Below are positions 1-64,000 of a stretch of DNA of 64,000 bases, piece after piece. The position numbers and the translations under genes are program-made. The notes under the pieces are model-generated. The model searched no databases. It was not told the origin of the DNA and saw only the letters and a program-made list of their open reading frames with translations. The stretch covers positions 62,001 to 126,000 of the forward strand of contig NZ_JACOFV010000003.1 in NCBI RefSeq assembly GCF_014284255.1. Reading direction: 5' to 3'. The DNA is from Cognatundibacterium jejuense. GTDB taxonomy: Bacteria > Pseudomonadota > Gammaproteobacteria > Burkholderiales > Burkholderiaceae_D. Within the stretch, counting starts at the first letter, position 1; every line of letters starts with the position of its first letter.

Positions 1-420
1 ATTCAACCCGTCAATGTTACTTATAATGCTTCTGGCTTTGGTTGGCGTCTTGATCCTTTTACTGGTCGTAACGCTTTTCATGAAGGAATTGATTTTCCGG
101 CGCCGACTGGCACACCTATTGTGGCGGCCGCCGGCGGTGTGGTGATTGCCTCGGAATTTCATCCGCAATTTGGCAATATGTTAGAGATTGATCATGGCGG
201 AGAATTAATTACGCGTTATGCACACACCTCCAAAATTTACGTCAAGCTCGGTGATATCGTGAAGCGTGGACAACATGTGGCCGATATTGGCTCGACTGGA
301 CGTTCGACCGGTTCGCATCTGCATTTTGAGGTTCGTATCAAAGATGTCCCGCAAGATCCGAATAAATTTCTCACTGCCGGTGCAAATCAGGCAAAACTTG
401 CTGCGCTCAAACAAAAATAG
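1..420 (+). CDS. M23 family metallopeptidase, 5' truncated
   Basis: The reading frame is open from the first base to the TAG at 418-420, so this is the C-terminal 139 residues of a longer protein. The LytM/M23 zinc-peptidase signature is visible: HEGID early in the fragment (HxxxD, zinc ligands), YAHTS in the middle and HLHFEV near the end (catalytic and zinc-ligand histidines). Such enzymes cut peptidoglycan cross-bridges or, if degenerate, activate amidases in the periplasm; all expected catalytic residues are present here. An M23 gene directly before secA is the usual order in Burkholderiales. The GTG at 121 lies inside the domain and is not a believable start; the true start and any signal peptide lie outside the window. 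Confidence 0.9.
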   Translation: MQPVNVTYNASGFGWRLDPFTGRNAFHEGIDFPAPTGTPIVAAAGGVVIASEFHPQFGNMLEIDHGGELITRYAHTSKIYVKLGDIVKRGQHVADIGSTGRSTGSHLHFEVRIKDVPQDPNKFLTAGANQAKLAALKQK

Positions 421-526
421 CCATGTTTTTGCGTATTTAGCCACCAATTCATCAATGCTGTAGGGATTTGATCAGGGATTTACTGGTGAAGCCCTTGCAG
501 CATGGTAAAATCGTGAGTTATCCTAT

Positions 527-551
527 ATTGTTGCTGTGCAAGCAATTTTTT
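527..551 (+). terminator. possible weak terminator between M23 gene and secA
   Basis: A short stem (TTGC / GCAA with a bulged ATTG / CAAT extension) is followed by six T residues at 546-551. It would end M23 transcription about 40 nt before secA. The stem is short, so the call is tentative. Confidence 0.35.
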
Positions 552-590
552 GTCGCGGCGTTTTTCAGAATTTAACTTTCCGTTCATAGC

Positions 591-3350
591 ATGTCATTCC
601 TGACCAAGATATTCGGCAGCCGTAATCAACGGCTTTTGAAGCAATACCAAAAGACGGTGCGTGAGATCAACGCATTGGAACCCCAGCTGGAAACTTTGTC
701 GGACGAGGCTTTGCAAGCCAAGACTGCTGAATTTAAAGCACGTGTGGCAGAAGGAGCAACGCTCGATAGCATTTTGGTAGAAGCCTTTGCCGTATGTCGC
801 GAAGCGAGTAAGCGTGTTCTGAAAATGCGCCACTTCGACGTGCAAATGATCGGCGGTATGGTTTTGCATTATGGCAAAATTGCTGAAATGGGCACCGGTG
901 AAGGTAAAACCCTGATGGGTACACTGCCAATTTATCTGAACGCTTTGTCAGGTAAAGGTGTGCACGTGGTGACCGTCAATGATTACCTCGCACAACGTGA
1001 CGCTGAATGGATGGGGCAGTTGTATAGCTGGTTGGGTCTAAGCACAGGTATCAACTTGTCGCAACTAGACCATGATGCCAAACAAGTGGCTTACGGTTCG
1101 GACATTACTTACGGTACCAATAACGAATTCGGTTTCGACTACCTGCGCGATAACATGGTATTTGAAGCCAAAGACCGCGTGCAACGTGGCCTGAACTTTG
1201 CCGTCGTCGATGAAGTTGACTCGATTCTGATCGATGAAGCGCGTACGCCGTTGATCATTTCTGGCCAGGCTGAAAATCACACTGAGTTGTATTACAAAAT
1301 CAACGAAGTACCTAAGATGCTGACCTTGCAAATCGGTGAAGAAACGCCCGATGGCTCAGGCAAGATTGAAGTTCCTGGTGACTACACCAAGGATGAAAAA
1401 GCGCATCAGGTATTGCTGACCGAAGCCGGTCACGATAAGGCAGAAAAAATTCTGACGCAAATGGGTCTGTTGCCTGAAGGCGCGTCTCTGTACGATGCAG
1501 CGCATATCACGTTGATCCATCATTTGTATGCCGCTTTGCGTGCGCATGCTTTGTATTTCAAAGATCAACACTATGTGGTGTTGAACGATGAAATCGTCAT
1601 CGTTGATGAATTTACTGGTCGTATGATGACTGGTCGCCGCTGGTCTGATGGCTTGCATCAGGCGGTAGAAGCCAAAGAAGGCGTGCGGATTCAAAACGAG
1701 AATCAAACCCTGGCATCGATTACTTTCCAGAATTACTTCCGTATGTACACCCGCTTGTCGGGCATGACAGGTACGGCGGATACAGAAGCCTACGAATTCC
1801 AGGAAATCTACGGTCTCGAAACTGTGGTCATTCCGCCAAATCGTCCTTCACAACGTAAAGACCGTCAGGATCAGGTCTACAAATCCGCCGAAGAAAAATA
1901 TGGCGCGATGCTCAAAGACATTCAGGATTGCTACGAACGTGGTCAGCCAGTATTGGTTGGTACGACTTCGATCGAAAATTCTGAATTATTGTCTGGCATT
2001 CTGACCAAAGCAAAATTGCCACACAATGTATTAAATGCGAAGCAGCACGCACGCGAAGCGGAAATCATTGCACAGGCAGGTCGTCCGCAAGCAATTACGA
2101 TTGCGACCAACATGGCTGGTCGCGGTACCGATATTGTGTTGGGTGGTAATGTTGCTAAGCAAGTACAACTAATTGAAGCAAATGATGCTTTAACTGAAGT
2201 TGATAAAGCCGCACAATCGCAAAAATTGCGGGACGAATGGAATTCGCTCCACGAACACGTTGTGAAAGCAGGTGGCTTGCATATTATTGGTACTGAGCGC
2301 CATGAATCTCGCCGCGTAGATAACCAGTTGCGCGGTCGTTCTGGTCGCCAGGGTGATCCAGGTTCCAGCCGTTTCTATTTGTCTTTGGATGACCAGTTGT
2401 TGCGTATTTTTGCCGGTGATCGCGTACGCGCGATCATGGACAGATTGAAAATGCCAGAAGGCGAACCAATCGAAGCGGGCATCGTTTCACGTTCTATCGA
2501 ATCGGCGCAACGTAAAGTTGAAGCGCGTAACTTTGATATTCGTAAGCAATTGCTGGAATACGATGACGTTGCCAATGATCAGCGCAAAGTGATTTACCAA
2601 CAGCGTAATGAATTGCTGGAAGCACATGACATGACAGAACTGATGTCTTCATTGCGTCACGGAATGTTTGCTGACATCGTTCATGCGCATGTGCCATTGG
2701 AATCAGTGGAAGAGCAATGGGATTTACCAGGTCTGGAAGCAGTATTGTCTGCTGAATGGGCAATTGATCTGCTATTGGTCAAAATGGCGGCGTCTGAGCC
2801 AAGCTTGACTGGTGAAGATATTCTGGATCGCGTACATCAGGCCGTGAATCAGGCGTATGACGCGAAAGTGGCCATTGTTGGCAAAGAGTCCTTTGCTGGC
2901 TTTGAACGCAGCGTCATGTTGCAAAGTATTGATACGCACTGGCGCGAACATTTGGCGGCACTGGATCATTTACGTCAAGGTATCCATTTGCGCGGTTATG
3001 CACAGAAAAATCCCAAGCAAGAATACAAACGCGAAGCGTTTGAATTATTTGCGCAAATGTTGGACATGATTAAAAACGACGTGGTGCGTACGGTGGTGAC
3101 CGTCCGTATTCAATCCCGTGAAGAGATCGAGGCGGTTGAAGAGCAAATGGCATTACCACAAGTAGAGAATGTCCATTTCCAACACGCTGATTTTGATGCT
3201 AGCGCATCGCCAGAAGAAATCATGGCACCAGCGGCATTTGCTGCTGATGATCAACCAGAATTAAGCTACGCATTGAAAGTCGGTCGCAATGACCCATGCC
3301 CATGCGGTAGTGGTAAAAAATTCAAACAGTGTCATGGCAAATTAGCCTGA
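591..3350 (+). CDS. secA: preprotein translocase ATPase SecA
   Basis: SecA is the ATPase motor that pushes unfolded secretory proteins through SecYEG at the inner membrane. The 919-residue length is normal for Betaproteobacteria. Walker [10 protein letters not shown] lies near residue 100 and the DEAD-like [15 protein letters not shown] near residue 207. The second helicase lobe carries [14 protein letters not shown] and the arginine-rich [13 protein letters not shown]. The C-terminal zinc-binding SEC-C tail, [14 protein letters not shown], is intact, which implies SecB binding. The ATG at 591 starts the standard [13 protein letters not shown]-terminus, although no strong ribosome-binding site precedes it. 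A strong terminator follows at 3371. Confidence 0.99.
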
Positions 3351-3370
3351 GCATTGCTGGAGTGGTCGTC

Positions 3371-3401
3371 AAAAAAGGGTGAAGAAATTCACCCTTTTTT
3401 T
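3371..3401 (+). terminator. rho-independent terminator after secA
   Basis: A perfect 13-bp stem (AAAAAAGGGTGAA / TTCACCCTTTTTT) with a GAAA loop is followed by a T-run. It begins 20 nt past the secA stop and separates secA from argJ. Confidence 0.92.
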
Positions 3402-3596
3402 GTTTATCTGCAGGGAAGGTGCAACCCGCGCGGTTTTGCTCTCTATTTATTTTGATTGATTCACGGTTTTGGTCAACTTTGTTACCCTTAATAAATATCA
3501 TCTCTGATTGCATCAATAAAATTCATTTAAAGGGTAATCGATCTGCAACAAAAATGTCCTACAATGACGGCTTGATTTCAACGCAAGGAAACTACT

Positions 3597-4835
3597 ATGG
3601 CCGTCAACTCTCCACTCCCTGTCGCTGCTGATTTAAAACCAGTAGCGGGTATTCGTCTTGGACATGCAGAGGCGGGTATTCGTAAAGCCAATCGTAAAGA
3701 TGTATTGGTCATGGAGTTAGCTCCTACGGCAACTGTTTCCGGCGTTTTTACCACCAATCGTTTTTGTGCTGCGCCGGTGCAAGTTTGTAAAGCACATCTG
3801 GAAGGCTTGCACATGAGTTCAGGTCCAATTCGGGCCCTGGTAGTCAATACCGGTAACGCGAATGCTGGCACGGGTGATGCAGGCTTGGCTGCAGCGAATA
3901 AAACTTGTAGTGCGCTGGCTGATTTACTCGGTTGTGAAGCGGCGCAAATTCTGCCGTTTTCAACGGGTGTGATTCTTGAACCATTGCCAGTTGATCGCCT
4001 CATTGCTGGTTTGCCGCAAGCTATCACTAATTTGAAAGAAGACAACTGGTTCCTGGCTGCTGAGTCAATTATGACCACGGATACCCAGCCAAAAGCCGCC
4101 TCTGCGACCGTGCAAGTTGGTAGCCACACCGTCACAATGACTGGTATCAGTAAAGGTGCGGGTATGATCAAACCTAACATGGCGACCATGTTAGGTTACC
4201 TGGCAATGGATGCCAAAGTTGCGCAACCAGTTCTCGATCATCTGATTAAACAAGCAGCAGATAAGTCATTCAACTGCATTACGATTGACGGCGATACGTC
4301 GACAAATGACTCGTTCATTCTGATCGCGACTGGTGTTGGCAGTCTTGAAGTCAATGATATTGACACACCAGAATATGCGATTCTGGCGAAAGCGGTGATC
4401 GATTTGTCACAAAAATTGGCGCACATGATTATCCGTGATGGTGAAGGTGCCACCAAGTTTATTTCTATCGCTGTTGAACAGGGTCGTGATCTGGACGAAT
4501 GCCGAAAGATTGCCTATTCAATTGCCCATTCCCCATTGGTAAAAACGGCTTTCTTTGCCTCCGATCCAAATCTGGGACGTATTTTGGCAGCGATTGGTTA
4601 TGCTGGTGTTAATGATCTTGATGTCAGCAAGTTAGACCTATATCTGGATGATGTATTGGTTGCTAAAAATGGCGGCCGCAATCCAGAATACCGTGAAGAA
4701 GATGGTCAACGCGTGATGAAGCAAAGCGAAATCACGATTCGCGTTAAGCTCGGTCGTGGTGATGTCGAGACGACAGTCTGGACTTGCGATTTGTCGCATG
4801 ACTACGTGACGATTAATGCTGATTACCGCTCTTAA
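3597..4835 (+). CDS. argJ: bifunctional glutamate N-acetyltransferase / ornithine acetyltransferase ArgJ
   Basis: ArgJ moves the acetyl group from N-acetylornithine to glutamate (and may also use acetyl-CoA), recycling the acetyl group in arginine biosynthesis in the cytoplasm. The precursor cleaves itself into alpha and beta chains before a conserved threonine. The site KPNMATML is present, with cleavage expected between A196 and T197. The substrate-binding segment [11 protein letters not shown] precedes it, and the oxyanion-hole region [11 protein letters not shown] is near residue 121. At 412 residues the length is typical. The ATG at 3597 follows an AAGGA ribosome-binding site. Only 11 nt separate it from the next gene, so they are probably cotranscribed. 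Confidence 0.97.
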
Positions 4836-4846
4836 TCAAATCCACG

Positions 4847-5725
4847 ATGACCCAGCTTGATCAGTTTTTAGCACGTGCCGAGCATGTGCTAAGTCGTCTT
4901 GAGGCACTATTGCCTGGAACTGTTGCCGTACCTGACTGGCAATTGGGTCATGCTTTTCGCTGGCGCAAACGTGGTGGACAAGGTTATTTGCAGATAGTGC
5001 GTCACGCTTGTGTGATCGGTTTGGATGATTTACACAATATCAGCCAGCAAAAGCAGTTGATAGCGCAAAACACGCTGCAATTCGTGCACGGCAAACCAGC
5101 CAATAACGTGCTGCTGACTGGTGCGCGCGGTACCGGAAAATCGTCTTTGATCAAAGCCTGTCTTAATCAATTTGCTCACCAGGGGTTGCGCTTAATCGAA
5201 GTTGATAAAGCTGATCTGGCAGATTTGCCAGATATTGTCGATTTAATCGCTGAGCGTCCTGAACGCTTCATCATTTTTTGCGATGATCTTTCTTTCGAGG
5301 AAGGTGAGGCGGGTTATAAGGCGCTCAAAGTTGCACTCGATGGCAGTATTGCTGCGCAATCCGACAATGTGCTGATTTACGCGACGTCGAACCGTCGTCA
5401 TCTGATGCCAGAAAAAATGTCGGACAATGCCAGCTACCACCATGCCGATGATGGCGACTTACATCCTGGCGAGACGGTAGAAGAAAAAATTTCTTTGTCT
5501 GAACGATTTGGATTATGGGTATCGTTTTACCCGTTCAAACAAGACGACTATCTTGATATCGTTGCGCACTGGTTGCGCAGTTTCTCTTGCACCGAAGATC
5601 AGATTAGCTCTGCTCGTGCTGATGCTTTGCGTTGGGCATTGCAGCGAGGTTCGCGCTCTGGTCGCGTGGCATGGCAGTTTGCACGTGATTATGCAGGTAA
5701 ATTAATGGATAAAGACCATGTTTGA
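4847..5725 (+). CDS. DUF815 family P-loop ATPase
   Basis: This 292-residue protein belongs to the DUF815 AAA-like ATPases, whose cellular role is not established. Walker A GARGTGKSSLIKA is near residue 90, a Walker B-like FIIFCDDLSF lies about 55 residues later, and the sensor-like LIYATSNRRHLMPE follows. No signal peptide or membrane segment is visible. It starts 11 nt after argJ and its end overlaps the next gene by 8 nt, so argJ, this gene and mutT probably form one transcript. The argJ-DUF815-mutT order is common in Burkholderiales. Confidence 0.92.
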   Translation: MTQLDQFLARAEHVLSRLEALLPGTVAVPDWQLGHAFRWRKRGGQGYLQIVRHACVIGLDDLHNISQQKQLIAQNTLQFVHGKPANNVLLTGARGTGKSSLIKACLNQFAHQGLRLIEVDKADLADLPDIVDLIAERPERFIIFCDDLSFEEGEAGYKALKVALDGSIAAQSDNVLIYATSNRRHLMPEKMSDNASYHHADDGDLHPGETVEEKISLSERFGLWVSFYPFKQDDYLDIVAHWLRSFSCTEDQISSARADALRWALQRGSRSGRVAWQFARDYAGKLMDKDHV

Positions 5726-6152
5726 AGTCGCGTCAAAAAATATCAAGCCAGTGGATGTTGCTGTCGGCATCTTGATGAAGCCAAACGGTGATGTCTTATT
5801 GGGGCAGCGTCCCACCGGTAAACCCTATGAAGGGTATTGGGAATTTCCCGGCGGTAAAGTCGAAGCGGGCGAGCCGATACTGGATGCATTAAAACGTGAA
5901 TTCGTCGAGGAGCTTGGCATACGGATACTGAGTGCTGAGCCTTGGTGCGGTGTAGAGCATGTATATCCACATGCTCACGTACGCTTGCACTTCTACATCA
6001 GTCGCGAATGGGACGGTGAACCGCAAAGTCTCGAAGGTCAGGCATTTGCGTGGCAAGGTGAGGTGGGTGTAGAGCCACTGCTGCCTGCGACAATACCTCT
6101 GCTCGAATGGCTGGATATATTGCAAACCGACGCCAATAATTCAGTCATTTAA
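5718..6152 (+). CDS. mutT: MutT-type Nudix hydrolase
   Basis: Nudix enzymes of this class hydrolyse oxidised nucleotides such as 8-oxo-dGTP to monophosphates, keeping them out of DNA. The Nudix box GX5EX7REUXEEXGU is complete: it begins GGKVEAGE and ends REFVEELGI, around residues 45-68. At 144 residues it is close to E. coli MutT (129). Its ATG overlaps the 3' end of the DUF815 gene by 8 nt, a sign of translational coupling. The exact substrate is inferred from family and context. Confidence 0.9.
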   Translation: MFEVASKNIKPVDVAVGILMKPNGDVLLGQRPTGKPYEGYWEFPGGKVEAGEPILDALKREFVEELGIRILSAEPWCGVEHVYPHAHVRLHFYISREWDGEPQSLEGQAFAWQGEVGVEPLLPATIPLLEWLDILQTDANNSVI

Positions 6153-6206
6153 ATTCAGCTAAATAAATTCAGCAACTTAGCACTGTTGTTCGAATTATTC
6201 ATACCA

Positions 6207-6232
6207 GCGTGATACCTCCTGAGGTTTCACGC
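6207..6232 (+). other. hairpin downstream of mutT
   Basis: Ten-base arms (GCGTGATACC / GGTTTCACGC, one T-T mismatch) flank a 6-nt loop. No T-run follows on either strand, so it is not a classical terminator, though it could end or protect the mutT transcript. Confidence 0.4.
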
Positions 6233-6373
6233 ACTTAAGATACCACTTGATGGATCTTTCCATGCTGTCAAGTCAGGTTTTATCTGTCTTTTTATTGCAA
6301 CTCACTCCGTACTTCTACTTATTGCCGGATGCTTTTCTGGCTGCGACTATCCTTATTCGTTTTGATTATAATG

Positions 6374-6391
6374 TGTATTGAAAATAATACA
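6374..6391. promoter_or_regulatory. TyrR-type box 1
   Basis: TGTATTGAAAATAATACA has 6-bp perfect inverted arms around a 6-bp spacer and fits TGTA-N10-TACA, the frame of the TyrR box (TGTAAA-N6-TTTACA). The G and C 14 bp apart that TyrR requires are present. It is centred about 200 bp upstream of the predicted sigma54 start. The likely binder is the TyrR-like protein encoded at 9712-11271. Confidence 0.72.
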
Positions 6392-6392
6392 G

Positions 6393-6410
6393 TGTATTGT
6401 TTTGTGTACA
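6393..6410. promoter_or_regulatory. TyrR-type box 2
   Basis: TGTATTGTTTTGTGTACA again fits TGTA-N10-TACA and lies one base after box 1. The inverted arms extend outwards to ACAGTGTA / TACACTGT (6391-6412). Two abutting boxes suggest cooperative binding of regulator dimers. Confidence 0.72.
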
Positions 6411-6476
6411 CTGTTCAATTTTTGATACGCTGTAGAGGGGACGCTCGGTAATTATTGGCTGTGCAATCAAAAGGCC

Positions 6477-6494
6477 TGTATTGAATTGCATACA
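6477..6494. promoter_or_regulatory. TyrR-type box 3
   Basis: TGTATTGAATTGCATACA is a third TGTA-N10-TACA site. Its centre is 84 bp from the centre of box 2, eight turns of 10.5 bp, so it lies on the same DNA face. It is about 97 bp upstream of the predicted sigma54 start, a normal enhancer position. Confidence 0.7.
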
Positions 6495-6555
6495 CTCTGC
6501 CTTCGGAATTTCAGTATTATTTTGTAAGTCATTGAATTTGTTTGATAAAAATTAA

Positions 6556-6571
6556 TGGCATGAGCATTGCT
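6556..6571 (+). promoter_or_regulatory. sigma54 (-24/-12) promoter of the dad module
   Basis: TGGCATGAGCATTGCT matches the sigma54 consensus TGGCAYR-N4-TTGCW at every defined position, with the required GG-N10-GC spacing. Transcription would start near 6582, leaving a 35-nt leader before the ATG at 6617. The activator encoded at the end of the module keeps the GAFTGA loop that sigma54 activators use. Confidence 0.82.
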
Positions 6572-6616
6572 AGGGTAAAGCAAACTTTTCTCTGTAGCGA
6601 TGGAGTGCTAAAAACT

Positions 6617-7735
6617 ATGCAACAAATAGCAGAAAGAACCGGAGCTGTACTGCGTATCGATTTGCAGGCAGTTCGATATAACTACCGACTACTCCGTGGT
6701 CGCCTGGGCTTGGCTCAATGCGGCGCAGCGGTGAAGGCGGACGCCTATGGCTTGGGAGCCGAGCAAGTAGCACGGGTGTTATACGAAGAAGGATGCCGAC
6801 ATTTCTTTGTCGCTCATCTGGAAGAAGCGATCGCTTTGCGTCCTGGATTGCCCGCTGATGCGGATTTGATCGTCATGCACGGCTCGCCAGTGGGTTGTGA
6901 AGCAGAATTTGTTCAACATGGGTGTATGCCAGTGTTGAATAGCATCCAGCAAATTCAGGATTGGGCTGTACTCGCGCGAGAACGGCAACAATTTTTGCCA
7001 GCCATCGTGCAAGTTGACACAGGTATGGCGCGCATGGGGCTGTCTGCGAAAGAAGTTGAAGTATTACGTGATGATCCAGATTTATTGCGCAGCATTGATG
7101 TGCGGTATGTGATGAGTCATTTGGCTAGTGCTGAAGATCAGGCAAATCCTATGAATCGTCAGCAGTTGGAAAAATTTAATGAACTTCGCGCCTTATTCCC
7201 TCGCAGTAAAGCCACTCTGGCGAATTCTTCTGGTGTGTTTTTAGGCAGCGAGTTTCATTTTGATCTGGCTCGTCCTGGTGCGGCTTTGTATGGTGTAGCA
7301 CCGGTTGCGGGTCAGGAAAATCCTTTACGTGCAGTAGCGCATTTGCAGGGGCGCATTATCCAGACGCGTGAAATTCCGGCGGGAACGGGTGTGGGCTATG
7401 GCTCTACGTGGCGTAGTAAGGAAACAAGTCGCATTGCGACGATAGCTGTTGGCTATGCTGATGGTTGGTTACGTAGTTTGAGTAACCGTGGGGTGGCGCA
7501 TATTGCAGGAATTGCAGCGCCTATGGTGGGAAATGTTTCTATGGATACGATTACGCTGGATGTGACTCACATCGCTCCGGAGTATTTACAACCAGGAACA
7601 TTAGTAGATTTGATTTCGGCAACGAACACAGTGGATCAGGTCGCAGCAAAAGCGAACACCATTGGTTACGAAATTTTGACGAGTCTGGGAGCGCGTTATC
7701 ACCGCGTATATTCAGACCATAAGTCAGATAACTAG
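6617..7735 (+). CDS. alr: alanine racemase (catabolic, DadX-like)
   Basis: This PLP enzyme interconverts L- and D-alanine. With DadA downstream it probably feeds alanine catabolism, and it can also supply D-alanine for peptidoglycan. The PLP lysine is in AAVKADAYGLG near residue 35 and the catalytic-tyrosine region is GVGYGSTW near residue 265. The frame is open back to a TTG at 6542, but a perfect sigma54 promoter at 6556-6571 lies inside that extension. I therefore choose the ATG at 6617, with GGAG at 6602-6605, giving 372 residues, close to the family norm. It is the first gene of a probable four-gene unit. Confidence 0.93.
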   Translation: MQQIAERTGAVLRIDLQAVRYNYRLLRGRLGLAQCGAAVKADAYGLGAEQVARVLYEEGCRHFFVAHLEEAIALRPGLPADADLIVMHGSPVGCEAEFVQHGCMPVLNSIQQIQDWAVLARERQQFLPAIVQVDTGMARMGLSAKEVEVLRDDPDLLRSIDVRYVMSHLASAEDQANPMNRQQLEKFNELRALFPRSKATLANSSGVFLGSEFHFDLARPGAALYGVAPVAGQENPLRAVAHLQGRIIQTREIPAGTGVGYGSTWRSKETSRIATIAVGYADGWLRSLSNRGVAHIAGIAAPMVGNVSMDTITLDVTHIAPEYLQPGTLVDLISATNTVDQVAAKANTIGYEILTSLGARYHRVYSDHKSDN

Positions 7736-7805
7736 TCTTACGCTAAAAAATTCATCCCAATTCAATCATCAGCATTAACGAAAACAGCATATCAGGAGCA
7801 ACAAC

Positions 7806-9092
7806 ATGAAAGTCATCATTCTCGGCGCAGGCGTTATCGGTACAGCATCAGCCTATTTTCTGGCAAAAGCAGGTCACGAAGTCACCGTCATTGAGCGTCA
7901 ACCAGGCGCAGCGTTAGAAACCAGTTACGGTAATGCCGGTGAAGTATCACCTGGTTACTCGGCACCATGGGCAGGCCCTGGTGTGCCTATGAAAGCAGTT
8001 AAATGGCTGATGATGAAACACAGCCCATTGGCAATTCGTCCTACATTTGACTTAAATACCTGGCGCTGGGTCACTCAGATGCTGATGAACTGCACCACAG
8101 CACGTTATGAGACCAATAAAGGTCGCATGTTGCGTATGGCCGAATATAGCCGCGACGTTTTGCAGCAATTACGTGCTGACACGGGTATTTCTTATGATGA
8201 ACGCACCCAAGGGACGCTGCAGTTATTCCGTAATCAGGCGCAATTGGATGGCGCACAAGCGGATATCGATATTCTGAAACGTTACGATGTTCCGTATGAG
8301 ACTTTGGACAAAGCTGGCTGTTTAAAAGTAGAGCCAGCATTAAAGAACGTTCAGGACAAATTCGTTGGCGCTTTACGCTTGCCAGGTGATGAAACAGGCG
8401 ACTGTTTTAAATTTACACAAAACCTCGCCAAACTGGCGGAAGGTTTGGGAGTGAAATTTAAATACGGCGTCAGCATTCAAAGACTGGTGCACGAAGGTGA
8501 CAAAATTACCTCCGTCATAACGTCTGAAGGTGAAATGAAGGCCGATACCTACGTACTTGCCTTAGGCAGCTACTCGCCTATCATGTTACGTGAACTTGGT
8601 ATCAAGATCCCAGTCTATCCGATTAAGGGATACTCAATTACTGTACCGATTACCGATGCCCAACGAGCACCGGAATCAACCGTGATGGATGAAACTTACA
8701 AAGTGGCAATCACACGTCTAGGTGACCGCATTCGCGTCGGCGGCACCGCAGAAATCACAGGTTACAACCTGGATTTGCGCAAAGATCGTCGCGACACACT
8801 GGAATTCTCAGTTACTGATTTATTCCCGGGTGGTGGCGATGTGAGTAAGGCCGAATTCTGGACTGGACTGCGTCCTATGACGCCGGACGGCACGCCAGTC
8901 GTTGGCCCTACACCCTATCGTAATTTATTCCTGAATACCGGTCATGGCACCTTAGGTTGGACCATGGCTTGTGGTTCAGGTCAGTTCATTGCGGATCTTG
9001 TTTCAGGCAAGCGTCCGGCAATTTCAACCGAAGGTTTATTTATGGATCGATATGGCAGTATCAATCGACCAGTTTTTGTCCCCAAGGAGTAG
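7806..9092 (+). CDS. dadA: D-amino acid dehydrogenase small subunit DadA
   Basis: DadA is a membrane-associated flavoenzyme that deaminates D-alanine and other D-amino acids to 2-oxo acids and passes electrons to the respiratory chain. The FAD-binding [17 protein letters not shown] is at residues 7-23 and the C-terminal FAD segment [16 protein letters not shown] is near residue 380. At 428 residues the length is typical (E. coli 432). AGGAGCAACAAC precedes the ATG. The 70-nt gap after alr holds no terminator, so the two genes are probably cotranscribed. Confidence 0.96.
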
Positions 9093-9094
9093 GC

Positions 9095-9682
9095 ATGACC
9101 CAGTTTGAACAATTGCTTTCATCAACGCAGGTGTTCGCAGATGCAAGTCTGAACGCCCGTTTTTATACTGCCATCGAGTTGTTGGCCCAAACTATGATGG
9201 TGATGCCACGTGCAACGACGGTCGATAGTCTGGCATCTGCAACGGGCAAAACCCCGCGTGTAATCCGTTCAATACTGTCGACACTGAGCAAGGATGGTCT
9301 GGTTGGTCGTGACGCCAAAGATAAAGATGCATGGCATTGCCGTGACTGCAATGGCATCATCACTTTGGCTGATGTGTATCGTTGCTTTGCCGATGCTGAA
9401 GAGCGTGCGCAAGCCAAAGCAGCGAAGAAAAACGCAGAAAGCGCAAACGACGCAGCTAAGCCAGGCGATGCGGATGACGTTGAAACAGAAAGCAGTTCAC
9501 TGCGCAGTTCCAGTCAGCACAGCGTCGATTTATTGATGATGCAAGTGAAAATGACAGTCAATCGAGCAGTTGTTCAACAATTGGAGCAATTTGATCTGAG
9601 CCGCTTGCGCGGCTTGGCCACTACGGCAGCGTTCCGCACTCAGTATGCGCGTCCACGGGGCTATATTCCTGAGCCGTACTGA
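9095..9682 (+). CDS. Rrf2-like winged-helix protein with cysteine motif
   Basis: The 195-residue product starts at the ATG at 9095, 2 nt after the dadA stop, with AAGGAG at 9084-9089. Residues 20-98 resemble an Rrf2-type winged helix (TTVDSLASATGKTPRVIRSI, then ITLADVYRC). Where many Rrf2 proteins have a GG-LA wing, this one has HCRDC (C82, C85) followed by C97, a possible metal or redox site. Residues 105-150 are a low-complexity Ala/Asp/Glu/Ser linker, and the C-terminus is basic and aromatic. Position suggests a role in controlling or sensing D-amino acid catabolism. The family call is moderate and the role is inference. Confidence 0.7.
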   Translation: MTQFEQLLSSTQVFADASLNARFYTAIELLAQTMMVMPRATTVDSLASATGKTPRVIRSILSTLSKDGLVGRDAKDKDAWHCRDCNGIITLADVYRCFADAEERAQAKAAKKNAESANDAAKPGDADDVETESSSLRSSSQHSVDLLMMQVKMTVNRAVVQQLEQFDLSRLRGLATTAAFRTQYARPRGYIPEPY

Positions 9683-9711
9683 TATCTTCAACGCAACAAT
9701 AAAGCCCTTTC

Positions 9712-11271
9712 ATGCGCATTAATATTCAGTTCAAGGACAGGGTAGGGATTGCTCACGAAATTCTGGCGGTGTTGGCCAAACGTGGTCTGAACGTCGTGGC
9801 GGTGGAGGTGGATCCACCCAACATCTACATCGACAGCCCTGAATTGCTTGAATACATGCTGCCCGACCTGCAAGCCGATTGCCAGCAGGTCAAAGGGGTA
9901 GGTGAAATTCAGGTTCTCGACGTGCTACCCGGTATACGGCGCCGATTGCATCTCGATACCATGATGGCGGCTATGGAAGATCCCGTGCTGGCGATCGATG
10001 GGAATGGTCGTGTCATGGTTGCAAATGCAGCGGCCGCAGCTGTTGCGGGGGCAAGTGAAACAGCACTTGGCGGGATGCGCTTGAGTGAGCTGCTGGATGA
10101 TCCCGAAACGCAGAATGAATTGATCAAGGCTGGCTTCCGGATACCTAGCCGTGAAGTGACACTCAAGGGCGAACCTTTCTTTATGGAAGTGACGCCAGTA
10201 TCTGAGCCACTGATTCAGGAACTATCTCCAAGCGGTCGCTCTGTCGGCGCAGTATTGAGTTTTCATACGCCAGCCCGTATCGGTGGGCGGTTACACGCGC
10301 TCCAAAATTCAGCTGGCAATGGTTTTGACTTAATCATTGGTGAGTCAGAGCAAATCCGTGCTTTGAAAATCAAGGCTGCACGTGTTGCGGTGGTCGACGC
10401 ACCGTTACTAATTACCGGTGAAACGGGCACTGGCAAGGAATTGCTGGCGCAGTCTTGTCACGGTATGAGCTCCAGAGCGAACGCACCGTTTCTCGAACTT
10501 AATTGTGCCGCGTTACCAGAAAGTCTGGCGGAGAGCGAATTGTTTGGCTATATGTCTGGGGCATTTACCGGCGCGCAACGCGGCGGCAAACCCGGTTTAT
10601 TTGAAATGGCTGACGGTGGTACGGTTTTTCTCGATGAAATCGGTGAAATGTCCTTGTATTTGCAGGCCAAGTTATTACGTTTCTTAAATGATGGAAAGTT
10701 TCGTCGTATTGGCGGCGACAAGGAAGTCAAAGTCAATGTCCGCATCATCAGCGCCACGCACAGAAATTTACGCAAAATGGTACAGGAGGGCTTGTTCCGC
10801 GAAGATTTGTTCTATCGGCTGAACGTTTTGCATCTGGAGGTACCAGCCCTGCGAGACCGTCCAGATGATATTTTGCCCTTAGCGCGGCATTTTATTGAAC
10901 GTGCTTGCACGCAATCACAAAAGCCGATTTGTCGCCTCAATTCGTCCGCTTGTGCTGTTTTAGTGTCGAATCGCTGGCCAGGGAATGTGCGGCAATTGCA
11001 AAACGTGGTATTCAGGGCGATTACCATGTCCGATCAGCGCGTGTTAGATGCCGTTGATCTGGATTGGGCAGAAGGCAGTATCAGCGCCGATGAAGTCAAT
11101 CTCGATACAACAGAAAATTGGGAGTTGTCGGTGAGCGCCTTTGAGCAATCTTTGCTTGAGCGGCTCTATCCTCAGTATCCATCTAGCCGCAAGTTAGCGG
11201 CTAGATTACAAACATCGCACTCTATGATTGCAACGAAATTGCGTAAGTATGGGATTCCGGGTAAGCGTTGA
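9712..11271 (+). CDS. TyrR-like sigma54-dependent transcriptional activator
   Basis: Domains are in TyrR/PhhR order: an ACT-like ligand domain (about 1-70), PAS (about 82-190), AAA+ ATPase (about 205-440) and a C-terminal helix-turn-helix (about 475-519, RKLAARLQTSHSMIATKLRK). Walker A is GETGTGKE (236-243). The sigma54-contacting loop GAFTGA (283-288) is intact; it is absent from E. coli TyrR, so this protein should act at -24/-12 promoters as PhhR does. Three TGTA-N10-TACA boxes and a perfect sigma54 promoter precede alr, 3 kb upstream, and are the obvious target. The effector may be an aromatic amino acid or alanine; I cannot tell which. Confidence 0.9.
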   Translation: MRINIQFKDRVGIAHEILAVLAKRGLNVVAVEVDPPNIYIDSPELLEYMLPDLQADCQQVKGVGEIQVLDVLPGIRRRLHLDTMMAAMEDPVLAIDGNGRVMVANAAAAAVAGASETALGGMRLSELLDDPETQNELIKAGFRIPSREVTLKGEPFFMEVTPVSEPLIQELSPSGRSVGAVLSFHTPARIGGRLHALQNSAGNGFDLIIGESEQIRALKIKAARVAVVDAPLLITGETGTGKELLAQSCHGMSSRANAPFLELNCAALPESLAESELFGYMSGAFTGAQRGGKPGLFEMADGGTVFLDEIGEMSLYLQAKLLRFLNDGKFRRIGGDKEVKVNVRIISATHRNLRKMVQEGLFREDLFYRLNVLHLEVPALRDRPDDILPLARHFIERACTQSQKPICRLNSSACAVLVSNRWPGNVRQLQNVVFRAITMSDQRVLDAVDLDWAEGSISADEVNLDTTENWELSVSAFEQSLLERLYPQYPSSRKLAARLQTSHSMIATKLRKYGIPGKR

Positions 11272-11312
11272 ATTCTGGCTGAAGCTTGCATTAAGGATTG
11301 CCAATGGCGGTA

Positions 11313-11495
11313 TTAATGCAAATCTTCAGCTTCCGGATCTTCTGGCAAGTTGACGGCTGGAATCGTGTATTTCTCTTCAGCCCAGGCGCCCAGATCAATT
11401 TGCTTGCAACGTTCTGAGCAAAAAGGACGGAAGCGGTTTTCAGTCGTCCATTCTACTTTGGTGTTGCAAGTCGGACAGTTTACAAAGGTAGCCAT
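11313..11495 (-). CDS. yacG: DNA gyrase inhibitor YacG
   Basis: YacG is a small zinc protein that binds GyrB and blocks gyrase from binding DNA. This 60-residue product has the four-cysteine zinc site CPTC...CSERC and the following [12 protein letters not shown], typical of the family, with an acidic C-terminus. It is the last gene of the pilB-C-D-coaE-zapD-yacG run on the minus strand, 58 nt after zapD across a spacer with a 13-bp repeat. It converges with the TyrR-like gene. Confidence 0.93.
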
Positions 11496-11520
11496 GTTCA
11501 GGTGTTTCGGTAGTCAAAAT

Positions 11521-11546
11521 CGGTGATCAAATTCGGTGATCAAATT
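11521..11546. repeat. 13-bp tandem repeat in the zapD-yacG spacer
   Basis: CGGTGATCAAATT occurs twice head to tail (11521-11533, 11534-11546), and a third partial copy with one inserted base (CGGATGATCA) follows. Each unit contains the palindrome TGATCA. The array fills most of the 58-nt gap between zapD and yacG. Function is unknown; replication slippage is the likely origin. Confidence 0.75.
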
Positions 11547-11553
11547 CGGATGA

Positions 11554-12309
11554 TCAGAAGTTACACAGGGTCAGATCGAACGGGATATCGTTTTCAAATG
11601 CTTTTGGTTTCATATCGCCATCTTGCGACATATAGCGTATCCACAGCATATACTTATTGGCAGAAATTTCTGGAATCGCTCCCAACTCACGGGCAACGCT
11701 GACCCGCAACAATTGGTAGACCTTGCCTTGCAACATTTGCTGGTAGCTGCCAGCCTGTGCAATCACTTTGGTGGTTGTGCCGGATTCACGCAATAAGCGC
11801 AAAACGACATTGATAGCATCAAACAAGGGTGCAATTGGAGCGAACCATGCAGAAATATCGGTAAAACGCTTTTCTGCCGAGTTTTTCTGCCAGGCATGAT
11901 AACTAGGCAGATCAAATTCACAGGCACCGCCCGGGATGATGGTACGACCACGAATGCTCATTAACCATTCATTGTCGCGGATGTTTTGGCCGGTTTTTCC
12001 GGTGCAAGCGATCAGTGAGGTACTGGCGCGATCCACATCTTCCAACACTTTATCGAGCATCTCTGCTTGCACATTGGGATTGGATTTGAAACCGATGAGT
12101 GTATGTTTCTGGCGTTCAAGTTCTTGCAATAAATCAGATTTCAGGTCAGCACGGCCTGCCACTTCCAACATTTCGAAAATGGTTGCGAGCGCAACATGAT
12201 GTTGCAGCGGATCGGATTGATGCAGGAAAAATATAAATTTTTCGTACAGGTCTTCCAATCGCAGTAGCGTGCGAATACGCTCATTGAAAGGGTATTCGTA
12301 AACAATCAA
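11554..12309 (-). CDS. zapD: cell division protein ZapD
   Basis: ZapD binds FtsZ and cross-links its filaments at the division ring. The 251-residue all-helical product begins [20 protein letters not shown], characteristic of the family, and contains [21 protein letters not shown] at mid-protein. The length matches E. coli ZapD (247). It lies between coaE and yacG, the conserved proteobacterial order, but the 138-nt gap to coaE leaves room for its own promoter. Confidence 0.95.
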
Positions 12310-12447
12310 AATAATGTCCCTGTTTTAAATTTATGCAATTCTTAGCTTCACGTGATTCTGAACCATACTGTAAAAAATTACAAACGTCGCGTGAAGTTTT
12401 TTTCGCAGAATTGTCTTTTCTTAGTTTTAGCAGCCATTCACCGATAG

Positions 12448-13071
12448 TCAATGGGCTTTCGCTAGACCCGTCCATTGCTGGTGTAGTTCGTACACTTGTT
12501 TTTTAGCTGCGCTTAAGTCGCCCTCATTCCTAATAATATCATCTGCGGCGGCGAGTCTCTGTTCACGGTTGACCTGGGCCCGCATGATAGCCAAAACCTG
12601 CTCCTGACTTAAGTTATTTCGTGTCATCACCCGGAAAATCTGTGTTTGTTCCGGACAATCAACGACAGCAATGCGATTCACACGTTCGCGCCAATTACCT
12701 GATTCAACCAATAAAGGCACGACAAAAATCACGTATGTGCTCGTTGCCATTGCCGCTGCTTTTTCACATTCCTGGCGAATTAAAGGGTGCAGGATACGTT
12801 CTAGCTTTTGTTTTGCGCCTGAGTCGGAAAAAATTAGCTCGCGCATCCAAGTTCTATCCATTGCCCCATTAGGGGCAATCGCCGCATCACCAAATTCTTG
12901 TCGTATAGCAGGTATGGCTAATCCATTTGGTGCGCTTAACTGATGGGCAATTGCATCGGTATCGATGACATTAATCCCATATTCCTGAAATAAGTTGGCA
13001 ATTGTGGTTTTACCGCTACCTATCCCGCCCGTCAGTCCGATTGCATATGGCGATGTACGACCTGATGACAT
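12448..13071 (-). CDS. coaE: dephospho-CoA kinase CoaE
   Basis: CoaE phosphorylates the ribose 3'-hydroxyl of dephospho-CoA, the last step of coenzyme A synthesis. The P-loop GLTGGIGSGKTT is at residues 12-23, and DTDAIAHQL and the lid region FVVPLLVESGNW follow. The frame is open to 13269, but the ATG at 13069-13071 shares its A with the pilD stop (TGATG). That coupling and the family N-terminus support this start and a 207-residue protein. Confidence 0.95.
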   Translation of the reverse strand: MSSGRTSPYAIGLTGGIGSGKTTIANLFQEYGINVIDTDAIAHQLSAPNGLAIPAIRQEFGDAAIAPNGAMDRTWMRELIFSDSGAKQKLERILHPLIRQECEKAAAMATSTYVIFVVPLLVESGNWRERVNRIAVVDCPEQTQIFRVMTRNNLSQEQVLAIMRAQVNREQRLAAADDIIRNEGDLSAAKKQVYELHQQWTGLAKAH

Positions 13072-13934
13072 CAAACAAATCCCAGATAGAGTTGCGTTAG
13101 CTGCTTCCCCCAGATGAGGGCAATTAACCCGGCGCCAGCCAGGTAGGGACCAAATGGTAATGGCGTGTCTTTTCCCATTTTTGTCAGGACTATCATCGCT
13201 ACACCAATCACGGCACCCACTGCTGATGAAAGTAAAATGATGATAGGCAACATGCTCCAGCCCATCCACGCACCCAAGGCTGCAAGAAGTTTGAAGTCAC
13301 CGTAACCCATGCCTTCTTTGCCGGTAATGAGTTTGAATGCCCAATAAATCGACCATAAACTCAGGTAGCCCGCTACGGCGCCGATGACCGCTGAAGGTAA
13401 TGAGGTGAAGGTACCATTCAGGTTGACCAGCAGACCTAACCACAATAGAGACAATGTTAAATCATCTGGCAATAAATGCGTATCGGCATCAATCATGGTC
13501 ATTGCGATCAGCAAAAAGCAAAAAATCATTGCTGACACACCAGCGATGCCACTACCAAAATGCCAAGTCATTGCCGCAGCCAGCAAGCCACTTACCAATT
13601 CAACGATTGGATAGCGAATAGAAATAGGTGCTTTGCAGCCGCGACATTTACCGCCTATTGCGAGGTAGCTAATGACAGGAATATTTTCCATAGCACTGAT
13701 CTGGTGACCGCAATGTGGACAGGCAGAACGCGGAACCACCAGATTGTAAGCAGTGGTGTGAGGGAGTGGTTGGCCAGTTTCGTGCGCAATATAGTTATCT
13801 GACTCGCGCTGCATCATCTTCGGTAATCTGAAAATAACGACGTTTAAAAAACTACCGATCAGCAACCCGAAAATCCCCAGCGTTACAGTGCTGAATGTAT
13901 TTTCAGGTAGCTTAAAAAAAATGTCTTCTAGCAT
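13071..13934 (-). CDS. pilD: type IV prepilin peptidase / N-methylase PilD
   Basis: PilD is the inner-membrane aspartyl protease that removes the leader of type IV prepilins and type II secretion pseudopilins and methylates the new N-terminus. The N-terminal cytoplasmic loop has the zinc tetracysteine motif (CPHC...CRGC, residues about 72-100). The two catalytic aspartates lie in MIDADTHLLPD and in GMGYGDFKLLA. About eight membrane segments are seen over 287 residues. Both ends overlap neighbours by one base (pilC stop/pilD start and pilD stop/coaE start), so the operon is tightly coupled. Confidence 0.97.
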   Translation of the reverse strand: MLEDIFFKLPENTFSTVTLGIFGLLIGSFLNVVIFRLPKMMQRESDNYIAHETGQPLPHTTAYNLVVPRSACPHCGHQISAMENIPVISYLAIGGKCRGCKAPISIRYPIVELVSGLLAAAMTWHFGSGIAGVSAMIFCFLLIAMTMIDADTHLLPDDLTLSLLWLGLLVNLNGTFTSLPSAVIGAVAGYLSLWSIYWAFKLITGKEGMGYGDFKLLAALGAWMGWSMLPIIILLSSAVGAVIGVAMIVLTKMGKDTPLPFGPYLAGAGLIALIWGKQLTQLYLGFV

Positions 13935-15160
13935 CAGACCACTGAACCCAATTTGAAGATAGGCAGGTAGAGTGCGACTACCAGACCACCAATTAATACC
14001 CCCAATATCACCATGATCATCGGTTCCATCAGGCTGGAAAGTGAGGCAACAGCTTCATCGACTTCTTCTTCATAGAAGTCAGCGACTTTGCCTAACATGC
14101 TGTCCAATGCCCCCGATTCTTCCCCAATGGCAACCATTTGTGTCACCATTGCTGGGAACAAATTAGTATTTTGCATGGCGACAGTCAGGCTGGTACCGGT
14201 ACTCACCTCGGTTTGTATTTTTATAGTGGCGTCAAGATAAACCGCATTGCCGGATGCACCGCCAACCGAATCTAAGGATTCAACCAGTGGCACACCAGCA
14301 GCGAACATGGTGGCTAATGTTCTGGTCCAACGTGCAATGGTCGCTTTTCTGATGACATCACCAAAAATAGGTGTCTGTAAGAGTAGTCTATCCATCGTTC
14401 TTTGCATTTGCAGCGAACGTTTCCAGGTTTGGAAGAAAAAATAAAGAGCTCCAAATAAACCGCCGAAAATTAAATACCAATAGCTAACGACAAAGTCTGA
14501 AATTCCCATCACGATTAGTGTGGGAGCAGGTAGATCCGCACCAAAGCTGGTGAAAACCTGTTTAAACGCTGGCACGACCCAAATCATGATGACAGCTGTA
14601 ACGATGAACGCGACGGCAAGAATTGACACTGGGTAGGTTAGTGCTGATTTAATTTTCTTTTTAATTGCTAAGGTTTTTTCTTTATAAATCGCCAGTCGCG
14701 TCAATAAGTCCTCTAAAATACCTGCTTGCTCACCCGCACCGACCAGATTGCAAAATAAAGGGTCAAAATACAATGGAAACTTACGAAATGCCTGATTCAG
14801 ACTGGTACCGGTTTCCACGTCGCCGCGGATGTCTTGCAATAATTTGGATACGGAAGGGTTAGCATTACCCTTCGCTACAATATCGAACGATTGTAGTAAC
14901 GGAACGCCCGCTTTCATCATTGTCGCTAATTGGCGAGTAAAGAGGGTTATGTCAGCATCGGTAATTTTTTTCCCCGAGCTATAGCTCTTCTTCTTCAGTT
15001 TGGTAACTAAAATACCCTGACGACGTAAGGTAGCGTTAACAATAGCTTCGCCACCAGCACGCAGTTCTCCCGTCACTGTTTTACCAAATTTATCTTTACC
15101 TTCCCAAGCATAAATGACTTCTTTTATAGGCTTATTTGGCTTGGCGATATTTGTTGCCAT
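13934..15160 (-). CDS. pilC: type IV pilus inner-membrane platform protein PilC
   Basis: PilC is the membrane platform that couples the PilB and PilT motors to pilin insertion and removal. Two GspF domains are present (about residues 70-195 and 270-395), each with the conserved QLATMMKAGVPLL / TLATMFAAGVPLV start. Three hydrophobic segments are visible (around 170, 215 and 380). The length of 408 residues is typical. It begins 15 nt after pilB and ends on the pilD start codon. Confidence 0.97.
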   Translation of the reverse strand: MATNIAKPNKPIKEVIYAWEGKDKFGKTVTGELRAGGEAIVNATLRRQGILVTKLKKKSYSSGKKITDADITLFTRQLATMMKAGVPLLQSFDIVAKGNANPSVSKLLQDIRGDVETGTSLNQAFRKFPLYFDPLFCNLVGAGEQAGILEDLLTRLAIYKEKTLAIKKKIKSALTYPVSILAVAFIVTAVIMIWVVPAFKQVFTSFGADLPAPTLIVMGISDFVVSYWYLIFGGLFGALYFFFQTWKRSLQMQRTMDRLLLQTPIFGDVIRKATIARWTRTLATMFAAGVPLVESLDSVGGASGNAVYLDATIKIQTEVSTGTSLTVAMQNTNLFPAMVTQMVAIGEESGALDSMLGKVADFYEEEVDEAVASLSSLMEPMIMVILGVLIGGLVVALYLPIFKLGSVV

Positions 15161-15175
15161 GTGACTGCTCTCCGA

Positions 15176-16903
15176 TTATTCGTTGGTACATCCAAGGACT
15201 TCTTCTAAGCTAGTGAGTCCTTGTTTGACTTTCATAAGACCTGATTGGCGCAAATTTCTTACGCCATCTCGCTGAGCTTGTTCTTCAATTTCCATAGCAC
15301 TTCCGCTGGCCAGGATAATCCGCTCTATCGCATTTGATATTGGCATTAGTTGATAAATACCAACCCGGCCTTTATAGCCATTGCCGCTACAGCGCTCACA
15401 GCCCACAGGTTCGTAGGGCTTCCAGCTACCATCTAGTTCTTCTTCTTTAAAGCCTGCCTGTAGGAGTACTTCATCCAAGATTTCTGTCGGTCGTTTGCAG
15501 GTACAAAGTCTTCTTGCCAAACGTTGGGCAGTGATCAAAATAACAGACGATGCAATATTGAACGGCAAGACGCCCATATTCATGAGGCGCGTTAACGTTG
15601 ATGGCGCATCATTAGTATGTAAAGTTGAAAATACCATGTGACCAGTTTGCGCTGCTTTAATCGCAATATCTGCGGTTTCAAGGTCGCGAATCTCACCCAC
15701 CATGATGACATCAGGATCCTGACGCAGAAACGACTTCAATGCAGCGGCGAAGGTTAAACCAGCTTTGTCATTGACGTTCACCTGATTCACGCCTGGCAAG
15801 TTAATCTCTGCCGGATCTTCCGCAGTCGAGATGTTGATTCCTGGTTTGTTGATGACATTCAAGCAGGTATATAAAGAAACCGTTTTACCTGAGCCCGTTG
15901 GTCCGGTTACCAACACCATGCCGTAAGGGCGTTGGATCGCGTTCATCAGAATTTCTTTTTGATCAGGATCGTAACCAAGCGCATCAATCCCCATTTGTGC
16001 TTGCGATCCATCCAAAATACGCATGACAATTTTTTCGCCAAACAGGGTAGGCAAAGTGCTAACGCGGAAATCGATTGATTTATTTGCACTTAAAAGAAGT
16101 TTCATGCGTCCATCTTGTGGGACACGTTTTTCAGAAATATCTAATTTTGAAATAACTTTAATGCGTGAGGAAAGCTTGTCTTTGATTGCCAATGGGGGTT
16201 GAGCGATCTCACGTAGTTCTCCATCGATCCTGAATCGAATTCGATAAAATTTTTCGAATGGTTCAAAATGCAAATCGGATGCGCCCATGTTGATCGCATC
16301 GATCAACATTTTTTGCAGGAATTTGACAATAGGTGCATCGTCAACCTCGTTTGCCTGGGCGTCAGCTGCGGCTTGCCCAGAGTCATCTTCTTTAAATTCG
16401 AACTCAAAATCATCGCCGGCGAGGTCGCTCAAACTTTGCTCTGACGTCTTTCCAATTTTATCTAATAACTTGAGCAGTGCGTCATGCTGAACCATGACGA
16501 GTTCTATCGCTAAATTTGTTTGAAATTTAACTTGATCGATCGCGGAATTGTTTGTCGGATCTGATACCGCCAGCGTTAGCTTGTTAGCTTTTTTGGCAAT
16601 TGGTACCATACGTTGTTGCTGCATCAGCTTTTGATCAACCAATTTTTCTGGCAACATCTCTTCATTGATAGCAGAGAGGTCTAACAATGGATAGCCAAAA
16701 GTTTCCGAGCAAAAAGTCGCGAGGTCACGCGCACTAACAAACTTGCTTTGCAGTAGGCTATCGATAAACGGTAGTTTGTCCACCTGAATTTTTTTTTGGA
16801 TCGTATCGACCTGGGCGGCGGTAAGCAAGCTTCCTTGCATCAACGCGCGAGCAAGTCCTGAGGTCAAAACGGGTGTTGCAGAATTTGGTGGGGCTGCGGA
16901 CAT
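15176..16903 (-). CDS. pilB: type IV pilus assembly ATPase PilB
   Basis: PilB is the hexameric GspE-family ATPase that powers pilus extension. The N-terminal MshEN-type domain spans about residues 20-150. Walker A GPTGSGKTVSLYTC is near residue 335, and the Asp box and Walker B (DPDVIMVGEIRD) and His box (GHMVFSTLHTND) follow. The zinc-binding CTCK...CERC module is near residues 460-505. At 575 residues the length is normal. It heads the pilB-pilC-pilD-coaE run. The 336-nt upstream spacer, with a 10-bp tandem repeat, should contain its promoter. Confidence 0.97.
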   Translation of the reverse strand: MSAAPPNSATPVLTSGLARALMQGSLLTAAQVDTIQKKIQVDKLPFIDSLLQSKFVSARDLATFCSETFGYPLLDLSAINEEMLPEKLVDQKLMQQQRMVPIAKKANKLTLAVSDPTNNSAIDQVKFQTNLAIELVMVQHDALLKLLDKIGKTSEQSLSDLAGDDFEFEFKEDDSGQAAADAQANEVDDAPIVKFLQKMLIDAINMGASDLHFEPFEKFYRIRFRIDGELREIAQPPLAIKDKLSSRIKVISKLDISEKRVPQDGRMKLLLSANKSIDFRVSTLPTLFGEKIVMRILDGSQAQMGIDALGYDPDQKEILMNAIQRPYGMVLVTGPTGSGKTVSLYTCLNVINKPGINISTAEDPAEINLPGVNQVNVNDKAGLTFAAALKSFLRQDPDVIMVGEIRDLETADIAIKAAQTGHMVFSTLHTNDAPSTLTRLMNMGVLPFNIASSVILITAQRLARRLCTCKRPTEILDEVLLQAGFKEEELDGSWKPYEPVGCERCSGNGYKGRVGIYQLMPISNAIERIILASGSAMEIEEQAQRDGVRNLRQSGLMKVKQGLTSLEEVLGCTNE

Positions 16904-17239
16904 AGTGACTTTAAGTGAAGGTTACCAAAACAATCGTTGCTTCGCGATAATGCAACTGATGGTGGGATTTGTAAAGACATGCTACTTTTTTTTACACCTC
17001 TGTGCGTAGCAAAAATAAGAAAAGTCGTCTTTACGTCGCATTACCAGGGTCAATTATAGAATTTAACTGATTCCTGTTTTTTGCTTTTTTCACTTTTTGT
17101 GCGATTTCTCGCAAAGTCTGATTGTTTGAGGTGAGGGATTGCTGTATTAATGATGTACGACAAAGAGCAACCTTATTGCAGCTTATTGCAGCTTATTGCA
17201 GCTTATTGCAGCTTATTGCAATACATCATTTCCAGAAAA
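16904..17239. other. spacer between ispB and pilB
   Basis: No gene is visible in these 336 nt. The stretch must hold the pilB promoter (minus strand) and the ispB transcript end. The notable content is a 10-bp tandem repeat at 17171-17220 flanked by a 9-bp inverted repeat (17149-17157 and 17222-17230). I could not fix a promoter with confidence. Confidence 0.7.
17149..17230. repeat. five-unit 10-bp tandem repeat flanked by inverted repeat
   Basis: The unit GCTTATTGCA occurs four times exactly (17181-17220) after a first copy with one change (CCTTATTGCA, 17171-17180). The array is bracketed by AATGATGTA at 17149-17157 and its reverse complement TACATCATT at 17222-17230. It lies 10 nt past the ispB stop and about 270 nt upstream of pilB. 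A 10-bp unit is about one helical turn, so copy-number changes would move flanking sites without rotating them. Confidence 0.9.
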
Positions 17240-18220
17240 TCAATGATTCCGGTAGACAGCAAAGTGACTGAGCGCCAGTAGTGCTTCTTTATATCGTGAG
17301 TCTGGTAGTGAACGTATCGCAGCGGCAGCCCGTTCAGAGGCGATTACTGCTTGTTTTGTTGTGTAATCTAATGCCCCAGATTGGGTGATAGCGGCCAAAA
17401 TAGCATCGAATTGAGATTCATCACCGTGTTCAATACACAGACGAACCAATTCTTTCTCGGTATCAGTGCCGTGTTTCATGAGATAAATCAGGGGTAGCGT
17501 TGGTTTGCCTTCGCGCAGATCATCGCCGACATTTTTACCTATATCTTCAGCATTTCCGGAGTAATCGAGGACGTCATCAATCAGTTGGAACGCGGTGCCT
17601 AAGCAGCGCCCATATTCTGCGGCCGCATTAATGTGTTCATCGCTGGCACCCGCGATCAAGGCACCGATTTCAGCGGCTGCCTCAAATAACTTTGCTGTTT
17701 TTGAACGAATAACTTGTAAATAACGATCTTCAGTGACGTCCGGATCATGCATATTCAGCAACTGCAGCACTTCGCCTTCTGCGATGACGTTTGTCGCATC
17801 AGCCAGTATCCGCATAACGCGCATGCTGTTAATCGACACCATCATTTGGAATGCGCGTGAATACAGAAAGTCACCGACCAATACGGAGGCTGCATTGCCG
17901 AATAAGGCATTGGCTGTCTCGCGGCCACGGCGCAAAGACGATTCATCAACGACATCGTCATGCAGCAGCGTTGCCGTGTGTATAAATTCAACAATAGCAG
18001 CCAACTCGTGATGGTGCTTTCCAGCATAACCATGTGCATTGGCCACCAGCAGTACTAATACTGGGCGAATGCGCTTGCCGCCGGCGCTAATAATATATTC
18101 AGCGATCTGATTGACTAACGCGACGTCCGAGTGAAGTTGTTGGCGAATAACTTGATTAACCGCCGACATATCATGGGCAATGGCATCGGTAATAGGGTTC
18201 TGTTGTACGGTGGCAGACAA
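17240..18220 (-). CDS. ispB: octaprenyl diphosphate synthase IspB
   Basis: IspB extends farnesyl diphosphate with isopentenyl diphosphate to make the ubiquinone side chain. Both aspartate-rich motifs are present: LLHDDVVDESSLRRG near residue 90 and LIDDVLDYSG near residue 215. The GGKRIRP segment lies at 48-54. The length of 326 residues is typical. It is divergent from rplU, the standard arrangement in beta- and gammaproteobacteria. Confidence 0.96.
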   Translation of the reverse strand: MSATVQQNPITDAIAHDMSAVNQVIRQQLHSDVALVNQIAEYIISAGGKRIRPVLVLLVANAHGYAGKHHHELAAIVEFIHTATLLHDDVVDESSLRRGRETANALFGNAASVLVGDFLYSRAFQMMVSINSMRVMRILADATNVIAEGEVLQLLNMHDPDVTEDRYLQVIRSKTAKLFEAAAEIGALIAGASDEHINAAAEYGRCLGTAFQLIDDVLDYSGNAEDIGKNVGDDLREGKPTLPLIYLMKHGTDTEKELVRLCIEHGDESQFDAILAAITQSGALDYTTKQAVIASERAAAAIRSLPDSRYKEALLALSHFAVYRNH

Positions 18221-18389
18221 GGGGTAATCCTGCTATTTAATCCAAGACCCCGCGATTATACGATGTTGTGATCAAAATTGCTCTGTCTAAGAAGACAGAA
18301 AAGCATGACTTTTGATGCTTTAAATTAATATTTAATGAATATCTTCCTTTCAACCTATCAGGGGTGCTGAAAAAATATGCAAATTGTTT

Positions 18390-18418
18390 TTGACGCTGCA
18401 GATAAGTCTATGTATAAT
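18390..18418 (+). promoter_or_regulatory. sigma70 promoter of rplU-rpmA
   Basis: A -35 TTGACG at 18390-18395 and a -10 TATAAT at 18413-18418 are separated by exactly 17 bp. Transcription would start near 18425, giving an 80-nt leader before rplU. It is the clearest sigma70 promoter in the window and suits a ribosomal-protein operon. Confidence 0.85.
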
Positions 18419-18505
18419 TTGGGGTTTTCCCGAATTCCTAAGCAATAAGGTTTAAATTTGTTGGGTGGGGGAGAAAATCCTTTTATTTATTCGATGAGGT
18501 TTCAC

Positions 18506-18817
18506 ATGTACGCGGTCATAAAAACCGGCGGCAAACAATATAAAGTTGTCGCTGGTGAAAAACTTAAAGTAGAACAGATACCTGCAGACATTGGCTCCGA
18601 ATTCACCATTGATCAAGTACTCGCTATGGGTGCTGGAGAAACCATTAAATTTGGTACTCCGTTGGTTGCAGGTGCTACGGTGCTGGTTAAGGTAATAGAT
18701 CACGGTCGTCACGACAAAGTGCGCATTTTCAAAATGCGTCGTCGTAAGCATTACCAGAAGCGTCAAGGCCACCGCCAAAACTTTACTGAACTGCAAATCG
18801 TATCTATCAACGGTTAA
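18506..18817 (+). CDS. rplU: 50S ribosomal protein L21
   Basis: L21 binds 23S rRNA in the large subunit. The ATG at 18506 begins [14 protein letters not shown], the family N-terminus, and gives 103 residues, the usual length. The frame is open further upstream to 18458, but that extension is not conserved in the family. The C-terminal [17 protein letters not shown] is the rRNA-binding basic stretch. It is cotranscribed with rpmA from the promoter at 18390. Confidence 0.98.
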
Positions 18818-18861
18818 TCGTCTGATTATCTGTTAATTACCAGTATCCAAGGAGCTATTAA

Positions 18862-19119
18862 ATGGCACACAAAAAAGGCGGCGGCACCACGCGCAACGGC
18901 CGTGACTCAGAGTCAAAACGCTTAGGCGTTAAAGTTTACGGCGGCCAGGCAATCAATGCTGGCGGTATCATCATTCGTCAACGCGGTACACGTGTACACG
19001 CTGGTGAAAATGTTGGTATGGGCAAAGACCACACTTTATTCGCTCTGATCGACGGTAAAGTACAATTCGCAATTAAAGGTGCTAACAAGCATCAATACGC
19101 GATTGTTGTTGCAGCTTAA
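18862..19119 (+). CDS. rpmA: 50S ribosomal protein L27
   Basis: L27 reaches into the peptidyl transferase centre and helps position tRNA ends. The product has 85 residues and begins [16 protein letters not shown], the conserved flexible N-terminus. AAGGAG precedes the ATG. It follows rplU by 44 nt and is followed by a strong terminator at 19160. Confidence 0.98.
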
Positions 19120-19159
19120 GTTTTGATGTAATTCAAAGCAAGGCGCAAGCCAATACGAC

Positions 19160-19190
19160 AAAAAGGCTCTGCCATTGGTAGAGCCTTTTT
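19160..19190 (+). terminator. rho-independent terminator after rpmA
   Basis: A perfect 11-bp stem (AAAAAGGCTCT / AGAGCCTTTTT) with a 9-nt loop ends in five T residues. It closes the rplU-rpmA operon. Confidence 0.9.
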
Positions 19191-19289
19191 AGTTTCGAGA
19201 GATCCTGTATAAATCGGTTGTTCTCCCATTTCTGTATGCAGACGCGTACATAATTAAACTTTGCATTTGCTGTTGCCTTACTAAAATAG

Positions 19290-20498
<1,209 letters not shown>

Positions 20499-20517
20499 AG
20501 TTTTACTTAATTCAAAG

Positions 20518-20552
20518 AAAAACCTGATGGTAATGCTATCAGGTTTTTTTTC
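20518..20552 (+). terminator. rho-independent terminator after obgE
   Basis: Arms AAACCTGAT / ATCAGGTTT enclose a 9-nt loop and are followed by eight T residues, 20 nt past the obgE stop. Confidence 0.9.
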
Positions 20553-20714
20553 GTCTGATTTTACGGAATAGTTAAAAGTGTTAATTTTAATAATAAATCG
20601 ATATTTTAGTGAATAAAAATTTAATATGTCTAAATTAAATTTAGAATATTCATCATCTATCAACATAAAGTATAATTTTAAGCTTTCTTGTTCTTACAAG
20701 GCCGTATCTTTACT

Positions 20715-21833
20715 ATGCATTCTGTCATCCAACAAGCCAAACGGCTGATTGTTAAAGTAGGTTCCTCTTTAGTCACCAATGATGGCAAAGGCTTAGATAG
20801 TCACGCCATACAAAAATGGGCTGCGCAAATCGCCGCTTTGCGTGCGATGGGCAAAGAAGTTGTATTAGTCAGTTCTGGTGCCATTGCTGAAGGGCGCCAG
20901 CGGCTTGGTTTTGATAAGCGTCCGACGGGCATTCACGAGTTGCAGGCATGTGCTGCAGTTGGCCAGATGGGCTTGGCGCAGATATATGAGACTAGCTTCA
21001 GAGCGCACGATATTGGCACTGCGCAAATTTTGTTGACCCATGCTGATCTGGCAGATCGGGAACGCTACCTGAACGCACGTTCGACTTTATTTACCCTTTT
21101 GCGTTTTGGCATCGTACCGATTATCAATGAGAACGATACTGTTGTTACAGATGAAATTAAGTTTGGTGATAACGACACGCTCGGAGCATTGGTCGCTAAT
21201 TTGATTGAAGCTGATGCTTTGATTATTTTGACTGACCAGCGCGGCTTATACACCGCTGATCCACGTAAAAATCCCGATGCACAATTTGTGCAAGAGGCGA
21301 AAGCGGGAGATATTGCTCTAGAGGCGATGGCGGGTGGTGCTGGTTCCAGCGTAGGCAGTGGCGGGATGCTGACAAAAATTCTGGCAGCTAAGCGTGGTGC
21401 AAAATCCGGCGCACATACAGTGATAGCGTGGGGGCGTGAAGAGGATGTTTTGCTGCGTCTTGCGCGTGGTGAGGCAATTGGTACTCAGTTGATTTCTGAG
21501 ATGGCACCACTTGCTGCCCGCAAACAATGGATGGCCGATCATTTACAAACAACGGGGAAAGTGAAACTCGATGCTGGTGCGGTACAAAAACTGATCATGG
21601 AAGGCAAGTCGCTATTACCGATTGGTGTGCTGGACGTGTTGGGAGAGTTCGGCCGTGGCGAGTTAATTACGTGCGTCGATGAAGCTGGACTTGCTATTGC
21701 CCGTGGGCTATCCAACTATAGCAGCGCTGACGCACGCAAAATTAAGCGTAAGCCATCCTCTGAAATCGAATCGATACTAGGATTTGTAGAAGAGCAAGAA
21801 TTGATTCATAGAGATAACATGGTCATTGTTTAA
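20715..21833 (+). CDS. proB: glutamate 5-kinase ProB
   Basis: ProB phosphorylates glutamate to gamma-glutamyl phosphate, the committed and proline-inhibited first step of proline synthesis. An amino-acid kinase domain ([13 protein letters not shown] near residue 13, [18 protein letters not shown] near 140) is followed by a C-terminal PUA domain (about 275-360). The ATG at 20715 gives 372 residues; an upstream TTG at 20688 would add nine non-conserved residues. It follows the obgE terminator, and a shared terminator lies downstream. Confidence 0.97.
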
Positions 21834-21877
21834 AAAGGATTCAATGACTCTAAACCTTGGGTAAAAATTCTGCACCT

Positions 21878-21919
21878 AAGAAAAAGAGGGATGCTCTGAT
21901 GCGCATCCCTCTTTTTCTT
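21878..21919. terminator. bidirectional terminator between proB and the CNP1-like gene
   Basis: A long near-perfect stem (AAGAAAAAGAGGGATGC / GCATCCCTCTTTTTCTT) encloses an 8-nt loop and has T-runs on both strands. It can end proB (plus) and the convergent minus-strand gene. Confidence 0.92.
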
Positions 21920-21947
21920 TATTCAAATTGCCGAAGTATTAAACTTT

Positions 21948-22508
21948 TTATTTACCGATAAAAGGCGAGCCTTTTCCCTGCAGGCGGCTCAATAAAAACG
22001 GCGCTTTTCCAGCAACCGTGGTGCCTTCACAAAAATATTCAGTAAATAAAATATGATGTTGTTTATTTGCACCAGTATTGAAGATTTTGTCCCACTGATT
22101 ACGTCGGGAGCGCGACCATGAACCATCACTACGACCGAAAGCAAATAGTTTATGTTCATAGGTTTCACAACGTATTGCTTCGTAGCTAATATTTTTGGCG
22201 CCCGCGTTACTTGTTGCGACTAGTGTGTAACGTATCGTCCCATCACCCGCCACACTGAGCGATAGTTTATCAATGGCAAATGATTGACTATCGCTCTTAT
22301 AAAAATTCACCAGATTTTCTGGTTTGGGAGCGGCGGGTAATTGCAGATCTACTTCTGCCCAGGCTTTTTCTGGCTCATCATCCGGTGGCGTAGTTTGTGT
22401 TGCTTGCCCGGCAAAGCTCAGGGATGAAACTGCCAATAAACTCAAGCTGACCAATACCGCGCGGCCCATCAATTGCTTTGTAGAACTAGGTGATGTGGAA
22501 TTGGGCAT
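21948..22508 (-). CDS. CNP1-like family protein, exported
   Basis: This 186-residue protein has an N-terminal signal peptide (hydrophobic AVLVSLSLLAVSSLSFAG, cleavage near residue 34) and a C-terminal domain of the CNP1-like family, known from Neisseria and Burkholderiales and without an assigned function. Two cysteines (in IRCETYEHK and EYFCEGTTV) may form a disulfide. It is 3 nt downstream of rppH on the same strand and probably cotranscribed, the usual arrangement in this order. Confidence 0.8.
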   Translation of the reverse strand: MPNSTSPSSTKQLMGRAVLVSLSLLAVSSLSFAGQATQTTPPDDEPEKAWAEVDLQLPAAPKPENLVNFYKSDSQSFAIDKLSLSVAGDGTIRYTLVATSNAGAKNISYEAIRCETYEHKLFAFGRSDGSWSRSRRNQWDKIFNTGANKQHHILFTEYFCEGTTVAGKAPFLLSRLQGKGSPFIGK

Positions 22509-22511
22509 AAA

Positions 22512-23087
22512 TTATTTATGTTCTTCCTGTTCAGTTTTTTGTGGCTCCCCAGCCTTATTTTCTAGCTTTGCAGGAGGACGTGTGTGGCGGTGGCGATTTC
22601 CACCAGAATTGTCATTCCGGTTGATGTAACGGGATAATTCTTGCAAGGCAAGTTGATACACGCCTCGCTTAAATTCAATCACCACATCTAACGGCACCCA
22701 ATACTCGTGCCATCGCCAAGCGTCAAATTCAGGGTGATTACTGGCACGTAAATTCACGTCGCAATCGCGACCTATCATACGTAACAAAAACCAAATTTGT
22801 TTTTGCCCGCGATAATGCCCACGAATTTCACGTTTGATAAAATGATCTGGAACCTCATAACGGAGCCAGTCACGGGTGCGGCCGATAATTTTGACATGCT
22901 CCGGAAGCAGCCCTGTTTCTTCTTCTAATTCACGAAACATCGCCTGCTCAGGAGACTCACCATACTTAATCCCGCCTTGTGGAAATTGCCACGAGTGCTC
23001 GCGCACACGCTTTCCCCACCAGACCTGATTGTTGGCGTTAAGCAAAATTATGCCAACGTTAGGGCGAAAGCCTTCACGATCTAGCAT
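22512..23087 (-). CDS. rppH: RNA pyrophosphohydrolase RppH
   Basis: RppH removes pyrophosphate from the 5' end of transcripts and so triggers RNase E decay. The Nudix box is complete ([20 protein letters not shown], then TGL). I use the ATG at 23085-23087 ([13 protein letters not shown]), the standard start, preceded by GAGG; an upstream TTG would add four residues. The product has 191 residues, with a basic, disordered C-terminal tail ([18 protein letters not shown]). Confidence 0.95.
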
Positions 23088-23312
23088 ATCTAACCTCAAA
23101 ACTTTCTGTGGCTAAATGGCTTATCTCTGCAATTGGACGTGCTAAAAAGCGTCGTTACGTCAAAAAGTGAGCCCAATTTTCCGCGGGCGGCAGCCAGTTT
23201 GGCGAACAAATCGCGGTTTCCTTCATCAAATGTGCAAAGAGTGGGCGCATTAGCCAGCTAATCCTTTAAAATTGAGTTGATTATAACCTTCCATTTAAAA
23301 AGAATCACTGTC

Positions 23313-25046
23313 ATGCGAGCTACTCGATTTTTTATTTCTACACTTAAAGAAGCCCCTGCCGATGCCGAAGTCGTCAGCCATAAACTGATGATGCGTGCCG
23401 GCATGATCAAACGCCTTGGTTCTGGCATCTATAACTACATGCCGATGGGCTTGCGCGTGATTCGTAAAGTAGAAAATATTATCCGCGAAGAAATGAATCG
23501 TGCTGGAGCCATTGAAATGCTGATGCCTGTCGTCCAGCCTGCCGAATTATGGCAAGAAACCGGTCGCTGGGACAAAATGGGCCCTGAATTGATGCGCGTG
23601 AAAGACCGCCATGGCCGCGATTTCATTATTCAACCGACTTCCGAAGAAGCGATTACTGATGTTGTACGTTCCGATATTCGTTCGTATCGCCAGTTGCCAG
23701 TGAATTTTTACCACATCCAAACCAAATTCCGTGACGAACGTCGTCCGCGCTTTGGATTGATGCGTGGCCGCGAATTCACCATGAAAGATGCGTACTCTTT
23801 TGATCGTAACGTTGAAGGTCTGAAGCAATCGTATCAAATCATGTTTGATGCTTACACCCGGATTTTCCAGCGTTTTGGCTTGCAATTCCGTGCTGTAGCT
23901 GCGGATAACGGTGCGATCGGTGGCTCTGGATCGCATGAATTTCACGTCATTGCTGAGACTGGCGAAGATGCTTTAGTGTATTGCCCGACTTCCGACTACG
24001 CGGCCAATATGGAGGCCGCAGAAGCTTTGGCTCTGAGCACTGAACGTCCAGCAGCAAGTGCAGCCTTGACCAAAACAGCAACCCCAGGCAAAGCCAAGTG
24101 CGAAGATGTGGCTGAATTGTTGAGCATTCCTCTGCAAAACACCGTGAAATCTATCGTTTTGACGGTAGAAGACGAGGAAAAAGGCGAAGCTGGTAAACAA
24201 GTCTGGCTGTTGTTGTTGCGCGGCGACCATGAATTGAATGAAGTGAAGACTGCAAAGGTTCCGGGTCTGGCGAATCACCGCATGGCGACCGAAGCAGAGA
24301 TCGTTGAATGGTTTGGCACCAAGCCAGGCTATCTTGGTCCTATCAACACTAAGAAAGCAGTCCACATCGTTGCTGATCGTACCGTAGCGAATATGGCTGA
24401 CTTTGTCGTCGGTGCAAATGAAGCTGATTTCCATTTCACCGGTGCAAACTGGGGGCGCGATATTCCCGAAGGGCTTGTTGCTGATCTGCGTAATGTCGTT
24501 GATGGCGATCCTTCACCAGATGGGAAAGGCGTATTAGCGATTCAACGCGGTATCGAAGTTGGTCACGTATTCCAGTTAGGTACCCGCTATTCACAAGACA
24601 TGAAGGCCACCTTCCTGGATGAAAACGGCAAGCCACAATTATTACAAATGGGCTGCTACGGTATCGGCGTAACGCGTATTCTGGGTGCTGCTATTGAACA
24701 GAATTTCGACGATAAAGGCATCATCTGGCCAACCTCGATTGCGCCGTTCGAAGTAGTAATCTGCCCGATGGGAATGGACCGAAGCGATGCCGTTAAAACC
24801 GAGACAGAGAAGCTGTATCAAGCTTTGCTGGCCGCAGGCGTTGACGTAATTTTGGATGACCGTGGTGAGCGTCCTGGTGCGATGTTTGCTGATTGGGAGT
24901 TGATCGGCGTACCACATCGCATCGTTATCGGTGACCGTGGTCTCAAAGACGGCAAGCTGGAATACGTTGGCCGCCGAGATGCCGAGGCAACGATTGTTCC
25001 TGTCGAAGAGATGTTGGCATTTGTTAAAGCGAAACTGGCAACTTGA
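23313..25046 (+). CDS. proS: prolyl-tRNA synthetase ProS
   Basis: ProS charges tRNA-Pro. It is of the bacterial type: a class II catalytic core (motif 2 [17 protein letters not shown], motif 3 [10 protein letters not shown]) interrupted by the editing insertion domain (about residues 225-405), then an anticodon-binding domain. The ATG at 23313 starts [15 protein letters not shown], giving 577 residues. The longer reading (from 23277) adds 12 residues not seen in the family. It is divergent from rppH. Confidence 0.98.
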
Positions 25047-25190
25047 ACCTGTTTTTTTTGGCGATAAGTTAACCACTGCTTTAATTCAGGGTTGGAGTAT
25101 TTAAATATCCTTTTTGTTGTTGATAATTTTGTTGCTGATAAAAATATGATGAACAGCAAGGGGATTTTTCATCGACCGAGTTTAACAGGC

Positions 25191-25210
25191 GGCGCGGGTT
25201 TCACCCGCCC
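25191..25210. other. GC-rich hairpin upstream of the transglycosylase gene
   Basis: GGCGCGGG and ACCCGCCC form a stem with one mismatch in an otherwise AT-rich 268-nt spacer. No T-run follows. Purpose unknown. Confidence 0.35.
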
Positions 25211-25314
25211 GAGATTATCTTTCAAGCGCAGGCTGGATCTCCTGCTGTTTCAGGCTAAAGTTAAATTCAGATGATTGCAAAATACTCCTCCCTTCCTTTG
25301 GGAAATAATCAAAA

Positions 25315-25944
25315 GTGAAGTTGATCTCCACCCGTTTTTTTGCCCTCCTCATAAGCATATGTGCCGCGCTACTTGGTTTGGGGCTTTCCCCTCAGGCGAT
25401 GGCTGGTAACCAACTAGAAGAAGCAATGGCTGACTCGGTGCGTCTAGCGCTGTCAAAAGCTGTTTCTGATGCTAGTCCACCTAAACCCAGCTTCACTAAT
25501 ATTGATGAACGTATTAAATACCTGAACTGGTTGGGTGAAATGTCGGTACGTTTAAAACGTCGCATCCCCGATTATCAAACCCGTATAGAATTTCTCGAAA
25601 CGGTTTGGTACGAATCAAAACGTGCGGGTCTTGATCCGGCAATGGTATTGGGACTCATGCAAGTCGAATCGGGATTTCGTAAATACGCGACGTCTGTTGT
25701 TGGGGCGCGTGGCTATATGCAGGTTATGCCATTCTGGTCGCGCGTGATCGGCGATGGTAACGCCAAGATGCTATTTAAAATGCAAACTAATTTGCGTTAC
25801 GGATGCTCGATTTTGCGTATGTACATCGATATGGAAAAAGGTGATTTATACCTTGCTCTTGGTCGCTATAACGGCAGTCGTGGTAAACCCGAATACCCAA
25901 ATGCAGTGCTAGCTAACTGGAAGAACTGGGAATACAAAAAATGA
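25315..25944 (+). CDS. lytic transglycosylase, SLT family
   Basis: Lytic transglycosylases cleave peptidoglycan glycan strands non-hydrolytically in the periplasm. Residues 1-30 are a signal peptide (hydrophobic ALLISICAALLGLGLS, AMA-G cleavage site). The SLT domain has the catalytic glutamate in GLMQVESGFRKYA near residue 120, then GARGYMQVMPFW and ALGRYNGSRG. Translation starts at GTG 25315; no in-frame ATG lies upstream. The last four bases (ATGA) overlap the next gene's start, so the two products are translationally coupled. Confidence 0.9.
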   Translation: MKLISTRFFALLISICAALLGLGLSPQAMAGNQLEEAMADSVRLALSKAVSDASPPKPSFTNIDERIKYLNWLGEMSVRLKRRIPDYQTRIEFLETVWYESKRAGLDPAMVLGLMQVESGFRKYATSVVGARGYMQVMPFWSRVIGDGNAKMLFKMQTNLRYGCSILRMYIDMEKGDLYLALGRYNGSRGKPEYPNAVLANWKNWEYKK

Positions 25945-26624
25945 CAACAGCGACTGCCATAAGTCCATTTTCATCTGGTACCGAAAATAAATTATTGCAT
26001 TCACTGATTTTTATCCTGCTAGTCGCTGCGCATATGGCGATCATCAGCTTGATTCCCAAGTTTAATACTTATCTGCAGAGCCAAAAATCGTCACGCTCAA
26101 CCAGGTTGATCTGGTTGTTATCACCAACCAAGCCGACAATAACACCAGCGGCAGATAAGCCCCTTCCCGCCAAAGCGCGCTCAGCTCATATCGAGGCGCA
26201 GAGAAACGTGCTCACTAATCGAACTGTAGAGTCTGCTGCCAATATCGTCGCGCCATCAGAAACGATCACTGTTGAGTCTGTCGCCGAACCTGTTCCACGG
26301 ATGATTAATCGTGATGTCACGCAACTCGCCAAAGACATGGATAAAGATCTCAGAAAAGACTTTCCAAACCGGATTCCACAAGAGCTTATCGCCGCCAAAG
26401 GTTCGTTTGAAGCCTTTAAAAAAAATATCGCTGCCGCCGCTAAAAATCAGGAATTGATCTATCAAACCTATACGACTGCTGATGGGACATTAATCACCAA
26501 AGTGACCTCCGGCTTAGGTTCTTACTGTGTATCAGCCCCAAATTCCGCAGGGGGAGCAACCATCATCCAACGTGAGGGGCAGGGAATGCGTGTAATGACA
26601 TGCCCGGGTCAGATGAGCTTTTAA
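25941..26624 (+). CDS. membrane-anchored protein of unknown function
   Basis: I do not recognise this 227-residue protein. It has a single hydrophobic segment at about residues 20-40 (LIFILLVAAHMAIISLIP), then a proline/alanine-rich stretch (60-115). A charged helical segment follows (TQLAKDMDKDLRKDF, about 126-140), and a small C-terminal domain has two cysteines (SYCVSAP, MTCPGQ). This single-anchor, long-linker, periplasmic-domain layout resembles TonB-like or cell-wall-associated proteins, but no motif proves that. Its ATG overlaps the stop of the lytic transglycosylase gene, suggesting a shared cell-wall job. Confidence 0.7.
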   Translation: MTTATAISPFSSGTENKLLHSLIFILLVAAHMAIISLIPKFNTYLQSQKSSRSTRLIWLLSPTKPTITPAADKPLPAKARSAHIEAQRNVLTNRTVESAANIVAPSETITVESVAEPVPRMINRDVTQLAKDMDKDLRKDFPNRIPQELIAAKGSFEAFKKNIAAAAKNQELIYQTYTTADGTLITKVTSGLGSYCVSAPNSAGGATIIQREGQGMRVMTCPGQMSF

Positions 26625-26647
26625 ACGATTGTAAAGATGCTGCTTCA

Positions 26648-26688
26648 CCAAACAAAAATGCCCGCGCGATGCGGGCATTTTTGTTTGG
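26648..26688. terminator. bidirectional terminator between convergent genes
   Basis: A perfect 18-bp stem (CCAAACAAAAATGCCCGC and complement) with a 5-nt loop lies between the plus-strand membrane protein gene and the minus-strand SWIB gene. Confidence 0.9.
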
Positions 26689-26751
26689 GATGGGACACTA
26701 ACTACTTCCCTTTAAGTCTCCCAAAGCAACTTTAGTAACCGGAACTAAGAA

Positions 26752-27150
26752 TCAGGACAGGTGACCAGAAATGAGTTTAGTCATTTCGAACATGGAAACT
26801 TGCTTTTTGCCGTCGAAAACAGCTTTCAGTTTGTCATCCGCGTTGATGTTGCGTTTGTTTTCTGCATCTTGCAGATTGTGCTTCTTGATGTATTCCCATA
26901 CTTTTTTAGTGACTTCAGTACGTGGAATTGGTGCTGCACCGATCACTGCCGCCAAAGTTGGGGAGATAGTCATTGGTTTCATGAACGCTGCGTTTGGCTT
27001 GCGCTCTGCTGCTGGTTTAGCTGCTGCTTTTTTAGGCGCTGCTGCTTTTGCTGCTACTGGCTTTTTGGCCGCTGCGGCAGGTTTTGCTGCTGGCTTAGCT
27101 GCTGGTTTAGCGGCTGCTTTTGCTGCTGGTTTTTTTGGTGCTGTTGCCAT
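26752..27150 (-). CDS. SWIB/MDM2 domain protein with H1-like lysine/alanine tail
   Basis: The 132-residue product has an N-terminal low-complexity tail (residues 1-50, repeated KPAAK) like histone H1 tails, followed by a SWIB/MDM2 domain (about 53-130; PLTS-like MTISPTLAAVIG, then VWEYIKKHNLQDAENKRNI). The SWIB fold is best known from eukaryotic chromatin remodellers; Chlamydia and many proteobacteria also carry it, probably as a DNA-associated protein. GGAGG precedes the ATG at 27150. Its tail resembles the H1-like protein encoded at 49687-50679. Confidence 0.9.
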   Translation of the reverse strand: MATAPKKPAAKAAAKPAAKPAAKPAAAAKKPVAAKAAAPKKAAAKPAAERKPNAAFMKPMTISPTLAAVIGAAPIPRTEVTKKVWEYIKKHNLQDAENKRNINADDKLKAVFDGKKQVSMFEMTKLISGHLS

Positions 27151-27326
27151 AAATAGCCTCCTTCACAAATTTCGTGGACGGAGCTTTGATCATAGTTGAA
27201 AAGCTCCTGCATTGCGTCACTTTACGCACTGCTAATAGTGGTGCGCTTTTTACACTGATGCAAGTGTTTTTTGCAGCTTTTCGACGAAAATATGCAGGAA
27301 ATCGGGCTTCGTTGGATTTAAGTACG

Positions 27327-27366
27327 AAAAAAAGCCGTTTCAGAGCGTTTTCCCCTCTGAAACGGC
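27327..27366 (-). terminator. rho-independent terminator after ffh
   Basis: On the minus strand a perfect 12-bp stem (GCCGTTTCAGAG / CTCTGAAACGGC) with a 9-nt loop is followed by a run of T residues. It starts about 34 nt past the ffh stop. Confidence 0.9.
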
Positions 27367-27399
27367 AAATTTCTGTGATGTATTTTGTCGCTGAAAAAA

Positions 27400-28767
27400 T
27401 CAGCGCTTTCCAGGCATCATGCCCTTCATGCTGCGCAACATTTTCATCATGCCGCCACCGCGTAACTTTTTCATCATGCTCTGCATTTGTTCAAATTGCG
27501 CCAGCATGCGGTTGACTTCCTGAATCTGTACGCCCGCACCGGCCGCGATACGGCGCTTGCGCGAAGCTTTGATTAATTCAGGCTTGGCACGTTCCAAAGG
27601 GGTCATGGAATTGATCATGCCTTCCATGCGACGGACTTGTTTTTCGGCCTGATCCATATTGGCGCCAGCCGCTGCCTGTTGCATTTGTGCCGGCAACTTA
27701 TCCATCAAACCGGACAAGCCACCCATGTTTTTCATTTGCGACATCTGCATTTTGAAATCATTGAGGTCGAACTTGCCGCCGTCTTTGAGCTTATGCGCTA
27801 AATTCTGTGCTGCGGCAACGTCCATGCCTTTTTGCGCCGATTCGACCAAGGCCAGAATGTCGCCCATACCCAGGACGCGATTTGCCATGCGGGTCGCATC
27901 AAAGGACTCGAGACCATCGAGTTTTTCAGCAACTCCGACAAATTTGATTGGTTTGCCAGTGACGTGGCGCACGGATAGAGCCGCACCACCGCGTGAATCA
28001 CCATCGAGCTTGGTCAGTACTACACCAGTCAATGGCAGCGCATCGTTAAAGGCTTTGGCAGTGTTAACGGCATCCTGACCCAACATGGCATCAACCACAA
28101 ACAGCGTTTCAATTGGGTTGACTGCTGCATGAACCGCAGCGATTTCTTGCATCATCGCCTCGTCAATACCTAGACGACCAGCAGTATCGATAATTAAGAC
28201 ATCATGGTAATGCTTTTTTGCAAAATCTAAGGCTGCCAGCGCGATATCGACTGGCTTTTGATCTGGTGTGGATGGGAAAAAGTCAGCACCAACTTGTTCT
28301 GTCACAGTTTGCAACTGTGCAATCGCAGCGGGGCGATAAACGTCGGCGGAAACAGTAAGAACTTTTTTCTTTTTCTGTTCGCGTAAATATTTAGCTAATT
28401 TACCAACGGTCGTGGTTTTACCCGCACCTTGCAAGCCAGCCATCAAAATAATTGCAGGTGGTTGGCAAGCAAAACTGAGTTGCGATGCTTCTTCACCCAG
28501 ATCGGCACCCATTAAGGCTGCCAATTCTTTTTGTACGACACCTACCAGTGCTTGTCCTGGCGTTAAAGAGGAAATAACCTCTTCGCCCATGGCTTTTTCT
28601 TTAACACGGGCGATCAGTTCACGGACGGCTGGTAAGGCAACGTCGGCTTCCAGCAAGGCCATGCGCACTTCGCGCAGCATGTCAGCGGTATTAGATTCAG
28701 TCAGGCGGGCTTCGCCGCGCATGGTCTTGACGACTTTGGCGAGGCGTTGGGTAAGATTATCAAGCAT
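27400..28767 (-). CDS. ffh: signal recognition particle protein Ffh
   Basis: Ffh is the SRP54 GTPase that binds 4.5S RNA and hydrophobic signal sequences and delivers ribosomes to FtsY. The N domain is followed by the G domain (GLQGAGKTTTVGKLA near residue 105, DTAGRLGIDE, TKLDGDSRGG). The methionine-rich M domain ends with MMKMLRSMKGMMPG. The ATG at 28767 (MLDNLTQRLAKV) gives 455 residues; the open frame upstream to 28836 is not conserved. The gene usually next to it, ypjD, is 11.4 kb away here. Confidence 0.98.
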   Translation of the reverse strand: MLDNLTQRLAKVVKTMRGEARLTESNTADMLREVRMALLEADVALPAVRELIARVKEKAMGEEVISSLTPGQALVGVVQKELAALMGADLGEEASQLSFACQPPAIILMAGLQGAGKTTTVGKLAKYLREQKKKKVLTVSADVYRPAAIAQLQTVTEQVGADFFPSTPDQKPVDIALAALDFAKKHYHDVLIIDTAGRLGIDEAMMQEIAAVHAAVNPIETLFVVDAMLGQDAVNTAKAFNDALPLTGVVLTKLDGDSRGGAALSVRHVTGKPIKFVGVAEKLDGLESFDATRMANRVLGMGDILALVESAQKGMDVAAAQNLAHKLKDGGKFDLNDFKMQMSQMKNMGGLSGLMDKLPAQMQQAAAGANMDQAEKQVRRMEGMINSMTPLERAKPELIKASRKRRIAAGAGVQIQEVNRMLAQFEQMQSMMKKLRGGGMMKMLRSMKGMMPGKR

Positions 28768-29066
28768 AGCGAAGAATAGATTTTCTTTGAAAAATTGCAA
28801 TGATTGCCAAGCGAAGACGATGTAAAGCGATGTCATCAGCGTCTTATTCGATAGTGAATCGAATGAAATACCAGTCTATCGTCATCTGCTTATGCAAATT
28901 AATCTGGCATTTTACCTGATCAGCGTGATTTGCCGTCGCAATTCGCTTTGATAGACGGGCTTTTTGTAGAAGTATCAACTTTGTATGGAGTTCAGCTATC
29001 ATACTAAGACAGCAAAATAAGTCTGCAGAAATGCATGTGTACAAATAATTGAGACAGGAGATAGGC

Positions 29067-30044
29067 ATGTTTAGAAAAATATTGGTCAGCGCGTTGATGT
29101 TGGCTGGGATCACTAGTGTCGCATTGCAAGCGCAAGCACAAGAAGCAGTTCGCTTAGGAAATCTTAAATTTGCCCATTACGGTGCCGTGTCGTATATCAA
29201 AGAAATTGCACCGAAATGCGGTATCAAAGTCGACGAGCGAGTGTTTCCAAAAGGCCTCGATGCCATGCAGGCGGTAATTGCTGGTGAACTCGATGTTGCA
29301 GCCGTGTCCTCAGAAGCAGTCATCTCTGCGCGCGCCAGCGGCACGCCGATTTATTTGGTTGCAGGTTTTGCCAAAGGCGGAGTACGTTTGGTTGGACGTA
29401 GCGATTTGCCTTTGAAAACCGTGAAAGATTTGAAAGGCAAAAAAGTCGGCGTCACACGTGGTGGTATCCAGGATATTTTGCTGGCCGCCGAATTATCGCA
29501 AAACGGTCTGACATATTCAGATCAACCAGGAAAAGATGTACAAATTATTTACCTTGGCTTTCCGGATTTGAATCAGGCACTGATGGGGAAAAATATCGAT
29601 GCCATGATGCAATCTGAGCCATATTCGTCGCAAGCTCTGAGCAAAGGATTTGGTAAAGAAATTATCAAACCGTATGACACCGCAATCGGAGAACCGGTGC
29701 GGACGATGGTGATGACTGAAAAATTTTATAAAGAACATCGCCCAACCGCTGAAAAATTTATGCGCTGCTTTGTTGAGTCAACTAAAACCTTTATCGACAA
29801 TAAAGCACTGGCAGAAAAATATGTGCGTGAAAACATGTTCAAAGGTCAGGTCAATCATGAAGATTTTATTAATGCAATAGAAAATTCTCCTTACACCTAT
29901 GACATCACGGCTGAACATGTTCAGATCACCACTGATTTGATGCAAAAGTATGGCGTCGGAAAAATGGCGAAGCCACCAATTGCTAAAGATTGGGTAAAAA
30001 CCGATTTGTTAGAACAAGCAAAGAAAACACTGAACATTCAGTAA
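29067..30044 (+). CDS. ABC transporter substrate-binding protein (NMT1/SsuA type)
   Basis: This periplasmic binding protein of 325 residues has a signal peptide (LVSALMLAGITSVALQAQA, about residues 6-24). The body fits the SsuA/TauA/NMT1 group (GLDAMQAVIAGELDVAAVSS, then DLKGKKVGVTRGG). Ligands in this group include sulfonates, nitrate, bicarbonate and thiamine precursors; nothing in the sequence settles which. It leads a three-gene importer operon with the permease (73 nt downstream) and ATPase. The ATG at 29067 follows GGAG. Confidence 0.88.
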   Translation: MFRKILVSALMLAGITSVALQAQAQEAVRLGNLKFAHYGAVSYIKEIAPKCGIKVDERVFPKGLDAMQAVIAGELDVAAVSSEAVISARASGTPIYLVAGFAKGGVRLVGRSDLPLKTVKDLKGKKVGVTRGGIQDILLAAELSQNGLTYSDQPGKDVQIIYLGFPDLNQALMGKNIDAMMQSEPYSSQALSKGFGKEIIKPYDTAIGEPVRTMVMTEKFYKEHRPTAEKFMRCFVESTKTFIDNKALAEKYVRENMFKGQVNHEDFINAIENSPYTYDITAEHVQITTDLMQKYGVGKMAKPPIAKDWVKTDLLEQAKKTLNIQ

Positions 30045-30116
30045 TGCTGATGGTGACAAAAAGGCTGAAGGCAGGCGCATGTCTTTCTGCTTTTTTAATC
30101 AAGACAGGAAATTGAT

Positions 30117-30935
30117 ATGAAATTGAAGTGGCGTGAAATTGGCGCTGGACTCGTTGTCCCCGTTGTGCTGATCGCGATATGGCAAGCTGCCTGTAGTCTG
30201 GAGTGGGTGAATCCGCAAGTCTTGCCGTCGCCATGGGCGGTGCTCAAAAAATGGTTGGAATATGCATCGCCAATGACACCTTACGATCCAGCCAGCGAAA
30301 GTTGGTTAGCATGGACATTGTCGGGCGAGTTGCTGAGAGATACGATGGGTACCATGTATCGCGTCATCGTTGGTTTTGTTGTTGGTGCAGGGCTGGCCTT
30401 ACCTTTGGGGTTGCTCATGGGATCGAGTGCCCGCGTGTATGCATGGTTTAACCCACTATTGCAGGTGTTGCGTCCTATTCCGCCAATCGCGTATATTCCT
30501 TTGTCGATTTTGTGGTTTGGATTGGGTAATCCTCCGGCGATTTTTTTGATCTCTATTGGCGCTTTTTTCCCTGTACTGATGAACACCATTGCGGGCGTTC
30601 ATCATGTCGATAGTATTTATATTCGTGCAGCGCGAAATTTAGGTGCAAGTCAGTCGACCATGTTTTTAAGAGTCATGTTACCGGCCGCCGTGCCCTATAT
30701 CTTGTCGGGTGTGAGGATTGGTATCGGCACCGCTTTCATTGTCGTGATTGTGTCAGAAATGATTGCCGTCAATAACGGTCTGGGTTTCCGTATTCTGGAA
30801 GCACGCGAATATTTTTGGTCTGACAAAATTATTGTTGGCATGGTTAGTATTGGTCTGTTGGGCTTGGCAATTGACCTGGCGATGAATAAGTTGAATAAGC
30901 ATTTACTGCGTTGGCACCGTGGATTGGAGAATTAA
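30117..30935 (+). CDS. ABC transporter permease (SsuC/TauC type)
   Basis: The 272-residue inner-membrane protein has about six membrane segments. The ABC-ATPase contact loop (EAA motif) is near residue 178 (IRAARNLGASQSTMFLRVML). It belongs to the binding-protein-dependent importer permeases of the nitrate/sulfonate/taurine group and forms the channel with the flanking gene products. One base separates its stop from the ATPase start. Confidence 0.9.
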   Translation: MKLKWREIGAGLVVPVVLIAIWQAACSLEWVNPQVLPSPWAVLKKWLEYASPMTPYDPASESWLAWTLSGELLRDTMGTMYRVIVGFVVGAGLALPLGLLMGSSARVYAWFNPLLQVLRPIPPIAYIPLSILWFGLGNPPAIFLISIGAFFPVLMNTIAGVHHVDSIYIRAARNLGASQSTMFLRVMLPAAVPYILSGVRIGIGTAFIVVIVSEMIAVNNGLGFRILEAREYFWSDKIIVGMVSIGLLGLAIDLAMNKLNKHLLRWHRGLEN

Positions 30936-30936
30936 A

Positions 30937-31737
30937 ATGACGATGTCTGCGCACATTGAGATCAATGCAGTAAACAAAATATTTAAGACTGCTGATAAAG
31001 AAGTGGTTGCTCTGCATGATATTAATTTGGAGATACCCGAAGGACAGTTTGTTTGTCTGCTAGGGCCATCCGGTTGCGGCAAATCAACTTTGCTTAATGC
31101 GATCGCGGGCTTTGCTTTACCATCCGACGGTAGCATCATTGCTAACGGTAAGGAGGTCAGAGAACCAGGTCCTGATCGCGGTATGGTATTCCAGGAATAT
31201 GCTTTATTTCCGTGGATGACGGTGGAAAAAAACATTGCTTTTGGCCTTGAAATCAAGGGAATGAAAAACGTCGATATCGAGCAACGTGTCAGCAACTTAT
31301 TGCAGATGTTGGGTCTGTATGAATTCCGGCAGCGTTACCCTAAAGACTTATCGGGTGGGATGCGGCAACGCGTTGCGATTGCGCGTGTGCTGGCGCTGGA
31401 TTCACCGATTATGTTGATGGATGAACCTTTTGGTGCACTGGATGCCTTGACCCGTCGTAACTTGCAAGATGAGCTGTTACGTATCTGGTCTGAGTTGAAA
31501 AAGACCATTATCTTTGTGACCCATAGCATCGAAGAGGCAATCTATCTCGCCGATAGGATCATCGTGATGACTTATCGTCCTGGCACTGTGAAGAAGGATA
31601 TTTTATTGGATTTACCGCGTTTGCGAGACCCGTCTTCGGTTCAATTTAATGAATTGAAGCGTGAGTTGGGACAATTAGTAATGGAAGAGCAACAACGACA
31701 CCACAATGATGAATTGAAACAGGCGATTGTAGATTGA
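30937..31737 (+). CDS. ABC transporter ATP-binding protein (SsuB/TauB type)
   Basis: The 266-residue ATPase powers the importer. Walker A GPSGCGKST is near residue 45, the signature LSGGMRQRVAIAR near 140, and Walker B LMDEPFGALD and the His switch FVTHSIEEA follow. I use the ATG at 30937, with GGAGA upstream, rather than an earlier alternative start at 30919 inside the permease gene. It is the last gene of the operon. Confidence 0.93.
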   Translation: MTMSAHIEINAVNKIFKTADKEVVALHDINLEIPEGQFVCLLGPSGCGKSTLLNAIAGFALPSDGSIIANGKEVREPGPDRGMVFQEYALFPWMTVEKNIAFGLEIKGMKNVDIEQRVSNLLQMLGLYEFRQRYPKDLSGGMRQRVAIARVLALDSPIMLMDEPFGALDALTRRNLQDELLRIWSELKKTIIFVTHSIEEAIYLADRIIVMTYRPGTVKKDILLDLPRLRDPSSVQFNELKRELGQLVMEEQQRHHNDELKQAIVD

Positions 31738-32211
31738 TTGGGATGAAAGGGTATACCTATGCGATCGACCTGTAGTTGCTAAAATCTCCTAGCATACGTA
31801 ACTTAGGATTTTGGCTAAAGAAAAGCGTGTGGTTTATATTGAAACGCCGTCATTACATTTTTTTAAACGTTAAATACTTCCCCTCAGTATTTAAAATTCC
31901 CCTTATCAGATAAGGGATTTAGCATATATTTTCTACAAATATCGGGGGAGTATATTGGCTATATTGATGTTGATATATTATGTTACAAGTTATCTGTAGT
32001 GTTGACACAAAAAACACCGACAATGGAAAAATTACCTTAATTAGTTTTATCATCGGCGAAAAATCAAGAAGCTGATTGACGATTTACTGAGGGGGGAGGA
32101 AAGAAACTTTTATCGAATGTGGTTCAGATTGAATCACCGATACCAATAAAACTCGCATATTGCTGAGTTAGTGTCTAATATGATTATGTAAAAGATGTTG
32201 AGGAGTTTGTG
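31738..32211. other. AT-rich spacer after the ABC operon
   Basis: No gene is visible in these 474 nt. Two inverted repeats are seen: an imperfect stem at 31778-31815 (GCTAAAATCTCCTAG with CTTAGGATTTTGGC), which may end the ABC operon, and a compact one at 31897-31919 (CCCTTATC / GATAAGGG). The remainder is AT-rich and should contain the promoter of the FlaG-like gene, which I cannot pinpoint. Confidence 0.6.
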
Positions 32212-32637
32212 ATGGACCTTAGCGCAATTGCTCTTTCCGGGCAAGCAAATGTGGCTATATCGTCCCCGCCCGTTCAATACGGTGTGGGATTGACGTCTGC
32301 TGCCAGCGCATCAGTCAGTTCCAGTTCTTCGCCCATAATCAGCGATCAAACATCCAATCCTGTCGCCCCGGCCAATGTTAATGCAGGTAGCCCTTCTTCA
32401 CAGGCGAATGAAACTGATTCCCTCAGAAAGTCCGCAGCGGCTTTGAATCAAAATTCCCAGCCGCATTTTGGCAGTATCGAATACACGGTTGACCAGCAGT
32501 CCGATAAAATGGTGCTGAGAGTTGTTGACCAGGAGACTAAACAAGTTTTATTGCAAATTCCTTCCAAGGTAGCCTTAATCCTGTCGGAAACGATAGGTAG
32601 TGGTGGTGCAGGTAATCTGATTCACGAATCGGCATAA
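32212..32637 (+). CDS. FlaG-like protein, orphan
   Basis: The 141-residue product has a Ser/Ala/Pro-rich N-terminal half (1-85) and a C-terminal FlaG domain (about 88-130: EYTVDQQSDKMVLRVVDQET, then LLQIPSKVAL). FlaG proteins normally sit beside flagellin and fliD and influence filament length. No flagellar gene lies near this one, so the role here is open. ATG 32212 is preferred over GTG 32209 because AGGAG at 32201-32205 gives normal spacing only to the ATG. Confidence 0.8.
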   Translation: MDLSAIALSGQANVAISSPPVQYGVGLTSAASASVSSSSSPIISDQTSNPVAPANVNAGSPSSQANETDSLRKSAAALNQNSQPHFGSIEYTVDQQSDKMVLRVVDQETKQVLLQIPSKVALILSETIGSGGAGNLIHESA

Positions 32638-32731
32638 GTGATCACATTGATCATAAAAGTTGTACTTGGCGTCTTTGTGATTGCTTCGTTTGTTTTCTTT
32701 CTAACTTTTCTTCAACAATACGCGCCGCAAC

Positions 32732-34213
32732 TCACAGCGTATCAATAATCTCCACAATACGCTCAAACGCTAGCAGCGCTTCAGTAATGATTTTTTCGGC
32801 GGACAGTTTTTCTTGGGCTGAGACGAGCATCGGTGCACTGATACAAATTCGCAATGCGCTGACTGGGGTGCCCATTCTTTCGCCGCATAAAACTGGTTGC
32901 CCAAGTTGAAAGCGACGATGTTGTTGTGCATCAGCAGGTTGTTGTAATTCTTGATAAACCTTTGCCGATTCACTCCTGGTTAAGGGACGCTTTTCTCCAT
33001 TACTCAGAATACGATAAATGACGAATGGGAAAATGGTTTGTTCTTCATCCCAGTTTCCTGCACTACCGATCTCGCTGCGATCAAGCGCAGGATTGCTAAC
33101 GGCTTCAAAGTGAGGATCGTGTTGTATTCGATCGCTGACTGCTTTACGGAATGCTTGTAAAAATGGACGAATTTGTTGCTCGTTCAGTTGTGCAAATTCA
33201 CGCAGTTCCGCCATGGCCGCTTCCCAGCGCAGTAGCAATCCAAAGTTAGTGCCGGGATGCAAATTCAAAGACGCCTTATAGCCACTTGGCCAGTCTGCGG
33301 AGTGGGAGTAAGCGCGAGCGCCTTCGTGCAAAATCCGTTCTTGACAGATATTCGCGACCAAATGGGGAATGAGTAAGGCACCAGAAAAAGTAGGTCCCCC
33401 TAAAAACTTTGACCCTGTCAGTGCAACACAAAAATGGTGTACGAGGTAGGCACGCAGGCTTTGTTTTGATAAGCGAAATTGACATGCATCAACCACTACC
33501 TGGATTTGATCGGGCCAACGTTGTTGCAATTTCTTGATGCTCGCAATGCCAGGGAAAATCAAACCTGTTTTGCACACGTCAGTCAGTATTAAAAGTAGTC
33601 GTTTTTTTGTTTTAACAGCTTGCTCTACGATTTTGAGCAATTCGGCATCAACACTGGCGATATCACGTGGCTTACCATCCTGCGAGCGCGCGGCCAGTGT
33701 AAGCAGTTCACCGCGCCAGTCGCTGACAGCGGCACCTTCCGGAGTGCCGCCGGCGCAGGTTGAATCGCTACTAAAATGTTTGCCTTGTAAGGCTGCTGCA
33801 AGGCCACTGCCAGTTTCAGCAGGATCTATCATGACCGTCAGATCAGGCTGCAACCACTGCGCTAGTAATAGGTGAATGTCGGTTCCAGAGGCGGCAAATA
33901 AAGCGTCAACTTTATCCTCTTCGCTGAGTCCACACAGCGATAAGAACTCTGATCGCAAGGCCCGTATTTGCTGGTCGTAAATATGTTGCTGCGTATCTTG
34001 TAGAACCAGTTGAGCGCATCGATTGCGTAAGGCCTGCGCCGCGGTCATTCCACGCAATGAAATGACCGACGCGGTGGAAGAACCTAAGGCGGTCAGCTCA
34101 TTATCTGGCAAGGTGCTACAGCCGTATTTATTTAGCCCGGTTTGTGGATTTGGTGTAATTCTGGAGTCGCCACCAGAGACAAGTAAATCAATCGTTGCCG
34201 GAAATTCTTTCAT
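32732..34213 (-). CDS. class V aminotransferase-like PLP enzyme, function unknown
   Basis: The 493-residue product shows the fold-type I PLP layout. FAASGTD (106-112) is the likely phosphate-binding turn, VVDACQF has the PLP-pyridine aspartate (D242), and TGSKFLGG carries the Schiff-base lysine (K269). I cannot match it to a characterised aminotransferase, desulfurase or lyase. No signal peptide is visible. Its ATG overlaps the stop of the ATP-grasp gene by 4 nt (34210-34213), so the two are translationally coupled. It is the last gene of the decarboxylase/ATP-grasp/PLP cluster. The catalysed reaction is unknown. Confidence 0.8.
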   Translation of the reverse strand: MKEFPATIDLLVSGGDSRITPNPQTGLNKYGCSTLPDNELTALGSSTASVISLRGMTAAQALRNRCAQLVLQDTQQHIYDQQIRALRSEFLSLCGLSEEDKVDALFAASGTDIHLLLAQWLQPDLTVMIDPAETGSGLAAALQGKHFSSDSTCAGGTPEGAAVSDWRGELLTLAARSQDGKPRDIASVDAELLKIVEQAVKTKKRLLLILTDVCKTGLIFPGIASIKKLQQRWPDQIQVVVDACQFRLSKQSLRAYLVHHFCVALTGSKFLGGPTFSGALLIPHLVANICQERILHEGARAYSHSADWPSGYKASLNLHPGTNFGLLLRWEAAMAELREFAQLNEQQIRPFLQAFRKAVSDRIQHDPHFEAVSNPALDRSEIGSAGNWDEEQTIFPFVIYRILSNGEKRPLTRSESAKVYQELQQPADAQQHRRFQLGQPVLCGERMGTPVSALRICISAPMLVSAQEKLSAEKIITEALLAFERIVEIIDTL

Positions 34214-35457
34214 GGATTTTCTACGTTCGCAGTTGATTTGTGGCGGGCATTTTCCAGCATTTGTCTGAAGGCATTGAAAACTTTTTGCATCGCTGGCTTT
34301 TTGTATGGATACATATCAGCCGGATCCATTGCATGTACTACCATTGCATTGTCGATCTCAAAAATCAGTAAATTTCCATCCTGGGTCTCCGCACAATCGA
34401 TGCCCAAATATTGCATACCCATACGTTGGTAGATCGTTTCTAAAGCAGTAGCATGGCGCTTTGCGAATTCTTCATCGAAGTGTGCCATGCATTCAGCTTC
34501 TTCAGCGCGTTTTTCAGCGCTTTCTCCCATCCCTGCATTCAGGTAGTGAATCATCCAATGCGATGAAATCGCGAAATGGCAGACATAGGGTCTGCCTTCG
34601 ATCAGTGCAATCCGGTATTTGCGAAATAAACCATCGGCACTGCGATAGTCGACAAAACGTGAAAGATAAAAGTACTCAGAAGGAATGCGCTCCAGATAGG
34701 CTTGCAGGCTATCTGCATCTTCAATTTTTTCCAGATCTTTGCCTGCATGCGAGCCTAATGGTCGTATGATCAGTGGAAAATGATCACCAGAAAGTAAGGT
34801 ATGAACGTCGATTATTCCTGCACTTAGCTGACCTAAAGTGGTTCTGTTAGTGCGCACTGTAACTGGCATCTCAATGCCCGTGGAGTCGCTCAAGGCAGCG
34901 CACACACCATCGCGTGATGTTTGTGCAATATATTCCGGCAAGTTGATGACGGGACGTGGCCAGTTTGCAATAAATAAACCCACTTTTTTCAACAACGCCT
35001 GATTGGATTCCGATTCAGCAATGCCGACTAACATGACATCATGTTCAGGAACGATCTCTGGCCAATTGGCATCAAGTGATAGGTATAAAATATCGAGGGC
35101 AACGTCCGAGTCCTCTATTAAAAATTCTATCGGTGTATTGGACATCAAATCGCCTGGCCCCATGATCACCAATAGTTTGATACCTGGCGCTGATTTTTTT
35201 GCCGGAATCGAATATAAGGCCTGCGTCTTGATTGCCTGAGCTTGCATTGCTAAGGCTAAATCGTGGTGTCCGATGATTTGTAAATACACCGAGCAATCCA
35301 TTAACGCATTGGCATCAGTGATATTTTCCTCTGCCCGTTTGAGCAAGGCTTCACCGATAGGCTTTATATCTTCATTGGCGAAAGCGAGGCGCATCAAAGG
35401 TGCAACACCAATGAAGGGGGCAAATGCTTGCGAGGCAAACTCAAGGCGATCGGACAT
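34210..35457 (-). CDS. ATP-grasp ligase-like protein with N-terminal TPR-like segment
   Basis: The 415-residue product has a helical N-terminal region with one TPR-like unit (about 47-82). A Rossmann-like pre-ATP-grasp segment follows (94-175, KLLVIMGPGDLM), then an ATP-grasp core resembling the RimK group. LIIRPLGSHAGKDLEKI (229-245) is the ATP-binding strand-loop. LGIDCAETQDGNLLIFEIDN (351-370) holds the metal ligands (D354, E367, N370). ATP-grasp enzymes join a carboxylate to an amine through an acyl phosphate. Both neighbours are PLP enzymes, one a predicted amine-forming decarboxylase, so an amide-bond product is plausible. The substrates cannot be read from the sequence. Confidence 0.78.
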   Translation of the reverse strand: MSDRLEFASQAFAPFIGVAPLMRLAFANEDIKPIGEALLKRAEENITDANALMDCSVYLQIIGHHDLALAMQAQAIKTQALYSIPAKKSAPGIKLLVIMGPGDLMSNTPIEFLIEDSDVALDILYLSLDANWPEIVPEHDVMLVGIAESESNQALLKKVGLFIANWPRPVINLPEYIAQTSRDGVCAALSDSTGIEMPVTVRTNRTTLGQLSAGIIDVHTLLSGDHFPLIIRPLGSHAGKDLEKIEDADSLQAYLERIPSEYFYLSRFVDYRSADGLFRKYRIALIEGRPYVCHFAISSHWMIHYLNAGMGESAEKRAEEAECMAHFDEEFAKRHATALETIYQRMGMQYLGIDCAETQDGNLLIFEIDNAMVVHAMDPADMYPYKKPAMQKVFNAFRQMLENARHKSTANVENP

Positions 35458-35519
35458 ACACTTCCTTTGCGGTAATTGATTTGTCGCTTATTGGGGTACT
35501 TTTTCTTTCAATTTTTCTT

Positions 35520-37028
35520 TTACTCAGTCGCTTGATCAGTGCGAGTTTTACCCACAGCAATGACTGCATTGAGCATCGCATCAAGATCGCCACGATGTGT
35601 GCGGTGATTCACAATCGCCACACGAATCGCGAGCTGCCCTCTGACTGTCGTAGTGGAGGGAACAGCGATGCCGGATTCATGTAAATCTGCCACGATGTCA
35701 CGATTCAAGTCATCAAGATTGCGTTGACTTGAATTGTATTTAGTTTCACCTAAATAACGGAAGCACACCACATTGAGCGCAACTGGTGCGACTAACTCCA
35801 GCGATGAATGTTGGCTGATTTGCTGCACCAGATATTGCGCCAGATCACAGGTTTGGGAAATGATGTTGCCTAATTTTTCCGTGCCATAAACCTGTAAAGT
35901 AAACCAGGTCTTTAATGCACGGAAACCGCGCGATAAATCTGGGCCGAAATCGCATGGCCAAGGGGATCCGCCTGCCAGGCCACGGCTCTCGCGGCGAAGG
36001 TAGGCGACAGGTGCAGCAAAAGCATCCATATGCTGGGCCGCATCGCGTACTAATAAAAATCCAGCATCGTATTGCACTTGTCCCCATTTATGAAAATCAA
36101 ATGCAATCGAATCTGCACGCTGAATCCCTTGCAATAGCGGCGCGACTTTTGGGGACATCATACCGAGCGCACCGAAAGCGCCATCGACATGGAACCAGCA
36201 ATTCTGGCGAGCCGCAATATCGGCAATCTCATTGAGCGGATCAACTGCACCTACATCGACGCTTCCTGCTGTTCCGGCAATGAAGAAGGGCTGAAATCCA
36301 GCAGCGCGATCAGCTTCGATAGCCGCCTCTAGTGCTTGTGTATCCATCTCGAATAAATCATTGCTCGGAATCCGACGCAATGCGGAGGTACCAAAACCGG
36401 CCAGATCCATTGCTTGCGCTACGCAACCATGTGCTTCCACCGAGGTGTAAGCGGTCAGTTGCATCGCAAATTCTCTCAGACCTTGTTGACGTACCGATTT
36501 GCCGAGCGCAACGGTTCTGGCGACTAACACCGCCATCAGATTTGCCATTGAGGTGCCAGTCACAAAGACGCCGCTGGCAGTTTCAGGAAAGGCAAACAAT
36601 TCACGCATCCAACGTACAATTTGTCGTTCGACTTCCACTGGCATTTGATCTCGACCACCAACATTGGCATTTAAACCAGCTGCTAACATGTCAGCCAACA
36701 TCCCGACAGGCGTGCCGCCGCCCTGTACCCAGCCCATGAAGCCGGGATGACTATTTCCAGGCCCATACGGCAAGATATCTTGCATGAAAGTCTCATGCGC
36801 ACTTTCGAGGCTTTGACCTTGCTGTGGCAGTGTCACCTGAAATTTAGCGCGGGATGTTTGCGGAATGGGTTGCCAGACCGGGCGTTCACGTAAATGTTCT
36901 ACAAAATCCAGCATATCGTCGAGCATACGATGACTCTGCTGGCGAAATGCACTCCAGTCTTCCGGGTCCAGACTCTGGTGTGCGTCTTGGGGGTGATCCG
37001 CAGTGGGATCTTTAGGCAACTTATCCAT
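35520..37028 (-). CDS. group II PLP-dependent amino acid decarboxylase
   Basis: The 502-residue product belongs to the aromatic-amino-acid/glutamate decarboxylase family. TSVEAH places the PLP-stacking histidine at H200, FHVDGAFG gives D282, and FDFHKWGQVQYD gives the Schiff-base lysine K314. GNSHPGFMGWVQGG (91-104) is the usual N-terminal substrate loop. Homologues are often mislabelled as a cytochrome d oxidase subunit. I use the ATG at 37028; a TTG at 37049 would add seven residues. It is first in a three-gene minus-strand cluster, 62 nt before the ATP-grasp gene. Substrate (aromatic, acidic or other amino acid) is not determined. Confidence 0.88.
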   Translation of the reverse strand: MDKLPKDPTADHPQDAHQSLDPEDWSAFRQQSHRMLDDMLDFVEHLRERPVWQPIPQTSRAKFQVTLPQQGQSLESAHETFMQDILPYGPGNSHPGFMGWVQGGGTPVGMLADMLAAGLNANVGGRDQMPVEVERQIVRWMRELFAFPETASGVFVTGTSMANLMAVLVARTVALGKSVRQQGLREFAMQLTAYTSVEAHGCVAQAMDLAGFGTSALRRIPSNDLFEMDTQALEAAIEADRAAGFQPFFIAGTAGSVDVGAVDPLNEIADIAARQNCWFHVDGAFGALGMMSPKVAPLLQGIQRADSIAFDFHKWGQVQYDAGFLLVRDAAQHMDAFAAPVAYLRRESRGLAGGSPWPCDFGPDLSRGFRALKTWFTLQVYGTEKLGNIISQTCDLAQYLVQQISQHSSLELVAPVALNVVCFRYLGETKYNSSQRNLDDLNRDIVADLHESGIAVPSTTTVRGQLAIRVAIVNHRTHRGDLDAMLNAVIAVGKTRTDQATE

Positions 37029-37217
37029 CAATTTGTCTTGAAAAAACAATGCCCGATTATCTCACTTGCGAAAGAATTTGCGCAAACTTTCCATTTTTTC
37101 ATCAAAAAATGTGGCTTCCGATGACAAGTCTAAGAATTTTTTAAACAAAAAATCAGAGGGAAGCATGTTCGTTGCTCTGCTAGACTGCGATTTAATCTGA
37201 ATTGCCGACGTTGAAAA

Positions 37218-37565
37218 ATGATTTCTTTACTTCTGAAGTGTCTGACCGGTGCTTTTGCTGTTTTGCTGATTGCTCTGGCTTCCCAATCCCGTTACTTTGT
37301 GTTGGCGGGTCTGGTTCCTTTATTTCCGACATTCGCATTGATTGCTCACGTCGTTATAGGAAGCAGTCGTTCCGTGACTGCTTTGCAAACCACCGCTTTA
37401 TTTGGTTTGTGGTCTTTAATTCCTTATGCTGCTTATCTTAGTACTGTTTATTTTTTAAGTACGCGTACTTCATTGAGCATGACTTTGTTTTCTGCGGTTG
37501 TGGTGTGGGTCGTCTGTGCGGTATTGATGTTAGTAGTATGGTTTCGGGTATTTTCGCAACAGTAA
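37218..37565 (+). CDS. GlpM-like inner-membrane protein
   Basis: This 115-residue membrane protein has four hydrophobic segments. VLAGLVPLFPTFALIAH (about 28-44) and the later ALFGLWSLIPYAAYL match the GlpM family. GlpM was named for a Pseudomonas protein linked to alginate production; its molecular role is unclear. It is divergent from the PLP decarboxylase gene across 189 nt and is followed by a strong terminator. Confidence 0.8.
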   Translation: MISLLLKCLTGAFAVLLIALASQSRYFVLAGLVPLFPTFALIAHVVIGSSRSVTALQTTALFGLWSLIPYAAYLSTVYFLSTRTSLSMTLFSAVVVWVVCAVLMLVVWFRVFSQQ

Positions 37566-37653
37566 ATCCGTAGGGAGAGGGCGGACGGCCTTGGTTTTGT
37601 GTCCGAGTCAGGTTCGCATTGGATAACGGTATCTACAAAATGATTATCCTTAT

Positions 37654-37690
37654 AAAAAAACGCCGGATTTTTATTTCCGGCGTTTTTTTT
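37654..37690. terminator. bidirectional terminator between glpM-like and S46 peptidase genes
   Basis: A perfect stem (AAAAAAACGCCGGA / TCCGGCGTTTTTTT) has A- and T-runs on each side, so it works in both directions between two convergent genes. Confidence 0.93.
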
Positions 37691-37721
37691 ACTTCAAAAT
37701 TTAGATGAGAATCGATGTTAC

Positions 37722-39884
37722 TTACTCTGCGTTCATCTCTTTGATCAGGCGGTCATATTTTTCTACATGCTTCATGTTCCATAGGATGTAGCGTATATCA
37801 ACTTGAATAGAACGTGTGTTTGCTTTGTTGAAATCCCAATCAGAAATAATCGAATCCAGCGTGCCATCAAATGCCAGGCCGATCAGTTCAGCCTTGGAAT
37901 TCAATGCTGCTGAACCTGAGTTACCGCCCGTAATATCCAAGGTTGCGAGGTACGCGACAGGTACGGTTTTCAGTTTTGAATCTGCATATTGACCAAAGTC
38001 GCGTGCTTTAATTGCGGCTAACTCCGCAGCTGGTGCATTAAATTCACCGCTACCAGTAGCTTTTGGTGGAATGCCATCAACTGTCGTAAAGGCAGACCAT
38101 GCGAGTCCATCCGCAGTACCATGATCACGTCCTGCAACGTTACCAAACGTTACGCGTAAAGTGCTGTTGGCATCAGGATAAACGGCCTTTCCTTTGCTTT
38201 GCATGAAGGCGATTTTTGCTTTCATGTAATTTGCATACGCTTGTTGCAGATTGCCCGCTAGTTCTTCCTCATGCGCTTCGCGCTTCAGCCCGCCGTCGTA
38301 CATTGCTACTGCAGCTTTGATAAAGCTATCGTCACTGGTCTTAAAATCAGCCGGCTTACTGCTTAACCATGCAGTCCGGGTTGCTTTATCACTTAATTTA
38401 CTACCGGCATACATTTGATCTAACAATGCTTTCAAATCAGCGTCAGACATGCCATCTTTGATTCCCATCACCGCATCAAAGTCAGCATTGCGCTCGTTCT
38501 TTGCTTGTGCTGCGTATTGCTTCAGGTTGTTCAGCACCAATGCTTTGTCGACGTTTTCAGCATAGCTGCGTTCGACAGATTCAATACCTGCTTTGATGCG
38601 TGGGAGATCACGGGTCTGGAAGCCAGCCTTGCGTTCAGCGTCTGGCTTAGCGCTTTCATTAGCAAGGCGATACATTACGCGAGCAGAATTGAGCAGACGT
38701 GGGAAAGAGCGATCCAGATAGAAATCACTTTTCTCTTCTGCATCACGTTTGGCAATTAATTGTTCAACTTGTGCAATATCCTGTGCATATTCTTTGACAC
38801 GGGCAGGGTTGCTATTGACCCATGCTTTGAGTTCTTCATGCTCCTTGGTTTTGCGGGCCAGGAAATCACTCTTGGCATAGCTATCAAGCATGCCCTGACG
38901 GTTTTTGTAGTAATTATTGATACCTGCAACCTGGCTTGCGTACTTCAGCTTCGCATCCGGATCATTGGCGGTTTCTTTGGCAATGATTGCCAGCGATTCG
39001 CCTGAGGACTTCACGAACGCCGGGTAATTCCAATCGAAGGTGTAAGCGACTTCTGATGGCAGTCGATGACGATTGGTGCGGCCCGGGTAGCCGAGAGCCA
39101 TGACGAAATCGCCTTCTTTGACGCCTTCTTTTGCCAGCTTCAGATAAAATTTAGGAACGTAAGGGACGTTGTCTTTGCTGTAGTCAGCTGCTTTGCCGTC
39201 TTTGCTGACGTAAGCGCGATAGAAACCGTAGTCACCAGTGTGTCGTGGCCACATCCAGTTGTCTGTGTCACCGCCAAATTTACCAACACCTTCCGGAGGT
39301 GCATGAACCAAACGCACGTCACGAATTTCCATTTGTTTAATTAAGTAAAATTCCAGGCCGCCGTAGTACGGATAGACGTTACAGCGATGTCCGGCATCTT
39401 TCTCGCATTCGGCAACGATAGCTTTGGAATTTTTCTCGATAGCATCGACCCGTTTTTTACCAGTCAGTTTAGCTACGTCTTTATCGATGATTTTGCTGCT
39501 GACATTCGTTACTTCCTTAGTCACGAAAACTCTGGACCCAGGTGAAGCTGGCAACTCTTCATCCAGACTTTTTGCAAAAAAACCGTTGGCTAATAGATTA
39601 TTTTCTGGTTTTGAGTTGTACGCAACGCTGCCATATACACAGTGATGATTGGTGATAACCAGGCCTTGTGGCGATACAAATGATGCGGAACAACCACCGA
39701 GGCTGACGATTGCCCCCATAGGAAATTCAGTCAATTTGGTCAGATTTGCAGGGTCAAGTTTGAGACCATCCGCTTTTAATTGTTTGGCGACTTGTGGCAA
39801 TTGTTGTGGCATCCACATACCTTCATCGGCATAGGCAACATTGTAAATACTGAAGACTGCTAGCGTTATGAGTGTCTTTTTCAT
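37722..39884 (-). CDS. S46 family dipeptidyl-peptidase (DPP7-type), exported
   Basis: S46 enzymes are chymotrypsin-fold periplasmic or secreted peptidases that release dipeptides from peptide N-termini. The 720-residue precursor has a signal peptide (MKKTLITLAVFSIYNVAYA). The catalytic triad is recognisable: VITNHHCVYG (His), FGGDTDNWMWPRHTGDYGF (Asp) and ITGGNSGSAALN (Ser). The S1-defining position after the serine reads AFDGTLDS; a glycine here is typical of DPP7, which prefers hydrophobic P1 residues, whereas DPP11 has arginine. The family is common in Bacteroidetes and Xanthomonadales and patchy in Betaproteobacteria. Confidence 0.92.
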   Translation of the reverse strand: MKKTLITLAVFSIYNVAYADEGMWMPQQLPQVAKQLKADGLKLDPANLTKLTEFPMGAIVSLGGCSASFVSPQGLVITNHHCVYGSVAYNSKPENNLLANGFFAKSLDEELPASPGSRVFVTKEVTNVSSKIIDKDVAKLTGKKRVDAIEKNSKAIVAECEKDAGHRCNVYPYYGGLEFYLIKQMEIRDVRLVHAPPEGVGKFGGDTDNWMWPRHTGDYGFYRAYVSKDGKAADYSKDNVPYVPKFYLKLAKEGVKEGDFVMALGYPGRTNRHRLPSEVAYTFDWNYPAFVKSSGESLAIIAKETANDPDAKLKYASQVAGINNYYKNRQGMLDSYAKSDFLARKTKEHEELKAWVNSNPARVKEYAQDIAQVEQLIAKRDAEEKSDFYLDRSFPRLLNSARVMYRLANESAKPDAERKAGFQTRDLPRIKAGIESVERSYAENVDKALVLNNLKQYAAQAKNERNADFDAVMGIKDGMSDADLKALLDQMYAGSKLSDKATRTAWLSSKPADFKTSDDSFIKAAVAMYDGGLKREAHEEELAGNLQQAYANYMKAKIAFMQSKGKAVYPDANSTLRVTFGNVAGRDHGTADGLAWSAFTTVDGIPPKATGSGEFNAPAAELAAIKARDFGQYADSKLKTVPVAYLATLDITGGNSGSAALNSKAELIGLAFDGTLDSIISDWDFNKANTRSIQVDIRYILWNMKHVEKYDRLIKEMNAE

Positions 39885-40238
39885 CGTTATTTTATGAGTT
39901 AATTTGATTAGATAAGGGAAGGGACGGAGAAATTCTAAAACCGCAACCGCTAGTGCTGTGTTGCTCTCGTAGCATCATCCACAGATCGATAACTACGCTG
40001 GTTCGATTCATTTTCCGTACTTCTTATAACCGCAGTATTTAGTGAGCAAATAGTTTAAAAAGTTCAAAAAAAACCTTAAATTCAATACTTAGCTTACTTT
40101 CTATATCTTAAACCAGATTGAGAGCCCGTTTTGAGCTGCTATGAGGGTGATTAGTGATCAATGCGCTCGTTTTATCTTTGATGAATGTCAAGAGTTCAAT
40201 CCAAGTTCAAAAAAAATATCTACATGGTGTAAACTTGG
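39885..40238. other. divergent spacer between the S46 peptidase and ypjD genes
   Basis: These 354 AT-rich nt must contain promoters in both directions. I see no gene, repeat or clear operator in them. Confidence 0.5.
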
Positions 40239-41051
40239 ATGATGCAAATCTATTTACCATTTTTAGCTGCGGCACTTTATCTTGCCGTACTCTTTGTTCC
40301 ATCTGGTCAGCGTACCTTGGCTGTGAGCCTCAGTGTGCTCGCGTGGCTGGTGCATGGCGCGACATTATGGGGCAGTATTTTTTCGAGTGATGCTTTACGG
40401 GTTGGTTTTGCCGTCATGCTGTCGTCGGCTCTATGGGTCACGGTTTCTGTTTATTTGCTGGAAAACCGTAATTTTTCACTGGAAGGCTTAAAATTATTAT
40501 TGTTGCCTCCGGTCGCTCTGGTGACTGTATTGCCGGCTATTTTTCCGGGTACTTTGATTTTTCTTGCTGGAAAGACAGTGATGTTTCCGTGGCATGTAGC
40601 GGTTGCGCTGCTTGCTTATGGCACCCTGACAATTGCCGCCTTTCACGCGATGATTATGACGCTGCAGGATAAGCACCTGCACAAACTTCGCTCTAAGCCG
40701 CTGAGTCCGCGCCTCAACCAGATGATCGATAATCTGCCGCCGTTGATGAAGATGGAAAAGATTTTGTTCCGTTTAATTTCATTGGGCTTCGTTTTATTGA
40801 CGATGACGGTGTTGTCGGGGGTCGTTTTTTCAGAGCAAGTGTTAGGGGTGGCGTTCAAGTGGGATCACAAAACCATTCTTTCTTTACTATCCTGGATGTT
40901 ATTTGCAGTGTTGTTAGCTGGGCGCCACTGGCGCGGCTGGCGCGGCAAGACTGTGCTTAGTTTTACTTTATCTGGCTTTTTGACCTTAATGTTGGCGTAT
41001 GTTGGTAGCCGCTTTGTGCTGGAAGTCTTGTTACACAGGGGGCTCGCGTGA
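40239..41051 (+). CDS. ypjD: YpjD/CcsA-like inner-membrane protein
   Basis: The 270-residue protein has about eight membrane segments and belongs to the cytochrome c assembly (CcsA/HemX-like) family. It has the conserved histidine regions MFPWHVAVALLAYG near residue 112 and FKWDHKTILSLLSW near residue 206. Its role outside cytochrome c maturation is not settled. The start is at ATG 40239, with a second ATG immediately after. It overlaps the next gene by 4 nt (GTGA) and heads the ypjD-PP0621-pilS-pilR string. Confidence 0.9.
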   Translation: MMQIYLPFLAAALYLAVLFVPSGQRTLAVSLSVLAWLVHGATLWGSIFSSDALRVGFAVMLSSALWVTVSVYLLENRNFSLEGLKLLLLPPVALVTVLPAIFPGTLIFLAGKTVMFPWHVAVALLAYGTLTIAAFHAMIMTLQDKHLHKLRSKPLSPRLNQMIDNLPPLMKMEKILFRLISLGFVLLTMTVLSGVVFSEQVLGVAFKWDHKTILSLLSWMLFAVLLAGRHWRGWRGKTVLSFTLSGFLTLMLAYVGSRFVLEVLLHRGLA

Positions 41052-41278
41052 AATTAGTTGTATGGTTAATCTTTATTGTTTTAGTGGTTTTAGCGATCAG
41101 AAAAAAAGCAAAGCCTTTGACCGCTTCCACGCCAGATGAAGTGCGTACTGCTCAACAAGAATCTGTTGCTGAAAATATGGTTAGCTGTGCGCATTGCCAT
41201 ATTTATCTTCCGGCCTCGGAAGCGGTACATTGTGGGGGAAATGTTTATTGTTCCGCTGCGCATGCCGATGCGCACTAA
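41048..41278 (+). CDS. PP0621-like small zinc-ribbon membrane protein
   Basis: The 76-residue product has one N-terminal membrane helix (LVVWLIFIVLVVLAI) and a C-terminal zinc-ribbon-like segment (CAHCHIYLP, CGGNVYCS, with histidines HADAH at the end). Proteins of this type sit between ypjD and pilS in many Burkholderiales and are often called PP0621 family; function is unknown. The GTG start overlaps the ypjD stop (GTGA), showing translational coupling. Confidence 0.85.
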   Translation: MKLVVWLIFIVLVVLAIRKKAKPLTASTPDEVRTAQQESVAENMVSCAHCHIYLPASEAVHCGGNVYCSAAHADAH

Positions 41279-41293
41279 TACTGGCATGATCAC

Positions 41294-43051
41294 GTGAAAA
41301 TGTCGGCTATTTTTCCCAATTTTTCTGAACCGACCCCTTCGTTCTGGCGTTCACTGCAAACTTTAAATTTGTCGCGCATTATTATCGCGTTATGTTTATT
41401 GTTTTTATTGAACTTATCTGGCCTGAAAGATGCTTGGGTATATACGCACGTACTTGCTCAGAATATTTGCTTGGTTTATGTGACTACCAGTATCAGTTTT
41501 TTTCTTTTAAAAATTGCGCACAAACAACATTTCGCCTTGCAGCTGTTGTCACAGATTGCCTTGGATATTTTGGTCATTTCGCTGTTGTATCTGGGATCGG
41601 GTGGGGGCAAAGGTGGATTGAGCATCTTGTTTTTATTTCCTTTGGCGGGCGTGGCGATTTTAACGCCATTATTATGGGCCTTCTTTTTTTGTGCCATTGT
41701 CAGCCTGCTGCTGCTAGTTGAAGGAGCCTATCGTTCGTTTGAATTGAGTGACGGCAATCTGATTTCGCAAGCTGGTTTGTTTGGCGCATCGTATTTTGCT
41801 GTTGTTTATCTGGTGAATCGTCTGGCCAGTAATTTGATCAGCCAAGAGAAATTGGCTACTCAACGTGGAAACGAATTGAAAATGCAGCAGGCGATTAACC
41901 GCTTGGTGATCGCCGACATGGGGGACGGCGTTCTGGTTCTGGATCATTCTGGTCGTATGTTTGAGATCAATCCTGCTGCAGAACGCATGTTGGGCGGCAA
42001 TTTAACGAAAGAAATGGTCGGTATCAAGCTGTCAAATATCGTTGCTTTACGTCCTATGATAGAAACCCTGACGGATATGCAGCTACGTAGTGCCGAAAGA
42101 AATAAGACAGTGTTCGATGAAGAGGCGTCTTTTGTGTCTATTCCGTGTTACATCGATGATACCAATACGCTGAGTAAATTTAGTGCGGAAACTGGCAATA
42201 TGGCCGGGCGTACGGAGCGTCAACAATTCGTGACTCATCTCAAATTGCGTTTTATTGTGGTTAAAGATGCCAATGTTCTTCATCTCAATGAGCCTGCTGG
42301 TGATTACATTATTATTTTTATGCAGGACGTTTCCGATATTGAAAATCAGGCGCAACAATTGAAATTAGCTTCAATGGGGCGTTTAACCGCGAGTATCGCC
42401 CACGAAGTTCGCAATCCTTTGTCTTCTATTTCGTATGCAGCTTCTTTATTAAATGAAGATATTGCTAATATTGAAGACAATAAAGTGCAGGCGAAGCGCC
42501 TTTTAAAAATCGTGGATGATAATGTCACAAGGCTAAACCAGTTGATCGAAGATATTTTGAAGCTGTCACGCAAGGCTAAAAATGACGTTGAGCCCTATTC
42601 GTTAATGCAAGCAATCAATGCTTGCGTTCAAGAGTTTGTTGAAATGCGGAAATTATCGCCAGATTTAATTTCAGTTGGTACAGAATTCGATTTTTATGTG
42701 CGCTTTGATCCCGGTCATTTGATTGAGATCGTGACTAATTTAATGTCAAACGCGATTCGTTATGCGAGTGGTAAACCGGGAAGTGTGCGTTTGTACGCCA
42801 TGTTAAACGGCACCGGTAGACAGGAATTGCATATTCAGGATGATGGTCCACCGATCAACTATGATGTCAGAGCACATCTGTTTGAACCGTTTTATACGAC
42901 CTCGCGCATGGGAACCGGATTGGGCTTATATATGGCGCGTGAGTTATGCTTAAATAACCGTTCTTTGTTGGATTATGAATACCGTGTCGATGCGGGCGAT
43001 GCCGAGCCGAGCGGCAGGTTTGTAATTAATTTTTCTGGATTTAATGCATAA
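41294..43051 (+). CDS. pilS: sensor histidine kinase PilS
   Basis: PilS is the membrane kinase that, with PilR, sets pilin gene expression. The 585-residue product has about six membrane segments (27-180) and a PAS domain (about 200-270, DMGDGVLVLDHSGRMFEINP). The phospho-acceptor histidine is in LTASIAHEVRNPLSSISYA near residue 375. The ATPase domain has N (NLMSNAIRYA), G1 (IQDDGPP) and G2 (GTGLGLYMAREL) boxes. Translation may start at GTG 41294 or ATG 41300; neither has a strong ribosome-binding site. It ends 2 nt before pilR. Confidence 0.95.
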   Translation: MKMSAIFPNFSEPTPSFWRSLQTLNLSRIIIALCLLFLLNLSGLKDAWVYTHVLAQNICLVYVTTSISFFLLKIAHKQHFALQLLSQIALDILVISLLYLGSGGGKGGLSILFLFPLAGVAILTPLLWAFFFCAIVSLLLLVEGAYRSFELSDGNLISQAGLFGASYFAVVYLVNRLASNLISQEKLATQRGNELKMQQAINRLVIADMGDGVLVLDHSGRMFEINPAAERMLGGNLTKEMVGIKLSNIVALRPMIETLTDMQLRSAERNKTVFDEEASFVSIPCYIDDTNTLSKFSAETGNMAGRTERQQFVTHLKLRFIVVKDANVLHLNEPAGDYIIIFMQDVSDIENQAQQLKLASMGRLTASIAHEVRNPLSSISYAASLLNEDIANIEDNKVQAKRLLKIVDDNVTRLNQLIEDILKLSRKAKNDVEPYSLMQAINACVQEFVEMRKLSPDLISVGTEFDFYVRFDPGHLIEIVTNLMSNAIRYASGKPGSVRLYAMLNGTGRQELHIQDDGPPINYDVRAHLFEPFYTTSRMGTGLGLYMARELCLNNRSLLDYEYRVDAGDAEPSGRFVINFSGFNA

Positions 43052-43053
43052 CG

Positions 43054-44493
43054 ATGAGTGCTACTTCTGCTACTGCCTGTCCCCGTATTCTTGTCGTTGA
43101 CGATGAAGCCCATTTACGTGAGCTGCTTGAGATCACACTCATTAAAATGGGGCTGGACGTGGATAGCGCAGAAAATATTAGCCATGCACGTTCGTATCTG
43201 GCACAAAAGACATATTCCCTGGTATTAACCGATATGCGCTTACCTGATGGTTCTGGGATGGAGCTGGTGGCGGAGGTTAACGCGTTATATAAGACTACTC
43301 CAATTGCCGTCATTACTGCATTTGGAAGTGCGGACAATGCGGTGGTGGCCCTTAAAGCGGGTGCGTTTGATTATGTTTCTAAACCGGTCGCTCTCGATCA
43401 GTTACGAAAATTAGTCAGGTCAGCGCTGGATATGAACGAAGTGGCGCTCAAAGCCCAACCAATGACCGAGGTGACTCCGATCATCCCTGACTCATTCCTG
43501 ATTGGCCGCTCAGCAGGTATGCAGGCGGTTCGTGAACAAATTGGCCGCTTGGCTCGCAGTATGGCTCCCGTCATTATCACTGGTGAATCGGGAAGCGGTA
43601 AAGAACTGGCTGCCCGCGAAATTCATTTCCGTAGTGCGCGTGCAAATAAACCGTTTATTGCGGTCAATTGTGGTGCTATACCCGAAACTTTAATGGAAGC
43701 CGAGTTTTTTGGTTATCGCAAAGGGGCATTCACTGGTGCGGCAGATGACAGGGAAGGTTTTTTTCAGGCTGCGAACGGTGGCACCTTGATGCTCGATGAA
43801 GTTGCTGATTTACCGCTGGCGATGCAAGTGAAACTCTTGCGCGCCATTCAGGAGCGTAGTATCCGCAAAGTCGGCGCGACTATTGAAGAAGCGGTCGATG
43901 TTCGTATTATCAGTGCGACCCATCAAAACCTGTCCAAATGTGTTGCTGAAGGACGTTTTCGCCAGGATCTATATTATCGGTTGAATGTGATTGAATTACA
44001 TTTACCACCTTTGCGTGAGCGGTTGGAAGACATTGCCGATTTGTCTGCTGCGATTTTGAATAAGCTGGGCGCGGATGGAATACGGATCTCTGATGCGGCC
44101 TTGTATGCCTTGTCTGGGTATGATTTTCCAGGAAACGTCCGGGAGTTAGAAAATATACTTGAGCGGGCGCTGGCCTTCGCTAACGATTCCTGTATTCAGG
44201 TCGTTGATCTTGCGATGCGTGGAACACAAAAAATCGCTCACCCTTTACTGGAAGTGTCACCAATCGCAACACTGGTACCAGCAGAAAGTGCGCCGTTGCC
44301 GCCCATTGCCAGTTTGCTTTCTTCCACAGATCTTCCGTGTTCTTTACCCGCTTTCCTGGAAAGCGTCGAGACTGAAATGATACGACGTGCTTTACTTCAA
44401 ACCAATAATAACCGGACGCAGGCAGCGGAGTTATTGGGAATCAGTTTCCGACAATTGCGCTACCAGATTCAGAAGTTAAAAATCCAGGATTAG
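43054..44493 (+). CDS. pilR: sigma54-dependent response regulator PilR
   Basis: PilR activates the sigma54 promoter of the major pilin gene when phosphorylated by PilS. The receiver domain (8-120) has its phospho-aspartate in LVLTDMRLPDG and the lysine in YVSKPV. The AAA+ domain has Walker A GESGSGKE and an intact GAFTGA loop. The C-terminal Fis-type helix-turn-helix is NNRTQAAELLGISFRQLRYQ. Length is 479 residues. No pilA gene is in the window, so its main target lies elsewhere. Confidence 0.96.
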   Translation: MSATSATACPRILVVDDEAHLRELLEITLIKMGLDVDSAENISHARSYLAQKTYSLVLTDMRLPDGSGMELVAEVNALYKTTPIAVITAFGSADNAVVALKAGAFDYVSKPVALDQLRKLVRSALDMNEVALKAQPMTEVTPIIPDSFLIGRSAGMQAVREQIGRLARSMAPVIITGESGSGKELAAREIHFRSARANKPFIAVNCGAIPETLMEAEFFGYRKGAFTGAADDREGFFQAANGGTLMLDEVADLPLAMQVKLLRAIQERSIRKVGATIEEAVDVRIISATHQNLSKCVAEGRFRQDLYYRLNVIELHLPPLRERLEDIADLSAAILNKLGADGIRISDAALYALSGYDFPGNVRELENILERALAFANDSCIQVVDLAMRGTQKIAHPLLEVSPIATLVPAESAPLPPIASLLSSTDLPCSLPAFLESVETEMIRRALLQTNNNRTQAAELLGISFRQLRYQIQKLKIQD

Positions 44494-44834
44494 TATCCAG
44501 GCTACTTTTCTTTGCTGATAAAAATCTGAGATGGTGATGCGCTGGCTGAATGTTGCATTATTTTTTCAGTCTTGTGCGCTTACAAAAGACGATCAAGTAT
44601 TCCCCTGATGTCTATGCAGGTTAGACTTATTTGCCATTGACATTTCCAGCTTTCTCAGACCGATCTCAATTTCCGTTAGTGCTTACTTACGCATTCTGCT
44701 GCGGATTCCTGTGGCTCCCTGAAAGTCAATTGCTAAAATGGAATTTTCAATAAAAAATAAATCATTTTCATGTCCAAATAGCGGTTGCATCTGATTTGGT
44801 GGGGTACTAGAATTAGGGTTATTCAAAAAATGTG

Positions 44835-44848
44835 CACTATATGTAGTG
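44835..44848. promoter_or_regulatory. NrdR-box-like palindrome upstream of nrdA
   Basis: CACTATATGTAGTG is a 12-of-14 palindrome resembling the NrdR box (ACACTATATATAGTGT type). It lies about 220 nt before nrdA. A weaker copy (TAGCTATTTGTAGTGA) is at 44954-44969. NrdR boxes normally come in pairs about 31 bp apart; here the spacing is about 120 bp, so the call is tentative. Confidence 0.5.
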
Positions 44849-44930
44849 GTTTTTTCTTGTTTTACCTTTCTTGCTTCTTGTTCCCCCCTTAGTCTTTGCA
44901 ATTGATTTGAAAAATAAGAAATAGCACGAC

Positions 44931-44957
44931 TTTTAGCGAAATTTAGCGAAGTTTAGC
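44931..44957. repeat. 10-bp-period repeat upstream of nrdA
   Basis: TTTAGCGAA occurs at 44932-44940 and 44942-44950, and TTTAGC again at 44952-44957. The copies are exactly 10 bp apart, so they face the same side of the helix. They overlap the start of the weaker NrdR-like site. Confidence 0.7.
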
Positions 44958-45067
44958 TATTTGTAGTGATGCGCAATACCGATTAAAACCGAGCGTGGCG
45001 ATGGTCTTTTAAGTGAGTTTTAAACAGACTGGCTGCGTATCAAGATCTAACTGACACCGGAGGCTCA

Positions 45068-47989
45068 ATGCACTCTTCAACTGAAACATCAACGACATCT
45101 CTTATTGAATCTGGCTCCTTATTGGCTGCTACAGGTTCGCCCACTGGTACACTCGCTGTGAACTACGCTGAATATCGCGTGATTCGCCGTAACGGTTCTG
45201 TGGTGGGATTTGAACCATCCAAAATTGCCATTGCAATGACCAAGGCCTTTTTGGCGGTGAATGGCGGTCAGGGCGCGGCATCGGCACGTGTTCGCGAATT
45301 GGTTGAGCAATTGACTGCGACAGTGGTCGCCGCCTTGGTGCGTCGTCAACCTACTGGTGGCACTTTTCATATTGAAGATATCCAGGATCAGGTTGAACTG
45401 GCATTGATGCGTTCCGGCGAACATGATGTGGCACGTGCATATGTGTTGTATCGTGCCAAACATCAGGAAGAGCGTCGCATACAACGTGAAGCGCAACAAG
45501 CTTCACAAGCACAACTGCCGAAAATTCACGTCTTGATAGATGGTCAACGCGTTGTTCTGGAAATCGAAAAGGTACGCGCTTTGATTACTGCTGCTTGTGT
45601 TGGTCTGGACAAGCTGGCAGATGCTGAAGCTATCCTGACTGAAACCCTGAAAAATCTGTACGACGGTGTACCAGTAGAAGAATTGCACAAATCTGCAATT
45701 CTGGCAGCACGTGCGCTGATGGAAAAAGAGCCAGCATACAGTCTGGTGACGGCGCGTTTGTTATTGCACACGATCCGTAAAGAAGTCTTTGCAAAAGAAG
45801 TAGCGCAGCAAGATGCTGCCGCGGAATATGTCACTTACTTCCCACAGTTCATACAAAAAGGGATTGCCGCAGAATTGCTGGACGCCAAATTAGCTGAGTT
45901 CGACCTGGAACGTCTGGCGAAGGCACTGGTTTCTGATCGTGATTTGCAATTCAGTTACATTGGCTTGCAAACCTTATATGATCGTTATTTCCTGCACGTC
46001 CGCGGTACCCGCATCGAAATGCCACAGGCTTTCTATATGCGTGTAGCGATGGGCCTGGCTTTAGAAGAAAAAGATCGCAATGCCCGCGCGATTGAATTTT
46101 ACAACCTGTTGTCCAGCTTTGATTTTATGAGCTCGACACCGACCTTGTTCAATTCAGGTACACAGCGTTCGCAACTGTCTTCTTGCTACCTGACTACGGT
46201 TGCTGATGATCTGGCAGGTATTTACGATGCGCTTAAAGAAAATGCGTTGTTGGCTAAATACGCTGGCGGTCTGGGTAATGACTGGACACCGGTACGTTCA
46301 CTCGGCGCACATATTAAAGGAACTAACGGCAAGTCTCAGGGTGTGGTGCCTTTCCTGAAAGTTGTAAATGACACCGCAGTTGCGGTTAATCAGGGTGGTA
46401 AGCGCAAAGGTGCGGTCTGCGCCTACCTCGAAACATGGCACATGGATATCGAAGAGTTCCTCGATCTGCGTAAAAACACTGGCGATGACCGTCGCCGTAC
46501 GCATGACATGAACACCGCCAACTGGATTCCTGATCTGTTCATGAAGCGTGTCATGGAAAAAGGCGACTGGACTTTGTTCTCGCCATCTGACGTGCCTGAT
46601 CTGCATGATAAATTTGGCAAAGCGTTTGAACAAGCTTATCTTGCTTACGAAGCTAAAGCGGCTTCTGGTGAATTAGAACTATCTAAAAAAATCCCTGCGC
46701 TCGATCTGTGGCGCAAGATGCTGTCGATGTTGTTCGAAACTGGCCATCCATGGATTACTTTCAAAGATCCTTGCAATATCCGTTCACCACAACAACACGT
46801 GGGCGTCGTTCATTCATCGAATTTGTGTACAGAAATCACTCTGAACACCAATGAATCTGAGATCGCTGTATGTAATCTGGGCTCAGTCAATATGCCGGCG
46901 CACATGAAAGACGGTAAGCTCGATCACGCTAAGTTGCAAAAAACTATCCGTACTGCGATGCGTATGCTTGATAACGTCATCGACATTAACTACTATGCAG
47001 TACAGAAAGCGCGTGAGTCTAACTTGCGCCACCGTCCGGTCGGCATGGGGATCATGGGTTTCCAGGATTGCTTGCACATGATGCGCGTTCCTTATGCGTC
47101 GATGGAAGCAGTGCAGTTTGCTGATACTTCGATGGAAGCAGTGTGCTACTACGCTTACTTGGCGTCGACGGAATTGGCCGAAGAGCGCGGCACTTACAGC
47201 TCATACAAAGGTTCTTTGTGGGACAGAGGTATCCTGCCGCAAGACTCTTTGAAAATGCTGGCTGAAGAACGTGGCGGATATCTGGAAGCGGATTTCTCTG
47301 AAACGATGGATTGGACCGTGGTTCGTGAACGTATCAAACAACACGGTATGCGTAACTCGAATTGCGTCGCAATTGCACCGACAGCAACGATTTCTAACAT
47401 CATTGGCGTGTCGGCTTGTATCGAACCGACCTACCAAAACCTGTATGTGAAATCGAACCTGTCCGGCGAATTTACAGAAATTAACGAACATCTGGTTCGC
47501 GATCTGAAATTGCGCGGTTTGTGGGATGAAGTCATGATCGCCGACCTGAAATATTTTGACGGTAGCCTGGCGCGTATTGATCGTATCCCTGAAGATCTGC
47601 GTGAGTTGTATGCGACTGCGTTTGAAATCAGTCCATCCTGGTTAGTTGAGGCTGCATCCCGTCGTCAGAAATGGATTGATCAGGCACAGTCACTGAATAT
47701 TTATATGGCAGGTGCTTCTGGTAAAAAGCTGGATGAAACCTACAAACTCGCATGGTTACGCGGTTTGAAAACAACTTATTACCTGCGTACCATTGGTGCA
47801 ACACATACAGAAAAGTCGACATCAAAAACGGGTGCGTTGAATGCGGTAGCGGTTGATGGTGGTAGTGCGGGTTTTAATGCTACACCTGCGGTCCCTGCGG
47901 CAGCACCAGTTGCACCAGAAGCGGAAGGCGCAGCTTGCTATCTGCGCCCTGGCGATCCAGGTTTTGAAGAATGCGAAGCTTGCCAGTAA
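45068..47989 (+). CDS. nrdA: class Ia ribonucleotide reductase alpha subunit NrdA, two ATP-cones
   Basis: NrdA reduces ribonucleoside diphosphates to deoxy forms using the radical made by NrdB. The 973-residue chain starts with two ATP-cone domains. The first (about 36-138) is extra; the second (about 152-240) matches the single cone of E. coli NrdA. Pseudomonas aeruginosa NrdA has the same layout, with the outer cone responsible for dATP inhibition. Active-site elements follow: SSCYLTTV (cysteine), NLCTEITLN (Asn, thiyl Cys, Glu) and AVCNLGSVN. The redox-shuttle pair is in the C-terminal ECEACQ. GGAGG precedes the ATG. Confidence 0.97.
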   Translation: MHSSTETSTTSLIESGSLLAATGSPTGTLAVNYAEYRVIRRNGSVVGFEPSKIAIAMTKAFLAVNGGQGAASARVRELVEQLTATVVAALVRRQPTGGTFHIEDIQDQVELALMRSGEHDVARAYVLYRAKHQEERRIQREAQQASQAQLPKIHVLIDGQRVVLEIEKVRALITAACVGLDKLADAEAILTETLKNLYDGVPVEELHKSAILAARALMEKEPAYSLVTARLLLHTIRKEVFAKEVAQQDAAAEYVTYFPQFIQKGIAAELLDAKLAEFDLERLAKALVSDRDLQFSYIGLQTLYDRYFLHVRGTRIEMPQAFYMRVAMGLALEEKDRNARAIEFYNLLSSFDFMSSTPTLFNSGTQRSQLSSCYLTTVADDLAGIYDALKENALLAKYAGGLGNDWTPVRSLGAHIKGTNGKSQGVVPFLKVVNDTAVAVNQGGKRKGAVCAYLETWHMDIEEFLDLRKNTGDDRRRTHDMNTANWIPDLFMKRVMEKGDWTLFSPSDVPDLHDKFGKAFEQAYLAYEAKAASGELELSKKIPALDLWRKMLSMLFETGHPWITFKDPCNIRSPQQHVGVVHSSNLCTEITLNTNESEIAVCNLGSVNMPAHMKDGKLDHAKLQKTIRTAMRMLDNVIDINYYAVQKARESNLRHRPVGMGIMGFQDCLHMMRVPYASMEAVQFADTSMEAVCYYAYLASTELAEERGTYSSYKGSLWDRGILPQDSLKMLAEERGGYLEADFSETMDWTVVRERIKQHGMRNSNCVAIAPTATISNIIGVSACIEPTYQNLYVKSNLSGEFTEINEHLVRDLKLRGLWDEVMIADLKYFDGSLARIDRIPEDLRELYATAFEISPSWLVEAASRRQKWIDQAQSLNIYMAGASGKKLDETYKLAWLRGLKTTYYLRTIGATHTEKSTSKTGALNAVAVDGGSAGFNATPAVPAAAPVAPEAEGAACYLRPGDPGFEECEACQ

Positions 47990-48112
47990 TCATTAAATTG
48001 TGAGCGAATGGCAACATGTTGATTTGCATGTTTGCCTTTCGCTCTTTCTGGTTCTCGTTGGCATGGAATGAAAAGTAGCCATGCCTGATCCAATTTTGTA
48101 AGGAATAAAGAA

Positions 48113-49255
48113 ATGTTATCTTGGGATGATGAAGTAACTCCCGCAGCGCCAGTATTGAAACCTGCGCAACAATCTGATGTTTTGATGAGCCCTGCGGTTG
48201 CTGTAAAGGCAGAGGCGGTAAGTGTGGACGATATGGCGCGTCGTGTGAATGCTGCTGACAAACGCATCATTAATGGTCAGACAGACGTCAACCAACTGGT
48301 TCCGTTTAAATATAAATGGGCATGGGATAAATATCTGGCAGGTTGCGCAAATCACTGGATGCCGCAAGAAATCAATATGCAACGTGATATTGAACTGTGG
48401 AAAAATCCGAATGGTTTGACTGAAGATGAACGCCGTCTGGTTAAGCGTAATCTGGGATTCTTTGTGACTGCAGACTCACTGGCTGCGAATAACATTGTGT
48501 TGGGAACCTATCGCCATATCACTGCACCTGAGTGCCGTCAGTATTTATTGCGTCAGGCTTTTGAGGAAGCGATTCATACCCATGCTTACCAGTATATCGT
48601 TGAGTCACTGGGCTTGGATGAAGGAGAAATCTTCAATGCCTACAATGAAGTTGAATCGATTCGCGATAAAGATCAGTTCCTGATTCCATTCATTGACGTG
48701 TTGACCAATCCTGAATTCAAGACTGGTACGACTGAAGCGGATCAGACTTTATTACGTTCTCTGATCGTGTTTGCATGCTTGATGGAAGGTCTGTTTTTCT
48801 ACGTTGGCTTTACGCAGATTCTGGCTTTGGGTCGTCAAAATAAAATGATGGGCGCTGCCGAACAATACCAATACATCTTGCGTGACGAATCGATGCACTG
48901 CAATTTCGGGATCGATTTGATCAATACGATAAAGATGGAAAATCCACATTTGTGGACTGCAGAGTTTCGCGATGAAATTAAATCGTTGTTTTTGCGTGCG
49001 GTGGAGTTGGAATATCGCTACGCAGAGGATACAATGCCGCGTGGAGTGCTAGGTTTAAATGCGCCTATGTTTAAAGGATATTTACGATTTATCGCAAATC
49101 GCCGCGCACAGCAAATCGGTCTAGATGCTTTGTTCCCTCAAGAAGAGAATCCATTCCCTTGGATGAGCGAAATGATAGATCTGAAAAAAGAACGCAACTT
49201 TTTTGAAACGCGCGTGATTGAGTATCAAACCGGTGGAGCTTTGAATTGGGAATAA
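48113..49255 (+). CDS. nrdB: class Ia ribonucleotide reductase beta subunit NrdB
   Basis: NrdB holds the diiron centre and the tyrosyl radical that starts catalysis in NrdA. The expected ligands are visible: D121 (FVTADS), E152 and H155 (EEAIHTHAY), E225 (CLMEGLFF), E259 and H262 (RDESMHCNF). The radical tyrosine is Y159, four residues after H155 as in E. coli. The 380-residue protein follows nrdA by 123 nt, with AGGA before its ATG. Confidence 0.97.
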
Positions 49256-49686
49256 ACAGCTGAAGTCAGCGCCCCGATTCCTGAAATGGAATGCTCACGG
49301 TTTGCACGAGATGTAAAACTCGAGAGGCCTCACCAAACTGAATGGACAGTCTAAGACTACATAGCTTTGAACTGTTAGTGCCGCAATTCCTGGCAAGGCT
49401 GGGACTTGCGGCTTTTGGTCGTGCTCTGCGTGTTCTACAAAAAGATACCGACGCCGGCATGTAATGCGGGCGTTTTTTTTGGTTTACCACTTCCTCTCAT
49501 TACATGAAGAGTAAATCATATGGCTGAAGTGCTGCATTTACAGAGGCAATGCAGCAGTTCAGCTGGTGCCGTATTCATTAGCGCAAACAGCTATCTTGTT
49601 TGCGCCTTTGAATAATCCGCTTGAAAGGATAGAGCGGATTTTAATTTTTACCTGATTTTTTCCATCTCGATCGAAGGAGAAACAAA
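49256..49686. other. nrdB to H1-like gene spacer with four hairpins
   Basis: No gene is visible in these 431 nt. Four inverted repeats follow one another: 49451-49473 (then a run of eight T residues), 49531-49555, 49581-49605 and 49614-49640. The first is probably the nrdAB terminator; the rest may be part of a structured leader or a small RNA. Confidence 0.65.
49451..49480 (+). terminator. probable terminator after nrdB
   Basis: ACGCCGGCA and TGCGGGCGT pair with one mismatch around a short loop and are followed by eight T residues (49473-49480). Confidence 0.75.
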
Positions 49687-50679
49687 ATGGCAACAGCACC
49701 ACAACCGTCTGCGGACGAAGCAGTAGCGAAGAAGCCTGCTAAAAAGGCAGCAGTAAAGAAAGCTGCTAAACCAGCAGCTAAGGCAACTAAGGCAGCAGCG
49801 AAGCCAGCAGCAAAAGCAACCAAAGCAGCAGCTAAACCAGCAACTAAGGCCACGAAGGCAGCAGCTAAGCCAGCAGCAAAAGCAACGAAGGCAGCGGCTA
49901 AGCCAGCAGCAAAAGCAACGAAGGCAGCGGCTAAGCCAGCAGCAAAAGCAACGAAGGCAGCGGCTAAGCCAGCAGCAAAAGCAACGAAGGCAGCAGCTAA
50001 GCCAGTAGCTAAGGCAACGAAGGCAGCAGCTAAGCCAGCAGCAAAAGCGACGAAGGCAGCAGCTAAGCCAGCAGCGAAAGCAACAAAAGCCGCAGCAAAA
50101 CCAGCAGCTAAAAAAGTCGCAGCAAAACCAGCAGCGAAAAAAGCAGCAGTGAAGCCAGCAGCAAAGGCAACAAAGGTAGCAGCTAAGCCAGCAGCAAAAG
50201 CAACGAAGGCAGCAGCTAAGCCAGCAGCAAAAAAAGCAGCGGTAAAAGTAGTTGCAAAGCCAGTAGCTAAAAAAGCAGCAGCGAAGCCAGCAGCTAAGGC
50301 AGCAACAAAAGCTGTAGCAAAGCCAGTAGCAAAGCCAGTAGCGAAAAAAGCAGCAGCTAAACCAGCAGCGAAACCAGCTGCTAAAAAAGCAGCAGCGAAG
50401 CCAGCAGCTAAGGCAGCAACAAAAGCTGTAGCGAAGCCAGCAGCTAAAAAAGCAGCGGCAAAGCCAGCAGCGAAAGCAGCAGCAAAGCCAGCAGCAAAGC
50501 CAGCAGCAAAGCCAGCAGCAAAGCCAGCAGCGAAAGCAGCAGCAAAGCCAGCGGCTAAAAAAGTAGCAGCTAAACCAGCAGCGAAAAAGGTAGCGGCAAA
50601 AGCAGCAACACCTGATGCAAAAACAGTTGTTAGTGCAAATGCAGCATGGCCTTTCCCAACTGGTAATCGTCCAGCGTAA
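49687..50679 (+). CDS. histone H1-like lysine/alanine-rich DNA-binding protein
   Basis: The 330-residue product is almost entirely Lys, Ala and Pro. From about residue 30 to 150 it repeats an 11-residue unit (AAKPAAKATKA), changing to AKPAAKKA-type units in the second half, with a short ordinary C-terminus (WPFPTGNRPA). Such proteins (AlgP/Hc1-like) bind DNA through their positive charge and help organise the nucleoid. AAGGAG precedes the ATG. The coding DNA is itself a near-exact 33-bp tandem repeat, so copy number probably varies between strains. The long opposite-strand frame is a by-product of this repeat. Confidence 0.93.
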   Translation: MATAPQPSADEAVAKKPAKKAAVKKAAKPAAKATKAAAKPAAKATKAAAKPATKATKAAAKPAAKATKAAAKPAAKATKAAAKPAAKATKAAAKPAAKATKAAAKPVAKATKAAAKPAAKATKAAAKPAAKATKAAAKPAAKKVAAKPAAKKAAVKPAAKATKVAAKPAAKATKAAAKPAAKKAAVKVVAKPVAKKAAAKPAAKAATKAVAKPVAKPVAKKAAAKPAAKPAAKKAAAKPAAKAATKAVAKPAAKKAAAKPAAKAAAKPAAKPAAKPAAKPAAKAAAKPAAKKVAAKPAAKKVAAKAATPDAKTVVSANAAWPFPTGNRPA

Positions 50680-50720
50680 TTCTTTATATGCTTGGACGCC
50701 TGATTGAATTCAGGCACAAT

Positions 50721-50758
50721 ACCCACTGCGTGATTCGTCACCCGGTGGGTTTTTTTTA
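50721..50758 (+). terminator. terminator after the H1-like gene
   Basis: Outer arms ACCCAC / GTGGGT enclose an inner GTGA-TTCG-TCAC stem with a stable TTCG loop, followed by eight T residues. The end of the T-run touches the AAGGA ribosome-binding site of the next gene. Confidence 0.85.
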
Positions 50759-50768
50759 AGGACAACTT

Positions 50769-51329
50769 GTGCTGCACGATATTTTAACTTTTGTCATTGA
50801 TACGGTGACTGGACTACTGGCTGGTTTTTTGCTGCTCCGCTTTTGGATGCAAGTCCAACGAGTGCGACCACCGATGGGTTTGGCGCAAGCCATTTTTCAA
50901 TTGACGGACTGGATTGTGCACCCAATACGCAGGGTGGTACCGGGATTTAGGGGGTATGATTGGGCAAGCCTGATTGCGGTTTTTTTGGCTGCTTTCTTAT
51001 CGATGGCAATTGACTATTGGTTAATGGCTCGTTTTCCAATTGTAGCGATTGCGGTCTTAGCATTGTTCCGTGTGTTGCAATGGATCATTTATGGGCTTAT
51101 GGCCTTATTGGTGCTTGAGGCGATCTTTAGCTGGGTCAATCCACATGCGCCTTTCGCGCCTTTTGTACGTGCTTTGAATGAGCCAGTACTATTTCCATTG
51201 CGGAAAGTGTTGCCACCACTGGGAGGTTTGGATTTTTCCCCCATGGCGGCGCTGATTCTTTTGCAAGTCCTTAACCGTGTGCTGGTGGCATTGCAAAACG
51301 AGTTATTACCGAACTTAATGTTCTTTTAA
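50769..51329 (+). CDS. YggT family inner-membrane protein
   Basis: The 186-residue protein has two repeated YggT units, each with hydrophobic helices and a conserved turn (IVHPIRRVVPGFRGYD and LFPLRKVLPPLGGLD). E. coli YggT (188 residues) has the same architecture; the family is linked to osmotic tolerance and to cell-division-related proteins elsewhere, without a defined mechanism. Translation starts at GTG 50769 with AAGGA at 50758-50762. Confidence 0.88.
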   Translation: MLHDILTFVIDTVTGLLAGFLLLRFWMQVQRVRPPMGLAQAIFQLTDWIVHPIRRVVPGFRGYDWASLIAVFLAAFLSMAIDYWLMARFPIVAIAVLALFRVLQWIIYGLMALLVLEAIFSWVNPHAPFAPFVRALNEPVLFPLRKVLPPLGGLDFSPMAALILLQVLNRVLVALQNELLPNLMFF

Positions 51330-51331
51330 AT

Positions 51332-51385
51332 AAGAGGCCTCCTGGTAATGTAAATGTAAAGCGCTTTCATTAAACGGAGGCTCTT
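51332..51385. promoter_or_regulatory. LacI-type operator palindrome inside a larger hairpin
   Basis: AAAGCGCTTT (51358-51367) is a perfect palindrome with the central CG of LacI-family operators; in context it reads TGTAAAGCGCTTTCA, close to the cre-type consensus TGNAANCGNTNNCA. It sits in the loop of a larger inverted repeat (AAGAGGCCTCC at 51332-51342, GGAGGCTCTT at 51376-51385, one bulged base). The element is between two convergent gene ends, not at a promoter. Confidence 0.55.
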
Positions 51386-51390
51386 TGAGT

Positions 51391-52398
51391 TTATGTCTCA
51401 GCCGGTGGTGAAGTCGATTGGCGTGTAATTAATTGGGAACTCAGCATCTCACGCCGCATTGGTGACTCAGGATTGGCAATTCTGTCGACCAGAATCTGTG
51501 CAGTTAGCTGACCGATAGCGTGTTTTGGTTGAGAGATGGTGGTCAATGGCGGTGTGCTGAAAGACGCAAGCGCAATATCGTCGTAACCAACTACTGATAG
51601 TTGTTGCGGTATTTTGACGTTGGCTTGATTCGCTGCACAAATACCGCCAATCGCCATCAAATCATTACTCGCAAAAATTGCTGTAGGACGATCATCTCGC
51701 GATAACAATTCCTGAAAAGCATTGAACCCACCCTGGCTGGTAAAATCACTATGAATCAAATAGGCTGGATTGAAGTTGATACCGGCTTCTTGTAAAGCAC
51801 GCAAATAACCAGTTACCCGACCACCACTCGGAAGCAGGGTTTTGGGGCCGGCGACACAGGCGATTTTTTTGTGGCCCAGATCGATCAGGTACCGTGTTGC
51901 GTCATAACCACCTTGTACATGATCAGCTTCAATCAGGTCTGCTACTACGCCAGTGACTTCGCGATCGACCAGTACCTTAGGAATACCTTCGTTGGCCAGC
52001 AATTGGGTTAAGTCTTCATCCGTGCCTGACGAGACTAAAATCAGGCCGTCAATCCGTTTTTCCATTAGCACGCGAATATACGCAGCTTGTTTTTTCGGGT
52101 CATCGTAAGAATTACATAAGATGATGTTATAACCAAGCTTGAACGACGCGTCCTCTATCCCCTGAATTACCTCGGCAAAATATGGATTGGAGTTGTTCGG
52201 GATCATCATTCCTATGGTGTGGGTACGATCATTCTTCAGACTGCGCGCCACTGCACTTGGTATGTAACGTAATTCCTGGATGACGGACAGCACCCGTTCA
52301 CGTGCATCTTCGCTGACCACGCGAGTGTTGTTGATAACATGGGAAACGGTAGTGGTTGATACGCCTGCTTTTTCTGCGACCTGTTTCATTGTTGCCAT
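51391..52398 (-). CDS. LacI family transcriptional regulator
   Basis: The 335-residue product has the LacI helix-turn-helix (residues 4-24, MKQVAEKAGVSTTTVSHVIN), the hinge helix (SAVARSLKN) and a periplasmic-binding-protein-like effector domain resembling RbsR/PurR (TIGMMIPNNSNPYFAEVIQG). No sugar operon is adjacent. It is divergent from the codA-like gene (195 nt between starts), its only visible candidate target. The effector is unknown. Confidence 0.92.
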   Translation of the reverse strand: MATMKQVAEKAGVSTTTVSHVINNTRVVSEDARERVLSVIQELRYIPSAVARSLKNDRTHTIGMMIPNNSNPYFAEVIQGIEDASFKLGYNIILCNSYDDPKKQAAYIRVLMEKRIDGLILVSSGTDEDLTQLLANEGIPKVLVDREVTGVVADLIEADHVQGGYDATRYLIDLGHKKIACVAGPKTLLPSGGRVTGYLRALQEAGINFNPAYLIHSDFTSQGGFNAFQELLSRDDRPTAIFASNDLMAIGGICAANQANVKIPQQLSVVGYDDIALASFSTPPLTTISQPKHAIGQLTAQILVDRIANPESPMRREMLSSQLITRQSTSPPAET

Positions 52399-52593
52399 AA
52401 AAATCCTGCCTTTCTGTGCCTAGATTATGCCGTAGGATCGCCGGAACGGTTAAAATTTTTGCAAACTAGTTTTAGAAGCAAATGCTATTCGAATCCAAGT
52501 TGAAGCGGCTTTGAGCACGTATTGCAGAAATGCAGCGTTGCAAGACTGGTCAGACTTGGCGTGGTATGAGGTTTTTTCTGTAAAAGGATATGT

Positions 52594-53865
52594 ATGAATG
52601 ATCTGTTGATTCGCAACGCCAATTTACCCGATGGCCAAACAGGCGTAGATATCTTAGTGCGACAAGGACTAATTGTTGAAGTTGGTAAGCATTTAGCTGT
52701 CAGTGGCTTACCTGAAATCGACGCGCAGGCCAATTTGCTGACAACGCCATTTGTTGATGCACATTTTCATATGGATGCGGTACTCAGTTATGGATTGCCG
52801 CGAGTAAATCAATCCGGAACCTTGCTCGAAGGTATTGCATTATGGGGCGAGCTCAAACCTTCGCTAACACAAGAAGCATTGATTACCAGAGCAATGCAAT
52901 ATTGTGATTGGGCCGTTGCTAAAGGTTTGCTGGCGATTCGCTCGCATGTCGATATTTGTGATGATCGCTTGCTGGCAGTTGAAGCATTATTGGAAGTAAA
53001 GCGTCGCGTCGCACCGTATCTGGATTTACAATTGGTGGCATTTCCACAAGATGGATTATTGCGCAGCAAAACTGCTTTGGACAATCTGAAGCGCGCAATA
53101 GTTATGGGCGTCGATGTGGTGGGCGGAATTCCCCATTTTGAACGCACCATGGCCGATGGCGCTGAATCGATACGAATTCTATGTGAGTTTGCGGCAGATC
53201 GCGGGCTCAGAGTAGATATGCATTGCGACGAATCTGATGATCCACTCTCACGTCATATTGAGACCCTCGCTTATCAGGCACAAAGACTGGGAATGCAGGG
53301 GAGGGTCGCTGGTTCGCATCTGACCTCGATGCATTCTATGGATAATTATTATGTCAGTAAACTATTACCGCTGATTAGTGAAGCTGGTGTTGCTGCCATT
53401 GCCAATCCACTTATTAATATCACCCTGCAAGGGCGGCACGATACCTATCCAAAGCGCCGTGGCATGACGCGAGTACCCGAAATGATTGCGGCAGGTATTG
53501 ATGTCGCGTTTGGCCATGATTGCGTGATGGATCCATGGTACAGCCTGGGGTCTGGCGATATGTTGGAAGTTGCTCACATGGGTTTGCATGTGGCGCAAAT
53601 GACCGGGCAGCAAGCAATGCGTCAATGTTTTGATGCAGTGACTATGGCACCAGCTAAGATTTTCGGGTTAGAACGGTACGGATTAGTACCCGGATGTTAT
53701 GCCGATTTTGTCATTCTTGATGCGAGCAATAGTATTGAGGCTTTGCGTATCAGACCAGTGCGGCGCTACGTTATCCGGCGCGGCACAATCATCAGTGAAA
53801 CCGCGAAACCAACGGCGAAGCTCAATTTGCCTGGACGGATTGCCGAAGTTGATTTCAGAAAATAA
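52594..53865 (+). CDS. CodA-like amidohydrolase (cytosine deaminase family)
   Basis: The 423-residue product aligns through its length with E. coli cytosine deaminase CodA (427 residues). Metal and catalytic residues are conserved: H57 and H59 (DAHFHMD), H210 and E213 (DMHCDES), H242 (GSHLTS) and D309 (FGHDC). Position 310 is cysteine where E. coli has D314, an active-site residue known to affect substrate choice. The enzyme could therefore deaminate cytosine, isoguanine or another ring. It stands alone, with no codB permease beside it, and is divergent from a LacI-type regulator. Confidence 0.88.
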   Translation: MNDLLIRNANLPDGQTGVDILVRQGLIVEVGKHLAVSGLPEIDAQANLLTTPFVDAHFHMDAVLSYGLPRVNQSGTLLEGIALWGELKPSLTQEALITRAMQYCDWAVAKGLLAIRSHVDICDDRLLAVEALLEVKRRVAPYLDLQLVAFPQDGLLRSKTALDNLKRAIVMGVDVVGGIPHFERTMADGAESIRILCEFAADRGLRVDMHCDESDDPLSRHIETLAYQAQRLGMQGRVAGSHLTSMHSMDNYYVSKLLPLISEAGVAAIANPLINITLQGRHDTYPKRRGMTRVPEMIAAGIDVAFGHDCVMDPWYSLGSGDMLEVAHMGLHVAQMTGQQAMRQCFDAVTMAPAKIFGLERYGLVPGCYADFVILDASNSIEALRIRPVRRYVIRRGTIISETAKPTAKLNLPGRIAEVDFRK

Positions 53866-53901
53866 GCACAAGTAAGATAATAAACGCTGCACTCAATAGG
53901 A

Positions 53902-53939
53902 AAGCGGCTTAGCAAAGCATTTGCCTTGGTAAGCCGCTT
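53902..53939. other. hairpin between convergent codA-like and hemL genes
   Basis: A perfect 10-bp stem (AAGCGGCTTA / TAAGCCGCTT) with an 18-nt loop lies between the two gene ends. There is no long T-run, so termination strength is uncertain. Confidence 0.6.
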
Positions 53940-53971
53940 ACATGCTCAGACTATTTTTTAATCTAGTTAAA

Positions 53972-55252
53972 TTAAAGTTGAGCGAATGCTTGCATAGCCG
54001 CCGCTATCGTAGCATCAACAATCGCATCGTCATGCTGGATAGATACGAAGCCGGCTTCAAACGCTGATGGTGCAAGGTAGACGCCAGCATCGAGCATTAG
54101 GTGGAAAAAGCGATTGAATTTTTCTTTGTCACTCGCCATCATTTCCGCATAGGATGTAGGTACTTTAGCTGCAAAATACAATCCAAACATACCACCCACG
54201 GCATCTGCGCAGAACGTGACACCAGCTTCTTTGGCTGCCGCTGCCAGACCATCAACCAGTTTGCGTGTTTGTGCGCTCAATGTTTCGTAGAAACCATCTT
54301 CCTGAATGATTTTCAGTGTTGTCATCCCAGCGGCTACAGCGACTGGATTGCCAGACAGTGTACCCGCCTGATACACGCCACCCAAAGGTGCCATATGCCC
54401 CATCAGGTCTGCACGACCACCAAAGGCAGCGACCGGTAAGCCGCCGCCGATCACTTTACCCATGCAGACAATATCGGCTTGCACTTGATACAGTGCTTGC
54501 GCACCATGTAAACCAACACGGAAACCACACATCACTTCGTCAAAAATCAAAACGCTGCCATGTGCGCTACATAGGCGACGCATGGTTTCTAAAAACGCTG
54601 GCGTGGCACGGATCAGATTCATATTGCCAGCAATGGGTTCGACAATCACGCAAGCAATCTGGTCGCCGATGGATTGAAACACTTCTTCCAGTTGCTCGCA
54701 GTTGTTGTAATCAAGAACCAATGTGTGCTTACTGAAGTCTTCTGGAACACCAGCCGAGGTTGGATTGCCAAAGGTTAGCAAGCCGCTGCCCGCTTTGACC
54801 AGCAGTGAATCAGCGTGACCGTGATAGCAACCTTCAAACTTGATGATCTTGTCACGTTTTGTTGCGCCGCGCGCCAGACGTAATGCGCTCATGGTCGCTT
54901 CAGTGCCGCTAGACACGAGGCGCACTTGTTCAACGCCAGGAACCAGTTTGCAGATTTCTTCTGCCATCAGAACTTCACCTTCAGTTGGTGCTCCGAAGCT
55001 CAGGCCACGTGCTGCCGCAACCTGTACTGCGCTGACGACTTGTGGGTGTGCGTGACCAACGATCGCCGGGCCCCATGAGCCGATGTAATCGATGTAACGA
55101 CGATCATCCGCATCCCAGAAGTAAGGGCCCTCGGCACGTGTGATGAAACGTGGGGTGCCGCCGACTGAGCGGAAGGCGCGTACTGGTGAATTAACACCAC
55201 CTGGCGTAGTTTTTTGGGCTCGGTTAAATAAGGTTTCGTTCTTGTTCGTCAT
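53972..55252 (-). CDS. hemL: glutamate-1-semialdehyde 2,1-aminomutase HemL
   Basis: HemL turns glutamate-1-semialdehyde into 5-aminolevulinate, the first committed tetrapyrrole precursor in the C5 pathway. The 426-residue PLP enzyme has [16 protein letters not shown] (phosphate binding), [11 protein letters not shown] (pyridine aspartate) and the Schiff-base lysine in [12 protein letters not shown]-terminal [12 protein letters not shown] is characteristic. It is followed by ordinary sequence and precedes the codA-like gene convergently. Confidence 0.98.
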
Positions 55253-55456
55253 GATGTGCGATCAGAGTGGGAGTGTTTTGTGTAACTAAAGTATCCATGC
55301 TGCATGTCTGTGCTACCGAGGCTGCCCCTTTCAATGTCAGATAAACAAAGAGGTAATATGTCAGCGCTTAGGGAATGATTTCATCTTCGAGTATTACTTT
55401 GTAGGTCATGCAGATAGGAAGATTAATTGAATCTGTCTATCTGCTTGACACCAGCT

Positions 55457-56272
55457 TTATTCATTTTCTTTAGCCCAGAAATATCGGTCGGGAATGAATT
55501 TCCCCATGCCAAATTGCTGTGAGTGGCTGATAGCGGCCTGCGTATATTCTTGTGCCTCTAAAACTGCCTCAGGAACTTCAAGGCCATTTGCCATCAGCGC
55601 GGCAATTGCTGCAGATAGTGTCGAACCCGCACCGGCAAACGAGCCGGGAATTCGTGGCCATATGTCTCTTCTGACGATGCCCGACTCATTGAATAAGGTG
55701 TTGGCAATTTCGCCATTGGCGCTCGGTGTGCCTGTGACCAGCACGAATTCGCAGCCAGAATCGATGAGCGTCATGACATCGGCGGTCAGATCTTCAGCTT
55801 CCGTATTTTCTTTCCAGGTTTCCGCCAGGCGTGACAGCTCAACTGCCGAAATTAATAGCAAAGTTGCTTGAGGAATGAGTAATTCGCGAATCGATAAGGT
55901 CAAATCTTCAGCATCAGCTATTTGTTCGGTGATCGTGGTATTGAATGGATCGAGAATTAAAGGCATTTCCGGATAGTCGGAAACGATTTCGGCAATCGTT
56001 GTTGCATTGTCAACGCTGCCTACCTGACCGACTTTAAAAGTTACCACCGTCATATCTTCTAATATCGTTCGCGCCTGCTCATCAACCAGATCGGCGTCGA
56101 TTGGATGGATACTATCAATTTGTGCTGTATCGCCAGTCAATACCGCGGTAATTATCGGTAATCCATGGCAACCCATAGCAGCAAACGAGGCAAGGTCGGC
56201 AAATAAACCGGTGGCGGCGACGGGATCTGACGCGCCGAAGCTAAGAATGAGCGGGGAAATTTGGTTTTGCAC
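55457..56272 (-). CDS. thiD: hydroxymethylpyrimidine/phosphomethylpyrimidine kinase ThiD
   Basis: ThiD phosphorylates the pyrimidine moiety twice for thiamine synthesis. The 271-residue product has the ribokinase-like fold, with LSFGASDPVAATGLFADL at the N-terminus (substrate loop; many ThiD proteins have GSDxSGGAGIQAD here) and GSFAGAGSTLSAAIAA as the anion-hole motif near the C-terminus. The N-terminal loop departs from the usual GGAGIQ, so specificity is a little less certain. Position next to hemL and rubredoxin is conserved in Burkholderiales. Confidence 0.87.
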   Translation of the reverse strand: MQNQISPLILSFGASDPVAATGLFADLASFAAMGCHGLPIITAVLTGDTAQIDSIHPIDADLVDEQARTILEDMTVVTFKVGQVGSVDNATTIAEIVSDYPEMPLILDPFNTTITEQIADAEDLTLSIRELLIPQATLLLISAVELSRLAETWKENTEAEDLTADVMTLIDSGCEFVLVTGTPSANGEIANTLFNESGIVRRDIWPRIPGSFAGAGSTLSAAIAALMANGLEVPEAVLEAQEYTQAAISHSQQFGMGKFIPDRYFWAKENE

Positions 56273-56395
56273 GTTGGGTAGATTAATATAGCTAGCTTTA
56301 ATAAATTCGTATTAGCCCGAATGATGGAATTTGATGTCGTTTTGAAAATTTCATGCGTTAGTTTTAATATTTTACTTGATTGAAGGGTTTTAGTC

Positions 56396-56590
56396 GTGAG
56401 CGATAATGCAAGTGGTCAGCAAGAATTTACTACATGGATGTGTTTAATCTGTGGATGGGTCTATGATGAAGAGCAAGGGTTGCCTGAAGAAGGCATTCCT
56501 GCTGGCACGCGTTGGCAAGATGTTCCGATGAATTGGACTTGTCCTGAGTGTGGTGCGCGCAAAGAAGACTTTGAAATGGTTGCGATTTAA
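56396..56590 (+). CDS. rubredoxin
   Basis: Rubredoxins are small one-iron electron carriers. This 64-residue protein has both CxxC knuckles, MCLICGWVYD and CPECGARKEDF, plus the usual aromatic core. It starts at GTG 56396 with GAAGGG upstream. It is divergent from thiD and upstream of pilG, a common Burkholderiales arrangement; a functional tie to pili is not known. Confidence 0.95.
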   Translation: MSDNASGQQEFTTWMCLICGWVYDEEQGLPEEGIPAGTRWQDVPMNWTCPECGARKEDFEMVAI

Positions 56591-56708
56591 CCGCGAATTT
56601 GCATTTTTTTAGTTGTATTAAATGTTTATTCACGGAAAATAAACGCCAATTCAAAAAATTTTGCTACAGTGCTAGCTTGAGACAATTCTGTTGAAAAGAG
56701 ATGATTCT

Positions 56709-57110
56709 ATGTCAATTCTGGCAAGCAACGAAAACCTGAAAATCATGGTGATAGACGATAGTAGTACTATACGTCGATCGGCTGAGATATTTCTTGGGCA
56801 AGCTGGTTATAAGATCGTATTAGCCGAAGACGGGTTTGATGCTCTGGCAAAGATCAACGATTCTCATCCGGATTTGATTTTTTGCGACATTTTAATGCCA
56901 CGGCTCGATGGTTATCAAACCTGTGCACTGATAAAAAAGAGTGCGAAATTCCGTGATACTCCCGTTATTATGCTGTCTTCCAAGGATGGCTTATTTGACA
57001 GAGCGCGTGGCGCCATGGTGGGTTCAGATGAATATCTGACTAAACCTTTTACAAAAGATAGTCTGCTGAAAACTGTGCGGAATTACACTTCCGAAGAGCA
57101 TAGTAAATAA
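56709..57110 (+). CDS. pilG: twitching motility response regulator PilG
   Basis: PilG is a single-domain CheY-like regulator of the Pil-Chp chemosensory system and promotes pilus extension. The receiver has the acidic pair in MVIDDSSTIRRSAE, the phospho-aspartate in LIFCDILMPRLDGYQ and the lysine in LTKPFTKDSL. The ATG at 56709 gives 133 residues with an AAGAGA ribosome-binding site; an upstream TTG at 56691 is less likely. It is the first gene of pilG-pilH-pilI-pilJ-chpA. Confidence 0.95.
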   Translation: MSILASNENLKIMVIDDSSTIRRSAEIFLGQAGYKIVLAEDGFDALAKINDSHPDLIFCDILMPRLDGYQTCALIKKSAKFRDTPVIMLSSKDGLFDRARGAMVGSDEYLTKPFTKDSLLKTVRNYTSEEHSK

Positions 57111-57137
57111 ATCAGTTTTACGTGAGGTATGAAGAAA

Positions 57138-57503
57138 ATGGCTATTCAGAAAATTTTAGTAGTAGACGACTCCCCAACAGAACGTTATTTTTTAACGGAC
57201 GTTCTGGTTAAAAATGGTTTTTCTGTTTCTACAGCAGAAAGCGGAGAAGAGGCGCTGACAAAAATTAAAGCGGATAAACCGCAATTGATTTTGATGGACG
57301 TTGTGATGCCGGGACAGAATGGATTTCAGATTACCCGTGCGATTGCTAAAGATCCTGAGACGCAAGATGTTCCAGTGATTATCTGTACTAGCAAGAATCA
57401 GGAAACGGATCGCATCTGGGGCTTACGTCAAGGGGCTCGCGATTACCTGGTGAAGCCGATTGATCCGCAAGAATTGCTGGCTAAGATTGCCGCACTCGGC
57501 TAA
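57138..57503 (+). CDS. pilH: twitching motility response regulator PilH
   Basis: PilH is the second CheY-like receiver of the system and favours pilus retraction or acts as a phosphate sink. Key residues are seen in LVVDDSPTERYF, LILMDVVMPGQNGF and YLVKPIDPQ. An ATG at 57129 lies only one base after the GAGG, so the ATG at 57138 (10 nt away) is the better start and gives 121 residues, the same as Pseudomonas PilH. Confidence 0.95.
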   Translation: MAIQKILVVDDSPTERYFLTDVLVKNGFSVSTAESGEEALTKIKADKPQLILMDVVMPGQNGFQITRAIAKDPETQDVPVIICTSKNQETDRIWGLRQGARDYLVKPIDPQELLAKIAALG

Positions 57504-57584
57504 TACTAGTCTGCATCTTAACGGCCTGGCAGAACAGATAGATCAGATTTTCGTGTTCATTTTTAGAAATACCCGGATAGCCTC

Positions 57585-58169
57585 ATGACCCAGACTTTGA
57601 GTGACCCTGTTGCCGCCAATCTGGAAGTAACCAGACCTGAAGGTGGCGTACGACGTACGCGTTTGCGCGAATTTCAGGCGCAGTTGGTTGAACGCATGCA
57701 AGCCGCTCAGCGCGGTGACTTTACCCAAGTCAATCAGTTAGGCATTATGGTTGGACAAGTACGTTATTTACTTGAACTGCGTGAGGCTGGTGAGATTGTA
57801 AGTGCATCGTCGCTGACTAATGTTCCGCTGACAAAGGAATGGTATGTAGGTTTGTCAAACATTCGCGGTAACTTGACAAGTGTCGTTGATTTGCCGCGTT
57901 TTCAGGGAAATGAAGGCACAAAACTTGATAATGCTTGCCGGATTGTCGCATTTGCGCCAGTTTTAGCATTTAATAGCGGTTTGCTGGTTTCGCAGGTCTT
58001 GGGCTTGAGAAATATCGCTGAAATGGAAGAAGTTGTGTCCGATGAAGGTTTGTCAGAAAAGCATGTATGGTTGCAGTGTAAATATCGTGACCGTGATGGG
58101 AATATCTGGCATAAGTTGAGCCTGGCTGCTTTAGTGCAAGACCAGGAATTTTTGCAAATAGGTTTGTAG
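57585..58169 (+). CDS. pilI: CheW-like adaptor PilI
   Basis: PilI links the PilJ receptor to the ChpA kinase. The 194-residue product has a CheW domain (about 45-185), with LPLTKEW-like PLTKEWYVGLSNIRGNLTSV in the middle. The N-terminal segment before it (REFQAQLVERMQAAQ) is helical. It follows pilH by 81 nt and precedes pilJ by 56 nt. Confidence 0.93.
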   Translation: MTQTLSDPVAANLEVTRPEGGVRRTRLREFQAQLVERMQAAQRGDFTQVNQLGIMVGQVRYLLELREAGEIVSASSLTNVPLTKEWYVGLSNIRGNLTSVVDLPRFQGNEGTKLDNACRIVAFAPVLAFNSGLLVSQVLGLRNIAEMEEVVSDEGLSEKHVWLQCKYRDRDGNIWHKLSLAALVQDQEFLQIGL

Positions 58170-58225
58170 TCAGTTTGTATTTAAAGCAATACTGAAAGCT
58201 TGTCAATCGTTTAGGAGACTTAGTA

Positions 58226-60559
58226 ATGGCATTTAAACTACCGTTCTTGTCCAAGGGAAAAGAAAATCCGGAAATAGACGGAGCAGAAGTCGCGGCAAGG
58301 TCGTTCGGTAATGCTGATTCGGTTGAAGTTGAAGACGCGAACAACGTCAAAATGTTGAATCCCGAGGTTGCCGCGTCAACTGACGCTAACCCGGCAGTAT
58401 TAAATGACAAGCTGGACAATAAGGCGGACGCGACTTTTATTGGTGACGCCTTAGAAAAAGGTGGCGATATTCGCTTGCCAGTCATTGGCAAGATGACGCT
58501 GCAACAGCAGATGCGCGTATTGTCCACCACGATGGGTGCGGCGCTGATAGCAGGTGGTTTCTTTGTATGGCTGAATGCTAGTCAATCAGCGCTGGTTTCT
58601 ACCCAGGTACAGATTTCTGGTGACATGCTGATGCACTCCCAGCGTATCGGTAAGGCAGCTCCGAATGCGATTCAGGGTAACGTTGAAGCGTTTAAGCAGC
58701 TGGAAGATAGTCGCAAAGAGATTAACTCTGATCTGGAAATTTTGCTTAAAGGCGGTAACTATCAAGGCCGTAACGTTGATAAAGCAAATTCTGCGCTAGA
58801 AGCGGTTTTGCTAGATACATCAAAGACCTGGCAAAACTCCAATAAAGCTGCGGAGACTATTTTGTCTCGTCGCAAAGAGTTGACTGGTTTCGGTCAAACT
58901 TTGCAAAAATTGAACTCTTTGTCCCCAGCTTTGCTCGAGTTGACTGAGCAAATTTCGACCTTGAAAGTGCAAGGCGGCGGTTCTGCTCGTGAAATTTCTG
59001 CATCCGGTCAGTTGGTCATGTTGACCCAACGTCTGGGTCGTAGCGCGAATGAATTCCTGACATCTGAAGGTGTTAATCCGGAAACAGCGTTTTTGTTGGG
59101 TAAGGATACTAATACTTTCCGTGATCTGGTTGATGGTTTCTTAAAAGGTAGTGATGTATTGCGTCTGACGGTGACTAAGGATGCGGATACCCGGGACAAA
59201 CTCGAAGAACTACAAAAAACGTTTGAAGACTATCGTGCTTCAGTCTCTACCATCCTCGGCAACTTGCAAAATTTTATCGCTGCAAAACAGTCTGAGCAGT
59301 TGGTGTTTAACGAAAACGAAGATTTAAAAACTAAATTTGCCAAACTCCAGAAAACGTATACTGCAGAGCAAGATTCGATTAGTTTATCTTTCTGGTTGCT
59401 GCTGGTCTCAGGTGCTGTCGCGTTGTTAGCAGCGGTTGGTATTGCATTGGTTCTGTTGCAGGATAGCCGCAACCGTGCTAAAGAGGCGAATGAACGTCGT
59501 CAAGAAGCCGCGTCACAAATGTTGCAAGCGCAAAAGCAAGAAGAAGAGGCAAAAGCCGCAAACGATCAAAATCAGGCCGCGATTTTGCGTCTGATGAATG
59601 AATTGCAGGAAGTGGCGGATGGTGACTTGACGGTGCAAGCAACCGTTTCCGAAGACATTACCGGCGCGATTGCCGACTCGGTAAACTACACGGTGGAAGA
59701 GTTGCGTGGACTGGTTGGTCGTGTTACTAAAACAGCAGAGCAGGTTACTTCAGCGTCGAATGATGCGCAGGGTGTTTCTAATAATTTGTTGGAAGCTTCG
59801 GAGCAACAATCACGTGAAATTACCGATGCAGGCCAGGTCGTTTTGACAATGGCTGCAGAAATTACCGACGTTTCACGCTCAGCTAACGAATCAGCGGAAG
59901 TTGCGCGTCAATCGGTTGCTGCGGCGGAGCAAGGTGCTCATGCCGTGGAAGACGCGATCAAGGGTATGAATGAGATTCGCGAACAAATTCAGGAAACATC
60001 CAAGCGGATTAAACGACTCGGTGAATCTTCACAAGAGATTGGTGAGATCACTGAACTGATTTCTGACATTACCGAACAGACCAACGTTTTGGCGTTGAAT
60101 GCGGCGATTCAGGCGGCATCTGCAGGTGAAGCGGGTCGAGGTTTCTCGGTGGTTGCGGAAGAGGTTCAGCGACTGGCGGAACGTTCAGCCGAAGCGACCA
60201 AACAGATTGGTGCGTTGGTACGTACGATTCAGACAGATACCCATGATGCAGTAGCTGCGATGGAAAAATCGACTCAGGGTGTGGTTGAGGGAGCACGTTT
60301 GTCAGATGCGGCCGGTACGGCGTTGTCCGAGATTCGTAGCGTTTCTAACCGTCTGGCAGAACTGATTCAAGGCATTTCTCTGGCGACAGAACAGCAAGCG
60401 ACATCAGCGAACGGTGTTGCACAAAACATTCAACACATTTTGACGATCACAGAGCAAACCCAAAACGGTACGCAACAAACAGCAGACTCTATTAAACAAT
60501 TGTCGTTGTTAGCGGAAGAATTGAAAAACTCCGTATCACGTTTCCGTGTGGCTGCCTGA
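58226..60559 (+). CDS. pilJ: methyl-accepting chemotaxis protein PilJ
   Basis: PilJ is the membrane receptor of the Pil-Chp system. The 777-residue product has a long N-terminal cytoplasmic extension (about 1-95, acidic, low complexity), TM1 (about 107-124) and a periplasmic sensor region with two PilJ-type modules (about 125-385). TM2 is near 390-412, followed by HAMP and a signalling domain with the hairpin tip [26 protein letters not shown] precedes the ATG. Pseudomonas PilJ is about 680 residues and lacks such a long leader. Confidence 0.95.
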
Positions 60560-60658
60560 TTTTCCTGTCTTTGGGTCGTTGCCTCATTGTGTGACGACCC
60601 TGTCCTATTTCAAGACGATGAACTTGGTTTCATCGTCTCTTGAGTTTGCGGAGCACGC

Positions 60659-63600
60659 ATGACATCCGATTTTCCAAATTCGTCACCTCTGCCCCAGGAT
60701 CAGTTTGATACTGGACCGCTTTCCTGGGTTATGGCGGAAGTGCGTGAAGCAGTTACTAATGCAGGCAAGATGCTCAAAGAGGCACTTGCACAAGATTTAG
60801 AAACCAGATCAACCACGATCTTGCATGCAAAAAGCTATTTGCATCAGGCGCATGGAGCCTTGCAGATTGTCGATATTGATGGCGTCTCTATTGTTACCGA
60901 AACCATAGAAGAATTGCTTGAGCGATTGCAAACCGGACAGCTAGAAATGAATGCGTCGAATGTCGATGTCATTCTCGATGCGTTTCACGCCGTATTGCGT
61001 TATCTCGAAGATTTATTGTCTGGGTCTGCACATCAGCCAGTCAGACTGTTCCCATACTATCGCGCCTTGTTGGAGCTAAAAGGTGCCGAACGCATTCATC
61101 CAGCCGACTTATTTTTCCCCGCATTGTCGGCGCAAAGTAGAGTACCCGAATTAGCGGTTATAAACGGAAACTCGTTGGCTTCTTATGTCGGCTTACGTCA
61201 GCGTTTTGAAAAATTATTGCTAACGTTTCTGACAAGCAAAGATGAGCAAGCACAGCGTGCTGCCGCCCAATCCATGCGTGACGTGGTGCATGAAATCGAT
61301 TTGGCTCAAACCAATTCTCAGGCGAAGGCATTTTGGGTTGTCATGTGCGCTTTTGTGGAAGCAGTGGCCCAAGGCGGGATCGACAATCAACAATACGCTA
61401 AACAAATATTTGGCCGCATCAATTTGCAGATCCGTCGTCTGGTGGATGGCGTTACCGCTATTCCTGAACGTTTGTTAAGAGATGCATTATTCTTTCTGGC
61501 TCAAGCTAAATCACCAACGCCATTGGTTGCTAGTATACGGCAGGCCTACCAGTTAGATAATACCGTTCCATTTGATTATGACCAAAAAAATTACGGTCAG
61601 ATCGCAGCCGGTGTGCTGAGTGCCGCTAAAGAACAATTAACCGCTGTCAAAAATCTGTGGGGACGCATTGCTAACGGCGAAAATGGCCTAGCCGATAAAT
61701 TTTCGCAAAAAATGAAAGATCTGGCAGAAACCGGTAACGGTTTAAATGCGCCAGCTTTATCCAAACTTTTGCGCGAATTAAGCGGTATTTCACGTCATGT
61801 GGCACATTCTGCCGATACCTCGAAGTTGGGCATAGAACTCGCTACAAGCTTATTATTCGTCGAAACCGCATTAGACCAGATCACTCGCTTGCCTGCGCAC
61901 TTTTCTGAACGGGCGGAAGAAATAACAGCGCGCTTGTTGTCTATTGTTTCTGGTGATGAACCACAATCGCAAACTGCATGGATGGGTGAAATTTCCCGCG
62001 AAGCCCAGCAGCGTCAAACGATGGGCGTACTGGTTGCGGAAATGCAAGTCAGTTTGCGCCAGGTTGAGAAAAATCTGGATGAATACTTCCGTGATCCGGG
62101 CCATCATGAATCATTGAAAAACGTCGATGACGTATTGCATCAGATAGGCGGTGCATTGGCCATGTTGGATCAGGATGATGCGATGAAGGCCGTCAATCAG
62201 ACACGTTCCTTGGTGGCCAAGTTTGCGATTCCAGTGAGTTCTGACGATGAGCCAGCCATTGCTGAACGCGTGGATGAGCATCAAAAAGTTGCGCAAAATA
62301 TCGGCGCACTGAGCTTCTTTATCGAGACGCTGAAAGCACAGCCAGAAACGGCTAAGAAGAAATTCAGCTTTGATGAAGTTACTGGTACCTTCCGTTCGAA
62401 TTTATTGGAAGCAGTGTCACATAAAGAACTATTACCGACAGCGGAAGACATTCAAAGCCCTGATACAACTGATACAACTGATAGCAACCAGCATCAAGAT
62501 CATTCACAGGCATACGTGGCAACGGCTGAAGAAGAGTTGCTGCATCAGCAGCATGAATCTGCGCGTCTGGCCGTTTCTCTGTCTGAAAATCCGGAAGATA
62601 AAGAGCTGCAAGCACAGCTCAAAGATTCTCTGGAGTCAGAACGTTCTGTGGCGAAATTGCTCGATGATACTAATGCAAGTGAACGAGCCAATGCAGCGAT
62701 CGATCTATTGGCGCAGACAAACGAAGAACATTCTGCAGAGAACTTGCAAGATATCATTGCTGTTACTAGCGGCGCTGCTGAGCCAGTTCATGCGGACGTG
62801 CATGTCGATTTGCCGCAAACAGATGAAGCTATTGATGCCGAACTGTTGGAGATATTCCTGAGCGAAGCTGAGGAAGTACTAGCGTTTGTGCAGGAAACTT
62901 TGCCATTATCAAAACGCGATAGTGACAATCAAGAATATCTGACTAGCTTACGTCGTTCATTCCATACCTTGAAGGGCAGCAGCCGCATGGTAGGTTTGAA
63001 TGTGTTTGGTGAGACTGCCTGGAATATTGAGCAAGTCATGAACTCGTGGTTGTCTGAGTCACGCCCTGGTAATGACAATCTGTATGGTTTACTGGAACAT
63101 ACGGCAGCGGAAATGGTTTTGTGGGTTGGAGAACTCAAACAGCACGGGCATTCTGCAAGAACTGGCAACGCCATTATTGCTGCAGCAGAGCGCGTTAAAG
63201 CTGGTCTTGATTATCAGGAAGCGTCAATTGAAACGGCGATACATCCAGCACCCGTTGCAAATGCTACCCCTGCGGTCGATAATCATCTTGATGTCATTCT
63301 TGAAAAACATTCAGAGCTAGCAAGCCTCTCTGAATCTCCAGCCCCAACGCATGATCTGATTCACGATAATAAGCTTGCTGATGTTGGTTTAGAATCTCTG
63401 AATTTTGACCTCAATGAACTGCAAGTGAATGAGGCAATCGAACCACCTCACAATGAGGAAATCGTCGCGTCAGCCTTACCTGAAATTGAAGCCGTAAGTG
63501 TGCCAGAGTCAGGCGATCTGGAACCGTTTGATTTCGGAAGCGATATTTCTTTGCATAATGACATATCATCGAATCTGGCTACTCCTGTTGCACCAGCGTT

Positions 63601-64000
63601 TGAAGAATTGCCAGAAATGACAGATTCTGCTGTTGAGTTAACGCATGACCCAGAAGTTACTCATCATGTTGAGCAGTTAGCTCAGGCTCAAGCAGACTTG
63701 AACAAAGCAGCAGAATTTGCTGTAGATTTATCACCAACGCCAAGCATGGATGATCTGTTGGCCGCATCGTTAGGAACAACGACGACGATTGCTGCTGACG
63801 TCATTTTGCCGGAATTACTTGCTCCTGCCGCGCTCGTTGATACGGCGCCGAGCTCAGACGTGACGGTATCTGAACAAGTCCCAGAGCATGTCGCAGACCA
63901 CGGTGCAGAATTTATCGATGAACACGTAGCTTCAGAAAGTATTTCAGAACCTGTATCAAACGCACAAATTCTGGACTTCCCAGATTTGATCAAACCTGCG
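60659..64000 (+). CDS. chpA: chemosensory hybrid kinase ChpA (PilL), 3' truncated
   Basis: The frame from ATG 60659 stays open to the last base, 1114 codons, so the gene continues beyond the window. The N-terminal part contains a degenerate HPt-like region (about 50-75, AKSYLHQAHGALQI) and long helical stretches. A true HPt domain follows, with SFHTLKGSSRMVG and phospho-acceptor H769. Beyond about 860 the sequence becomes acidic and low in complexity, a linker between HPt modules. The kinase core, CheW and receiver domains expected in ChpA lie outside the window. It completes the pilGHIJ-chpA operon. Confidence 0.93.
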   Translation, partial: MTSDFPNSSPLPQDQFDTGPLSWVMAEVREAVTNAGKMLKEALAQDLETRSTTILHAKSYLHQAHGALQIVDIDGVSIVTETIEELLERLQTGQLEMNASNVDVILDAFHAVLRYLEDLLSGSAHQPVRLFPYYRALLELKGAERIHPADLFFPALSAQSRVPELAVINGNSLASYVGLRQRFEKLLLTFLTSKDEQAQRAAAQSMRDVVHEIDLAQTNSQAKAFWVVMCAFVEAVAQGGIDNQQYAKQIFGRINLQIRRLVDGVTAIPERLLRDALFFLAQAKSPTPLVASIRQAYQLDNTVPFDYDQKNYGQIAAGVLSAAKEQLTAVKNLWGRIANGENGLADKFSQKMKDLAETGNGLNAPALSKLLRELSGISRHVAHSADTSKLGIELATSLLFVETALDQITRLPAHFSERAEEITARLLSIVSGDEPQSQTAWMGEISREAQQRQTMGVLVAEMQVSLRQVEKNLDEYFRDPGHHESLKNVDDVLHQIGGALAMLDQDDAMKAVNQTRSLVAKFAIPVSSDDEPAIAERVDEHQKVAQNIGALSFFIETLKAQPETAKKKFSFDEVTGTFRSNLLEAVSHKELLPTAEDIQSPDTTDTTDSNQHQDHSQAYVATAEEELLHQQHESARLAVSLSENPEDKELQAQLKDSLESERSVAKLLDDTNASERANAAIDLLAQTNEEHSAENLQDIIAVTSGAAEPVHADVHVDLPQTDEAIDAELLEIFLSEAEEVLAFVQETLPLSKRDSDNQEYLTSLRRSFHTLKGSSRMVGLNVFGETAWNIEQVMNSWLSESRPGNDNLYGLLEHTAAEMVLWVGELKQHGHSARTGNAIIAAAERVKAGLDYQEASIETAIHPAPVANATPAVDNHLDVILEKHSELASLSESPAPTHDLIHDNKLADVGLESLNFDLNELQVNEAIEPPHNEEIVASALPEIEAVSVPESGDLEPFDFGSDISLHNDISSNLATPVAPAFEELPEMTDSAVELTHDPEVTHHVEQLAQAQADLNKAAEFAVDLSPTPSMDDLLAASLGTTTTIAADVILPELLAPAALVDTAPSSDVTVSEQVPEHVADHGAEFIDEHVASESISEPVSNAQILDFPDLIKPA

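Follow-up and report, generated by a model that had tools for sequence, protein, structure and literature searches.

A conserved TyrR-box and sigma54 control region upstream of the sole alanine racemase gene found in Undibacterium

The 64,000-nucleotide stretch of Cognatundibacterium jejuense DNA analysed here (the window) carries a real and conserved control region; its regulatory kind is known, but its consequence for the supply of D-alanine to the cell wall is unusual. Three TyrR-type boxes and a sigma54 promoter site precede genes for alanine racemase (alr), D-amino acid dehydrogenase (dadA) and a TyrR-like protein, and we consider it probable (about 0.8) that this protein acts as a sigma54 enhancer-binding activator of the alanine-catabolic operon, its own gene included. 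What was observed comprises the sites and the conservation of their order and phasing, the domains of the protein, the linkage of the genes and a gene swap. To the original prediction, which had named the boxes, the promoter and the regulator, our analysis adds an IHF-like site, a weak fourth box, the finding that no racemase gene other than alr was detected and a published precedent for the pairing of TyrR with dadA.

The gene run and its upstream sites

The module consists of four genes that run in one direction in the order alr-dadA-(Rrf2-like)-tyrR, separated by gaps of 70, 2 and 29 bp. The first, alr (6617..7735, + strand), encodes an alanine racemase of the dad-linked lineage that contains PF01168 and PF00842 and scores 239.1 bits against TIGR00492 (cut-off 168); it falls short of the tighter model NF000792, with 331 bits and a cut-off of 384. 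The dadA gene (7806..9092, +) matches the D-amino acid dehydrogenase model NF001933 at 706 bits (cut-off 383). The third gene (9095..9682, +) is a weak call as an Rrf2-like winged-helix gene, with a PF02082 score of 20.4 bits that lies below the cut-off of 30, and an NCBIfam search with its product gave no match. The gene of the tyrR-like putative sigma54 activator is located at 9712..11271 (+), where the original prediction had placed it, and encodes ACT, PAS, AAA+ (with GAFTGA) and HTH_50 regions.

In the TyrR-like protein, PF00989, PF00158 (the sigma54-interaction AAA+ domain; 229.3 bits, cut-off 20.2) and HTH_50 score above their cut-offs, and the ACT domain, PF01842, reaches 25.5 bits, just under its cut-off of 27. 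The protein carries the GAFTGA motif, a Walker A motif (GETGTGKE) and a Walker B motif (VFLDE), and its residues 1-191 match the solved N-domain of E. coli TyrR (2jhe) with an E value of 9e-17. Its score of 471.1 bits against the NCBI TyrR equivalog model NF008085 does not reach the cut-off of 576, and thus we do not file it as an E. coli-type TyrR; by its combination of ACT, PAS, AAA+ and TyrR-type HTH it belongs to the TyrR family in the wide sense. The window's genome also contains rpoN.

Upstream of alr, exact TGTA-N10-TACA matches are found, as originally predicted, at 6374..6391 (box 1, TGTATTGAAAATAATACA), 6393..6410 (box 2, TGTATTGTTTTGTGTACA) and 6477..6494 (box 3, TGTATTGAATTGCATACA), with no strand assigned to these or to the other boxes and the IHF-like site. 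Boxes 2 and 3, both conserved across loci, are 84 bp apart, and box 3 lies 79 bp upstream of the sigma54 site. A weak fourth box, box 2b (TGTTCAATTTTTGATACG, 6412..6429), has two mismatches and sits 19 bp 3' of box 2. The sigma54 -24/-12 promoter at 6556..6571 (+ strand) is TGGCATGAGCATTGCT, an exact consensus match in agreement with the original call, and transcription would be expected to start near 6582. An IHF-like element, TAAGTCNTTGAAT, is found between box 3 and the promoter and matches the IHF consensus, YAANNNNTTGATW; the IHF-like site at 6525..6537, TAAGTCATTGAAT, has one mismatch to this consensus. An Rfam scan over 4500-11500 gave 0 matches at gathering score.

The TGTA-N10-TACA motif occurs four times in the window against a mean of 0.55 expected, and four matches were reached in 0/100 shuffles. 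In the whole genome (4.44 Mb) it is found at 38 places, three of them within these 121 bp, and the reversed control is commoner, with 76 places; the signal is thus the cluster of three boxes and not the single motif. Sigma54 sites with one mismatch allowed are at chance in the window (9 seen vs 8.3 expected), which leaves conservation as the basis of the sigma54 call. For these reasons motif counts alone were rejected as proof, and the case for a control region is made by the clustering of three boxes in 121 bp together with the conservation of that cluster.

The same intergenic region holds an inverted repeat, TAGAG-N6-CTCTA, at 6433-6448, with two mismatches. With zero or one mismatch, the repeat is present upstream of alr in 11/24 Undibacterium promoters that have an Rrf2-like gene at the locus (L058, L060-L063, L069-L071, L073, L074 and L076) and in 0/13 of those whose locus is without one. 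Our guess is that this dyad is the operator of the Rrf2-like protein.

Conservation and phasing in Undibacterium

For comparison we used 40 tyrR loci, 39 from Undibacterium (the window's own included) and one from another genus. The regulator is present at E <= 1e-100 in 38/42 other Undibacterium genomes, and the four without a match (G007, G018, G020 and G040) are 56-89% complete. In 39/39 Undibacterium loci dadA adjoins tyrR, with the Rrf2-like gene between them in 25. Three of the 40 loci (L075, L091 and L092) are without an alr start, and the 37 promoters scored, from 37 of the 39 Undibacterium loci, all contain a GG-N10-GC sigma54 site with at most one mismatch to TGGCAYGNNNNTTGCW.

The layout test required a spacing of exactly 19 bp from box 1 to box 2, of 64-91 bp from box 2 to box 3 and of 61-92 bp from box 3 to the promoter, and a promoter passed when boxes 1-3 and the sigma54 site occurred in this order with at most four mismatches in 24 fixed positions. 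The Undibacterium promoters pass in 34/37 cases (32/37 at three mismatches or fewer), compared to 0/1,110 dinucleotide shuffles; L088 and L090 have no box triplet within the allowed range. Retention of the boxes in related genomes that have the module had been set beforehand as a test of the original prediction, and the boxes are indeed kept in most loci. In most of the 37 loci, box 1 has at most one mismatch and precedes box 2 by exactly 19 bp, and box 2b, with at most two mismatches, is found in 22/35 called Undibacterium loci and 0/26 called outside loci. The same sites also lie upstream of alr in G035, where the alr start is on another contig, and in G018, which has no tyrR match.

Two tandem boxes with zero or one mismatch occur in 27/43 genomes, always at the alr promoter by coordinate; with two mismatches, tandem boxes also match elsewhere and the reversed control matches too. 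An exact box with a sigma54 site 45-75 bp on is found 33 times in 32/42 genomes, 31 times at alr and twice elsewhere (G038 and G017), with 0 cases in the reversed control, and the alr promoters of the remaining genomes have imperfect boxes or longer spacing, or are unassembled. By this combined box and sigma54 criterion the regulator has one consistent predicted target within the genus, alr.

The distance from box 2 to box 3 is 79-84 bp in 34/35 called Undibacterium loci, the exception being L055 (64 bp), which is a poor call. The eight helical turns that the original prediction assigned to this interval therefore hold roughly in the genus but not everywhere, and a strict eight-turn spacing across families is ruled out by distances of 68-69 bp in L172, L185 and L198. 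Box 3 and the sigma54 site are separated in called loci by 68-73, 79-83 or 90-92 bp only, and gaps of 74-78 and 84-89 bp are unoccupied though the whole range of 61-92 bp was allowed. The distances thus step by about one helical turn, as enhancer looping onto a promoter requires, and the steps look as though they arose in several lineages. L088 has box 3 102 bp upstream of the sigma54 site, and the natural variants (about 71, 81, 91 and 102 bp) would suit studies of enhancer-promoter phasing. L090 (G009) does not fit the helical-turn steps: ~184 bp separate its sigma54 site from the nearest exact box on the upstream side. It differs from its sister genomes in this distance and in having no IHF-like match at the usual place.

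IHF-like matches (zero or one mismatch, either strand, in the 70 bp that precede the sigma54 site) are present in 48/61 loci against 8.6 expected from shuffles. Many of them are unremarkable singly, and it is their place relative to the sigma54 site that is conserved in most loci: the IHF-like match usually precedes the sigma54 match by 30-33 bp, the distance being 41-42 bp in subclade 2 (12 genomes with a regulator 71-74% identical to that of the window), L077, L078 and L223, and 52 bp in L088. The best match lies elsewhere in L069 and L074, and, besides L090, the usual place holds no IHF-like match in L174 (Skermanella), three Azospirillum loci and L204. Neither PMC6375630 nor PMC4894688 uses the word IHF in its main text.

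The loci also bear on which protein binds the boxes. The Rrf2-like protein or another factor could occupy TGTA-N10-TACA in place of TyrR, given that the Rrf2-like gene sits in the same gene run, but we regard this as highly improbable: the boxes are present in Undibacterium loci without an Rrf2-like gene (L077, L078 and L080-L090), they track tyrR through gene swaps and both orientations, and they share the 18-bp form that PMC4894688 describes as bound by GcsR.

Relatives outside the genus and the likely signal

Outside loci were collected by a scan of genome contigs with the N-terminal alignment of the regulator, and the best 80 of at least 542 loci were used. Among these best 80, dadA is near tyrR in 44, 19 of which are from Undibacterium and 25 from others, including Noviherbaspirillum, Azospirillum, Skermanella, Azoarcus, Aromatoleum, Denitromonas, Thauera, Dechloromonas, Caldimonas and Rhodoferax; outside Undibacterium the two genes are co-directional or divergent. 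We scored 27 outside promoters, namely 23 of the 25 dadA-linked ones, that of G167 (L130) and three before the alanine dehydrogenase gene, ald. L169, in which a contig end cuts dadA, and L177 were left out; in L177 dadA lies beside tyrR with neither boxes nor a sigma54 site. The layout test is passed by 21/27 of these promoters and by 0/810 shuffles, and the failures are L188, L204, L208, L221, L130 and L161, the box triplet of L188 being a poor call with 11 mismatches and L161 yielding none within the permitted distances. Chance or artefact, that is, coincidental motifs in an AT-rich intergenic region, would fit with each motif alone being near chance in the genome or window; set against the full layout in 34/37 and 21/27 promoters and in 0/1,920 shuffles in all, its probability is negligible.

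The regulator is patchy in the order, with 10/399 genomes matching at E <= 1e-75, among them four Undibacterium and three partial matches, and in the class it is found in 5/369 genomes at E <= 1e-95, the window's own included. The motif G[AS]F[TS]GA is present in 32/33 dad-linked rows of the regulator alignment, L208 being the exception. In the regulator tree a 44-row group with support 90/89, which is below the starred level, holds all 33 dad-linked rows together with 11 rows that are not dad-linked.

Two outside loci, L168 (Herbaspirillum sp. ST 5-3) and L171 (a metagenome bin), have the same ATPase and Nudix genes as the window's locus and regulators 71% and 70% identical to the window's, respectively. 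Neither alr nor dadA was found within the DNA fetched around these two regulators, and alanine dehydrogenase replaces alr-dadA. The L168 enzyme scores 539 bits against TIGR00518 (cut-off 391.85) and the L171 protein is 95% identical to it. Before ald, both loci contain a box pair, box 3 located 82 and 81 bp after box 2, and a perfect sigma54 site that is preceded, at 31 bp, by a perfect IHF-like site. The ald gene of L161 (88% identical) is separated from the regulator by ~4 kb and has sigma54 and IHF-like sites and no boxes.

Because non-homologous alanine enzymes share one control region, alanine and not an aromatic amino acid is the likely signal, as judged solely from the neighbouring genes. 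That Alr-DadA and Ald, which degrade alanine by unrelated routes, share one type of enhancer and promoter points to the signal of this branch and makes its TyrR-like proteins testable as alanine sensors.

The original prediction had also allowed for control of the aromatic-amino-acid type. If the protein sensed aromatic amino acids as E. coli TyrR does, alanine catabolism would be merely one output; the TyrR-type domains, the ACT domain and the conservation of Arg10 of E. coli TyrR are consistent with this, as is a distant relative of the regulator (L131:2019-7466, G360) whose gene and a divergent gene of the indolepyruvate ferredoxin oxidoreductase family flank two boxes and a sigma54 site, each with one mismatch. 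Against it, the position of E. coli Asp103, a residue which we take to be needed for aromatic ligands, is Met in the TyrR-like protein (a literature search for E. coli TyrR Asp103 found no paper naming the residue), and within the genus the box and sigma54 combination recurs only at alr. Moreover, the close relatives have alr, dadA or ald behind their sites, and the A. brasilense relative is needed for D-alanine use (PMC6375630). We consider aromatic sensing unlikely, and this part of the original prediction is not supported. Another distant relative of the regulator, without a GAFTGA match (L143:2613-7392, G610), is followed by two exact boxes and a two-mismatch sigma54 site and then by the genes for an AGCS-type amino acid carrier and for an L-serine ammonia-lyase.

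In the mechanism that we favour, dimers of the TyrR-like protein would bind tandem boxes 1, 2 and weak 2b as well as box 3, and the segment from box 3 to the promoter would be bent by IHF. The ACT-PAS region may bind alanine, in its L or D form or as a closely related product, and this would lead to assembly of the protein, the GAFTGA loop of which would open sigma54-RNA polymerase at 6556-6571. Alr would convert L-Ala to D-Ala and DadA would convert D-Ala to pyruvate and ammonia, and co-transcription of tyrR would provide positive feedback. That the neighbouring TyrR-like protein controls the alr-dadA module, as had been proposed, is supported by GAFTGA, the conserved boxes and sigma54 site and the gene linkage, which make it the likely activator. 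Self-activation, likewise part of the proposal, is probable because tyrR follows alr-dadA in the same direction.

Proposed D-alanine supply from the one racemase gene found, and known systems

A PF00842 search gave a single matching gene per genome in 38/43 Undibacterium genomes, that of G035 being divided between two contigs, and one such gene is present in 36/36 genomes that are at least 90% complete. By coordinate this single racemase gene is the tyrR-linked alr, and in the window's genome alr is the only PF00842 gene. Undibacterium Alr shares 54-60% identity with nine dad-linked racemases from elsewhere and 58% with the second copy in G047, compared to 24-34% for 19 other racemases of the family and order and 30% for E. 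coli Alr and DadX. The racemase tree (43 rows; three rows below 300 residues are left out) separates the dad-linked from the usual Alr set with 99/97 support. The low identity and the tree split indicate that Undibacterium is without the family's usual Alr. Alanine racemase is normally needed for cell-wall building and, since the only racemase gene found is the dad-linked alr, a cell-wall gene would stand behind an activator-dependent promoter. This raises the question of how the genus secures its cell-wall D-alanine.

A D-amino-acid-transaminase-like gene is present in 29/42 genomes, with scores of 244-275 bits that lie under the cut-off of 277.45; it was not found in G040 (56% complete) or in any of the 12 subclade 2 genomes, of which nine have a completeness of 95% or more. 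In the window's genome this gene (L290:2286-3131, contig C11) is, by eye, beside dacC-like and ybeD-like genes.

The 11 subclade 2 promoters (L080-L090, upstream of alr) contain a conserved island of ~36 bp that joins box 3 to a sigma70-like extended -10 and ends in TGTTARAAT. The 30 columns from TTGTATTTA on, box 3 included, average 97-99% per ten columns, where 20 columns are conserved partly by choice as the rows were anchored by a pattern from box 3, and the 40 columns upstream of TTGTATTTA average 47-66%. All 11 rows held the anchor pattern, and the next 16 columns are independent of it. Variation inside TGNTANAAT affects the N and the third -10 base, positions at which an extended -10 tolerates variation. 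The island is probably a sigma70 promoter overlapping box 3; such a promoter could supply D-alanine without the activator, and TyrR bound on box 3 could shut it. The presence of the island together with the absence of the transaminase-like gene amounts to one evolutionary contrast. By eye, the genes upstream of alr in L292 and L293 (G041 and G038) look like ruv and purH, not argJ-ATPase-Nudix; as the upstream genes of subclade 2 differ from the window's set, the module has moved.

Transcription of alr could come mainly from a constitutive promoter or from read-through, with sigma54 control mattering only for extra dadA expression. Basal expression is to be expected because no second alanine racemase gene was found, and subclade 2 has its sigma70-like island; however, no sigma70-like promoter above chance was found in the window at 6100-6640 (1 found vs 1.8 expected), and the island is absent from the other Undibacterium loci aligned. 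We consider such a predominantly constitutive supply possible but doubtful. In a bolder reading, likewise possible but doubtful, the usual Alr has been lost and D-alanine for the cell wall would come from a catabolic-type racemase with a main promoter dependent on sigma54, TyrR and alanine; in subclade 2, where the transaminase-like gene was not found, the fusion of box 3 with a sigma70 promoter would let one operator switch an essential gene from housekeeping to catabolic transcription.

The literature search found nothing on TyrR with alanine racemase and D-amino acid dehydrogenase, nor on Undibacterium with alanine racemase; the literature searched likewise showed no example of such a run of genes containing the sole alr, of its exchange for ald or of phased spacing. 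Several known systems are nevertheless comparable in part. E. coli TyrR shares with the window's protein the order ACT, PAS, AAA+, HTH and the form of the 18-bp box, which PMC4894688 gives as TGTAAA-N6-TTTACA, but it is without GAFTGA, which the window's protein has, and the two are 40% identical. DVU0569 of Desulfovibrio vulgaris, a sigma54 activator predicted to control ald (PMC4641369), is alike in being a sigma54 activator predicted to act at an alanine-degrading gene, and the passages that describe it do not call it TyrR-like. GcsR of P. aeruginosa, a TyrR-like enhancer-binding protein that drives glycine catabolism, binds three tandem sites of 18 bp ahead of an RpoN promoter (PMC4894688). 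The Undibacterium region likewise combines three 18-bp sites, a sigma54 promoter and catabolism of a non-aromatic amino acid, and differs in that the module is for alanine and not glycine and in the GcsR site, TGTAACG-N4-CGTTCCG. In our regulator tree the Pseudomonas sequences form a separate group, which may or may not include GcsR/PhhR.

A close precedent is A. brasilense Sp7, for which A. oryzae and A. canadense stood in among the loci compared. According to PMC6375630, its tyrR mutant has no dadA mRNA and fails to grow when D-alanine is the sole source of carbon, and tyrR is divergent from dadA with three TyrR boxes and a -12/-24 site between them. The same type of arrangement is found here, with a GAFTGA-bearing TyrR encoded beside dadA and three boxes and a sigma54 site before the operon. 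Together with GcsR, this precedent means that the regulatory kind and the TyrR-dadA pairing were already known; unlike in A. brasilense, the Undibacterium tyrR is co-directional and follows alr-dadA, and the racemase gene is part of the run.
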